64,000 nucleotides of DNA from Tubulanus polymorphus. Its lineage: Eukaryota > Nemertea > Palaeonemertea > Tubulaniformes > Tubulanidae. Positions 1-64,000 of the stretch are shown here, in pieces. The notes beneath the pieces were generated by a model that saw only the letters and a program-made list of their open reading frames with translations, searched no databases and was not told where the DNA came from. The position numbers and the translations under genes are program-made. Position 1 is the stretch's first letter. Every line of letters begins with the position of its first letter. Location of the stretch: positions 13,583,962 through 13,647,961 of the forward strand of contig NC_134034.1 of NCBI RefSeq assembly GCF_964204645.1, given 5' to 3'.

Positions 1-150
1 ATAAAAAGTCCGAAAATGAAACTTCGAGATAGTAGTTTATTTCAACGTTTCGACTAAATCCTAATTATTATTCCTGAAGATGTCTATTAGGATATAGTCG
101 AAACGTTGAAATAAACTACTATCTCGAAGTTTCATTTTCGGACTTTTTAT
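1..150. repeat. Perfect 55-bp inverted repeat (fold-back element)
   Basis: Bases 1-55 are the exact reverse complement of bases 96-150. Inside the 40-base loop a further 8-base pairing (about 58-65 with 86-93) extends the stem. The element starts at the window edge, so the left arm may be longer. The loop-side motif CGAAACGTTGAAATAAA resembles tails of short dispersed elements. No coding potential is visible. Confidence 0.85.
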
Positions 151-770
151 TATCATTGTGGGATTCTCTCCTCATAGGGTTGTTTAGTTGAGCGGTTTGG
201 AGATGTTTCGTAGGGGAGTTTGGAGATTTTTGGTCAGGGGGAGGGGGATGATTTGATATATAGTGTACTGTGGCAAGTGAGTTTTACCCCACCTTTTTAC
301 ACCGATGATTTCCTATCTGAAGAGATGTGCAGTAAACCAGGTGTTTACCAGCAGTTTAACAACCACTTATCGCACCTGGTGCTAATCTGCACCTCACCTG
401 CCACAGTCTCTTTCATACCTGCTTATACCATGTAGTCTGATTAGAAAATCAGCCTTGAGGGAAGAAGGCTATCGCTCTCTCGCGAGGCCATTCAATTAAA
501 TACAGAATTATAGACGTTTTTGTATAAATCTGAGTTTAACCTGCCCCCACTGGGGTATTTGTTTCTATATCGGTCGTATATCAGTCTCATAAAGTGCACG
601 TATTGTATGTATTATATTTCTATGTGTAGGACGTGTAGGAAGTTGTTCAGACAATTCTCAGATTAGTTGACCTTTCATAGACCTGATCTTTTGACTGTTT
701 GCGTGGTGAATGACTTTACTGTTTGACCATGGACAGAGTGCATGATTTGACTCGGCACTGCTGGTCTAAT

Positions 771-1010
771 TTCACTATATGGATCCAGTTCCACAGTTGT
801 GTGGGTTTTAGTTTGACTATGAATCCAGTTCCACAGTTGTGTGGGTTTTAGTTTGACTCTGAATCCAGTTCCACAGTAGTATAGATTTGATTTGACTATG
901 GATCCAGTTCCACAGTTGTGTGGGTTTTAGTTTGACTCTGAATCCAGTTCCACAGTTGTGTGGGTTTTAGTTTGACTCTGAATCCAGTTCCACAGTTGTG
1001 TGGGTTTTTC
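771..1010. repeat. 40-bp tandem repeat, about 6 copies
   Basis: The motif ATCCAGTTCCACAGTTGTGT recurs every 39-40 bases (781, 821, 861, 900, 940, 980). The same family forms a larger array at 7760-8170 and decayed copies near 9540-9740 and 47290-47430. Confidence 0.85.
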
Positions 1011-2778
1011 CAACTCTGTTCCTCCTAGAAATTAAAGAAACTATTTTCAGCGGTTGATGAATGAAACTGCACTCATCAAACCGTCTGACGAGTGCGTGGG
1101 CTGGGGGAAAGTGGGAAAACCCTGGTCGGTCGGCACGCCATAAATCATAACAGTTAGAAAACAATCAGTGATAAATTGGTTGATGAGATCACGTCTGCTA
1201 CTGCTGCTGAGTGATCGTGTCGAGGTGATTAGGGGAGTTTGTATATTTTTTACGCTCACTCTCGCTAGGCCGAGGCGTGTGGGTTTAGTCACCTCTCTTT
1301 ATATCCGGTCACAGGATGTGATGTCAATCACAAATTGTGATGAGGTGTCGGAAGCTTTGTATAGAATTCACTACTGGAAGTCAAGTTTTCATCGGGAGTT
1401 TAGATCTCAGCTGGATTCAGTCGGATGTTTGTCTATGCAGGATCACACTTTATTTAGCCTGAATCTTCTAACCACAGGTAATTCAATTCGATAGTGAAGC
1501 ATGAGGGGGGGCCTTGAAGGGGGGCGGGAGGGGGTTACTCTTTCTGCCCAAAGGTGCTTAAATTGAACAGGGCTTCAGACAGTTTATGTTGATGAAAGGG
1601 AGTTCAATTTTTTTTTCAAAAATTAATCTGTACATTGAAGTTGTTGGCACATTTTGTGGGTTTATCCAGTGGGTTTTTTTTGGAAAATGAAATTCCGTTA
1701 GAAATTGTCAGTTCACTGTAGAATTTTTAGGAAATCGTTACAAGCTCTAGATGATATTTGGAACTATTTTCCTGGTTCAGTTGTGATTGGACATCGCTGG
1801 GTTTCTTACAAGTGGAAATTCGATCATTAATTCGAAGGGTCGCCTTATATCCTGGTCACTTGATGAATTGCTTCAAGCACCTCCTCAGGAATTAACTACC
1901 ATTGATTGACGGGTGTTCTGAGTTGAACCCTGGTCATAAAAGTATAAACGTACTTAATTTATAATCCGCACTCATTTTGTCTATTAATCTATCTGAATGC
2001 GGATTAGGATTATCTATAGATTATCTACGAATAAACTATTTGTCAATGTTTATACACGGTTCGCGCAGATTTTTAGAATCGTCGAAATTGGATTTTCTTT
2101 TCAGTGTTCACTGAAAGAGTAATATTTACGGTGCCAACTCTTTGTTTCATGATTCTAAACTCAGTGAAATATTTACTACTCCTGTGAATTGTGAATAGTT
2201 ACTTCTCAGTCAAGAGCTCAATTATGCTCCTAGAAATATCGAAATACTTTCATAATCGGAATGATTTCCAGTATGATTTTCAATTAGGGCACTATTTTAG
2301 ATGTGAAATTGTGGTGAAAATTACTACTAAGGTAGATATTGAGGTACTCGAGGGGGAAGATAGATACTTGCGGTCAATTTTACAGTCTTTAAGCTAATTC
2401 TTAAATCGGCATTTATTTAAGTTTCGCCTTTGGACGACGTTATTATCGTTGCTGGTAAAAACGTTGAAACAACGGGTGTTTTTGGAATTCGAGGTATTTC
2501 ACAATCTGCTGCACGGCGTTTGTTCCATGTGTGAACACTTGAAGTGAATTCTCTTATCGACCACAAACATGTGAAATAGTTTCTATACGGGTTTTGATTG
2601 TGCGTTTATGTTTATGCCTTCTTAGAATTTATTTCATCTGGCACAGTTTTCTCCAGAGCTGTTTCCAGACAGGATTTGAGGAGAAAGTAGAGGAACCCCC
2701 TGTATTACAGCCTAGCCCTCACAGCTGTGGGGTTTAGGGATGTTCTTCGAGAATTTTAAAACGATTTTGCGGTTCCTC

Positions 2779-2794
2779 TAGCGACACCTGGTGG
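2779..2794 (+). promoter_or_regulatory. CTCF-like core motif
   Basis: TAGCGACACCTGGTGG differs at two positions from the reverse of the bilaterian CTCF core (TAGCGCCCCCTGGTGG). A near-identical stretch, including the following ATCCTCACTTGCC, recurs at 40807, so it may travel within a dispersed repeat. Binding is inferred only. Confidence 0.35.
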
Positions 2795-3568
2795 ATCCTC
2801 ACTTGCCTCAGTTCGACTGCGCTTTTTGACTACGCTCTTCTCGGTATGCATTAGTCAATTTAATTCAATTCAATATATCTTTATTGTCCTCCGGTGACCC
2901 GGCGGTCGTAAGTCAAACTGAAAAACTAGAAACGAAAAATTATCGGAATCATCCCAAAAAAAATTATCTCTGTCCCCCGAGTTAATGAAATATATATTAC
3001 AACTTTTTCCGCGTAAAAGTCGTTAACATAAACATTTATTATCATGATAATTATGATGAATATTATCACGATTGTCGTAATGGGGCTGTAATTAGCGGAT
3101 CATATGATGACCTTACTGAAACGGATTTGTTTATTTACTTTTCCGACTAAATAGAAATTTTTATGTCCTTATACGGCTAGAGGAATGTGTCGTCTGCGTC
3201 GTTCCCCGCCGAGCAGGAATACCGCATGAATTTCGGCGTTTTCAAAGACATGAAAAACTTTCTGAAAATAATGACAAAATTTGATTTTTAGAATTAAAAA
3301 TGCGTTGATTATTGTATGATATATTCAAAGGATTGTAGAATTTTTCAGGCGCGGCAAAAACGCGTTTTTGTTTTTTTTTTTGTAACAAAACGAAAATTAA
3401 AATCTTTCGAAAATTTCAACGGCGTCCAAACTATCGAAGAGATTATTATTATAAAGAATTTAACGACCCTCCCTGGGAAGAAGTTCTTCAGTTCGACGCG
3501 GCGGCGCATAAAGAAAATCTTAGCAGCGTAGAATTTGTCGCATTATATTGAAATGAGTTCGTCGTGAA

Positions 3569-3569
<1 letters not shown>

Positions 3570-3635
<66 letters not shown>
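3570..3635. repeat. (AT)n microsatellite, about 66 bp
   Basis: Uninterrupted AT dinucleotides. The array lies upstream of the CpG-rich leader of the RAPH1-type gene. Confidence 0.95.
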
Positions 3636-3638
<3 letters not shown>

Positions 3639-3639
3639 C

Positions 3640-4342
3640 TTTTGACGACGCGAGAGTTCTGTGTGATATAGTAATAAAACTCTCGTGAAAATATTTCCTT
3701 CATTCTGCTCGGAAAATTCTCGACGAAGGAAAATATGCCGGCTATTTCATTAGTTGACTGACGCGTACATGCACGCTTATGCTTCGGTTGTTTGTTGTTT
3801 TTTTTGGTGGGCGGGCGAGTTTAATAACAACACGGTCGGATCGGTGTGCCGGATCGACAGTCCGCGGAGGTGTTAAAAAGTCATTAAACGCGAAGTTCGC
3901 TTCGAGGTGGAATCGCGGGGAATCGGGAATCGATACGAGCAGACGTCATACGTCTGCCAGAAGAGAAATCGCGAAGGGAATAAGGATTTTATTTCATTCT
4001 CAAGAAAAATGCGAAACTCGATTTCAGGTTTTTTCAAGTAGGCGGTCGTGTTTGTTGAGAAAGTTTGTTTACGTTTTTCGCGAGTAGTCGCTAGAAAGAA
4101 TCGGGAATCACTGTCGTCGCGAGTTGATTCCGAATCGGAAGGACGCGCCGAGATTTCTATACTAGTAATCTATCCGAATCAACCGCCCCGAATTTCATAT
4201 CACTCGAAAAATGGACTTTGAATTTTACGAGCGACATTCCGGTGATATTTTCTCCGAGCAATAAACAGATTTTCAGTGATTTGTGTCATTTTTTGGGCTG
4301 AGTTTTTAGACTTGGATTTATTTTCTCGCGGCACTCGACGAA
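3640..4342 (+). promoter_or_regulatory. CpG-rich promoter/5' leader of the RAPH1-type gene
   Basis: Base composition changes from AT-rich to CpG-rich at about 3.65 kb and stays so up to the start codon at 4343, as expected for a promoter and 5' untranslated region. No single start site is obvious. A short upstream reading frame (17 codons, 4211-4264) ends 78 bases before the main ATG. The 102-codon open stretch at 3779-4087 is probably leader, not a gene. Confidence 0.5.
4211..4264 (+). other. Upstream ORF in the RAPH1-type leader
   Basis: ATG at 4211 opens 17 codons and stops at 4262-4264, ahead of the main start at 4343. The peptide ends SGDIFSEQ, while the main protein begins MDPKSGDIFRDS, so the two starts look locally duplicated. 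Whether it is transcribed depends on the true start site. Confidence 0.4.
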
Positions 4343-7300
4343 ATGGATCCGAAAAGCGGCGATATTTTTCGCGATAGTTTGCAGGTGTTTACGAGCGGGC
4401 TGTACGACCTGACCGGTAGTTTGAATCGCGAGTTCAAGATGGCCGACGCCGACGGCAGCCACGGCGAGAATCTGAAACATTGGAAGTCGCGCGATAGTCT
4501 CGACTTGTTGGACGATGTCGCCGACCCGTCGGATGGCCCGTCGGACACGGAGGGGATATATTCGGATTTTAAACATCGTAAAGCGGTGACGTCGTCCGGA
4601 TATTTCAGCGATTGGGATACATCGTTCTCCGAGGGCGATGATGATGATGATGATGATGATGATGACGAGGAGGACGGCGAGGAACCGGATTTCCCGGATT
4701 TAGAAACTAAATTGTGGTTCAACTCGATGAAGGTAGGAGACGAACGATCTGAGATGTCGTGGTTTCGTTTTAAATAAATCTTCAAAGTCACAACTAGTAA
4801 AACATCCATCTTGAAAATATTATCTATTAGCAAGAAAAGTCGTTTGAAGGCAAAATGTCAATTTCTTGGAGGTATCTTTTCTTGAAAATTTTTAATGATG
4901 TCATAGGGGGATTTCATCGAGGCAGCCATCTTTTCCGGAAGGCACAGATGATGTCATAGGGGGATTTCATCGAGGTAGCCATCTTTTCCGGAAGGCACAG
5001 ATGATGTCATAGGGGGATTTCATCGAGGTAGCCATCTTTTCCGGAGGACTCTGATGATGACACAAATCGGCGGCCATCTTTTCTTCAGGGATATATTGTT
5101 CAGAGTTTTATTGACAAATTACTAGAAAATAGCTTTAATAATTACCGAGAAATGAAATAATATCTCGATAAAAAAAGAAAAATGTATAAAGTCTATCTAT
5201 GACTCATTGAGTTGTGGTTTGATCCCCGAACGAACGGAGACCGATATCTAAAGACGAGAAGTATGACAACTTTGTTTTTGAAGTCAAACCGGTACGTATT
5301 GTGAGTCACTTGTCAAATATGTGTGATCTATTTTACTGACTGGTCTCTACAACCGATAGATAACACATCGATTGTCAACCTCTACTGAACCAAGTCGACG
5401 AGTCAAGGTTGAATTTTTTTCAATAAAATCACCGTTGAGTAATGCGAATTGCTCATCCTCGACATTTGATTTACTCGGAAATTTTTTCATATTCTAACAA
5501 GTGTTTCTGGTAGGGAACGGGGGAGGGAGGGGGGATGGGCAGCTGTATATATAAATGTATTGCTAGAATTGAAAGATTTCTGGTCGGATTTTGGTATCAA
5601 TGGAAAATTTGATTGATATGAATATTTCGCTGAATTGAGTCCTTGTACGTCAAATATGAATATTTCGCCGAATTGAGAATGAGGAAACTCAGTAGCGTTT
5701 AGATATATCACCGCATCAGTCCTATATCGAGTCATAAGAATCAGATCTTTCTAAAGTAAATTTCAGTAAAATTCACCGAGTTTTGACCAGTGCCACACGA
5801 GGAGGCGATGAATCTGCTGAAGTTTCTAGAGGCTTTTCATTCATTCACCACAAACCCGACTAGTATTCTAGGGATATGATACAAGTGGTTCCCATGTATT
5901 TCGTACTCGACTCTGAACAAACAATTAACTTAATTGCTGCCAATTAATACTTATATATTCCATATTCTATAAATAGATGTGATTTCAGGGTGTTTAATGT
6001 TATGGCGTGTGATCTGGTTTTATCAACATCTTCACTCAACACAGAAATATATTCTGATAAAAAAATTAACCGGTAGAGCTACCCCCCCCCCCCCACACAC
6101 ACACACACTGCAGGTTCCTCCCCTCTCCCCATACCACAGGTTCCTGCCCCCATAGGTTCCTCCCCATATCACAGGTTTCTGCCCCCCATAGGTTCCTCCC
6201 CATATCACAGGTTCCTGCCCCCATAGGTTACTCCCCTCCCCCATACCACAGGTTCCTGCCCCCCATAGGTTCCTCCCCTCCCCCATACCACAGGTTCCTG
6301 CCCCCCATAGGTTCCTCCCCCTCCCCCCATAGGGTTCCTCTCCACCCCATATCACAGGTTCCTGCCCCCCATAGGTTCCTCCCCTCCCCCATACCACAGG
6401 TTCCTGCCCCCCATAGGTTCCTCCCCCTCCCCCCATACCACAGGTTCCTGATTTTACACCCGAGATATTGTTTGCATTGTATACAGGAATATGAAAGGTA
6501 TTCCTGGAAGTTTTAAGTGGATAGATTACTGATAAGTTCGCAAAACGATATTAACGGTTTCCCGAGGGCCTTAACCCCCTTGATTCCTAATTAATTAGAA
6601 CAAAAATGTGTTGCCCTAACAGATGTCTTCAATTGGCCCGAACTGATGTCTTCACCATTCAGGGTGCGCATACATTACATATTACTATAGAGAATGTACC
6701 GGTATATCAGCAGCAGCACCGGGCAAAAATATCTGTGTCATCGCAAAACGAGGCTTATTATCGAATTAGATATAATGCTTTATTAAGAGAGGGGTCTAAT
6801 GACTAGTTGCATACCGGGAGAGCCTGGTCTATCTCTCAGTACGTCTGCTGTACGTCATTCATTCGTTAAATCACCGCGGTGACGTTTAGTTGTTAGTCGG
6901 TTTTTTCGGACTCTAAATGGATTTAAGCGTGATTTTTGGTCGGTCTGCCGCGTCGGACCGCTGGTTGTTTCGCTCAGCGGTCACTACGCGAAAAAATATC
7001 GGCGCACAAAATTCGATCGAGATATTCGTGGTGATTTTTGAAAACACGTCTGCCGTTAATGAAATCCACCACGCTTTAACAGTCGTTTAGTTTTACGGAA
7101 AGTTGATCGAACTAAACTCAAAACGTTCCCGATCTTTCCACCCCGAGTAGCGAACGGTTTATCGAGCAGCTGTTACACCGCTGCTTATGGAAAACACAAT
7201 CTTCTTGACGAATTTCGAGCTATTCGAAATTTTCGGCGTACAAATATTTTCGCTGATGTTTTATTTTCGCGGGTTCTTCAATGCACAGTTTATACAAATG

Positions 7301-8468
7301 GCTTCTTTCAATCAAAAGGAACCTTTTCGTTTTCGACATAGGAATAAAAACAAATTCGAGGCTCTTTATTTGTTGTTGCGTTGAATCGGGAAGCCTTTCA
7401 TAGGTTATTGACATCAATCAACCCGCATACACACATTACAACCCTGTCCCATAGAGGATTAATGATAATAATAATGTAACATTTCTAAGGGATTAACTAT
7501 GAACAATAAAAGGAAGTTTATGTTAGTCTGGATGAACTAATCAGAATGGATTCGAAAGTTTTAACTGATTTAGGCGTTGCTATGATGTCAGAGACTGTTG
7601 ATGGTGCAGAGGCTGAGGTAGGATGTATCTTATTGGACATCAGGGGGGATAGGAGACCGACTTAGTACAGGGTATAAGTATAGGTTCTTTCACCAAGTTC
7701 CACTGTTGTTTGGAGTTAATATGACTGGACTGAGTTCCACATTTGTGTGGGTTTATTTAGTTTCTGAACCTGGTTCGACAGTTGTGTGGGTTTAATTTGA
7801 CTGTGGACTCAGTTCCACAGTTGTGTGAGTTTAATTTGACTGTGGACCCAGTTCCACAGTTGTGTGGGTTTAATTTGACTGTGGACTCAGTTCCACAGTT
7901 GTGTGGGTTTAATTTGACTGTGGACCCAGTTCCACAGTTGTGTGAGTTTAATTTGACTGTGGACCCAGTTCCACAGTTGTGTGGGTTTATTTCAACTCTG
8001 GATCCAGTTCCACAGTTGTGTGAGTTTAATTTGACTCCGAACCCAGTTCCACAGTTGTGTGAGTTTAATTTGACTGTGTATCCAGTTCCACAGTTGTGTG
8101 GGTTTAATTTGACTCTGAATTCAGTTCCACAGTTGTGTGAGTTTGATTGTGGACTCAGTTCCACAATATTTGACAAGATGAATTTTACCAGACTCAACTA
8201 TAGAACTGATTACGAACGGTGCCTCTAATCAAAATCATATTTCAGCGATTCTTTGTTCAATGATTTCCGATTGTTTATTGATATATGTATTCTCTTTAAT
8301 TCGTATCGTTACAGGGTCTCGGAGGCGGATCGGCGACTATAGATGGCGCCACTAACAGTATGTCTGCTAGTAAACTGACACCTACTCTGGCAATAGAGAG
8401 TTTTCGTGCATCGTTTATTCTCGGTGGTGACGGAGATGGTAAAATATCTATTCTATCTCCTCGCTCTC

Positions 8469-8499
<31 letters not shown>

Positions 8500-11400
8500 A
8501 TCTTAATTATCCAAATTCATCCCAGTAAAGATTATAGAAATAATGAATTTAGTTTGTAAATAGTGAATGACACCGGGCGTGCGTGTAAAACACTGCACCC
8601 GATTGCACAGTTTATGCCCCATTTCGGTTCTAACAACTCTCTAACTTCCGATCTAACAATTTTCTAACAACCGAACACTAACTGGTCTGAGCCCTATAGC
8701 TGTAAGACGGGTATAAGATAATTGTTTTATGGCCAAATACGATACTTTAAAAAATTGTGGTTCAATATTAAAACCTTTTTTTCTCTTAAAGAGAAAGAAA
8801 GAAATGTCTTTCATTAGATTGTGTTAGAGATTGAAATAGGGGGAACATGAACTCTTTAAGCGGGGTCCTCGACTGTTTATTGTGTACGTTGCATTTTGCA
8901 TTTTGTGTTGTACTGTCACGCCCTACTAGCTACTCTCCCAGACTGATAGCAAAACAAACTCAAATCAATGATTCATTTCAACTCATTTTTAAGCTGTCGA
9001 CTGCTAGCTGCTCGCATAGCTTACTGACTGCTAGCTCATAGCTTACTAACACTAAACAGCATGTGTACCCCCCCTCCCCTGCTCCCAGAAGGGTCTCAAT
9101 TCTAAACTGCATCCAGTCAAATTATGTAATCAGTCCTATTTACGCAGAGCTCCTAAAGGGAAGCTTTCTGAATTGAAAACCTCTTGAATTCTATCTAAAG
9201 CATTGCTGCCCTTGAGCATCTTGATACATCTCTTAAATTAATTGTTTATTTCCACATGGAATTAATTAATTCTTTCATTCCCGTTGATTTCTACCTTAAA
9301 GGCGGGCGTAAGCACGAGCAGTAGTACAGACTGCTTGGAGTTGATTTAATTTAGTTGCTATCGATTTTCTGATCTGTTTTATTTGCCCTGAGTCTGAATT
9401 CTATAAATAGAGAAGAACAGACGCATTTTTATGACAAAAATGAAATGATCAGTCGCGAGGAAAGTTTAGTTTCGATGACGGAATGTAGATGGCAGCATCT
9501 TCTTATATCTAATTCACTAGTCACTCCGATATTAAAATTGACTCTGGACCCAGTTTCCACAGTTGTGTGGGTTTAATTCATCTCCGGATCCAGTTCCACA
9601 GTTATGTGGGTTAATTTGACTCTGGATCCAGTTCCTCAGTTTTAGGCAGGTTGAATTTGATTTTGGGCCCAGTTCCATAGTTATGCAAGTTTGATTTCAT
9701 CCACTCACTTCCACAATTGCATGGGTATAATTTCACTCAGAACCCATTTAATGATTCCAATTGCGATGCAGATATTTCACTTCTACATGACTGTGAGTCT
9801 GATGATTTAACTGATGATTTAGTTCATTCTAATTTTAAACACAAACCACAACATTGCTTAACATACGAATATAAACATCCTCGTTTGAACAATAGAAGCA
9901 CCACGCATTAATTACTGATTGAATAAGAGAAATTGATGCGATGAATTATGAACGACAGTAATCCGGAAACCTTGCAAAATATATATTTCCAAATGCAGTC
10001 CTTAAGTAATGTTTAATTAGAGTCCGGTGAAAAGAAGTCTGGTGATCCTCGTTTAATAATATATATAAAAAGCGTTCAAAATCCACCCTCACATTTTGGG
10101 TCATTGCCATGTGGCGCAGTTCAAGAAGTATAAACGCTTAATACTGGAATCGGTCGTATTTCAGTGCGGTTATTGAAATAATCTACGTGATAGAGGTGAA
10201 TTTCGACAATTTTCTCGTAATTGCGGGGTTTTTTTTTCTCGTTGAAATATTTTTACGGCGCTAGAAAAGATGAAACTACAAATGTTTTCAATCGTTTCCA
10301 GTTAGGGGGCGCTACGCGGGAATATTTCGTTTTTTATTTCCATTCATTCGCGCTTTCGTTACGTATGTCGGTGTATGTCTGTGTATGTCTGTATGTATGT
10401 CCTCCTTTCTTACGTACATACGCACGCGCAAAAGCTCGAAATATCTAATACGTTTGTTATGATAAATATTTTTCAGGGGATCAAGAAGTAGATTTGGACG
10501 CGATTCTAGGCGAGTTGTGCGCGTTGGAGACCGAGTTGAAAACACAGAAATCGGAAATCAATAAATCGATGCAGATACCGTCTGTCGTGCCTCCCCCGCC
10601 CGTCGACGATCTCGCCGAACAGAGACAACACGACATCGACGCTTATTGCAACAATCAGTTAGAAATGGGCGGCCAGTTGCCGCCGGCGATGACGGCAGAC
10701 GGAATATCGTCGTCGTCGTCGTCATCGAGGACGCGGCGGACGTCGGGGCAACAATCGGGCAGCGGCGTTACTATGGAGCGTAGAATGAGCGCCCTCGACG
10801 ACGCGCTTGAACAGATGACGATGTTAGGATTGAATATGGTGAAAGGAGAACAGACTGTAGTCACTGATGACGGTGAGTACAAAAAATGGGGCGGCTCCGA
10901 GAATATCCTTATGATTCAGGAACATCCCTTTCTCAAGTGGGTGACTCCGGGTTCGGCGTCAACCATCATCACTTTTCGAATAAACAAAAAAAAATTTTCA
11001 TGCGAATAATTTTTCGTTTCAGTTGCGGCGACACCACCTGCTCCCCCCGCGCAATTCACGAACATAGACTCATCGATGAATAAAAGTCACCGCGACTCGG
11101 TCGTCGATCGCGACTCGGCGTTCATGGAGAACGAATCGCTCCGTAGTTCGGAGTCGTTCCTGTCGGTGAACACAACCGGGTCGAGTTCGAGTTCCGGAGC
11201 TGGAGGAGTCAGTGGACCAGCAGACGGATTAGTTGGAGGAGGAGCGACGAATAGCCATCTATCGAGCGAGTATCACAGCATGGAGAGCGCGACGTTCACC
11301 GCTGAGGAGGTCAGTTTATAAATAAACTAAGGCACTCAAAATGATGCAGACGCTTCCTTGAAATTTTAACCTTTAAAACTCATTATATCCAAGAATGACT

Positions 11401-14400
11401 GATCTGTGAGAACCGTGTAAATTAATAAACGATAGACCGATAAACTAGCCCTCGTAAGCCCTCGGTAGACCAGTACGCGCTAATTTCAATCAGAATTTAT
11501 CGGTAATTTTTTCTCTGACCACAAACGTGTATTTATTTCGGTGTTCAGGGTCGTAGCTCATTAACGGCACAGTTGAATACGCTCGAAGAGATTTTGGAAC
11601 AAGAAAATTTAAGTCCAGTGAGTTGAAAGTGCATGAGACTCTACTTCTACGGAATGAGATATTAGTCCGAACTAATTTGGAATGATCACACGCGAATTAG
11701 CTTTGACTTGTTTTTGCCACAAAGTTCCTCGTATAGCATTATGTAATACATTGTTATACTAACTCGAGCGTTAGATTAAACCTTTGATCGAATTGCCCGA
11801 GCCCCGGGTGCCCACCAGCCCAGCACGCGCGCTAATTCCAGCCCAGTGCGCCCGCTTGCCCCAGCCAGTGCTCCTGCTAGCCCAAGCCCGCGCTCCTACT
11901 AGCTCCAGCCCCGCGCGCCTGCTAGCCCCAGCCCGTGCGCCTGCTAGCCCCATCCCCCAGCTATGCATTTTTGATACAACATATCAGCTTCATATGTTCC
12001 ATGCATGCTTCGCTGAAAAATTTGAACGGATTAAAATTTTTGGCCTCTCATCATTTTCAAAAATAGAAAGGTCACTAAAGATTTAAGATACAAATGCAGC
12101 TTGTAGTTGTTGCGCAGCGCATGTTGGATTAGGGAACTTAGATAGAGTTTTTGCCAATTTTGTTGCAACGATGGAACGTCTATTTTTAGCATGTTATATA
12201 CAGGTATTCATGAGCAGCCCGGAACCACTCTCATTATTAAAATTATTGCATCACCGCCTTCCAGTAATGGATTGTTGCGTAACTAACATCCTCTCTTTGT
12301 CTTACAGGTCGAACACGCAGCAAAAATGAAAGCCGAGAAAATTCGAATCGCGATGGAAAAAATGAAAGAATCCAATTTCAGAAAGGTAACAGTTTCTCTC
12401 TAGTATGCGTGGTACATAACCTGTGAAAAATCTAATCATGAGACCGGTGTAGGTCGACTGATGACTTCTCCCGACGCGACACGATTAGGAATCAATCGTC
12501 ATATTGTGGATAATTCACACGTGTTGAATTCATGAAAAGTTTCTCGTTTATTTCAGTTATTCGTAAGAGCGTACACGCCAGACGGAAGCAGTAAGAGTAT
12601 TCTAGTCGATGAAACGATGACCGTGCGTAAAGTCTGGCAGATACTCACCGATAAAAATCACTGGAAACCGAATGTTAATTTAGCCGTCATCGAACAACTT
12701 CCCGCTTTATACATGGGTACGTCGCTATTGGTTACTTTGTGTTTTCAATACAGTGCAGTGTATAACTGACCCGCAGTGCAGTGCACAACAGATGCTGCTA
12801 CACTGTGCCTTCCCCGTAGTGCGGTGTATTACAGATGTACCACCATACTGCTTCTACCCCGCAGTGCAGTGTACAACCGACGCTGCTACACTGTGCCTTC
12901 CCCGTAGTGCGGTGTATTACAGATGTACCACAATACTGCTTCTACCCCGCAGTGCAGTGTACAACAGACGCTGCTACACTGTGCCTTCCCCGTAGTGCGG
13001 TGTATTACAGATGTACCACAATACTGCTTCTAACCCGCAGTGCAGTGCTTAGACACAATTATGTCACGTTTCGAATGATATTTTCAGAGCGCATTTTAGA
13101 AGACAGCGATTCGATCGTTGACGTCATGTTGACTTGGACTAAAGACACGTCGAACAAAGTACTATTCACGGAGAAACCGATAAAATACAACGTGTTTCAG
13201 AATCCCGAGGTTCGTTTAAACATATTTTTGAAAAATCGTAATCAGAAAATTCGGAGAAAATTATTTATAAAGCGATTGTTTTTTTTCTTCTAATAATTAG
13301 AGATACTTGTTGGGCGAGTCGTACTCGGAACGAGGGTCGGCGCTCGACGATCACAGTCGAAGGAAACTCGTCGATGAATTTTTCGCCGTCAATCAAATAC
13401 CGGAGGTGGAAGGAATGCTCTATCTGAAAGCGGAGGGCAAGAAAGCGTGGAAGAAAATATACTGCGTTCTGAGAGCTTCGGGCATCTATTGTAATCCGAA
13501 AGGCAAAAGTAAAGTAAGTAATAATGGAATGAGTCCCGACTGAGTTTGACCTGAAACTGAAACTACTGACTGAAAATCATGTAATGCGGACCAGTTTTGA
13601 GTTAATATGTTCGACACTTTTAGTGCGATTAATGTTATAAAAAATGAACTGATTTTGACTGTAGAGTTAAAGTAATAGAAAATGAACTGATTTTGACTGT
13701 AGAGTTAAACTAATAGAAAATGAACTGATTTTGACTGTAGAGTTAAAGTAATAGAGAATGAACTGATTTTGACTGTAGAGTTAAAGTAATTGAAAATGAA
13801 CTGATTTTGACTGTAGAGTTAAAGTAATTGAAAATGAACTGATTTTGACTGTAGAGTTAAACTAATAGAAAATGAACTGATTTTGACTGTAGAGTTAAAG
13901 TAATAGAGAATGAACTGATTTTGACTGTAGAGTTAAAGTAATTGAAAATGAACTGATTTTGACTGTAGAGTTAAAGTAATTGAAAATGAACTGATTTTGA
14001 CTGTAGAGTTAAAGTAATAGAAAATGAACTGATTTTGACTGTAGAGTTAAAGTAATAGAAAATGAACTGATTTTGACTGTAGAGTTTAAGTAATTGAAAA
14101 TGAACGGATATTGTCTGTAGAGTTAAATAGACTGAACTGATTTTGACTGTAGAGTTAAACTAATAGAAAATGAACTGATTTTGACTGTAGAGTTAAAGTA
14201 ATTGAAAATGAACTGATTTTGACTGTAGAGTTAAACTAATAGAAAATGAACTGATTTTGACTGTAGAGTTAAAGTAATAGAAAATGAACTAATTCTAAAT
14301 CGGGTCCCATTCCGCAAGGATATAGTGCTACCTGGAAAACACTTCAGCGATTATTTCTAAAAGATTTTACTAATTTTTAACGAATACCGGTATATTTCCA

Positions 14401-17163
14401 GTCTCTGAAGGATCTGACGAGTTTAGTTCAGTTGGACATGGTCGAAGTTTACCACGGCGTCGGTTGGAAGAAAAAGTACAAAGCGCCGACCGATTACTGC
14501 TTCGCGTTGAAACACCCGAAAATACAGAAAAAAGCGATCAAATATATAAAATATTTGTGCGCGGAAGACAAGTCTACTTACCTACAGTGGATGACCGGTA
14601 TACGTATTGCAAAGGTAAGATGATTAGCTATTATTCATCTGTGAACCTTTATTAGCAGGTTTGAGGTTTCATTTCTCCCTCAACCGACTGAGTGCCACTC
14701 AGAGGGGCATAATTAGCAGGTTTGAGGTTTCATTTCTCCCTCAACCGACTGAGTACCACTCAGAGGGGCATAATTAGCAGGTTTGAGGTTTCATTTCTCC
14801 CTCAACTGACCGAGTGCCACTCAGAGGGGCATAATAAGCAGGTTTGAGGTTTCATTTCTCCCTCAACCGACTGAGCGCCACTCAACCGAGAAACTCTAGC
14901 GCCACCTGGAATCTAACCTATGAAGCGTTTACTTGGCGATACCAGTGAATGACCGATAGCTTACACTTATCGGCCATCACTCTTCTCAATGAAGTAGTAG
15001 GTACTAGGGCCAAGCATCACAAAAAAAAAATCAATTAGATTTCTTCATCAAATTCAAAAACTGAGCATTTTGAAAAACTGGACCCTGATCTAGAGGGATA
15101 ACTAAGTCAATGGTAGCTGAAAAGGGAAGCTCCTCAGAAATGGTTTTTTATCTGAAGTTTATTTCATTTCATACATTTTTCAGCTCGGTCAGAAACTCTA
15201 CCAGAACTACAAAGATCTATGCAGCGATGTCGCGTTATGGGAGTCGAACGTTCTGCCGAGTATCGGTCAACTGGCATCCGATCGTCTGACGATGCTGTGC
15301 GTAGCGACTCCGCCGAAAACGACGCCGACGCCTGCCGCGACAAAACCGGAAAGCGGCAGACGCGGAAGTTTACCGTCGTCGACCGTCAACAAAGTCGAGC
15401 AGACGCCGTCGAGACCGGTTCAACGTCGCGCGTCTGTCGCGACTCACGACGTCGGCAGCAGCAGACGGACGGGGTCGACGTCGAGTGGCGGAGCAGCGTG
15501 CGCGCGGTCGATGAGTTTCGCGCACGCCGGTGACGTCAATCGTAATTCCGTTTGCGGCGGCTCGAGCACCGACAGTTCGAATTCAGCGGATTCGTATTCG
15601 CAAGGCGGTGGCGCTGTCAGTCGTAAATTATCGTGCGACGCGTACGACCCGGACTCGCCGCGACACAACGTCGACGAGGTCTACTCGACCTTGACCCGAC
15701 GAGTCGAACGGGTCGATTACGACTCGTCGAATTACGGAACGATTACGAAACGTAATCTAGCGGAACGAGATGCCGGTAGCGATTACGGTACCGTGACGAG
15801 ACGTAATCTAGCGGAGCGCGACGCGAGCAGCGATTATGGTACGATTACGCGACACAGCCGCGTCGGTAGCGAGAGTAATTTCAGCCTGCGGTCGTCGATG
15901 CGCGGAGGAGTTCGCGCCAAGGCGAATTTACCGGTGACGACCGACGTAACGAAATATCTAACGCTCGGTAGACGCGGAACTACTCCCCCGAACGAACTCG
16001 AACCGGATTATTTACTAGACAATTCCGACTATTCGACCAACACTTGTGATCAGAGCGCCAACGTGATCGACGGCGCGCATCGGTATTTCGCGGCGCGACA
16101 GAGCAGTCCGGCGCCGCCGCCCGGTGATTTCGGCGTTGCGACGAACAATAACGCGTTGTCGCAGCAGATGACGACCTCCGACTCGTCGACGATGACGCCA
16201 TCGCCGCCGCACGAAAACATCTCGGAAGATTCGGGAATCGCGTCATTGTACGACACGAAGGGCGCCATCTACCAGCAGCAGCAGAAACAACAACAACAGC
16301 AACAACAACCGATGGTGCAGACTCACAGTCGAGAGAGTTCGATGAGCAGCCAGACGTCGTCTATACGCAGTCGACCGCATTCCGGCTCGTCGTATTCCTC
16401 GGGACATTCGGCGGAAACAACGCCACCTACGCCGCAGACGCCGAACTTCACTCGACCGGTAGCGCCACCACCAGCGCCACCTCTGCCGAATAATATGCGC
16501 GGTAGCGGTTCACCGGCGCCATCTAGTCAACAGCAACGAACGAGCATGCGATCTTTGAATACGTCGGTTGAGAATGTGGGCGCATCGTCCGGGTTACCGT
16601 TTCTGAGCGAACTCGTCACGCGATCTAGTCATTCGGAACTCGGACCGAAATCGTTATTGAAACCGCCGCCCTCCGCCACCGGAGGGCGCGAACATCGACG
16701 CGCGGCCTCGCACGGCAGCGGCGGTGGCGTGCAACAATCGTCTAATCACGCAGCGACGATTCATTCGACTTCCGATTCGCAACTTTCCAGCCACGGTACA
16801 AAAACAGCGGGGCCGGTTACATCGCCGAAACCGCGTTGTAAACCTCCCCCTCCTCCGCGAACGACGCCGGTTATGGAATCGGACTACGTACAGGACGTGT
16901 TGGTGCAAGCTCCGTCTGCCGTACGGAATACAGCGGCAGACGGATTGCCTCTCCCGCCGGCGCCCGATTTCGACGAAGGATTATGCGACATCGATAGTTT
17001 GCCGCCGCCTCCACCAGAATTATTAGAAGGTTTACCGGGATACGACGCGACGCCGGCGCCACCACCCACGATGATGCAGACGCCGCCTAGCGGTAAAAAG
17101 AAGCCTCCGCCACCGCCGCCGAAGAGACGCGATTCTTCGCAAGCTCCGAAGGATTACGTTTGA
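4343..17163 (+). CDS. RAPH1: Lamellipodin/RIAM/MIG-10 family adaptor (RA and PH domains)
   Basis: Eleven coding exons join in phase: 4343-4732, 8315-8438, 10477-10872, 11023-11309, 11549-11617, 12308-12385, 12557-12716, 13088-13209, 13301-13513, 14402-14614, 15184-17163, giving 1,343 residues. In order: an acidic N terminus with a poly-Asp run (about 97-107), the VDLDAILGELCALE segment matching the vertebrate talin-binding/coiled region (about 175), a coiled helix (about 423-448), a Ras-association domain (about 449-542), a PH domain (about 578-690), then a long Ser/Pro-rich tail encoded by one exon. Near the C terminus LPPPPPELL (about 1289) and PPPPPPKRRD are Ena/VASP- and SH3-type ligands, as in human lamellipodin. 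Family members link Ras/Rap GTPases and phosphoinositides to Ena/VASP-driven actin growth at the leading edge. Introns carry several minisatellites, including a 38-bp array in the intron splitting the PH domain. Vertebrates have two paralogues (RAPH1, APBB1IP); this is probably their single invertebrate counterpart. Confidence 0.93.
4893..5045. repeat. 53-bp tandem repeat, 3 copies, of a dispersed family
   Basis: GATGTCATAGGGGGATTTCA followed by a segment ending CCATCTTTTCCGGA recurs three times in intron 1 of the RAPH1-type gene. Single or paired copies of the same core lie at about 26040, 28310, 35850-35920 and 60030-60210. Confidence 0.8.
6075..6450. repeat. C-rich minisatellite with poly-C and (CA)n head
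   Basis: A run of 13 C and a short CA tract are followed by repeats built from CCATACCACAGGTTCCTG and CCCCATAGGTTCCTCCCC. The open frame on the minus strand here is a by-product of the repeat. Confidence 0.9.
6850..7200 (+). promoter_or_regulatory. Possible internal promoter of the RAPH1-type gene
   Basis: Inside intron 1 the sequence becomes CpG-rich again for about 350 bases, much like the leader at 3.65-4.34 kb. It lies just upstream of a small potential first exon at 7545-7617. A second transcription start is inferred from composition and the exon; no start-site motif is decisive. Confidence 0.35.
7546..7617 (+). CDS. Candidate alternative first coding exon of the RAPH1-type gene
   Basis: ATG at 7546 opens 24 codons (MDSKVLTDLGVAMMSETVDG then AEAE) ending exactly at a GTAGG donor (7618) in phase 0. 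That is the phase needed to enter the exon at 8315. An AG directly precedes the exon (7543-7544), but reading in from exon 1 at phase 0 hits a stop, so it fits only as an alternative N terminus. This would replace the 130 residues of exon 1. Confidence 0.45.
7760..8170. repeat. 39-bp tandem repeat, about 10 copies, open on both strands
   Basis: The unit contains CCAGTTCCACAGTTGTGTGG and TTTAATTTGACTGTGGA. Because 39 is a multiple of three and the unit has no stop in one frame per strand, it gives 146-148 codon open frames on both strands with a 13-residue period (for example NSHNCGTGSTVKL). It lies in intron 1 of the RAPH1-type gene. I treat both frames as artefacts. Confidence 0.9.
8477..8500. 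repeat. (CT)n microsatellite
   Basis: Short pure CT run about 40 bases after the donor of the second RAPH1-type exon. Confidence 0.85.
11806..11958. repeat. GC-rich degenerate minisatellite, about 24-bp unit
   Basis: Units of the type GCCCGCGCTCCTGCTAGCCC recur about six times in an otherwise AT-rich RAPH1-type intron. Confidence 0.8.
12765..13050. repeat. 88-bp tandem repeat, 3 copies
   Basis: CGCAGTGCAGTGTACAAC recurs at about 12771, 12860, 12948 and (partial) 13036. The motif CGCAGTGCAGTGTA also occurs inside the piggyBac-like MITEs of this window (for example 35660-35815), so the array probably grew from such an element. It sits between the two exons encoding the RA domain. Confidence 0.85.
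13610..14290. repeat. 38-bp minisatellite, about 17 copies
   Basis: AATGAACTGATTTTGACTGT followed by AGAGTTAAAGTAATAGAA repeats head to tail across the intron that splits the PH domain. Single related copies lie at about 18245, 18440 and 25660, so the unit belongs to a dispersed family. Confidence 0.92.
14651..14893. repeat. 61-bp tandem repeat, 4 copies
   Basis: Copies start at 14651, 14712, 14773 and 14834, each with GCAGGTTTGAGGTTTCATTT and a CTCAACCGACTGAG segment. They lie in the last RAPH1-type intron. Confidence 0.92.
14897..14910 (+). promoter_or_regulatory. CTCF-like core motif
   Basis: TAGCGCCACCTGGA matches the first part of the reversed CTCF core (TAGCGCCCCCTGG) with one change. 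Weak single-site evidence. Confidence 0.25.
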
Positions 17164-18281
17164 AATGGAAAAAAAAACTAAGCTCAAGTTTCTAAGAGAA
17201 ATTCCTCTCTCTCTCTAGTTATGCAACTGCGAAGAAATCGTTTTTTTGATATAGAACTTATACAAAATCGCCGCCCGGTTTCCGAGTCAAGACTTATATA
17301 TAAAAATCTGAAAGTCTTTAATCTTGTGGGTAAAACCCGGTCTTGACTGCGGAACCAGTCACAGGACCCGGTTTAAGCAGACTAGGTATTGATAACTTAT
17401 AAACCCGGATCGAAGATGAATCTAAGTCCATTTCAGTACTTGAGACAATCTATAAAAAGATGATTATTTAACTTTAAACCTGGCTCAGTCTACCAGTCTT
17501 GGACTGGACAGTTGTATAACTGATAACTAATCTAAGACCAGTCTAGGCTCATTTTGATTCTATTGCCGATCTAACAACTTGAGACCAGTCTGAGGTCGTT
17601 CTGGTTCTATAGTCAACGTTATAACTTCATACCAGTCTAGACCGATCTTTGACTGAAGTCATGACTAGGCAACAAGGTGCCCGAGTCCTGGGTCAACTTC
17701 ATGTAAACCGGTGCCTAGTTTGACTAAACCAAACCCGATGACAAATGCAGGGATAACAATCGTTTTATTAACAATGATATATCTTTAATAGGCTAACAAC
17801 AACAAGAATGCAATTTTTGATTTTAACAAAAAAGAAAAAACTTCAAGCAATTTTACGTGTTTTTCAGAGATAGTGTAAATATACGTTACCTTTATACGGT
17901 GTTGTCAAGCAACTTGAAATTTGAAAGGATTTTTTCGTATTTTTCTCTCCCTTTCATGAGTGAATTTTGTGTGACAAATTTTCAACCAGTATTAATTGAG
18001 AATGTAATTATTAATATATATATATATATTATATACATCATTGCATATTGTGGCCTTTTTTGAGTCGTATCAGTGGCTTAGTAATACAATAAATACAAGT
18101 GTAATACCTTTGTAATACAAGTGTAATACCCGTGTAATACAAGTGTAATGTTGTTGTGTTTGTGGCAGACGGATAATTGATTTTTTACTCCAGTTCGCTC
18201 CAGGACTGTGGAGTAAAAAATAGATTCATTTTGATTGGATGACGTAATCGAAAATGAACTATTTTTGACTCAAAAGTTAAA

Positions 18282-18430
18282 CCCTTTCAGTGCTGACTAA
18301 TTAACACCCTAAATTAAGAAAAATTCCATCCCAGAATAACAGACAAGCCGCTATAGTCCATCGATACGGTGTATTGTTGAGTCCATCGTCGATTTATACA
18401 CCGTACTGCGGTGTACATGCACTGAAAGGG
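18282..18430. mobile_element. Internally deleted piggyBac-like MITE
   Basis: Ends are CCCTTTCAGTGC and GCACTGAAAGGG, identical to the intact element at 35547-35828. The left flank reads TTAA plus one base; the right flank is TTGA, so the duplication has decayed. The interior is shortened to about half. Confidence 0.65.
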
Positions 18431-19610
18431 TTGAAGTGATTGAAAATGAACTAATATTGAGTTAAAAGTGATAGAAAATGACCTTATTTTGACCGTTTTC
18501 ACAAACTATTTCCGTTAACCGTAGAGGCCTGACCTACTTATTACAAGCAAACATTTACGGTTTCATAACAGCATAAGATAATCTTATAAAGGTAAAATCT
18601 ATTCACGGCAACGTCACACGATATATTTTGCAGATATATCTAATGTAAATTTTTGCCTTCATATATGGGGGATACATAGTTGTAGCTAATACGTAGTTTG
18701 CATGGTAAAATAGCAATGACCGCCCCCTATAGGGTTAAGATTACTTTAAAAGACGAGATTTATCATAAATGTATTCTACGGAGAAATGTCAGAAAATGAA
18801 AACGCATGTTTAGAAATATTATGAAATTGTTGGCTTATGTTTCTTGTGTTATGAGATTGTAAAATGGCTTAAGGGTCATCCATCTATTATGTACTTACAC
18901 AGGAGGGTAGGGGGAGAGGATCTATAAAAAATCCAATCTCTGATACGTTGCCTACCAGTATATAGAACAGTACTTGCTACAGAGCTGATTAATTTGGAAT
19001 ATCACGCGTGCCTCGGTCAAAATCTTTACATCATTTCTACAGAAAATTCATTCATGCGAATAGCAGATGGAAATTTGACCCTTTGGATAAAAGAGCGCAG
19101 TCTAATGTAGCTTTGGACGTAATAAATGGATGAGTCCGAAAGGTAATCGCAAGAACATATTGAGATTCGATTTAGTTGTAAAAGCCAATAATAGAATATT
19201 CAAAGAATCATGACATGACTTGTGTTCGCTCCTAGCAAGCTTCAATGAAATATATGCATTCCATTTAGAGATTACCAGCACAATAATGAATAACCAGGAC
19301 TCTTAGTTCCACAGTTTGAGTTTGACTGGTCGGTTTAAATCAGTTTATTTACCATGTTTCAACGCGGGAGTCAAATATAAACCTACATCAGTCATAGAAT
19401 GAATTCATTCCTACGAAAGAGTTGAATTCTGTGTGTTGGGCTTAACCGTGAAGTATGGAATTGGGTCATGGATCCGATCGGACGGTGCCCAGAATAAAGT
19501 TGTAACACATGAACGGATTTTGAATGTAGATTCTATCTGGTAACAGCGGTAAAGAGTTCGTAATATAGAGCGAGGGTGTCGCGGACCAAACTGTTTGAAA
19601 TATTCTTTAA

Positions 19611-19870
19611 CCCTTTCAGTGCTGAGTAATTAAAACCCTGAAGTACTGGAGATAATTTGAAAGAAATTCTACCCAACCATTCTACCCATAGTGGTATGCC
19701 GGTTATTCTATACCGCTATAGTGAGTCTACACTATGGCGCTGTGTATCTTCAGTTACTAATATTGCACTACATTTGACAAGTGCTGCCATCTTTCAATAG
19801 AGATAATTATTAATTAATTCAATACACTTCAGTGTGCTAGCAAAATCCATCACCAATTAATACGCTAACT
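19611..19870. mobile_element. piggyBac-like MITE, right end decayed
   Basis: The left end CCCTTTCAGTGC directly follows TTAA (19607-19610). The interior matches the 35.5-kb element (GCTGGAGATAATTTGAA-like start and a TTTGACAAGTGCTGCCAT segment). The right end is no longer recognisable. Confidence 0.6.
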
Positions 19871-20817
19871 CGCTAAACGGGTTGGAGTAGATTTTTTCGG
19901 AAATTTCGACGTCTGTGTAGAAGGGTTGAGTAGATTAGCTCACTAGGTAAGGATGGGTTTCCCAATCTGTGCTGTGTATTTTTTCAAACACTTCACCAAG
20001 CATTTAACTGAAAATAAATCTGACCAACGAATCTCTTGGTTCTTTTTTTTCGAATTTAAGATTTTAAGCTTAGAATTTTCCCCAAAAAGATCAGCTTAAA
20101 ATGTTCACTTAAAAAAACGAGTGACCGATTTTGAAATAAAATTCGGCAGCCTCGAAGATGAAATATCAATAGACGATTTAACATTTTTTCGAAATTCTTT
20201 GTCCTTTAACACGTGAGAATCTCTTGAGATTTGTGAGAGATTACTTAAGGCTCCTCCTCCTGTCCGAGAACCGGGACAGCCTCGCAATGTTTGACTATGT
20301 GCTGTATATAGATATATCTAAATAACTATTTGTTATAATGACAATTATTATTATTATTATTATCATTGAGAATGAAAAAATGGCGCTTTTTGTTGCTTTG
20401 TTTTTTGCCATGTTTTGTGTACAAAGAATTTGCTTCGTGTTTTCACAGATTTTAGTTTCACAGGTGAAATAATAGAGTTTATTAGAGAAAATGGACGACG
20501 TACACGTTTGTTCCCTTAGCTGGGCCACGGACAGGACGTACCCTATTGGACCCATCTTTGCTCGCAAGGACTTGAGCCCGATTATTGAGATCGCGGTCAG
20601 GTATGAACGAGTCACAAAGCTAGTCGACTACTGTCGGATTTAATTCATCATTTGGTAAATGGTCGCATTCATTTTGAAAATCATCTCTATTTGCGAGTCT
20701 CAATTTGTATTTTAAATTCAATTTACCGAGTGCAAGTCATCATTTGGATAAGTTATCAGTTATGATATAGATACTAGGGTAGGTTCCGAATCCTTGTGAG
20801 GAAGGAACATGCTCGAG

Positions 20818-21050
20818 TCTCACGAAATCATCTGGTTCAAATTGTTTAGGAGGATGTGTCTACTAGGGCAGAGGTTTGTACTGTGACAGAGTCTCACGAA
20901 ATCATCTGGTTCAAATTGTTTAGGAGGATGTGTCTACTAGGGCAGAGGTTTGTACTGTGACAGAGTCTCACGAAATCATCTGGTTCAAATTGTTTAGGAT
21001 GTGTCTACTAGGGCAGGGGTTTGTACTGTGACAGAGTCTCACGATGTAGT
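20818..21050 (+). repeat. 74-bp tandem repeat from a tRNA-like SINE, 3 copies
   Basis: TCTCACGAAATCATCTGGTTCAAATTG-type segments (split here by the length rule) recur at 20818, 20892, 20966 and partly 21037. Each unit contains TGGTTCAAATT, a decayed Pol III B box, followed by GGATGTGTCTACTAGGGCAG. The reverse complement of this unit makes the 77-bp array at 54600-55287. Confidence 0.8.
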
Positions 21051-21820
21051 AATCGGGTTCGAATCTTTGCGAGGGTGGATGAATATCGCGGAGAACTATA
21101 GGGTCGCAAGAAAATACTTTCTAACGCAGAGAGATTTAACATAAAATCAGACCTATTTTTACCAACAATATTCGACAAATAGAATAGTGATTTTACCGAA
21201 GCAAGGCTTATATCATTATCAATATTAAAACAATGTATAAACGAATATTTAAATATATAATGAATTGACCACATTTACAGAAGATTTGAATGCATGTTTT
21301 TTTTTGTAATAATGGTATATGATTATATAAATAAATGAATGAATATAGTTAATTATCTAAACATCTTCATACTTGGAAATATGAATTGTGTATAAACGAT
21401 GATAATAAATGATATACTTGTTATAGAAATATAGTTTTCAGTGTTTTTCGTTGAGTTATTCTCCAGCTCTAAGTTGTTGAGGTTGACAAAAAGAGCCAAT
21501 ATGCAAACTATAAGGAATTTTTACCAGGCCTCGTGTAGTCCCTCCTGACATCAAAGTTGTAACTACACGCACCATTTCACTAGCTTTCACTCAGTATCTG
21601 GCATCAGTACTCTAGTTCCGGTAGGCCTAGTCTGTCAGAAAATGCTCTTAGATTGAAACCTCGAGTTTCACATTCCTCACAACTCTATGTATCCCTCAGT
21701 AAACTAAAGTCTGAACGAATAATTTTTTGTTTGAATAAATTTATCATTTTATAGCATCCTATATACATTTACCTCGTATATATAACATATACAGTACGTT
21801 ATACGAACACTTAAAATTCA

Positions 21821-21826
21821 TTTATT
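21821..21826 (-). terminator. Possible poly(A) signal of RRS1
   Basis: AATAAA on the minus strand, about 350 bases past the RRS1 stop codon. Confidence 0.35.
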
Positions 21827-21944
21827 TAAATAAATCTCTATCGAGATGCGTTCGACAACCCTCCGGTGAGGGCTTCTTCCAAACCAACCCAACGAACATC
21901 GTACAGTTATTACTCAACAAACATAGAACCAGATTTACAACAGT

Positions 21945-22135
21945 AGAACCCGTTCTAGAACAGTAGAACTGAGACTACAACTGTAGAATTGGGTCTAGAT
22001 CTGTAGACTCAGGTCTAAAACTGTAGACTCTGGTCTAGATCTGTAGACTCAGGTCTAAAACTGGAAACTCTGGTCTATAGCTGTAGAACTGGGTCTAAAC
22101 CTGTAGAACTGGATCTAAAACTGTAAAACTGGGTG
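21945..22135. repeat. Minisatellite of about 30 bp downstream of RRS1
   Basis: Repeats of CTGTAGACTCAGGTCTAAAA and CTGTAGAACTGGGTCT-type units. They fall within the probable RRS1 3' untranslated region. Confidence 0.8.
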
Positions 22136-22173
22136 TTGATTCATTCAGTCTTTACGGACTGATGCATATGAAC

Positions 22174-23541
22174 CTATCGTATTTTACCGCCGCGTTTTTT
22201 CCCCGCCGACCCTCCGCCGATCTTCTTGCCTCGTTTTCCCGCTTTCGGTTTTTTACGCGCCGACGCGTCGTCTCCGTCGCCCGCGTCCATTTTCTGTCGA
22301 TGTCGTTTCAAATCGGCCTCGTTTAAATGCTGATTGGTCGCTTTCTTGACGTCGAACACTGGTTTATTGCGTTTCAAATCGCGTAGCATATTTAAATTAC
22401 GCGTTTTTTCGTCGTTGAAACTGGCGCCGATGTTCGGTTCGAATTTACGTCGTTTACCCGTATTTTTCGCCGGTTTCTCGTGCGGTAAATTCTCGGTGAA
22501 TTTACCGATCGACGCCGTCGATTTCTTCGCCAGCGCCAACGCCTTTTTCACGTGATCTTTATTCGGGTTGTCGGTCGGCGTCAGACCGACGCCGGGTACT
22601 TTTCGTTTTTGCGATCGGGCGATGTTACGCAAGCGATGGAGTTCGTTTTTCGCGACGCGTTCGGATTTCGCGTGTTTGCGTTTGGCGAACTGATCTTCCA
22701 TCGGGTCTTTGTGGTCGGGAATTTCGATCAGCCAGTCTTTAGTGTCGTCGTTCGCGCGTTTATAGCCCCAACGCGGTTTCCACTCCTGCGCAGAATCGTC
22801 CCAAACCATTCGACTTTTCTTCGTACTATTGATGCCTGAAACAGAGAGAACAAGTAAGGAGGGCGCGAACATGAGGTATGTGAAATAAAAATAACCCTCC
22901 CACATACCAGTTTTACAGAAAAGTTGCACTCAAATATTTGGTAACTTCATCATTTCAATGAGGATAAGAAATCAATTCAATAATGCATACTCAGGGTCTA
23001 TATAAACATGATCGTAATTGTTTTAACGGCGTCAAAAAGCTTGGCTCTTAATTAACCAAGACACCGCTAATAATCTGAACACTAGATCGAGAGACTCTCA
23101 ATTTGTCTTAAAATGTGACTAAAACACTCGGTCAATCACAAGGAAAAATCAACGAGCTAAGTCCAGTGAAACCGGCTAATACGCTTTACCTTTCATTTTA
23201 GCGAATTCCTGCCATTTCGTCAGCGGTTTCTCTTTCGGCGCAGGTTTTTCTCGGGGTAACAGCATTTTTGGCTCGGGCAATTTCGCGACGACGACATCTT
23301 CGACCGTTTCCACCGGCAGCTGCCAAATACTGTTCAACAGTAGCTGCGTGTTGTCGCGCGCTAAATCTTTCAAGAAACGATCGCCCGCTTTACGATAGTC
23401 GTACAGATTCAACGGGTTCGCGTCGACTGCCAGTAAATTGCCCTCGTCGATTTCTAGGTCGATGTCCTTCGTGACTTCGGTCGATTTGTATTTCGCGTCG
23501 CGTTCCTCGATTTCGGCCAAAACGTTCTCAACGACCTCCAT
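22174..23541 (-). CDS. RRS1: Ribosome biogenesis regulatory protein RRS1
   Basis: Two exons on the minus strand, 23541-23190 and 22835-22174, join in phase 1 (GT donor 23189-23188, TTTCAG acceptor) to give 337 residues; human RRS1 has about 365. The first exon encodes the conserved N terminus, including NPLNLYDY and the LLPREKP...TKWQEFAKMKG segment. The second continues with MVWDD, RWGYKRANDDTKDWLIE and ERVAKNELHRLRN, and ends in a Lys/Gly-rich basic tail typical of nucleolar proteins. RRS1 works with RPF2 to load the 5S RNP into pre-60S ribosomes in the nucleolus. The 354-base intron is notable because human RRS1 has one coding exon. The gene is head to head with SPAG6, 1,036 bases between start codons. 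Confidence 0.95.
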
Positions 23542-24372
23542 GTTGATCCTGATTTAACGATGAAAAGATAACAGCATTGATAGGAATCAATTTCGCCCTT
23601 CCAATATGTGTTATGTAGACCTAGGGTTAAATAGTTAATTCCAGGGTTCCTACAGGACCATCAATATGAAATTTGAGGGGTGTTTGAGGGGCTTTTCGAG
23701 GGTATGATCGCCAAATTTGACGGTCATTTTTCACGACGAAAAGCTTTAGTCCTAACCGATACGTAGAATACTTATCGTCTCATCAAAATACTTCGAGGAG
23801 CTAGAGGCCACCTGGAATGCTCTCAAGTCAGGTTGAAATAGACATTAGGCACCTATGAATAACCTTTTTAAGTTCGACCATATTCCATTCCATACTATAA
23901 TTCAACTTTATTTTTTTTTGGGTGAAAGAAGTAGAACTCACCTAGGATAGGTAGGGGGCCGAATTGTAAATTCCCTACTAAATTCTAAAATTAAATTTGA
24001 ATTGAAGATTACCAAGCTAACCCTAACCCTTATTTCTCAGCAGTTGAAATCAGTATCGAATCGAATACTGTTTCGGATCACTTGTAAAACTCACCGATGG
24101 ATCGGTAATTCTAATCGTCGACGATCGTTAGTCTTCAGTTAATTATCTCAATTAGGAACTTTAATCAAATCGAAAAACGTGAAACATGTGGATCAAGCAG
24201 GTGTCGCCATCTATGAAAACTTAACCGCATTAAACTCAATTATTTGATGGCGATAATTCCATAATAAGCATTTTTCATATAACCTTCATTACAAAACATG
24301 TATTCTAATTTGATTCATGAACATTTTGATAGTTTTTGATTATTAGAAAAGTGAAGTGGAATTATTTTTCAC

Positions 24373-24410
24373 AGACTGGTTACCGGTCTCTATTATCAGG
24401 CAACCAGTCT
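24373..24410. promoter_or_regulatory. Palindrome in the SPAG6 promoter, shared with CFAP210
   Basis: AGACTGGTTACC and CAACCAGTCT form an inverted repeat. The same arms occur upstream of CFAP210 at 63303-63345. GTTACC and GGCAAC also equal the two RFX X-box half sites but with a 14-base spacer, too wide for a classic X-box. Role unknown. Confidence 0.4.
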
Positions 24411-24445
24411 ATTATCTTCCACCGCGGCCGTTGCGAAGTGGCGCC

Positions 24446-24460
24446 GTCGCCATTAGCAAC
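24446..24460 (+). promoter_or_regulatory. RFX X-box in the SPAG6 promoter
   Basis: GTCGCC-ATT-AGCAAC fits the X-box consensus GTNRCC-N(0-3)-RGYAAC at every constrained position, and lies 118 bases before the SPAG6 ATG. RFX factors drive many ciliary genes through such sites, which suits SPAG6. Confidence 0.7.
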
Positions 24461-24577
24461 CAAACAGCGTCGCTTCGTCGTGTGTGGATCGGGAGAGAAA
24501 TTTGTTTCGTGTCGAAAGAAAAACATTTCGCTGTGATAACCGATTTAGTATAGTTCCATAAACTACACTCCAACAAG

Positions 24578-27500
24578 ATGAGTACGCGTCAAGTTTTACA
24601 AGGTGAGATCATCATTGTTATCCTACTTTTGGTAGCTTTGAGTTAATCGAGTTAACTTCTTCAAAAATGTTTTAACTTCTTCGTTTTCAACAAGCAAGCC
24701 AATTCAAATTTATCTTTATTCTCTTTTCGTTGTCCTTTACTTAAACTGTTTACTTAAAATGTGAGTGCACATTTGGGGGCAAGCATCTGAAATTTCGCTT
24801 GCCCCCTCCAAAGGCAAAAGCTACTTGCCCCACACAGACAGGCAGTCCGATTATCATCCGTTGTATGGAGTGGGAAAGAAGCTTTGTGACTTAAAATTGC
24901 ACCAACTCGGTCGGTGGACAAGTCATAGGCCTAATGATAACAATTCAAAATTTACCGTTTTAGTTCTTAAACTTTTTCGTTAAACTGGGTCCTGGACTAA
25001 AGCTAGATATATTTCCTTTGTTTTTTCGATTCCCAATATTACAATATTACAACTGTCTGGGAATAGTCGGAGTGAAATAACAGTGGCGCCACCTAGCCTC
25101 TCTCGCGAAATATCTCATATAAACGGAATGTTTTATGTGTAATTTACAGTATTTGAGCAGTATCAGAAAGCTCGCACGCAGTTCGTGCAGACGGTCGCCG
25201 AGCTCGCGTCGAGACCGCAGAATATCGAAACGCTACAGAACGCCGGCGTCATGTCGTTATTACGCCCCCTATTGTTAGATATCGTACCTACGATACAGCA
25301 GACGGCAGCCCTCGCTCTCGGACGCCTCGCTAATTATAACGATGACCTAGCTGAAGCCGTCGTCAAGGGAGATATTCTACCGCAATTGGTTTACTCGCTG
25401 GCCGAACAAAATGTAAGTTGTACAAAAAATCTCTTTTGACGAGAGAAATCCCACAATAACGAAGCCAAGATTGACAAATTCTATATCAGAATGATTATAT
25501 TTGAGTACGCCTGATGATGGCTGACAACTGTCATATCATCAATTCCAAGATGGGTGACAAATAAAAACCCACTATTGTATGATTTTAGTTCCTCTGAAGA
25601 TGAGGTTTACAAAATAAACTTTTTCTACAAATTTACTGTGGTTTTTTATTTCGTATTAAAATGAAGCTAATTTTGACCGTAGAATTAAAGCAATTGAGAT
25701 TGAGATTTTGGTTCTTAACTAGAAGGGGTCATGGAAGAAGTATCAGTGTTTGGAAATGATCTAATTTAAACTCTAACAAAATATGTTTGTTTTTTTATAG
25801 AGATTCTATAAGAAAGCTGCCGCGTTTGTTTTGAGAGCTGTTGCTAAACATTCGCCTCAGTTAGCTCAGTCGGTGGTCGACTGCGGAGCTCTGGAGGCGT
25901 TAGTGATCTGTCTAGAAGAGTTTGACCCCGGGGTTAAAGAGGCAGCAGCGTGGGCGTTAGGATACATCGCTAGACACAATGCAGGTATCGTCTATTAGTT
26001 ACATCTTACGTCTATTGGATAGAAATGGGTACCTCCATGAATCACCCTATGACATCATCCATTTACCATGTGCTCTAAATAGGCCCTGCTAGAAAAATGC
26101 CCTACGAATAAGCGGAACTTAGTTCTGTAAAGGGGGTTGGCTTTGGTGACTTCCTTGAATTTATTAGTGAAGATGTGTAGATCTCCAGAGAGAATGGCTG
26201 CTTCTAAAATCCACCCTTGAAGTAGGTGACGTTATCAAGTGGCATAATCAATTGATCGTCAATTAATTTGAGCCGTGAAATTTTGTCCCGCGACTGGTTG
26301 CACTGTCGTAAAAACTAAAGCCCAAAATTGGTCTTACATCTTAAGACTGGTTTTAAGTTGTTAGATTGGCTATAGAACTTAAACTGGTCTTAAGTCCAAG
26401 CCGTGACTAAAAAACTGGCCACTGAGCTGGTTGCATAGTCATGGCTGAGACTTAAGACCAGTCTTTAGATTTAAGTCCTGACTGTGCAACTGGTCCCTGA
26501 TGATCAACTCGAGATCAGAATTTTTTCCAAGGCGTTAACTTAATTTCGACGATATTTTTATCTAGAATTAGCTCAAGCAGTGGTAGACGCCGGGGCCGTG
26601 CCGCTGTTAGTGCTGTGTATCCAGGAACCGGAATTATCGCTGAAACGAGTCGCTGCGTCTGCTCTCTCCGATATCTGTAAACATTCACCGGAACTCGCGC
26701 AGACGGTCGTAGACGCCGGCGCCATCGCTCATCTCGCTCAGATGGTTCTCAATCCTGACGCTAAACTGAAGGTAACAGCTTAACCGACTAGTCAACCTGA
26801 TTTTCAGTATTTGTTGCTCACAAGAAATACTGATTTGATTTGTTTGATGCGTACATAAATATAAAACATGTTACTGAGGGTCTTACTGTTGATTACTGAT
26901 TAATTTGAACAGAAATATGAAAGATGTTACTGAGGGTCTTACTGTTGATTACTGATTAATTTGAACAGAAATATGAAAGATGTTACTGAGGGTCTTACTG
27001 TTGATTACTGATTAATTTGAACAGAAATATGAAACATGTTACTGAGGGTCTTACTGTTGATTACTGATTGATTTGAACAGAAATATGAAAGATGTTACTG
27101 AGGGTCTTACTGTTGATTACTGATTGATTTGAACAGAAATATGAAAGATGTTACTGAGGGTCTTACTGTTGATTACTGATTGATTTGAAAATTTAATTTA
27201 AATGAACATTAATTTAAAGCTTTTGACTATGATGGAATTTGTTGAATTTTGGGTATGAGAGCAGACCAAATGTTTTTCTTTGTAACCCTGAAACCTGTAT
27301 TTCAATCATTATTTTTCCTATTACAGCGACAAGTTTTCTCGGCGTTGAGTCAGATTTCGAAACATTCGGTCGATTTAGCCGAAATGGTCGTCGAGGCTGA
27401 AATCTTCCCGGCCGTTTTGACTTGTCTGAAAGACCAAGACGAATACGTGAAAAAGAACGTGGCGACCCTGATCCGAGAAATAGCCAAACACACCCCAGAG

Positions 27501-29535
27501 GTAGGCTTTTAAACTCTGCAAGAATTTTCGTTTTGCTGCAAGTTTTTTTTTTTTTCAAAGAATCTTTAAACAAATGACAGGTTGAGTCTGTTTTGAAATA
27601 GATAATTATTTTTTTCGGTAGCGTTTTTTTTTTTCCTACGTGTTTATTTGTGTCAGTTCTACCATGGTTCCCACAGGGAAATTGGGAAAAACTTGGGAAT
27701 TTTGAAATAATAATTCCCGGTTTGGAAATATTTGGGAATTTGAAATATTTGTTTCATTTCACGTATTCATTTGCCAAGGGCAACTATCTTTTCAGCGATT
27801 TCCCTTGAAAATTACCTTTATCAACAGTCACCGCTAAAATGTTGACAGTTGCATGACGATATGTGTTCATTTGCATCTGGGAAAATTGAAAAATCACCCA
27901 TGAAATAGTTGGGGAAAAACTTGGGAATTTTGAAATCATATAACTGTGGGAACTCCTGGATCGACCAACCCCGATTGGATAATTAGTGAATTCTTTGGTT
28001 TTTCTATTATAGTTGGCTCAGTTGATAGTGAATGCAGGTGGCGTTGCTGCAGTGGTCGATTACGTCGGTGACTCTAAGGGTAACGTCCGGTTACCGGGTA
28101 TAATGATGTTGGGTTATGTGGCAGCTCACTCTGAGAATCTAGCCATGGCGGTCATCGTATCGAAGGTAGGCTGTGAAATCTGGAACCGAGACCTTAACTG
28201 AATACACTCAGATCAAAATTCTATCCAGTTAAACTCTGTCATTGCTAGTTAATTAGTAACCTGTGACAAACCCAGAAAAGATCATTTGCAAATGGATCAA
28301 TCTATGGATTCCCCCTATGACATCATGTCGTTATATTTGACAGGGAGTTGTTCAGTTGGCGATCGCGTTAACAGAAGAGCCGGAAGATCACATTCAGGCG
28401 GCGTCCGCGTGGGCGCTAGGTCAAATAGGTCGTCACACGCCTGAACACGCTAAAGCTGTCGCCGTGGCGAACGTATTGTATCGTTTATTACATTGTTACC
28501 TGAGAACGGACGCGTCTGAAGATTTACAAACTAAAGTAAGTTTATTACGTTCGTCGTCTCAAGTATCAGACACGAGTAAATGAAAATAACTTTAAAATCT
28601 ATAAATGAAAAAGATCGAAGAAAATAAGTTGTTTTCACTCGCTTCTTATTCAGGCTAAAAAAGCGTTGAAGAACATTCTACAGAAGTGCGTTCACCTGGC
28701 CGCGTTGGAGCCGTTGTTGGACGAAGCGACGCCGAACATCATGAAACACGTCGTCTGTCAGTTCAGTAAAGTGTTACCTCACGACAGTAAAGCTCGTCGG
28801 TTATTCGTAACTAGCGGCGGACTGAAGAAAATACAGGAAATCAACACCGAACCGGGATCGGCTCTCGCTGAATACATCAACACAATTAATAACTGTTATC
28901 CCGAGGAAATTGTCAAGTAAGTTCTCACTTCAAACATTTTATTAAATTTTCACTAAATTTTGTAGCTCTCCTTTTGACTCTGAATCGGTATTGTAAACTT
29001 AAGTTCAATTAAGTGTCTATGATGCTATGGGTCGGGGGCTATTTCAGCAAAGTCTAACTTAAGTTCAAGTTCAAAGGTGATCTTACAGCTTAAGACCGGT
29101 CTTAGGTTGGTTATATAGAATAAAGGTTGTCTAAGATTTGGTCCAAAAATCTAAGTCATGACTGTTCAATTTGCCCCCAGGGCCCTAGATTGGTTATAGA
29201 ACCAAAATGAGCTTAGACTGGTATTAAGTTGTTAGATTGGCTTTAGATCAAAAATGTTTGATGGAAACTTTTCTTTGCTTATAAATTGAGAGGAGTTATC
29301 AAAAAAATTTCTAACAGTTAGGACGCAAGCTCGAACTAGACTTTTCCTTAAACATTTAGATCTAAGGTCAGCTTTAACTTGGCCATCTTCCTACATCATC
29401 TTAATCTTTAGTTAATGTGTTTACGCAAAATCGATATTTACTATTTGTTTATTTCATTAATCTATTTTCAGATATTACTCACCCGGGTACTCAGAGGCGT
29501 TACTCGAAAGAGTGGAGTCATACCAGGCCCAGTAA
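24578..29535 (+). CDS. SPAG6: Sperm-associated antigen 6 (PF16), axonemal armadillo protein
   Basis: Nine exons join in phase: 24578-24602, 25150-25412, 25801-25984, 26566-26771, 27327-27500, 28013-28165, 28344-28535, 28654-28916, 29472-29535, giving 507 residues (human 509). The protein begins MSTRQVLQVFEQYQKARTQF and ends KYYSPGYSEALLERVESYQA, closely matching human SPAG6 throughout. About eight armadillo repeats fill residues 30-440 (for example IQQTAALALGRLANYNDDLA and KEAAAWALGYIARHN). SPAG6/PF16 is a structural protein of the C1 microtubule of the motile-cilium central pair and is needed for flagellar beating. The 25-base first exon would be missed by ORF searching. Intron 4 contains a 56-bp tandem array; intron 5 contains a MITE-like element. 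Confidence 0.97.
26290..26500. mobile_element. Palindromic element, family 1 (two adjoining partial copies)
   Basis: Contains CTTAAGACTGGTTTTAAGTTGTTAGATTGG-like DNA and ends such as CTGGTTGCATAGTCATGG and GACTGTGCAACTGGTCC. See the better-preserved copy at 51534-51679. It lies in SPAG6 intron 3. Confidence 0.55.
26860..27190. repeat. 56-bp tandem repeat, 6 copies, in SPAG6 intron 4
   Basis: AGAAATATGAAAGATGTTAC then TGAGGGTCTTACTGTTGATT repeats with few changes. High identity between units suggests recent expansion. Confidence 0.9.
27663..27960. mobile_element. MITE-like element in SPAG6 intron 5
   Basis: The ends CCATGGTTCCCACAG and CTGTGGGAACTCCTGG are imperfect inverted repeats, and GGGAAAAACTTGGGAATTTT appears near both ends. 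Related GGGTTCCTACAGG fragments occur at 23643 and 44960. The superfamily is uncertain; CAGGGTTCC-type ends would suit hAT. Confidence 0.5.
29015..29245. mobile_element. Palindromic element, family 1, decayed copy
   Basis: Carries CTTACAGCTTAAGACCGGTC and AGTCATGACTGTTCAATTTG-like sequence plus TAAGTTGTTAGATTGGC. It occupies most of SPAG6 intron 8. Confidence 0.5.
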
Positions 29536-29884
29536 CTCGCTACCCGAGATCAACATCATTACAAAACTTTCCGACAAAAATTCAACACCAGTCAACCGAG
29601 AAGAAATCAACATATTTGTATTTTAAAACGTTTCGAAGAAAACAAAAATAAGCATGCAAGAGACGCTTATAATTTAACGACACACGATCAACAGCGGACA
29701 GACTAATTTAAAAATGTTAGTCGAAACAAAAGCATACATTAGACGCTTACTATTTCAACGTTGGATTTTACTGTTATTAGTCGAGAGTCCGTCTGCTTTC
29801 TATTTACCGGTTATCGTCACGAACAAATCTGCATTGTTATTATATTATCTAATTATTAATTTAATCGAAGATTATTTATTTCGT

Positions 29885-29890
29885 CAATAA
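29885..29890 (+). terminator. Poly(A) signal of SPAG6
   Basis: AATAAA 350 bases after the SPAG6 stop codon, followed by a T-rich stretch. Confidence 0.6.
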
Positions 29891-29988
29891 AATCTTTTTA
29901 AACGATCGTGAAATGGAGAAAAAAGCGTTTGTGTCTAGGTCCATTTGTTAAAACTGGCTGGTGGTTTTTTGGCCTTTCGGAATTCAGA

Positions 29989-30089
29989 GGGTAGTCATTC
30001 CAGCATCCTCCCGTGACAGGGACTCGAATCTGATGGCATCGAGATTGCCACGGTACGAAACCCTGCCACATTAGACCGAGTGCGCAGCT
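29989..30089 (-). mobile_element. tRNA-derived SINE fragment
   Basis: On the minus strand an A-box-like CGGTCTAATGTGG is followed by a B-box-like GATTCGAGTCC and GGGAGGATGC. It lies about 105 bases from a copy in the opposite orientation (30195-30300). Confidence 0.6.
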
Positions 30090-30194
30090 TAGATGATGTC
30101 ATTATCTTGTTTTCCCATTTGTAGTCTCTGTGAAATGTACCTCAGGGATTATACAACGAGCAATCTGATTGGTGCCGCAAGTTTTGGTGCAGCT

Positions 30195-30300
30195 GAACCC
30201 GCGCACTTGGTCTAGAGTGGCAGAGGTTTGTGCCGTGTCTGAGTGTAGCGATGCCATCAGGTTCGAATCCCTGCCGAGGGAGGATGCCATTCCAGGAGTA
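30195..30300 (+). mobile_element. tRNA-derived SINE head
   Basis: TGGTCTAGAGTGG (A-box-like, from 30208) and GGTTCGAATCC (perfect B box, 30260-30270) are spaced 52 bases apart, as in Pol III internal promoters. It does not fold as a functional tRNA. Confidence 0.65.
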
Positions 30301-30696
30301 TGTGGTCTCTACCAGCGTCTGGACCCTGCCTTCCCATTGAGGTTGCCATTCATAAAAATACAATGGATTCCATGGATTGCCTCAGATTATTATTGTGCAA
30401 CCGAACACTTCAAAATCTTCCTGCCACTGCCCAGAATTCACTTGTCCACTTCATTTCACAAGAGAAGCAATTAGAAAGGAAATTGATTCTTTTTGATATA
30501 AATTTCTTTTTTTTCAATCAATATCGAATACAAAAAAATATTACAAACAATATTATTATTACACTTTAGCAAAAATTATGAAATCTATTTCAGTTTCACC
30601 GTTAGTTTACATTGCGTTATTGATAATATACTCGAAAAAAAAATTGAACAAGAAAAACGATAACAAGTTTCAGAGGTTCCTGAGACGTTGATTCTG

Positions 30697-31952
30697 TTAG
30701 GTGAAACTACTCCTCCATCGGCGATGTCTGAATTTTTTCCTATTTCTATTTCTGCCACCGCCGCGGTGGTCGTCCCTGCCGTCTGCCTCGAAAGTTTTAT
30801 TCGTCCATTTACTTCGCGGCGGGCGATTTTCGTCGTCCACTCGTATCGGCGACCATCTCGCGACGCCGTCTGCCGCGACAACTCGTCGACGCATCTCCGT
30901 CAAATCGGTCGACGAGTTACGATAACCGAAGCCAGGCGGCGCCGCGATCGATGAAGACATTCCTCGTCGAGACGATTGTTGCTTGTTGTTAACTCGTTGC
31001 GATTTCAAATACTACGAAAGAAGCGAAAAAAGTTTTAAAATTGAGATTGCGAAATCGACGACTGATGCTTGGAGCCGGTTTCACAAGTCAAAGCTTAGAT
31101 TCTTAACACTAGTTTAAGACCGGCTTAGTTCTATAACTGATCTAACAACTTATGACCAGTTTAAGCTCATTTTGGCTCTATTACCAATCTAACAACTTAA
31201 GACCAGTCTAAGCTGGTTCTGGTTCTATAACCAATCTAACAACTTAAGACTGCTATATAGACGGCCACTCTATGTGATGAACGAACCTGTTTATATTTAT
31301 CGCGATGACCGCTAGTCGAACAGTGATCGATTTCGGCCGTATTTCTACTCGTGAAAAATCGCCGACACAGCTGACAATAAAACCCGGTCATCGGTGCAAC
31401 GAACGACTGACCTGTGAATAGGGAAAACCGAACTGTGCTAAAGCCGGTTTAACTGGTTGGGTTTAACGAGGCGTTATGTACTACCTATCGGAATTCCTCC
31501 TCCTTCTGAGCTGTTGTTGCTGTTGGCTGCTGTCATACTTGCTAACGTTGAAATGAGTCCATCTGCAAAACACATTCATAAATGCAGGCGTGGATTCAGA
31601 AGGGGCACGGGTCACGCGCCCCCTTTTTTGATCGAGTATTGTTGACAATTGGCAAATACCCCGGAGAAGGTGTTAGATAATTGACATGATAGGGGTCATT
31701 TTGTTATCATGAGGGAGATTATCGAAATGGGGGAGTTGCTCGTGGTGATAGACATGGATTAGGGGAGTGGTATCTGATGATTGACATGGGGAAGGGGAGT
31801 GAGTAAGCTTACTGTAGCAGATGGCAGGTTTCTGATCAGTGAGGGGTGAACTATTAACTCTTTTTACAAAGATCACATCATCATCTTCAGATTCTTGCAG
31901 CTGCTGCATCTTCCGTGTACGGTCGGCTTCTATTGACACAATGAACTGGAAT
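30697..31952 (-). CDS. Matrin-type zinc-finger protein, 3' exons (5' end not found)
   Basis: Four minus-strand exons join in consistent phase: 31952-31813, 31562-31485, 31411-31287, 31011-30697, about 218 residues. The first reads FQFIVSIEADRTRKMQQLQE then SEDDDVIFVKRV; the acidic DDDVIFV looks like a SUMO-interacting motif. The third encodes a matrin-type C2H2 finger: FVAPMTGFYCQLCRRFF with C-x2-C, then DHCSTSGH giving H-x5-H. The last exon is Arg/Ser/Gly-rich with APPGFG and ends RRWRSSFT. Matrin-type fingers of this form occur in CIZ1, matrin-3 and ZNF638, nuclear matrix or RNA/DNA-binding proteins; I cannot choose among them. The first exon starts mid-codon (needs two bases from upstream), so at least one 5' exon is missing; I could not identify it before ACMSD at 32830. 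A family-1 palindromic element fills the last intron. Confidence 0.72.
31073..31258. mobile_element. Palindromic element, family 1
   Basis: GAGCCGGTTTCACAAGTCAAAGC leads into AACAACTTAAGACCAGTCTA-type repeats. It sits in the last intron of the matrin-type gene. Confidence 0.5.
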
Positions 31953-32829
31953 CTGAGGAGAAATAGAAGATTTCAGTTCCCCAGTAATTGAACTGCAGTG
32001 AACTGACTTACAGTCTGTAATTAAATAGTAACCGGACTGCGGTTTAGACACGGGCCAGTAGCTGAATAGTTGGTTTAAGATAACCGGTGGATAAATACCA
32101 TAGTAACAATGAACATTGTCACTATGTTAACTATCCACTGGTTAACTCTAACCAACTTTTGAGCAACTGTTCCTTGCTGTTTGCAGTACATCGCCAACTT
32201 TTGAGCAACTGTTCCTTGCTGTTTGCAGTACATCGGGGGGTTGACTGTACTGTCATTTTTTAAGCAAGTGGGCCAGGGCTCAAAAATTAACTTGTCAACT
32301 ACTGCATCTGCAAGTCTAACCAACTTTTGAGCTCAACTGGTCTCTCTGACTGGGCTGTTCATTCAGTTGAGACTATTACTGTCACTGACTCAACTTCAAA
32401 AGTTTGTTTGGTTCCAAACCGGACCAATCCAGCAACCGGACTGCGCGGTGTCAGTAGTTGCAGTTAGTTTTATTACTCAAATTCCACAGGGCTGGTTACT
32501 ACAAGTAACCACCCTCTAAAATCAGGAATGCGAAAAACACGAAATTGACCCACGTTTTACAGTTTTCATGCAGCAGTACCGCAACGGAGCCAGTAACCGG
32601 CAGGTGCTGCCCCGTTCTACAGACGGCCTAGTGTAGAACTAGACGAATTGTTAATTTTATCGGGATTCGAACCCAAATTCGACGTTAGCCGTCAAACGCT
32701 TCCAAATTTCGGAGAAAGTGCAGTTCCATTGAACTTCACAATCGATATCAATCGCTGATTCGTGATCAACCCTTGAATTGACAAGCGATAAACAAATAAT
32801 CGACGAACCGTAGAGATTGTTTTCTAGCG
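31953..32829. other. Gap between the zinc-finger gene and ACMSD
   Basis: Mostly family-2 palindromic-element DNA (32060-32335), including a 42-bp direct duplication (32152-32235) starting CCAACTTTTGAGCAACTG. The missing first exon of the zinc-finger gene and the ACMSD promoter should lie here. I see no convincing donor in the required phase. Confidence 0.5.
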
Positions 32830-35800
32830 ATGAAGATCGACATTCACAATCATATTTTACCGGAAAGATGGCCAGATTTAAAAGAAGTGAGTCTTTTTCT
32901 TCATACCAGTAATCTAGCAGGCCATTAGTTAGAATGAAGCCGTATTGATTGGTAAAATAAACAATTTCAAATAATAGATAGAATTAAATGTAAGATATGT
33001 TTGTGTGTTTAGCGTTACGGTTACGGTGGTTGGATACAGTTACAGCATCACTGTGAGGGTAAAGCCAAAATGATGAAAGACGGAACTTTATTTCGCGTGA
33101 TCGATGAAAACTGTTGGTCGCCCGAGGCCCGGATCCGTGAAATGGACGACCAGGGTACGTGGTAGTGTAGTGGGGGTTACAACGATGGAAATTAGACCTA
33201 TGCGAAAAAATTTAGATTTGGCTTTAACTTTTTATTTTTCGATTTCAGGCGTCACAGTTCAAGCTTTGTCGACCGTTCCAGTGATGTTCGCGTATTGGGT
33301 ATGTCTTCATTTCGTTATCTTTCTTTTAATGGGAAATTATTCCCTCAATCAAAACAAAACTGGATTATGTAGCACATTGTTGGTTCACATGTATCACTGT
33401 GTTTGAAAGAAGGAAGCTCTAAGGCGTAGTGAAATATTAGTCATTAACAATATGGGTTGGATATCAAAAATTTTCAAATCATCACCTGGCCCCGAAAAAG
33501 TTTAAGCCTAAAATGATTAAATTTGAATTGTTGTCCTCATTGCAGAGATGAGAATTCCCCGCGGATCCGCGGTTTCCCGCGGATTTCAGTATTGGAAAAT
33601 ATCAATTTTCCAAATAGTCCAAAAATGATGTAAAAGTATGGGGGGGGGGGTGATGATCTCACTCAATTGGTCCGGCGCGATCGGTAATCAGGTGAACCGT
33701 AAAAGCGTTCAGTGCCTGTTTTACTTATCGTCACGTAAAAGTATCGCATTTCAATGCATATTCATTGCAACACAGTGATTTTGTATGTACATTTGTACTA
33801 CGATGAGTTTGTATGTATTTTATCGATCGGTTGCAGACATGCACGCACAGCAACAGTAGTAACGTATATAGGCCTACTTACTGTTGCTGCGTGTGTGTGG
33901 CGAACGCTTTCGGATATTATACACTACTTGGTGATGATTTTTAGTGAGCATTCATCGGCGCATTTTTACTGCAATAATTCAGGGCTCGACCCGTAATGCA
34001 TGAGATGCTGAATGTCATCAAATGAGGATGTACCACATTGAAACTAGCCATTACCTTCCAAAATATAATAGTCGTTCATGGGTTCGAGATCGCTCTAAGT
34101 GCTCGGAAAACGTATTTAATTTCTAAAATTTTCTTGGGGGAGGGCCCCCAAACCGCCCCGAAATAGCTTCGCGCCTTCGGCGCTCGCTAGTGCTGACGGC
34201 TACGCCGTCAGCTGGTTCGCGTATGTCACTCAAGAAAAATAACCCGCGGATTTTACAGGTCGGCGTTCTCATCCCTGTCATTGAAAACAACCTATGACAA
34301 TTAGGCCTACACGAAAATTTTGAGTTAAACTTTTTTTTGTAAAACTGGGCCCAGCACTTGAGGGTTTAAATTAGTCAGCACTGTTGAGATTATTTTTTTT
34401 TTCAGGCTAAACCCGAGGATACGTTAGATTTATGTAAATTCATAAACGACGACCTGGCGTCGACCGTGCGTAAATACCCTCGACGATTCGTCGGTCTCGG
34501 TACCGTACCGATGCAGGCTCCCGCGCTCGCCGTTCGAGAGCTGATACGCTGCGTCGACGAACTCGGATTTGCCGGCGTTCAAATCGGTTCGCACGTCAAC
34601 GACTGGAACCTTGACGCGCCCGAACTACAACCCGTATTCGCGGTAAGAGCAGTTCTTTGATGTTACAAAAAAAATTATTTTAAGGGGTTCTGTGTGAGTC
34701 GATACTAAGCACTACGTAATCATTATTACAGTTTCAGAATAACAATTACAATTGTGAATTTTGGTGTTCGTCTTGTAATAGAATATATTTCTCTTTTTAT
34801 GTTTGATAAATTTTGATAATTGATCCACACCTTCGTTGTTGCTTTTCGCGAAAACTTATCGTTACATTATTTTATCAAGCCGGTTTGTTGTAAGCCGGCA
34901 TCAACTCGTAGGTTCTGGAATTTAAAAAGAAAAAACTGATAAGATATCGAAGGTGTCAGAAAATGACGCACGCGCCACGAGGGTTTTCTATTTGTTTGTA
35001 AGATGAGATTAGATGATAGTTCAGATAAATTGTACGAGTGATATGATATACCATACGTGTTCCGGGTCGTTAAAAGTACGCCTGCCCTTAACGCTTACCA
35101 TCATCATTTCAAGAGTGGTTTCTATACTGTTTTCAGACCTTTCCAAAATACCGCTCAAAAATGTTTCGAATTATTTCTAGGCGGCCGAGGCGAATAACTG
35201 CGCGATATTCGTTCACCCGTGGGACATGCAGTTAGACGGTCGAATGCAGAAATACTGGTTACCGTGGCTCGTCGGTACGTTCTAGATTCTATAACAGCCT
35301 GCCGGCTCTCTACCGGCCGCTTCTATCAGGGGCCAGTTGCTCAAAATTTGGTTAAAGATACCCGGCCGTTTGATACCATTGTAACAATGAAATTTCAAAT
35401 GTCACACCATATCAACTATCCACTAGTTAACTGTAACCAACTTTTGAGCAACTGGCCCCTGATAAGAAAGTGATGTCTTAATGAATGAAATGATGTCTCA
35501 TTTCATTCATTAAGTTAAAAACAACTTATGGGCATTTCGCATTTAACCCTTTCAGTGCTAAATAATTAATTTCCCATAGTGCTGGAGATAATTTGAAAAT
35601 TTGTCAAAAATTCCACCCTAGTGTGTTGAATAACGGGAATACCACTATAGTGCGTCTACACCGCGGTGCAGTGTATCGTTAGTCACTAACATTTCACTAT
35701 GTTTGACAGGTGCTGCCATTTTTCAAAAGAGATAATTACTAATCACATCAATACACAGCAGTGCGGTGTACTAGCTAAATCTATCACTGATTTATACACT

Positions 35801-37814
35801 GCACTGCGGTGTAGACGCACTGAAAGGGTTAACTAGATTTCATTAATTTGATGATGTCGTAAGGGGATTCCATGATGATGTCGTACAGGGATTTCATGAT
35901 GATGTCATAGGGGGATTTTATATAGGAATGAACTATATAGGCCTTCATGATGATGATATTGTAGTGGATATTTTACAATAGATGTATATTGTAATTACTG
36001 ACAGGAATGCCCGCTGAGACGTGCACTGCGATGTGTAGCATGATATTTGGCGGAGTTCTCGAACGGTTTCCGAAACTGAAAGTGTGTTTCGCCCACGGAG
36101 GTAAGAACTCTTCAGCCGGATATAAACGGCCATAAGGTATATAAGGATAACAAGTTAGCGATTTGTAAATATTTTTTGAACGCCGAACTACAGTAAATCC
36201 TATCAAAAGTAAGCAATTTGGAGATTTGCTTTGAACTGTGTATGTGTGGGGAAGGGGGGCTGAAAATCGAAATAAAAAAGTTAATGGAAAAATGAACTGC
36301 GGACGAAGTCAGTTATAATGCTGCCATTCTTTTTAACTGCTCATGGCTCTCACCAAACATTTTTCTGGGAAAAAATTTGTTCAACCACCATAATCAAATT
36401 CGATGGCTAAACCATTCGTTAAGATGCCATATTCTTCATTGGTCCCAACGGTGGCGTTATAAATTACTGTAATTTCAATTGTCAAAGTCATTGGTGATTA
36501 AAAGTTTGCCATAAGTGACGCTAATCACGATTTCGTTCGGCGGTAAAATTGAACGATTATTGATTTGGCCATCTGCCTGACCTCTCAATGTCGAGTACCA
36601 CTTCAATTTTACTACGCGTTACACCGATTTTAACTTCGTGATATTTATATATATATCTACTCGTTGATAACGTGGTGTAATCTGTGTCGAGGACCTGACC
36701 TCGTCGATTAGAGGTCGATTAGAATGAGACATGTGACCACAGTCACTTGTCTAACGTGCTGATTATGAGTACATTATGCAGGTGTGATCGGTGTCCCCAG
36801 CCAAAATACTTGCTATGTTTCAAAATAACTGAACCTTTAACCCTTGAACTTTCAAGTATTCTTCATTTCTTAACTTGAACCCTGTGAAGGATGAAGTTGA
36901 TTGGTAGATTGAGAAATATTGAGAAATGTTATAAAACAGAGTCATTACGGGTTTTGGAAAGTCTTGGAAAAATTTGATTTTTTTCTTGACCCTTGAAACT
37001 GGTGAACTTTGATGCCCAAAGAAAAAGGCGCTTGATTATTATGATAATCTTGATTTTCTATATTTGTTATTTTTGTAGGTGGATCGTTTCCATTTACAGT
37101 CGGTAGAATCGAACACGGGTTCAACGTACGTCCGGATTTATGCGCGACGGATAATCCGGTTAATCCTCGAGATTATCTTGGCAAGTTTTACACGGATAGT
37201 CTCGTGCATGATCCGGCAGCTTTACGTCTGCTGATTGAGGTCATCGGTGAGGTCAGTATTTGACACCAACTCGGGGTAGAATTTTACCAGTCTCAACTTT
37301 ACCGCAGTAAGAGACAGAGTCTACTGTATTTCACAAACTCTTACTCAGTATTAGACACCAACTCGGGGTAGAATTTTACCAGTCTCAACTTTACCGCAGT
37401 AAGAGACAGAGTCTACTGTATTTCACAAACTCTTACTCAGTATTTGACATCAACTCGGGGTAGAATTTTACCAGTCTCAACTTTACCGCAGTAAGAGACA
37501 GAGTCTACTGTATATCACAAACTCTTACTCAGTATTTGACGCCAACTCGGGGTAGAATTTTACCAGTCTCAACTTTACCGCAGTAAGAGACAGAGTCTAC
37601 TGTATTTCACAAACTCTTACTCAGATCGACTGTATTTGTTTTGTTTCAGGATAAGGTGATGTTAGGTACAGATTATCCGTTCCCTTTAGGCGAGCTAGAC
37701 GCTGGTAAATTGATCGAATCAATGACCGATTTCACTCCCGAACTCAAACAGAAACTTCTCTATAAAAACTGCTGCGATTTCCTCGGTATAGACCCACAGA
37801 AATTCCAAACATAA
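32830..37814 (+). CDS. ACMSD: 2-amino-3-carboxymuconate-6-semialdehyde decarboxylase
   Basis: Eight exons join in phase: 32830-32886, 33013-33154, 33249-33298, 34406-34642, 35181-35274, 36005-36100, 37079-37251, 37650-37814, giving 337 residues (human 336). This amidohydrolase-fold enzyme decarboxylates the kynurenine-pathway intermediate ACMS to aminomuconate semialdehyde, diverting it from quinolinate and NAD synthesis. Zinc ligands fall at the human positions: His6 and His8 (MKIDIHNH), His174 (FVHPWD) and Asp291 (LGTDYPFP). Arg47, Trp191 and His224 (FAHGG) are also kept, so the enzyme should be active. It is cytosolic, with no signal or membrane segment. Intron 3 holds a hAT-like element, intron 5 a palindromic element and a piggyBac-like MITE, and intron 7 a 92-bp array that begins at the splice donor. 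Confidence 0.97.
33543..34277. mobile_element. Non-autonomous hAT-like element in ACMSD intron 3
   Basis: The ends CAGAGATGAGAA and TTCTCATCCCTG are inverted repeats, and the direct repeat TCATTG flanks both sides (33537-33542, 34278-34283). CAGRG ends suit hAT, whose duplications are normally 8 bp, so two bases may have diverged. Inside are CCCGCGGAT repeats at both ends and a GCTGACGGC/GCCGTCAGC hairpin near 34193-34213. No transposase frame remains. Confidence 0.6.
35331..35462. mobile_element. Palindromic element, family 2, intact copy
   Basis: Begins GGGGCCAGTTGCTCAAAA and ends with TTTTGAGCAACTGGCCCC; the inverted repeats extend outward through TATCA/TGATA. The interior has the family marker GGTTAAAGATA and TAACAATGAAATTTCAA. 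Confidence 0.75.
35547..35828. mobile_element. Intact piggyBac-like MITE with TTAA duplications
   Basis: A 282-bp element with perfect 12-bp inverted ends (CCCTTTCAGTGC/GCACTGAAAGGG), flanked by TTAA at 35543-35546 and 35829-35832. TTAA targeting and CCC-starting ends are hallmarks of the piggyBac superfamily. It has no coding capacity. The interior contains CACTGCACTGCGGTGTA and its near reverse complement. It lies in ACMSD intron 5. Confidence 0.8.
37257..37624 (+). repeat. 92-bp tandem repeat, 4 copies, in ACMSD intron 7
   Basis: Copies begin at 37257, 37349, 37441 and 37533, exactly 92 bases apart, each with CCAACTCGGGGTAGAATTTT and TACCGCAGTAAGAGACAGAG. The first begins 5 bases after the splice donor. 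The reverse complement forms the array at 45943-46195 in the CREB-type gene. Confidence 0.95.
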
Positions 37815-38689
37815 AAACGTTGGACGCTGATCAATGACTCCGCTCCGCAGTTGTGACTTTAGTCACCAGTAGTTCATTTTCAGTTACTTAAATTCTTATT
37901 TAAGTTTAGTTCATTTTGATTGAGGTAAGGAGAGTCAGAACATTAACCCTGGCATTCTGGAGTTTCTCATATTTCTGACTGACCATATAAACCTCATAAG
38001 ATTACTGTTGTTTATATTTTCTTTTCACTACAAATGTATCTTCCCGATGACAGCTGATATCGACTACCCAAACTTACCTCATTCAACTGAGGTTTGGCTC
38101 CCGAGCATTTATGTTAATATTTTAGGGGTTCTAATATTGTCTAGACATTTGTATAAGGCTAGAAAAAGTCGATAGCTTGTTTCACATTTTTGCTGAGCTT
38201 AAAATAGACATGGCCTACCCTGACTTGCCATACATAACAACGAAAGCTAATCAGAGGATTTGATAAGTTTGAAGGTTTGTCATTGAACAACTATTTTGTG
38301 TTAAATCATCGCTACAATGGCAGATGACCTACAACACAGTATTTGAAAGTGATAGAAAAGAAATTGATCTTTTGTCAAAAACAGTAGGCCTGCTTCGATG
38401 TATATAATAAGTTAACTAGTCATGTAAATAACTTAATTGAATTAAGATGGAAAGATTGTTTTATTTGTTAAGTATGAATTCTGTTTGTTTTGTAAATACA
38501 TGTACATGAAATGATTTAATGAGGCTTTTGGGCATTATTCATTCATTTGAATGAAAAACCGGTGTCAGGTATTCAAATGTTATACGTATTTTACACGATA
38601 AATATATATTTTAGTGAATGAAATATTTCCACTTTGTTAATTAGTTTTTGACGGTAATTAGTGAAGAGTTTGGTATTAGCTACAGGCAA

Positions 38690-38870
38690 TTAGTCGAGAT
38701 GATTGCTTGTAGAATCAGTTCAGATGATTGCTCATAGAATTGGTTCAGATGACTGTTCGTAGAATCGGTTCAGCAGATTGCTTGTAGAATCAGTTCAACA
38801 GATTGCTCGTAGAATCAGTTCAGCAGATTGCTTGTAGAATCGGTCCAGATGATCGCTCGTAATACAGGTA
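38690..38870. repeat. Minisatellite, 27-29 bp unit, about 6-7 copies
   Basis: Units of the form GATTGCTTGTAGAATCAGTTCA with alternating CAGATG/CAGCA junctions. Confidence 0.85.
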
Positions 38871-39188
38871 TCTGTTGACTACTATAGCCTTGGACAAGAT
38901 CACGATTGATGGTGAATTTTCATTGACAGCAGATTGTCTGAGGGGGTCTTGATTATGGACAGCGGATTGGGGACGCAGGGAACAGACAGCAGATTGACAG
39001 CTGCACCATTAAGAGCTAAGAACTGCCACAACTGTTCCTGATATTCGTCCAAATTTTAGCATTGAAATACTGATAAGATATAAATGTTGGAATACAGGAT
39101 TATGCGAGATATCGTCGGACACCGCGTCGACTTCCTGGTGAACAAAATATATCTAGATAGAAAATGTTATTTTACAAAACATTTTGTA

Positions 39189-39194
39189 TTTATT
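39189..39194 (-). terminator. Poly(A) signal of GTPBP10
   Basis: AATAAA on the minus strand 75 bases beyond the GTPBP10 stop codon. Confidence 0.65.
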
Positions 39195-39268
39195 TAACAC
39201 GTATATTTACATTATTTACAAAATAATATCACAAAATATTTCAACGATCGACTATTTCGCAATAATTC

Positions 39269-42260
39269 TTACACGAGAGACGCGTCGAAACTTTCTTTCA
39301 GCGAGTCGTGTTTAGTTCGTCGTTCGTCGAGCGAGGGCGCTACGGTCAGTGAATATTCGCGGTCGGCCAGTGAATCGAGAATCGTTCGTACGTCGTCCCG
39401 CACGACGTCGATCGCGCTCAACTGTTTCGCCGAAATCGGTAAAATTCGATCGAATTTGACGAAATTTTCCGGTCGATGTTCGGCGGGTAATTCTTCAACC
39501 GATGCTGAAAAACATATTCAAATCTCTAATCATGTTTTCAAGATATTTCTTTTTCCCTTGACGACGAATGAGAGTTCCACTTCGGATTCATATCGTATTT
39601 ACTTACATTGAACATGTTTTAATTTGTCCAGCAGTTCGTCCAGTAACGCCTGTGATCCGTCTATGTCCATTTTATTGACGATTAACATCGCCGGTTTATG
39701 AACCAAATCTGGTTTATACAATTCCAACTCCTAAATGAAAACAATTCAATCAATCATCTTTACTCAGTTTTTAATGAATATATATATACTGTCAATCCCC
39801 GATATACTGCGCCTACAAACGGTTTTGGCGGTATAGAGAGTATGGCGTTATATCGGGGGCATTTTACTACGTATTTGTATAGAGATGTGCATTGTGAAAA
39901 CCTGGCGGTAGGCGGGGATGGTGGTATGTGGGAGGGTGGTAGGCGGGGGTGGCGGTATATGGGAGGGTGGTAGGCAGGGTGGTGGTATATGGGAGGGCGG
40001 TATATCAGGGGTTCACTGTACTGTCAGATTGTTGTAGTGATAATGCCACTCGTCCTAGATCCCTAAATAACATACTTACTTTATTCAGTAACATGACCGT
40101 TTCAAACACCGACCGCGACGGATATTTGAGTCCGAGTCGAAATCCGTGAACATCGACGACGAATAGATGAAGCTTCGTTCGTTCGACGTGTTTCAAAAAC
40201 CGGTGTCCGAGTCCGATATTCAAGTGAGCGCCCTCTATCAGCCCGGGCAGATCGGCGACGGAAATCTACGAATAAATAAACAACACGAAAACCAGTTTTC
40301 ATGGCGACCACCGTATTTATTTGATCTCGTCGTTTTTCCCGACTTGTTAAGAATTCCTGATCTGTAAGAACTCTGTATGTTACCTGTCGATGATCTTCAA
40401 ACTCCATAACTCCGAGTTGCGGTTGAATCGTTGTAACTGGAACAAAAATACAAATCAATCTTGAATTATGGACTTAAGACGGATGAAGAGAGCCACCATG
40501 ACTACCTACTTACACGGATAGTTGGCTATTTTTGGATTTGCTCGTGAAACTGCGGCTAAAAACGTCGATTTTCCGGCATTCGGGAACCTAAGAATTTGAA
40601 AAAAAAAATCTTTAATGAGGAATTACGACCCTGCGCAACCCGCTATCCTTCCAGACAGCTTGCGTTGATAACTAGTTAGTTACCTAATCGTTGGTGGTAA
40701 GCTTTTTATAATCGGATGAGCTTATACCATTTGGTTTGTGAAAATATCCGATCGTGAAACTAAACCACAGACAGGTTACTGACTACGTTGATGCCCTACT
40801 ACGCACTAGCGACACCTGGATCCTCACTTGCCAGAAGTGGAGAATCCTATATCGGTACAGTCGATTGCTGAGCAGCTACGAGGGATAAGTAGAATGATAA
40901 GTTTCTTACCCGACTAATCCGACATCAGCGATCAGTTTCAGATCTAGGTTGACACTAAATCCTGTCGCCCGCGATCCGATATATCCGGTGTCCGGATTAC
41001 CTCCGTCTGCTCCCTTCGCAACCAACAATCGACTATCCGGTTTGTTCAAATCACCTTGAAAAATAGATAATATGATACAGTGTAGCTGCCCGGTAGCTGA
41101 ATTGAATCGGTCACAGTCGCAAGTCAAACACACTGGGGCCAGTTTCATGGTTTTGACTTGAACCGGAATCGAAATTTCCAATTATGTACTTATTATGTAA
41201 CTCGACCAGCGACAAATCAACTACATTTTGTACTTCGATTTCTAAATCAAACCCTGTGAGATATAATCATTGATAATGAACTAATTTCACTAGAAATTTA
41301 CCTAAAGTGCGTTTAGTGTCTGTTTGTACGACGATACCAGTCGGTACTTTGATTGTGATGTCGCGCCCCGGCAATCCTTTTAACTGCCATCTCCTGAAAT
41401 AAAAGAAAAGCTGGTTACAAACGAGGTCGAGTCTGGTCTGTACCCAATTCATAGAGCGCGTCACTTCCGGAACCAGTTGCAATTCACACGCAATCATTTG
41501 ACCCGTGCTAAATTAATGAAGTACATCAATTCCACTCATTTTTTTCTAGATTTTTCTGATTCTTGAGTTTTCCAGGTTTTCCAGGTCAGTGGCCACTTGA
41601 CTATTGTTTCTAATAAAGATATCGATTTCTTTCATGAACGGATCAATAATTGAGCAGGTTGCGTCTGCAGCCCGTGGAAGAGGGGTAGAGTACACGTACT
41701 TGCTGTCTGCTCCGATGGACGCGATGAATCTCTTCGATGGATTCTCCTGATAAACTTGTTTTAACGTATAATTCTCCTTCGCGACGAGGTAAACGTCGCC
41801 GCCCTTTCCTCCTAACCCGCCATATTTCGGGAATCCTTTACCGCCGGCGCCACCTCGCACGTAGATACGCAGTTTATCCAGAAACGTTCCTTTTGCCTGC
41901 AAAATGAAATACGAAAAATGAATTGTTGAGTAGTTTTCAATTGAGGGTCCAAAACCAAATTTGCCTGTGCCTGTGGTAAAATAAGCCAAGGGCAAGGTGG
42001 GGTACTGTGGACTGTGTGGCTATGCAGGATTCCATGTATGGCAAGCGAGGATCCGCCACTAGGTTTGCGAATGGTAACCACATTTCAATTTCAATGACAA
42101 TCTTTGTATGACAGATCAAAATGATTGTCATATACAGTCACAGACTATTATTATATATGACGAATAAATTGAATTGAATTTGGTAAATCGATCTCTTTCT
42201 TACACGAAATTTCGGTTTTGGTTTGTAGATATTCAACAAAGAAACACTCAGTTGAACCAT
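39269..42260 (-). CDS. GTPBP10: GTP-binding protein 10 (Obg family, mitochondrial)
   Basis: Nine minus-strand exons join in phase: 42260-42204, 41896-41700, 41393-41302, 41054-40910, 40587-40514, 40436-40384, 40265-40080, 39730-39607, 39504-39269, giving 387 residues, the human length. The start [10 protein letters not shown] aligns with human MVHCSCVLF; a longer frame starting at 42414 ends in the wrong phase, which decided the start. A Gly-rich Obg fold ([20 protein letters not shown]) fills about residues 20-150. The G domain shows G1 GFPNAGKST (about 164), G3 DLPG (211-214), G4 NKMD (287-290) and a G5-like PISAK. GTPBP10 is a GTPase assisting assembly of the large mitochondrial ribosomal subunit. 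The basic N terminus fits import into mitochondria. The gene is head to head with the CREB-type gene. Confidence 0.95.
39787..40020. mobile_element. Pogo/mariner-like MITE carrying a G-rich minisatellite
   Basis: The left end CTGTCAATCCCCGATATACTG and the right end (reverse complement TACAGTGAACCCCTGATATA) are imperfect inverted repeats. A GGGAGGGTGGTAGGC-type minisatellite (39903-40010) has expanded inside. It lies in GTPBP10 intron 7. The superfamily is a guess from end sequence. Confidence 0.45.
40807..40820 (+). promoter_or_regulatory. CTCF-like core motif, copy of the one at 2779
   Basis: TAGCGACACCTGGA followed by TCCTCACTTGCCAG matches 2779-2810 beyond the CTCF-like core, which argues for a shared repeat origin. 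It lies in GTPBP10 intron 4. Confidence 0.3.
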
Positions 42261-42802
42261 ATCTGTACTTCTGATGTTTGGCAGCCACGATATCCAATAG
42301 CAACCTGTTTTTCGAAGTTTTCCAAGCCAAAAAGACGATATTTCGATGTTTTTGCATGAAAGAATAATTTTTCGAAAATATGTTTACGACGGCTGTAACA
42401 CTTTCACAGAGCAAGTTTATCCGTACCCGATGTAATTATAATAATCGGTAAATTATTCAGTGATTATTCTACTAAAGATATGGGATAATGAGTTCTGTTA
42501 GAAAAATTAGGTGATTAAAATCAGTTTAATTGCTGTTTTCGTAATCGCCACCCGTAAACCAATTAAAATCAAGTAAGTAGTAAGGAGAATAGTCGGACAA
42601 AATAGTCCACTCGGCTATTCGAAATAAAGCCCTCGAAAATATTAAACCTGGCTTCAAAAAGCAAGAATTTTGCTGGGAATCGAAATTTGAATTATCCAAA
42701 AAAGTGATACTTCGCAAATTGACATCGAAATGAACATGACGGTGACGCGTCTTACTTGGAAACAAGGTCAATGAAATAGTGCCCGAGGAATCCCAAAATC
42801 GC

Positions 42803-42834
42803 TGACGTCATGTTTATCTATACCAGCCAATCAG
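42803..42834 (+). promoter_or_regulatory. CRE + CCAAT module, copy A
   Basis: A full palindromic CRE TGACGTCA (42803-42810) followed by CCAATCAG starting at 42827, 24 bases from the CRE start. It lies about 540 bases upstream of the GTPBP10 start codon. About 26 of 32 bases match copy B at 43647. Confidence 0.65.
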
Positions 42835-43439
42835 CGCCATGATTGATCTCGAATTTCATTCAATATCAGTAGGCCTAATTTGATTCGTGCGACTGCGATC
42901 GTTCCGTGGTCTGTGACAAGATCTTTTCGCAATAAAGAAATTACTCAAAAAAGAAAAATACTTTCAATTCGTAAGATTAGATTAAGCCTATCTTGGACTA
43001 TTTAAAAAAAAAAAAATTAAAAATTTTAAAAACCTCGAGAAGGCCAGCAGCTCCAGCTTCTCAAAATATTGAACTTATTTTCAGTTTACAGGCAGAAACA
43101 CTCAATTCCGTGTGGTTTTCATTATAGTTAAAAACTTGAATTTTATTTAAAACATATTTCGAAAGAGATGAATTCATCCGTCATGATTTTCGATCTAGAA
43201 TTTTTCGTGGAAGTTGTTTTTTCCCTCGCGCTTTTTCAAGAAATTTTAAGATGAAATTTTTAAAACGCCTATGGAATTCCATTGAAATATCTTTTCCCAT
43301 TTGCTGTTTCTTTTTATTCTTGGACAAAATCCGTGCTCCATTAATTTGTTCTTGAAAAAATCTGCCAAATAGAAAATTTAGGAAGGCCCTGCGGGTAGAA
43401 AATAAATCGATCTTGATTTAGCGGATTTCATACATTTCG

Positions 43440-43472
43440 CGCCATCGACACTCGCCTCCAGTGTCGATGGCG
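43440..43472. promoter_or_regulatory. Perfect 13-bp stem-loop
   Basis: CGCCATCGACACT and AGTGTCGATGGCG flank a 7-base loop CGCCTCC. It lies between the two CRE-CCAAT modules. Function unknown. Confidence 0.5.
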
Positions 43473-43646
43473 AATTTGTAAAGGACTGTGTTTCAAACAG
43501 CGCGGTCAGTCTACACCGTCATGGCTGTGTTTATAGCGCCGATTCAGAAACCCGTCGAGGGGATTGTCCACACTGCACGTAAATTCGCAAGGTGACATCA
43601 TGACATTTAAATATTGGGTCGGGAAAATGAAGCGCGCCTTATCGAG

Positions 43647-43678
43647 TGACGTCATGGTTATAGATAGCGGCCAATCAG
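43647..43678 (+). promoter_or_regulatory. CRE + CCAAT module, copy B (CREB-type gene promoter)
   Basis: TGACGTCA (43647-43654) with CCAATCAG starting at 43671, the same 24-base spacing as copy A. It lies 225 bases before the donor of the probable noncoding first exon. CREB genes of mammals are autoregulated through CREs in their promoters, so feedback control is plausible here. Confidence 0.7.
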
Positions 43679-43739
43679 TAACGAGAACGGGCCAGGGACG
43701 CGTATGGATACAGCACCGGTGATCAGGTCGGCTCTTTCT

Positions 43740-43878
43740 CTCTGTAGATGACGCAGCTCTGACTCTACTCAGTGTGTCTACGTGTGTGTGTAATTTTGAC
43801 GTGGCCACTACGTATTCAGCAAATTTATCCACTCCGATTGCCGCAAACTTGTGACGACGAAAAGTACGTAACTGACTG
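43740..43878 (+). other. Probable noncoding first exon of the CREB-type gene
   Basis: A CpG-containing stretch ends at GTGAGT (donor 43879-43880). The next acceptor, GTGCAG at 45285-45290, leads to the ATG exon. The 5' limit is a guess. The intron of about 1.4 kb shows no coding exon and includes a CAGGGTTCCTACAGG repeat fragment near 44958. Confidence 0.45.
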
Positions 43879-45331
43879 GTGAGTCTTCATAACAAAACAA
43901 CGTGTCGACACGGCCGGGATCGCGCGGGGGTCTACCCAGGTCCCGGCGTCGGGGTTCGAGCCCACCTTAAATCCACCATTTCGGCTTTTGAAGCCGATAC
44001 GTAGATATTTGGGGCGAGCTTGTTGTAGTGGAGTAAAATGGCAGCGTTGCCGTTGTTTGTTGTTGGGGTGAGGATCGAATCGCGTTCGCGAGGCGGTGCC
44101 GATTAAATTAGACTACGGATTTTGAATCGATGACGAATCCGTGGTGTATTTATTTGATGATGTCACTTTAAAGTTTCGTTGCGTAGTAGAATTGAAATCT
44201 AGTAAATTAATAGACACCTCGGACTTCAGAATTTTGTCGCGCATTTCATTAAATAAAATCGAAAGAGATTATCTTATTATAGAAACTTGCTTACGATTTT
44301 AATTTAAAGATTAAGGCTGTAGGGCCTAGGCCTATGTACTTTTTTCATTTTTCTACTTAAAGAGCAAGGTCTTTTGCCCTCTTGTTTTTTTCTAGACCTC
44401 ACTTTTTTGTCCTTTTTGAAAACATTTTAACTTAAATCGCCAAGGAATCTAGAGTTGAGTAGGCTTATCACTTAGGATTATTTTCCCGAAATTTTACAGC
44501 TGCTCGACCGCTCAAGGCCCTTGTCTTGCATTCATTCCTTCTTGGTTAGGCGTAGAAGATTTAGATGTGATGGATCTGATTATTTTAAATTTCTAAAAAG
44601 ACGTTTCTATTTAATTAGATATTTTAATGGATTTTCTAATTATTTTGAATTCCAAATTTGAATTGAATATAGTTCAATTGTTTTCCTGTCCATTAAGTTG
44701 ATTACTTCAATATTTTATTAGTTATCCATTTGATCATTTTGATTTGATTTAATCTATTTTGAATGTTCATTTTTAAATCAATGTCATTGAACTTTTCAAT
44801 TTTCAAGTCTTATTATCTCAATCTATAGCCTATTATGCACTTGAGCAGGCTGATTTTCTAAAAACCCATGACATACTAATTAGCATACTAATTAATTAAT
44901 TATTACATACTAGGCTAATTAATTTTTTGTGAATCATGCATAGTCCACCTCGGCCTAACAGGGTTCCTACAGGTCGTTGTATACCCTAAAAATTCAGAAA
45001 TTCTAAAAGGGGGAAATACTCTAACATTCTGAGCTTCCCCTCATATCCCTAAAACGCCAATTTTGGAAATTGCCTCAGTAATTTTTTCCAACTCAATATG
45101 TGAATTTATCATGAACAGTTACAATGTCTATCATGGGCGCAATTCACTAAACAAGTGCTACTTTTTCCGCACTAAATAGTGCTGAAAAGAGGTAACCTTT
45201 GCCTGAACTGCTATGAACCATGTCGTTATTCTAATCAAATGTTTTCTTTATTTTTGTTTTTTGAATGCGATGTGGTTTGGCGCGGTGCAGCAGGAGGAAT
45301 TCTGTAGTTTAGTTTCGATGGTTATTAATAC

Positions 45332-48300
45332 ATGGATTTGGAACACGATTTGAGTTCCGACACAGAATTAGATGATAACGTCATAGTTTCAGCGCCACCA
45401 CAAATATCTATCGTTCACATCCCGAACAATAACTCCATCAATCAATCGGTAAGATGATCAATCAATGGTAAAATGATCAATCAATCGGTAAGATGATCAA
45501 TCAATGGGTAAAATGATCAATCAATCTAAGGTGAACAATCAATGGATCAGGTGATCAATCAATCGGTATTATGGTCAATTTATCTATAAGATGATCAATT
45601 TATTGGTAAAATGATCAACTGATCAATCAATCTAAGACAATCAATCAATCTGTAAGATTATCAATACTGATGAAACTTAAGTGAAGTTTTAAATTGTCTG
45701 AAATGGGAGGACCATGGTCCTTCCATTGAATTTTATCTGAATGGAAGATTACCTAATCTGAATTTGCCCCCAGCGATGTTTGAATATATTTGATAACAAT
45801 AAGAAAAATATTTGTCCGATTATGATGCAGGTATCTCCGGGTTCAAGCGAAGACTGTGAAGATCAAGAGGGCAGAAAGCGGCACGAACTATTGAGTCGCC
45901 GCCCGTCGTACAGGTTAGTGTCAATCTTCATCTGCTCATAGACTTTTGTCTCTTACTGCGGTAAAGTTGAGACTGGTAAAATTCTAGCCCGAGTTGGTGT
46001 CAAATACTGAGCATGAGATTGTGAAATACAGTAGACTATGTCTCTTACTGCGGTAAAGTTGAGACTGGTAAAATTCTACTCCGAGTTGGTGTCAAATACT
46101 GAGTAAGAGTTTTTGAAATACAGTAGACTCTGTCTCTTACTGCGGTAAAGTTGAGACTGGTAAAATTCTACCCCGAGTTGGTGTCAAATTCTGTATAAGT
46201 TGAAACTTGATATTTCTAGAAGATTGGTGTCAGATACCGATTACAGGAAATTCGATCTGCCTGAATTTGTTCGTGTTGAAATTCTTAGTTCCATATATAT
46301 TTCGTGTTTATTTACAGGAAGATATTAAACGAGTTATCATCTGACAATCCGCCGGTCACGGTGGTACAACTAGCCAAAGTGGAGGAGGAATCGCTCTCCC
46401 CTCACAGCCAAGACTCGGTGGAGGGAAATGACGCGGCGAACAGCCTTCAATCCTCATCAGCAGTTACATCATTCCAGCAGGCTACCGGTAAGTATGAATC
46501 CCGCGGTCGTGCTGCGCATCCTCAATCGGCAGCACGGATTTAAACCTGGTGGCATCAGTGGACTCGGCTACGACACAAATCCCTGCCACGTGTTGAAGAT
46601 CTGAAATACCTCCTCCCTGTATTCCCCTGTACAGTAGTTTTTGTGATGCAGACACTTTTGAAACTTCTTCCTTTAAAACGCCTTGAAAATTCCTTATATC
46701 CAGGAATGACTGATGCGTAGAGACCCCGGCGAAATACGATCCAGTTATAGGATGAAAATCCGCGAAACCACTGAATTATGCGTTCACTGAGATAAACGGT
46801 ACTTGGGATATGAAAGTGATGTAGACACTTCCTTGAAAATTCTTTCTATCCAGGAATGACTGATCAGTTGCGACCCTGTTTTAGTAAACATTGCGTTATT
46901 TCTGATCTATCGCGACTTGTTTCCGGATCAAAAGCATTTGCCTAAAAAAAAAAATTCTTTGTCTGGGTTTTGTTTTGGTTGATACGGTCGATGTTTTTCT
47001 GTTGTAGTAATACCCGCTCACACGATACAGATCGCCGCTCAAGACGCCAACACGCAGGGCTTACAGACGCTAACGATGACGAACGCCGGCGCAGCGGGCA
47101 CCACCGGTGGCGCCACTATCGTACAGTACGCTCAGGGTCCAGACGGACAGTTCTTTATACCCGGTGAGCACATTCGATCGTAGTTCGTAGTGTATATATT
47201 TAGATGATCCCCCCCCCCCCTAAACAGACCCCGACCGCGTACACGTCTGTCAAGTTCATTGTTAGATACTTAGACGCTTCTGAAATAGTTAAGAGTACAC
47301 GCGACCCGGTTCCACACTGTTCCATGAGTTACAATTTGACTTCCGGTTAAATCATCTCAACTGCGGAACTGGATCCAGTTAAATTTGTTTGTTTTTCCGC
47401 TTTGTGGAACTGTGGTTCTTGCGAGTTTGAAACGAGTACGTTCATGTTTGGATATATGATTTTGTTGCGGAATCCAATCAAATTTCCACAGTTATCGTCG
47501 AGCAGGTCTATCGAACTGTTTACCTATGAGCCTGTCCCTCGAGTCACAACCAGTCGAGCTAATTTTAGTAGTATCTTAAATTAAACCCCAAACAAACTGG
47601 AACGTAGTGAACCGATCGCGATGATTTATTTCTTTTCAAATAATCTTGTCGAAATTGAATATACAAAGAATGTGTAGTATATTCTGCGCCTGGAACTGTT
47701 TGTTTTCTCTCTGTAAACAAAGAAATCGAGAAATCTTTTTTACCGGGGGAATATTTTTTTTAGTATGGCCTGTGTCTATTTTGCAGGCGGTAGTGTTGAG
47801 ATGCTTCAGAACGGAGGTAGGATTTGATATTAAATTTACTCCCCATCCACACACTCACTCACACACGTATATATATACCCCCTTCGCTTGCGCCATATCC
47901 CTACCATCCTCAGTCCGATTCTTAATCAGTAAATATCAAATGACGAGCGTGAAAGCTTTAACCTCTCTCGCCCTTGCCATTGGAATCATGAAAGCTAATG
48001 GAAGGGTGACACGTATGACTTGCCCTACCCCCCTCCAACAATCCCGGTTTATATATCATAATTATTGTGTCGTTTGAGTATATTATTAATATTTTGTGTT
48101 TAATCGTAATTAAAAGAAAAAAAAACTGAAATGATTGTTAATTATTAGTACGAATGTGTGTGTCATTGTTAACTGCCACTAACGAGTTAATTTATTTATA
48201 TGATTCATTGATATTGACGATGATGATGTTGATAGCTTGCACTTGATTTATGTTATGTCTTCAGTATGGTTGTGATGATTCTAAAAGGGATTGTTTCGAT

Positions 48301-50034
48301 TCGTCTAATTATAAAATCAAAAAGTCAATCAGTTTGTGTCTCACCGCCAGACCTCCTTCTGGGCATCTCACTCTCAAATTGCTTTAGATTGTTGCAGGAC
48401 CTATCCCCTCCCCCTCCGAAAACAAGTAAAATTTTTTATTTCGCAAATACGTCTAAAATCTCTTCTGATAATCAAGAAACAGTTTTGTGTTTTGTGCTTC
48501 GATGATTTTTTTTGGCTGCTTTCGCACAAAACAACGAATATCATGTTTCTGAGCAACGCATGTATTCACAAAACCCGCCGGCAGAAAAACATTTAACTAC
48601 CGTATGTTTTCTATTTGCGTCCACCCCGCAGTGCGATGTAAAGATGTAATGCTTTAGTAGTGTCTACTGTGCTGCGTATAATGGATGATATGCTATATTG
48701 CGTCTACCCCGGGGTGTGGCGTATAATGGACTAACCGCTATATTGCATTTACACCGCGGTGCAGTGTATATCTGATGTACCGCTGCCTGGCAGTATGGTG
48801 TATTGTTACTTATCAATATTGTTTATTATAGAATAATGTTTGCCGCTTACTGCCATCTTTCAATAGAGATAAAACTAATTACTAATCACATTGATACGCC
48901 GCATGTTGGTGTACTACCAAAATCCTTCACCGATTTATACACCGCCATGTGATGTAATTGCACTGAAAGGTTACAGGTTACAATTTGTTGTTATGTTTTT
49001 TGTTGCAGTGACGTTAGCCGGTAATGTACAGGCATATCAGATCAGTACGCCGACGTCTCTACCGCAGAGCGTCGTGATGGCAGCTAGTGGCGCCACGTTG
49101 ACCGGTACGTCGGCGCAAATATCAGAAGAGGCGGCTCGAAAACGAGAGTTGAGATTACTTAAAAATAGGTACGTACACGTGTGCAAGAATTACTGATCTA
49201 CGTGTAGATTGGTCATAAAACCATGTTTAGGTTAGTCTGGGATTAAAGTTGTTAGATTGGCTATAGAAGCGAGAGGTAAGCTTAGACTGATCTTAAGTTG
49301 TAAGATTGGCTATAGAACCAAAATGAACTTAGACTGATCTTAAGTTGTAAGATTGGCTATAGAACCAAAATGAGCTTAGACTGATCTTAAGTTGTAAGAT
49401 TGGCTATGGAACCAAAATGAGCTTAGACTGATCTTAAGTTGTTAGATTGGCTATGGAACCAAAATGAGCTTAGACTGATCTTAAGTTGTTAGATTGGCTA
49501 TGGAACCAAAATGAGCTTAGACTGATCTTAAGTTGTTAGATTGGCTATGGAACCAAAATGAGCTTAGGCTGATCTTAAGTTGTAAGGTTGGTTATGGAAC
49601 CAAAATGAGCTTAGACTGATCTTAAGTTGTTAGATTGGCTATGGAACCAAAATGAACTTAGACTGGTTTGAAGTTGTTAGATTGGTTATAGAACCAAAAT
49701 GAGCTTAGACTTGTCTTAAGTTGTTAGATTGGCTGTAGACTATAGAACTAGAATGAGTTAAGATTGAACTTAAGTTGTTAGATTGGTTATAGAACCAGAA
49801 TGAGCTTAGACTGGTGTCAAGCGAAGATTTCTCGATGTGGAAAAGATGTGTTCTATTTTGTTTGTAATTCTAATTTGCAGGGAGGCAGCGCGTGAATGTC
49901 GTCGCAAGAAGAAAGATTACGTTAAGTGTTTGGAGAACCGCGTTGCCGTGCTAGAAAATCAGAACAAAGCTCTGATCGAAGAGCTGAAGTCTCTTAAAGA
50001 ACTTTATTGCCAAAAAGAACACCAGGTGGCGTGA
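45332..50034 (+). CDS. CREB1: CREB/ATF1/CREM-type cAMP-response transcription factor
   Basis: Six exons join in phase: 45332-45448, 45831-45913, 46318-46487, 47008-47163, 49009-49168, 49881-50034, giving 279 residues. The kinase-inducible domain spans about 46-78, with the PKA site RRPSYRKILNELSSD at Ser65 (mammalian CREB1 Ser133) split across exons 2 and 3. A Gln-rich/constitutive-activation-like region follows (LQTLTMTNAGA, VQYAQGPDGQ, VQAYQISTPTS). The bZIP occupies the C terminus: basic EEAARKRELRLLKNREAARE then CRRKKK, and leucine zipper YVKCLENRVAVLENQNKALI. It should bind CRE as a dimer in the nucleus and recruit CBP/p300 when phosphorylated. The glutamine-rich domain before the KID of vertebrate CREB1 is very short here, nearer to ATF1 or short CREM forms. 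One orthologue of all three is likely. A 30-nt cassette exon candidate lies at 47787-47816. Confidence 0.95.
45430..45670. repeat. Short tandem repeat of about 20 bp spanning the first coding-exon donor
   Basis: ATCAATCGGTAAGATGATCA and variants (GGTAAAATG) repeat across the exon end. The true donor is at 45449; an identical ATCGGTAAGATG recurs with GT at 45488-45489. Use of the second would read through GTA AGA TGA and stop. Confidence 0.85.
45943..46195 (-). repeat. 92-bp tandem repeat, about 3 copies, in CREB-type intron 2
   Basis: TCTCTTACTGCGGTAAAGTT recurs at 45949, 46041 and 46133, 92 bases apart. It is the reverse complement of the ACMSD intron 7 array (37257-37624). Confidence 0.95.
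46497..46600 (-). mobile_element. tRNA-derived SINE fragment
   Basis: On the minus strand GTGGCAGGGATTTGTGTCG and a decayed B box GGTTTAAATCC match the SINE copies near 30 kb. It starts directly after CREB-type exon 3. Confidence 0.5.
47787..47816 (+). CDS. Candidate 30-nt cassette microexon of the CREB-type gene
   Basis: TCTATTTTGCAG precedes a 30-base segment followed by GTAGGA. Flanking exons meet at phase 1, and inserting these 30 bases keeps the frame, adding ten residues to give FFIPGGSVEMLQNGVTLAG. The polypyrimidine tract is good. CREB-family genes are widely alternatively spliced, but no transcript evidence is available here. Confidence 0.45.
48620..48972. mobile_element. piggyBac-like MITE remnant
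   Basis: Contains CACCGCGGTGCAGTGTAT, AATAGAGATAAAACTAATTA and ends GCACTGAAAGGTT, as in the intact copy at 35.5 kb. The left end is degraded and inner CTACCCCG units look partly amplified. Confidence 0.55.
49205..49815. repeat. 47-bp tandem array from palindromic family 1, about 12 copies
   Basis: CTTAGACTGATCTTAAGTTG and TTAGATTGGCTATGGAACCA repeat across the last CREB-type intron. The unit equals the internal sequence of family-1 elements (for example 51600). Confidence 0.92.
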
Positions 50035-51021
50035 GCGGTCGAACGTGGACCGACAGACGGACACACGAGTGACTTAACGACCGGTTTATAGTTATTATTG
50101 CGCGACACCCCCCAAAAAAAAGACGCATTCGCACCGAGGATTTTCTTCGTAAAGAATTGAACATTTAAACAGTCCTCGTAATATCGATGTGGAATGAATC
50201 CTCAGGTGGTTTTTTTCGTGAAGTTTTGTTAAGTATTTTTCATGAATTTGTATTTATGTAGTTAACACACTCGCGTGCGCGCGTGCGTATCGCAACGCTT
50301 CCGATTTTATACCCTCTTACGTTTGATATTTGGAATTTTGTCTCAGATCGACGCCACGGTTACCGATTAAACTTTCCTCACGGGGCGCGCGTACGGCTAA
50401 AGTAGATCGCAGATCGTAGAACTCATTGCGACTCGCGTCTCTGGCGCAGTCATGTGCGATGCGTTCGTCGCTGGTGGTCGCAGAGAGTTGCGTCCCCAGT
50501 GGTTACAACCAACCTACCCACACAGATTTAGACCGCAGTCAAACCCGTTTACAAGCAGAGATGTTAAAGACTTTTTTTCCATTTTCCTGGTAGAAAAAAA
50601 ATAGTGTGAAATTGCATTTGAGAACACTTAAAATTTGAAAAATTTCTCAATTTTTTGGATATCAACTATTTTCCTTTTTCCTATGGCCACTTACATCTGT
50701 GTACAGGACTCGATTTCACCAGTGTATCAAGGATACTGTATTTTTTGTGGGATACTAAATATCGAAATGAAATTTAACCAACTCGATAAAGGTAATTTCT
50801 GATTTCATGTTTTGATTTAATAATTTCTGCGATAAGAGACTTATATCGATGGTGAAATGGGGATACAGAACTTTGATTCGGAATATTGTCAGCGGGACGA
50901 TTCTCTAGAATTCTGTAGATTGATCCTTGGCTTAAATTCTGCGTGGCGATGTCCAAAATTCAGTTTTCCTTTCAAAAAATGCATAATTTTTTCACAAAAA
51001 TAATATCTCTCGTTTATTTTA

Positions 51022-51178
51022 TGGTATGTGAGGTTACCCGGTACGTGAGGTTACCCGGTACGTGAGGTTACCCGGTACGTGAGGTTACCCGGTACGCGAG
51101 GTTACCCGGTACGCGAGGTTACCCGGTACGCGAGGTTACCCGGTACGCGAGGTTACCCGGTACGTGAGGTTACCCGGT
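51022..51178. repeat. 17-bp minisatellite, about 9 copies
   Basis: GGTACGTGAGGTTACCC repeats with a CGTGAGG/CGCGAGG variant. Confidence 0.95.
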
Positions 51179-51420
51179 ATCACCCGGTCTACGTGTATAA
51201 CATGTGTATATTGATTGTAAGTTAAAAGTTTTTTGTATTATGAAGATTTTGTATTTTATAAACACAAGAAGATAAAGCAGCACTGTTTTAGCACCAGCCC
51301 CCCCCCCCAACTCCCCTCCCTTCCCTCCCTCATCGATGTACAGCCTCAGTTTATCAATGTACCCCACTCCCCGACCACCCCTCATTATATCGATGTGTAT
51401 CATAACTCGGCTTCATAGCA

Positions 51421-51532
51421 GGGGCTGCAGTTGCTCAAAAGTTGGTTAAAGATAACCGGTGGATGAATAATACCACAGTAACAATACGTAGATTTAATTG
51501 TCACTCTCACCAACTTTTGAAAAACAGGCCCC
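51421..51532. mobile_element. Palindromic element, family 2
   Basis: Begins GGGGCTGCAGTTGCTCAAAA and ends TTTTGAAAAACAGGCCCC, with GGTTAAAGATAACCGGTGGA inside. It abuts a family-1 element one base later. Confidence 0.7.
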
Positions 51533-51533
51533 A

Positions 51534-51679
51534 GGGGCCAGTTGCATAGTCATGGCTTAGACTTAAGACCAGTCTAAGACCAACTTAGTTCTATAGCTAA
51601 CCTAACAACTTAAGACCAGTCTTAAGATTTAGGCCTAAGACCACTTTTGGACTTAAGTCACGACTGTGTAACTGGCCCC
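51534..51679. mobile_element. Palindromic element, family 1, well preserved
   Basis: Begins GGGGCCAGTTGCATAGTCAT and ends GTGTAACTGGCCCC; CTTAGACTTAAGACC appears near both ends in inverted order. About 146 bp, no coding capacity. Confidence 0.75.
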
Positions 51680-52194
51680 GGGTCTCGGAAGTACTTACTT
51701 TTTAAAAGAGTAAGTGAGGCCCTTAAAACGTGTTTTCTTTTCACTAAGTGCTTCATTTAGGACTCTCAGTATCTGGAATGAACTAAAACAGCGTTAAACG
51801 TTTATTTACTTCGATGATTTATGTTGTGGATTAGGACGAGGGCCGTGGTCTTAAAATCATCGGAAAGTGTCACTTTCATCTTACGTGCTTAAAAAGTGCT
51901 CGGTTTTTCTTTTTAAAAAAACGAAACGTGTTTACTTTTGTCTCAGTCGTTTCCTACAGTAAACCTCGCCTTGGGAGCGTTTCGTGCGCCGGTAGGAACT
52001 AAATCATTGTTGTAATGTTCTCAATTATAAACCGTCACGTTGGTTTCAAAGTGGAAAAAATTATAATGATAATCATCAGCGAAGTTTATGGGAGTAGTTA
52101 CAGCTAGGGGGCGGGCGAGTGTTGATGATCGCGACAATTAAATTTGCCACTTTGGATTTATAAACACTTTGGAATGAATGGACTGGACCAGATT

Positions 52195-52230
52195 GGGCTA
52201 GGCTGGGCTGGGCTGGGCTGGGCTGGGCAC
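52195..52230. repeat. (CTGGG)n pentamer repeat
   Basis: About seven pentamers, the first ones imperfect. Confidence 0.85.
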
Positions 52231-52871
52231 GCGTAGCTATCAATATCCATACCGTCAAACTCCTTTATAATGCCACTGTGAAAAGCATGGTGTTATAACA
52301 AATTTTGCTGCATTATGAAGAATGATATTTTCATTGAATTTGAGTTAGATCGAGTGAATTTGTTCTCAGAAAAATGCCGTGAGCAGTGGCATTAAAAAAA
52401 GATGGCGTGCGGTTGATTGTTACGGACAAATAATGAACTTGTTGCGATCGGGTGAAGGAATAATGCTCACTTGCCCCCTGTACCTTAATGATGTAAATTG
52501 TACAGATACATTGTAAGATAGATGTTAATATGAATTAAGGAGACTGAGAGAAATGTGAGGTATAGGCGACGTCCAACCCGGTCACATGGTTATTCGTTAA
52601 CCGTTTCAGCGATGTTTAGTTATTTCATTTACCCGATGAAGCTGCTGTACGATAGTAGCTGGAGCTTGTACTTCAAATAAATCTAGGTAACCTTCTAAGT
52701 GATTTCTATCCAGCAATTACTGATCGTTCGGGGCCTAGAATGTATTTGTCTTACGCTTTCTGAATCGGTTTTGAAAATGGTTTTAAGTCCGTTTGGAAAA
52801 TTAGTTTATTGCAAGTTCACCTAAGGTTGAGTGGGTTAGCTAGTACGGGGAGAGTTAATAGTCGGAATCCT

Positions 52872-53260
52872 GGGCCCAGTTCCATAGTCATGGCTTAGAC
52901 TTAAGACCAATTTAAGACCATCTTAGTTCTATAACCAATCTAACAACTTAAGACCAGTCTTAAAATCTAAGACCATTTTTGGACTTAAGTCTCAACTGAG
53001 GAACTGGCCCTGGGGTCAGTGGTGCTCAAAAGTTAGTTAGAGTTAACTGGTGGACGAATACTAGGGTAACAATACAATTTCAATTGCCACTTATATGCCA
53101 ACTTATCCACTGGTTAACCCTTTAACCGATGGGGCCAGTTCCATAGTGAGGGCTTAGACTTAAGACCAACTTAGTTCTAGAGCCAATCTAATAACTTGAG
53201 ACAAGTCTCAAGATTTAAGACCACTTGTGGTCTAAAGTCTTGACTATGGAACTGGCCCCA
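52872..53260. mobile_element. Cluster of palindromic elements: family 1 - family 2 - family 1
   Basis: Three elements abut: 52872-53010 (CCAGTTCCATAGTCATGG to GAGGAACTGGCCC), 53012-53130 (GTGCTCAAAAGTTAGTTAGA with family-2 interior) and 53131-53260 (GGGGCCAGTTCCATAGTG to GACTATGGAACTGGCCCC). Confidence 0.7.
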
Positions 53261-53921
53261 GGTCTCGCCAGCTGCTGCTGGGTCGACGGGGAAGGGCGGG
53301 GTGATGCGGGAGATCGTGTATTTTTTAGACGCATTTGTTGTAAATATTGATACGATACGGAAAAAGAAAGAAGAATATTTAAAAAGTAAATGATCGAAAA
53401 TAAAGAAAAAAAAGTGAATTTAAATATGTGATGAGTTTGTGTTGCATATATTTTTAAAATGTATATATGGAATGCTAATGGAGTACTTGATAACAGAAAA
53501 GAACAAGATATTTGGAGAAACTTCGGTAGTTTTCGTTTGTTTTTTTTTGTGTTAGCGCAATCTTTTCGAAGGGCTATTTTGGTACTCGAAGAGGAAAACT
53601 AAAAGTCGATGAACCCATAATTGCTGAGGATGAGAATTCTTCTAACGTCTCGAGGTTTTAACTGAACCTGATCATCAGAAAAATGAAAATTCTTTTTTCG
53701 TTGCTCTGACGAGGTTTACTTGAAACCTGGAAACATTAGAATCTTTTCAAACATCACTATTCACTTTGAACTGAGATCACGATCACTTTTACTACAGTGT
53801 TAGTTCGACGATCGTAAACCAGGTGGCAGCAGCTCACGGCGGTTATATCATCACTATTGTTATCGGGTGCATTAAAAATTGTAGGCCTACTGAAAATCGG
53901 TTCACGCGTAGCGTACATAGA

Positions 53922-56508
53922 ATGACAGACCTGTACGAGGCTTTACACGGCTTCATCGACAACTGGCAGGTTATAAGCGCTAGTATAATGGGTAACATAC
54001 TGTGTAAAAGTGCCGCTGTCGATTTCGGAGTGCAGTGGGCTTTGTGGGTGTTGGCAGCTGCTCTGAGAACGGAGAAATTCTATGATTTAGCAGGTAAATT
54101 GTAGATAATACTCGTGCACAGGGGCCCGTAGAGTTTTTGGTACTGCCAAAACAATAATCTGTTGATCTCGTATCTATTGAATAATATGCTAAAATAAAAA
54201 TTGGTAGGTGGTCCAGTCGAAAGTAGTTCATCCCTCGTCCCAAGGACGGGCCAGATACGGCACTGTGTGTATTATTGACACCCCTGTGGGATGTTATACT
54301 GGATTAACAGATTACCAGTTTGCGGTAGGCCTATCATCCCCTGTGGTGGATTAGTGGGTTGGGTTAGATTCAAATGTTCCGATCTGATCGTGAGTCAACT
54401 CACTGGTGCTGGGTCTTTGCTCGAGGCTAATGGTTTTCTTATCTCGTTATGTTTCAGGTTCTGGAACGTTTATTGCTCTCGCGTATTTATCAAGAAAATG
54501 GAACGATACGTTCTTCAGTCGTCAGAATATACAGACAAGCTGTGTAATGCTGTGGGCTTTCAGGTCAGTATAATGTAGGTCTAGCCTACACAAGAAGAGG
54601 GCATTCTCCCAAAACCCCTGTCCTAATAGACACATCCTCCCTCACAGGGATTTGGACCTGATGACATCGCGAGACTCTGTCACAGTACAAACCCCTGTCC
54701 TAGTAGACACATCCTCCCTCACAGGGATTTGAACCTGATGACATCATGAGACACTGTCACAGTACAAACCCCTGTCCTAATAGACACATCCTCCCTCACA
54801 GGGATTTGAACCTGATGACATCGCGAGACTCTGTCACAGTACAAACCCCTGTCCTAGTAGACACATCCTCCCTCACAGGGATTTGAACCTGATGGCATCG
54901 CGAGACTCTGTCACAGTACAAACCCCTGTCCTAGTAGACACATCCTCCCTCACAGGGATTTGAACCTGATGACATCGTGAGACTCTGTCACAGTACAAAC
55001 CCCTGTCCTAGTAGACACATCCTCCCTCACTGGGATTGGAACCTGATGACATCATGAGACACTGTCACAGTACTAACCCCTGTCCTAGTAGACACATCCT
55101 CCCTCACAGGGATTTGAACCTGATGACATCATGAGACTCTGTCACAGTACAAACCCCTGTCCTAGTAGACACATCCTCCCTCACGGGGATTTGAACCTGA
55201 TGACATCATGAGACTCTGTCACAGTACAAACCCCTGTCCTAGTAGACACATCCTCCCTCACAGGGATTTGAACCTGATGACATCACTTTTTTTTACAGAT
55301 TGGGAATGTATTTGTTTGTTCGTGTGATGAAAGAAGGTGAAGATAAAAGATTTACTCATGTTCGCGGACGGCCAGCGATATTCTTTGTTTACTGGACAAT
55401 GCAAGGTAAGCAAAGCACAGTTTTATTTTGTGTTAGGAGTCACCTCTAACTACCTGCCCTGTCGCCGCAAATCTTTGCATTTGCTTTCTTTGCTGAAGCC
55501 CGATCTTTTCTTAAAAGACCAGAAATTTCTTTTTTGTTGGTTTAGTGCATACAGGTACCCCAAACATGAGATACCCCGACGCATTTTCAGGTCAAACCCC
55601 CTACGAAGATCCCTAGAGATCTCCTCTTGTAAGGGATACCAAATCATGTCAAAACAAATCAAATGACAAAGAGGGACAATCATTCCATATCTTAATATAT
55701 GAAAATAAAGAGTTAAAAATTTAGTGTTAGTTAAAAAAGTGAAAATAAACTGATTTCAAAGGAAAGTGCGATAAAAAAAACAACTTTCCTTCTACTTCAG
55801 CTATCTGGGTGTTTGTGACGTTGCTGCCTTCGCTGATTCTAAACAGTAAAACAGTCGATCGACCGCTTGGCTGGAGAGATTACGCCGGCTGGTCGATCTG
55901 GGCCGTCGGATTCCTCACCGAAGTTTTAGCCGATTATCAAAAATCCGTTTTCAGAAATAACCCCGAAAATAAGGTAAGAATTACTTTTTTTGTTGAAACA
56001 TTTCATTCGTATCTAGTTAAATATCTAGAACAGATGTCAGATTTAGAATTACACGACCATGCGGTGTAACAAAGGCAAACACTGATTAATACACCGCACT
56101 GAGGTGTTGAGTAGACACACTGAAAGGGTTAGTTACGACTTTACAACTCGGGCCTAGATAGAATAAAAAGCTTATTAAGAATATTCTAGATTAAAAAATT
56201 GAAACTTGTTTTGTCTCGATTTTTAGGGTAAATTCATCAGTTCGGGTTTGTGGTCTTTGAGTCGGCATCCGAACTATTTCGGCGAGATTCTGTTGTGGTT
56301 CGGTTTATATTTGTCGGCGTCGTCGACGTTTCGACATCGTCTCGAACACCTCAGCGTGCTGTCGCCGATGTTCGTTTATTTCCTCATCACGAAGGTCAGC
56401 GGCGTTCCGCCGCTCGAAAAAATGGCGATGAAACGCTTCGGCAAGGATCCGGCGTATCAACAATACGTGAAAGACACGCCCGTTCTGATACCGTTCCTCA
56501 ACTGGTAA
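53922..56508 (+). CDS. DUF1295 (steroid reductase-like) multipass membrane protein
   Basis: Five exons join in phase: 53922-54093, 54458-54563, 55299-55405, 55801-55973, 56227-56508, giving 279 residues. The first in-frame ATG is at 53922; the frame is open further upstream but only from a GTG. Several hydrophobic segments (for example VQWALWVLAAAL, FVTLLPSLIL, ILLWFGLYLSA) indicate a multipass membrane protein. The C-terminal GLWSLSRHPNYFGE (about 193-206) is the DUF1295 signature, related to the RHPxYxG motif of isoprenylcysteine methyltransferases and sterol reductases, where it helps bind the cofactor. LADYQKSVFR and PPLEKMAMKRFG are also typical. The substrate is unknown; an oxidoreductase or methyltransferase-like role on a lipid is inferred. 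Intron 2 is largely a 77-bp array of SINE origin. Confidence 0.9.
54600..55287 (-). repeat. 77-bp tandem array from a tRNA-like SINE, 9 copies
   Basis: CCCCTGTCCTAGTAGACACA recurs every 77 bases from 54615 to 55231. On the minus strand each unit has GGTTCAAATCCCTG, a near-perfect B box. The array runs almost to the acceptor of exon 3 of the DUF1295 gene. Confidence 0.93.
56085..56130. mobile_element. piggyBac-like MITE end fragment
   Basis: ACACCGCACTGAGGTGT followed by CACTGAAAGGGTTA, the right end of the family. Located in the last DUF1295 intron. Confidence 0.45.
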
Positions 56509-56946
56509 TCACTGCATTCGGATCAACAATTGAAAATCTACCTCTTCCAACTGAATGAATGAGATTTTGCTGAATTGTTTCACAAGTTCAACCGAATTCA
56601 ACGATAGATCGGTTGGATTTGAATTTCATGATCTGAACTTGTAGACGTTTTCGTCACTCAACTTATACGGAGGAATTTCATGAAAATGGAAAAGACTTTA
56701 ATTGATTGTATATGATGGGGAATATTTGCGTTAATCAAAATATGAATGAATCGAAGCTTGGAAATTTGAGTGGGATCCTTTACTAACTGAAAATCTTCAC
56801 AACTCCCTCCTCTTAGCATTATGGACATCAGGCCGATGTTTAGGGGGTCCTTGTTGCATTGATGTGTATGTTATGAGTATTTGTAAGGACTGTAAGTGTT
56901 ACTGTAGATGTTTTTTTTTGTAATTTCCATATTGATTTATGCAAAA

Positions 56947-56952
56947 AATAAA
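56947..56952 (+). terminator. Poly(A) signal of the DUF1295 gene
   Basis: AATAAA about 440 bases after the stop codon. Confidence 0.6.
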
Positions 56953-57226
56953 TATACGATTTGAATAGATTTATCAGTTATCACTTTGTCATGTGACATC
57001 TTCCACTCTCTTTCCACTGGATTCATAACTCTTCCATTTTGTCAAATGAAGTTGTACACTCTCGTATTGAAGAACACCGAAGTTGTCCAACTTATTCTCG
57101 GGTCCTAGTCCAGGCTAATGTGCTTAGTGTCTCGACTGAAGATCGGTTATTTGGCAGAGCAGCAAAGACCCAAGGAAAGAATATAACCGACAAAACATTT
57201 GGTTTCGTCATCAACAATCATAAATA

Positions 57227-57232
57227 TTTATT
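57227..57232 (-). terminator. Possible poly(A) signal of CFAP210
   Basis: AATAAA on the minus strand, 988 bases beyond the CFAP210 stop. Nearer signals cannot be excluded. Confidence 0.35.
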
Positions 57233-58219
57233 TATAGATATATTTTTTCGTATGTACATCCAAGCCTAAAAATAATTCATCACTCAATTTGTGTAGTTAG
57301 ATAGGGTTGTTACAATGCAGGGCCTGTACAGTCCAGCTTAAACTTAAACCCAGTCACACTGATATGTGACATCGTGATGTTATAGAACCAAATTCAATTA
57401 AGACTGGTCTCGTATCTAAGCCTTACTGTGCAACCAGCTCTCAAGGTTAACTGGACAATAAGCTACAAAACAGCCACCCCCTGATTCTAAACTTCTTATT
57501 AGTCGCGATAAACTGAATTTGAGTAAACTATTCTACAAATGAAAATTAAATATTGCAAATTCAATTTCTTTCAAAGAGAAATTGACGAAAAGTCAGATGA
57601 GAATTTTATGACTTCATTAACAAACAATTGAAGCAAAACCTCGGTAAACAGTTTAAGATATATTATAGGCCTAATAGTGTAGGAACCATTTCAAAGAATC
57701 TCTGAAAGCTTCGCTTGGCAAAATATGGACAGACTCAATTATACTCTGTTCATATGTAATCAAGAAGCATCTCTACTAAAAAATACTCTTGAAAAGAAAT
57801 CTTATCCTTGCGTTCGTCAAATTGCTGCAAAAACATTCTGAAACAAATTCGACCCTTGTTGAGATAGATACGTGTAGCATTTATCGATGAAATCGAATTC
57901 TAACAAAAATTACTCTGAAAAAACTCCTCGAAATCATTCGAAGCAAATCTAAATCTGAAACTGATCGCTGCAAACGAAAACGATCTTAAAACAATTCAGA
58001 AAAAATTTGAATCGTTTTTAATTGATCTTTTCGCGGTTGTAACAAAAATTCTAAATACGTAAATTTAACGAAAATTTCCATCGGTGAAAATAAAGATCAG
58101 TTTAAAATGGAAGTCATCGAAAATAAATCACACGAAGAACAACAGATTATTGGAATTAAATAGCAAATTTTTTTCACAATTATCAAAGTTCGGTCGGGAA
58201 AATCATTTTCTCGTTCGTG

Positions 58220-61200
58220 TTAACAAGATTCTTTCTGCTGCTTTGCTTCCTTGTCTTTCTTCCAGACGAACCCGAGTCGTTTATTCGTCTGATTATCTCC
58301 GTAGATCGTTTCTTTCGTTTCGTTGGTCGAGTCTCGCTGGTAATTCGGCAGCTGTACGCCCGACAGATCAGCGACCATGTAACTCGGACGAATACCGCCC
58401 TTACCGGGGAACTGCGGCCCCAGCCCGCCGCCGCAACCGGCCTTCGCCGCTTTCTTCAACGGATACAAGTTTCGACCGCCTTTGCGACAATGATCGATGA
58501 CTTTGTTCGCGTATTCCTGGAATTGTTCCTCTTCGATTTGAAGCAAATCGACGTTAGCCTTTGCCTGATTGAGTTCGGCCTGTTTGGCAGCGGTCGCGTT
58601 GTCGATGTGTTCGTCCTGTTTGTCAAGAAAATCAGATAATTATTCGATGGAATTCGATCAGTCAGTTTTGGGACCATCGTTAATGATTATATCAACATCT
58701 GACGCTTAGTAAAATTCAATCGGAAATACAAATTCAAATCAAAAAAAGTGAAGACTTAAATGCACGGATTTTGGAAAGTCTTTTTCGACAGTTTTGGAAA
58801 AGAGAATTTTTTCCAGGCAATTTACAAACTATATGTACAACGTATGGAAAATTAGAAAAATGGCCTCAAAATTAAATTTTCTTTCTATTTAGCATTTTAT
58901 GCCTAAATGTCTAACTATACTTTATGAAAATACCCTCTACACTCCCTTATCTTCAACGTAGATCGCATCCCTTGAAGTATCGAGGTTAATTTCGAATGAT
59001 TTTATTTACCTTCTGCTTCAGATGGAAATTCGACAGTTTTTTACGCTCGTCGAACTGGCGACGACGTTTTTCCTCTTCGTTCTGTTGGAAAACGCGATCG
59101 GCTTCCTTTCTCAATAACAACATCTCCAACTCTTTACGTCGTTCGAGAGCTTCTTGTTCCTCTAAATCTTTCATCTGCGATTCAAAAAACAAAGAGGAGA
59201 CATTAGAAATCTCGCACTAGTCCCTTCCTTCCCGTCCCTATCCTTCCTTAGTAACGTCCAGGTCTATATTAAAACTGAACTGTTCACCAATTATTGTTAT
59301 GTTTCGTTTTTCTGATGAGAAAGTTTAGTCTAAACTTTGAAACCGCCGGTAAATGAATTGCTAAATTATGAACTGCCGGTTTTGTTCATCTACTCTGAAA
59401 TACAGAGATCGATATATCAGTATCGAGATCGATATATCAGTATCAATCAGTCACTCCAGAACAGAATATGTAATTCACAGCGGTACTAATTGTTCGCAGT
59501 TCACAGGAGTTTCTGACCAAATTAAAAGACTTTCGCGCACCTTCAAAAGCATTTTCCGCTGGTAAGGAGATTTTGGGGAACCGCAGAGTCGTTCAAGGGA
59601 CGCTATAATTTCAATTTCAATTTATTCTTCATAAATCCAAAGTATAAGATTGTGAATGAAGAAAAACAACAACAACAACAATAAACAGACAAAAACAAAA
59701 AGGATGCGAAATAAAAGAAAAACAATAATAAAAGGAGGGAGAGAAAGTTGCGTTGAGCTACAGAAGTACGAACCTGTTCGACGCGATGTTTAGACATCTC
59801 TTCGAGTATAACCTTTGTTTTGGCGTCTTTCAACGCGTCCTCAGCCGCTCGTTTAGCTTCGCCCTCCTCGACCGCTTGACGTATTCTCTCGTCCTCGTCG
59901 TCGTGTTTCTGTTTCATCTGAGCGGCGAGTTTATCTCGTATCTTCGATAATCTCGTCTGTTTCTCGCTGTGAAAAAAAACAATTCTCGAAATTAACAATC
60001 CGAATATCTTCTTGAGAAAAAGATATCTCATATTCAATGATGTCATAGGGAGATTTATGATGATGGCCATCTTTACTCGATGGGACTCTAGTCTTTTAAA
60101 GACATAATTAGATGATGTCATAGGAGGATCTATGGAGGAAGCCGTCTTTGCTTAAACGATGTATAGATGGCTGCCGTCATAAATCCCCCTATGACATCAT
60201 CTATTCAGACGGTATAAACGCTTACTTGTAAAGATTCTTCTCTTTCTCCGCTCGTAGTTTCATCATTTTACGTTTAGCGGCGCCGAATATTCGACATTCT
60301 TCGTCTTCCTCCTGAAAAACAGTTTTATATCGGAAATGATTTTCTATTCGAAAAATAAATCGTAACATGAATCATCCACAACTCTGGACTATCTACATCC
60401 ACTGGTTTGAGCCCATTTTTAACAGGATCGAACTGACTGGAGTTGGGCAGACGTAACTTGAGCAAATTGATAGGGGAAATTGTGTCCCATAGTCAACCAC
60501 CCCCTCTCCTAACCTCCCTCTATATTCATCAATTCTAATCGTATCCCTTCCACCTGCCAATGCCATCCCCCTAGCCACTCAGGGTGAACTTGGGTTATCG
60601 GAGGAAGTCGACTTTAGTCGTGATATAACAAACCTCTTCTTGTTGTCTTTGAACTTCTTTCATACGTTTCACGTCGTTGATTTGTCGCAGATTATCGTTC
60701 ATCGTAGATTTCTGTTCGGCGTGTCGGATCTGTTCGAGTCGTTGTTTCTCTAACGCGTATTGAATCGCTAATCGTTTCAACTCTTCGCCCTCGTGACGAC
60801 CGTCCTCTTTCACTTCATCCGCTTCGTGTAAATGTTTTTTGATTCTGAAAAGAAAATCACTAAATCGTCACAGGTCCGCAGTTTCCGAAAGTTTCTAAAA
60901 ACGTTTTGGATCGAGATTCACAGTCCCTATGGATTCCTTAAGCTCCTTCTAAACTGATAATGTTTTTAAGGGTGCTTGAAACTCATTTAATTTGAGAAAA
61001 ATACCCGAAAACTTCTTTAAAACTTATTCAATTTTTTTTGTAGTTGTACAGTAGACTACACCTTACTCAGTATTATCTAAGCCTATATTATTACCCAATT
61101 GGTATTACCTACCGGTAATCTTGTATTACCCAATCTTGTATTACCTCAGCGGTATTACCTAAATTTGTATTACTTCATCGGTATCACCTCATCTTTTATT

Positions 61201-63095
61201 ACCTCAACAGTATTACCTAATCTTGTATTACCCAATCTTGTATTACCTAAGCAGTATTACCTAATCTTGTATTACCTAAGCAGTATTACCTAATCTTGTA
61301 TTACCCAATCTTGTATTACCTAATCTTATAAATCGTATAGAATTCAACCCGCTAAGTTTTGTAAACTGAATACGTACTGAGCTTTCTGGAAATCAGCGCA
61401 ATCTTTTCGTTTCACGAGTCGTTGAAGGGCGGCTTGTTGATCTTCGCGAATTCCATGTTCCATTTCTCGTTGTGTTTGTTCGAGCCACTCCCGATCGCGA
61501 CCTTCGTCTGCCTTCGACATCAACGACTTCAACTCCAGTTGAGCCTCGCGTTCTTTCAATACCTCCGTTAATAAAAGAGCTCCCTGCGAAATCCGGAAAA
61601 AAAGGAAGACGATTTTGAAATCAACACCTGTGAAAATCAGCCACGTCTCCTACCCCTGTTGCCCGCGACGTCAATGTTTATAACGACTACAGAACGTAAT
61701 GCGAACGTACGTGGAATTGTTTAACTCGATCTGTTTGATAATATTGTTGAGTTTTCGCCTTTTCGATCGCTTCTTTACGTTTTTCTGCCTGATATTTCGC
61801 CTCTTCGATATCCACCTGTTTTCGCTCTTCTTCCTCTTTTTCTTCACGAATTCGTCGAGCTTCGAGTTTTTTCTGACGTTGACCCTGGAAAAAAACAATC
61901 GCGATCGATCAACAAATCGTCTTCAGTTATTCAAGAAGTTTAGCTCAATCTTTAAGATTAAAAAGATTCTAAAAGGTCGTTACGAAGAAATTAAGACCTG
62001 TTTAAGGCCTACCCCCATTTTTGTTCATCTGACAACTGAACCTTAGTAAGCTACAGTCAAGTAAAATTTTCAAAGTCCAAAAAACCAGACTTGAGAGGAG
62101 TCTACTGTATCATCCATCTCAGATAACCACTCTCAAGTCAAACATCCGATTTTAGTAGAGTTGACTTCTAAAAACCGGTACATATCTTTCATAAATTGGA
62201 TAAATAGACTAGTTCCTAGTTCAGTCACCATATGGCAGCACTTGCTGGAAGAACGCTGGGAATGAAAGGATTACACTTACGGCTATAGTATTCGTCCAGT
62301 TTTTAACGATCTCTTTCGACCTGTCTCGGAGGGCTTCGCGTTCCTCGCGTTCCTTGCGTATTTTCTCCTCTTCGATCTGACGTCGGTTGAGGCTGTATTG
62401 AATTCGTTCCCAGTCGGATTTCGACAGAATCGTCATCGATCGCAGTTCGTCGATCGTCATATTGTTGCCGCTGCCGACACCAGGTGGCAGGCTGTTCACA
62501 TCTATCAGACCGGCTGCTGTGGTGGAAAATAATACGTACCATTCAAACTTCAGATCTGATATCACTCTCAAGTCAGAAGATCCGCCTTTTGAGCACAGGG
62601 CGTATTTGAAGTTTGGGCATGAACTGTAGCTTAGATCGTCCAATATCCAAGCTACTTATAAAAAGAATTCTTTTCTATATATTTCTATATTCTTTTTATA
62701 TATATATAGTACCTTGGATATTGGATGATCTAAGCTACAGTTCACCCCCAAACTTCAAATACGAGCCCCTGGCCCTGTGGTCTACTGTAACTGTTCACTC
62801 AACTGAGGAAGATAGGCTTAACGGGTCTATTTAATGAGAGGGGGTCGATTTCATTGAATAGAGGTATTAGAGGGTAAAACGATCATGATGAGTTTTATGG
62901 AAGGTTTCCCTTAAGTCCAGCACAGTATCTCGTTCCAAGGCAAAGACGGTTTCCCAGAACAGCAGAACGAAGTAGGTTCCGACCGTTCATACCGTTTCCT
63001 TTCAATTTAAAGGTCGTTAAACGCTCGATGTCTTAAAATTGCTTACATTTTGATTGTCCTTTACGTCGCCCATGCATGACTGTCGCTGAAGCCAT
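58220..63095 (-). CDS. CFAP210: Cilia and flagella associated protein 210 (CCDC173)
   Basis: Nine minus-strand exons join in phase: 63095-63047, 62516-62281, 61884-61711, 61583-61378, 60844-60634, 60311-60226, 59966-59774, 59174-59010, 58615-58220, giving 571 residues (human about 550). After a short basic N terminus comes the family start ELRSMTILSKSDWERIQYSL and SKEIVKNWTNTIA. Long Glu/Lys/Arg/Gln-rich coiled coil follows (AKTQQYYQTDRVKQFH, LLTEVLKEREAQLELK, KQKHDDEDERIRQAV). The last exon ends with a Gly-rich region and NKRLGFVWKK. CFAP210 is a microtubule inner protein of axonemal doublets. A CRE and a palindrome shared with SPAG6 lie upstream. Intron 1 carries a large fold-back element. 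CFAP45 was considered, but the N terminus and mid-region fit CCDC173 better. Confidence 0.92.
60030..60210. repeat. Inverted copies of the GATGTCATAGGGGGATT repeat
   Basis: Two forward copies (about 60040, 60115) and one reverse copy (AATCCCCCTATGACATCATC, 60182-60201) of the dispersed family seen at 4.9 kb, in CFAP210 intron 6. Confidence 0.75.
61075..61330. repeat. Minisatellite of 14-15 bp in CFAP210 intron 4
   Basis: CAATCTTGTATTACCTAAGC-type units repeat about 16 times. Confidence 0.9.
62575..62775. mobile_element. Fold-back element in CFAP210 intron 1
   Basis: Arms of about 75-85 bases are inverted repeats: GTATTTGAAGTTTGGGCATG and ACTGTAGCTTAGATCGTCCA on the left face TGGATGATCTAAGCTACAGT and ACTTCAAATAC on the right, around an AT-rich centre. 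The 3' splice site of this intron lies just beyond at 62518. Confidence 0.75.
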
Positions 63096-63208
63096 TCTTC
63101 CCTGACTCCAATCTCCGTGATTCTCCCCTAAAAACTGGTCGCGAACCCAAAAAGGTTTTTTTACAAATAGAAAACCAGGAAGTAAACCAGTTGTCAAGGA
63201 AAACAATG

Positions 63209-63216
63209 TGACGTCA
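63209..63216. promoter_or_regulatory. CRE upstream of CFAP210
   Basis: A full palindromic TGACGTCA, 114 bases before the start codon. TGACGTCA occurs at least five times in the window, two of them in RAPH1-type coding sequence (13119, 15531). Confidence 0.45.
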
Positions 63217-63302
63217 CCAGAACGTGTGTACTTTCAGCGCGCCGTCTATCGCTGGAGGAAGGAAGCCGAAAAACGAGTTGGGTTCGAATCCGCCTTTTTC
63301 CT

Positions 63303-63345
63303 AGACTGGTTACCGAATTGGTAGAATTGGACAGACAACCAGTCT
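63303..63345. promoter_or_regulatory. Palindrome upstream of CFAP210, shared with SPAG6
   Basis: AGACTGGTTACC and ACAACCAGTCT are inverted, 208-250 bases before the start codon. The same arms lie before SPAG6 (24373-24410). B-box-like motifs on both sides raise the chance that it is part of a SINE. Confidence 0.4.
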
Positions 63346-64000
63346 ACCTGTTTCCTAAAACTGCTGCTGTTCTATTGGGTTCGAATCCGTCCCATCACGG
63401 TTTTTTTTCATGTTCGAATCCGTTTAGTGTCGTGGCCTCTCAGCTTATTGAAGGTTCATGTCATTAAATGTCATAAAAAACAAGAACGCAGTTTTCGGAA
63501 AAGAATAGAAATGTATTGTGAGAAAATATCATCATTACCGGTGGAAGTTGTATTCGGAGCCGCCTTCTCACCGGCGACTCGCAATAAAACATTATTTGAA
63601 ATGTTCATAAACCTTGAACATCATAAATAAATTGACTAGATACTCATTACGTACCGGTAGTAAAAATGTTAATAATACACCGATATATACTATAATTTCC
63701 TTATCGTTATTTTTAAAGAATAAATGTAATCCTTGCGATATTGTCATTTATTTCAAATTAATCTAATCAATAAATAAGCATTAATTCGTTCATTCATCAT
63801 TTATCTATTTACATTACGGTGGACAAGTGTTCGCATTTCATATACATATGTACAGAATTTATTGACAATAAATATCGGGCAAACGTATAAAATTATGAAT
63901 AAAATAAATTCTTTTTTTTTACAAGAAAACAATATTGCACTTAGCTGGCCATTATCTCGTCGCGACTCTATCTTTGTATAATAGTTATTAGAAATTGTGT

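Follow-up and report, generated by a model that had tools for sequence, protein, structure and literature searches.

Genes at the locus

The window, which is the whole 64-kb stretch of Tubulanus polymorphus DNA that was analysed, contains a GTPBP10 gene on the minus strand and a CREB-type gene on the plus strand, both as called in the original prediction, and an Rfam search of the window found no RNA gene. The pieced GTPBP10 exons match GTP-binding protein 10 chains (7oi6; best E 7.6e-59 among the chains of solved structures) and, upon domain search, also the OBG family. The stretch containing exon 2 with the OBG domain (41546..41896, minus strand, ends approximate) is covered by domain as well as structure-chain matches, and a first coding exon of 19 residues is likely located at 42204..42260 on the same strand, where a donor CGT/GTAAGA is in phase with the next exon.

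The CREB-type gene possesses both a pKID domain, encoded by exons within 45861..46543 (45861-45914 and the initial part of the frame 46289-46543), and a bZIP domain, the exon of which resides in an open frame at 49810..50034 (PF00170, E 1.7e-15), all assigned by domain search on the plus strand. As read from the sequence, the likely ATG is located at 45332 and begins a coding exon (MDLEHDLSSDTELDDNVIVSAPPQISIVHIPNN...) at 45332..45448, with its end approximate. The preceding noncoding exon 1 is predicted to extend over 43769..43878, plus strand, from an initiator-like TCAGT at 43769 to the donor CTG/GTGAGTC at 43878/43879. In an exon-by-exon search of the assembly, some stretches of which read N, this gene was the only pKID match found; vertebrates possess CREB, CREM and ATF1.

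Two related CRE-CCAAT modules

Between the two genes lie two modules of the composition TGACGTCA-N16-CCAATCAG, module A at 42803..42834 and module B at 43647..43678, both on the plus strand and 844 bp apart. The CRE TGACGTCA starts at 42803 and 43647 and the CCAAT box CCAATCAG at 42827 and 43671, giving a start-to-start distance of 24 bp in both, and a consensus CRE and a CCAAT box within tens of base pairs, the arrangement of a composite promoter element, are thus present in each module. Both sites are identical in A and B and the 16-bp spacers TGTTTATCTATACCAG and TGGTTATAGATAGCGG agree at 11/16 positions, which amounts to 27/32 identity between the copies (84% according to a repeat finder). 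The duplicated module with its spacing and the distance between the copies was therefore reproduced as described originally, with the likeness upheld and its extent corrected from approximately 26 of 32 bases.

The 60-bp flanks of A and B match at 16/60 and 19/60 positions, which is chance level, and a gapped local alignment of the 350-bp flanks detected no similarity (p 0.52 and 0.997), so that a longer duplicated block around the modules was rejected. The whole regions outscore all 300 shuffles through the module alone, with the likeness reaching no more than a few bases beyond it on the upstream side. As the flanks display no residual homology, the case for duplication rests on 32-36 bp, and the suggestion of a recent duplication finds no support. 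Furthermore, the spacers match almost equally well in opposite orientation (TGG-TATAGATA versus TGGTTATAGATA, around TATAGATA, p 0.0014), which makes an additional, third site within the spacers possible.

When the positions shared by A and B were searched with up to three mismatches, the only two matches in the 267.8-Mb genome were these modules, with none in the reversed control, and a DNA search of the 1.4-kb interval against the genome matched the interval itself alone. As no further copy was recovered genome-wide, the module is not a dispersed repeat, and the 32-bp unit occupies two places instead of many unrelated loci. In 210 pairs of long spacers from unrelated CRE-CCAAT modules the number of identities averaged 4.7 and did not exceed 9, against 11/16 for A and B; the corresponding binomial p is ~0.001, or ~0.0003 against composition-shuffled spacers. 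Strict, non-redundant modules would be expected to pair up within 1 kb by chance 0.008 times in the whole genome. As the A/B pair was chosen for its resemblance, these figures are somewhat generous. The pair is real and alike beyond chance, and is a slightly unusual representative of an ordinary kind of promoter element.

Spacing of CRE-CCAAT modules in the genome

Strict CRE-N2..32-CCAATCAG modules occur 65 times genome-wide, some of them as repeat copies, against one in a backward control that, as it is without CpG, is a rough yardstick only. After like spacers had been collapsed 47 non-redundant modules were left, the spacer lengths of which are non-uniform (p 0.004), with 13 at 11-13 bp and 12 at 22-24 bp, and a looser, overlapping module set peaks at these lengths as well. 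The two favoured classes are approximately one helical turn apart, though no single period for a helical phasing of the spacers reached significance (p 0.08 and 0.55). For several partners of NF-Y, human data likewise give a distance of 10-12 bp to CCAAT (PMC7793273).

The 16-bp spacer of A and B is off the lengths favoured in this genome, a supporting and not a defining feature of such elements. Common descent consequently explains the shared spacing better than a geometric rule and the case for direct CREB/NF-Y contact is weaker, so that the conserved 24-bp spacing finds no support as a functional geometry. The reverse order, CCAAT upstream of the CRE, is found at 62 places, a similar number that includes many repeats, and no order bias is therefore claimed. 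With respect to gene starts, Pfam on nearby frames gave a mixed picture for the other modules, with several close to genes and others apparently within them, which is why it was not counted as evidence.

The CRE and CCAAT words are also found together in dispersed repeat families (for example at G000:C1:12272005-12272034), represented by TGACGTCATGCCAAT / TGACGTCATAGACGTCAACCAAT and by TGACGTCATTGTGGCACTCAGCCAATCAG. Two diverged 5S rDNA tandem arrays with units of ~627 and 796 bp (G000:C3:19004000-19008000 and G000:C5:16908800-16912800) both harbour ATTGG-N16-TGACGTCA, in 5S sense, in the intergenic spacer as part of a conserved island containing AGATTGAGTTGCTAAGTAGCTGT. The 16-bp spacer sequence of the 5S rDNA arrays differs from the one of A and B, and the arrays illustrate that this spacing can be met in another context.

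Position of the modules relative to the genes

Copy B is located just upstream of the predicted first CREB exon, as had been proposed, in a GC-rich segment (0.48-0.58 versus ~0.33 around) ~200 bp before the good splice donor of the predicted exon 1. Its CCAAT box precedes the initiator-like TCAGT at 43769 by 98 bp, a usual distance of a CCAAT box to the start, and TCAGT, being short and occurring eight times between 42150 and 44000, provides weak evidence. Around this exon, at 43450-43899, six half-CRE words (TGACG/CGTCA, a palindromic full CRE scored as two) were counted versus 0.76 expected per 450 bp, a number reached by 0.17% of 450-bp windows. That copy B is a promoter element of CREB is thus a credible assignment from the sequence context. 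A perfect inverted repeat (arms CGCCATCGACACT of 13 bp, loop of 7 bases), present once in the genome, is situated at 43440-43472, ~175 bp before module B.

Copy A is separated by 543 bp from the likely GTPBP10 ATG, upstream of which it lies, and its description as the copy nearer to GTPBP10 holds in this loose sense; it has the same orientation as copy B, toward CREB. Inspection of the sequence near copy A revealed no convincing start-linked signals. A donor-like GTAAGA near 42971 is a candidate to permit an upstream CREB exon. Nothing positive indicates that copy A drives GTPBP10, and it may be a second CREB element.

Two elements of one gene or one element for each gene

The explanation that we consider probable, by a modest measure, is that both modules are cis-regulatory elements of CREB, with B proximal and A a distal element or alternative promoter, most likely copied from one element. 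The same spacing and strand, the 27/32 identity, the uniqueness, the likeness of the spacers and the proximity of the copies count for this explanation, as do the surroundings of copy B (GC-rich segment, donor, initiator-like word, half-CRE words), the single pKID match and the genome-wide excess of CRE-CCAATCAG proximity, while the flanks without homology, the opposite-orientation spacer match and the unfavoured 16 bp count against it. In mechanistic terms, the CRE would be bound by dimers of CREB/ATF-type bZIP proteins, plausibly including CREB itself, and the adjacent CCAAT box, in the orientation common to both modules, by NF-Y. Copy B would be the proximal element in the promoter of noncoding CREB exon 1, and copy A, ~0.9 kb upstream of this exon, as a second element. 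One ancestral element would most likely have been copied long ago within the intergenic region, with the binding sites kept and the surroundings diverged. As CREs are on record in the mammalian CREB promoter (PMC3174124), autoregulation of CREB through the modules is, by analogy, a fair guess.

The alternative put forward in the original prediction, that copy A is a promoter element of GTPBP10 and each of the divergent genes possesses one CREB-responsive module, appears unlikely. Being palindromic, the CRE has no orientation of its own, and a CCAAT box functions in either one. Copy A is on the upstream side of GTPBP10, within the intergenic region that the two divergent genes share, where a minus-strand donor-like TCCAA/GTAAGA near 42755 might terminate a 5'UTR exon starting close to the module. 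The literature on the CREB promoter and GTPBP10 offered little of direct bearing; in the accessible part of a mouse study on targets of CREB1, PTHrP and p53, Gtpbp10 is among the qPCR primers, with the gene set unstated there (PMC4854515). Against this alternative stand the 543 bp to the likely ATG and a module orientation that follows CREB rather than GTPBP10. In addition, the frame of an out-of-frame ATG at 42357 runs past the GTPBP10 ATG and overlaps the start codon, so that a 5'UTR beginning near copy A is disfavoured unless this ATG is spliced out. Adjacency alone is behind the link between copy A and GTPBP10 control, which is accordingly weak, and the same observations speak against copy A tying GTPBP10 to cAMP feedback.

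Of comparably low probability is an independent origin, whereby the CRE, the CCAAT box and a shared TATAGATA-like spacer site arose separately under selection in one regulatory region. A CRE close to CCAATCAG is over-represented in the genome, nothing is common to the flanks of A and B, and the likeness of the spacers in opposite orientation fits an independently arisen shared third site as well as a simple copy. Speaking against it are the spacer length of 16 bp common to both copies, which lies outside the favoured classes, together with the direct spacer identity of 11/16.

The most far-reaching version, a double autoregulatory switch of the sole CREB gene with A also driving GTPBP10, by which mitochondrial ribosome assembly would be tied to cAMP feedback, is improbable. 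Even less is to be said for a chance resemblance spotted while scanning 64 kb: the pair was met by inspection instead of a planned test and sites are plentiful, with five CREs in the window versus 1.1 expected, but the spacer p of ~0.001 or less, the 0.008 pairs expected within 1 kb and the failure to find a third genomic place with up to three mismatches make it highly improbable. Finally, fragments of a dispersed mobile element can practically be dismissed, as families with CRE and CCAAT such as the TGACGTCATTGTGGCACTCAGCCAATCAG and TGACGTCATGCCAAT repeats are present here but the 32-mer occurs twice only and the 1.4-kb region is without other match, which contradicts such an origin at the search sensitivity used, with an old family below that sensitivity conceivable.

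The original prediction stands with respect to related and unique modules, one of which is at the expected CREB promoter, and finds no support for the spacing geometry, the tie to GTPBP10 and the recent duplication. If both modules work, they would make CREB autoregulation amenable to a compact test by mutation in an animal for which one pKID-type gene was found; the GTPBP10 link, if true, would matter more.

Comparison with known systems

The combination of CRE and CCAAT and the presence of CREs in CREB promoters are already known. In the SXY module of MHC class II promoters, an X1 box for RFX, an X2 box for CREB and a Y box for NF-Y are combined. The modules described here share with it a CRE-like site and a CCAAT box at fixed distance, but have the CCAAT in opposite sense and a non-MHC context; by-eye inspection of the module flanks saw no RFX X1 box beside the CRE. 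Composite promoters of CREB/ATF and NF-Y, such as those of fibronectin and cyclin A, likewise combine a TGACGTCA-type site with a CCAAT box located a few tens of bases away, in the proximal promoter. What differs here are the two copies with a spacer of identical 16-bp length and the location upstream of CREB itself, with binding being putative. The mammalian CREB promoter, in turn, resembles the locus in having CREs upstream of the CREB gene that are open to autoregulation, whereas the pairing of CRE and CCAAT in two matched copies is particular to the present case, the two promoters being likened by CRE content and not by homology.
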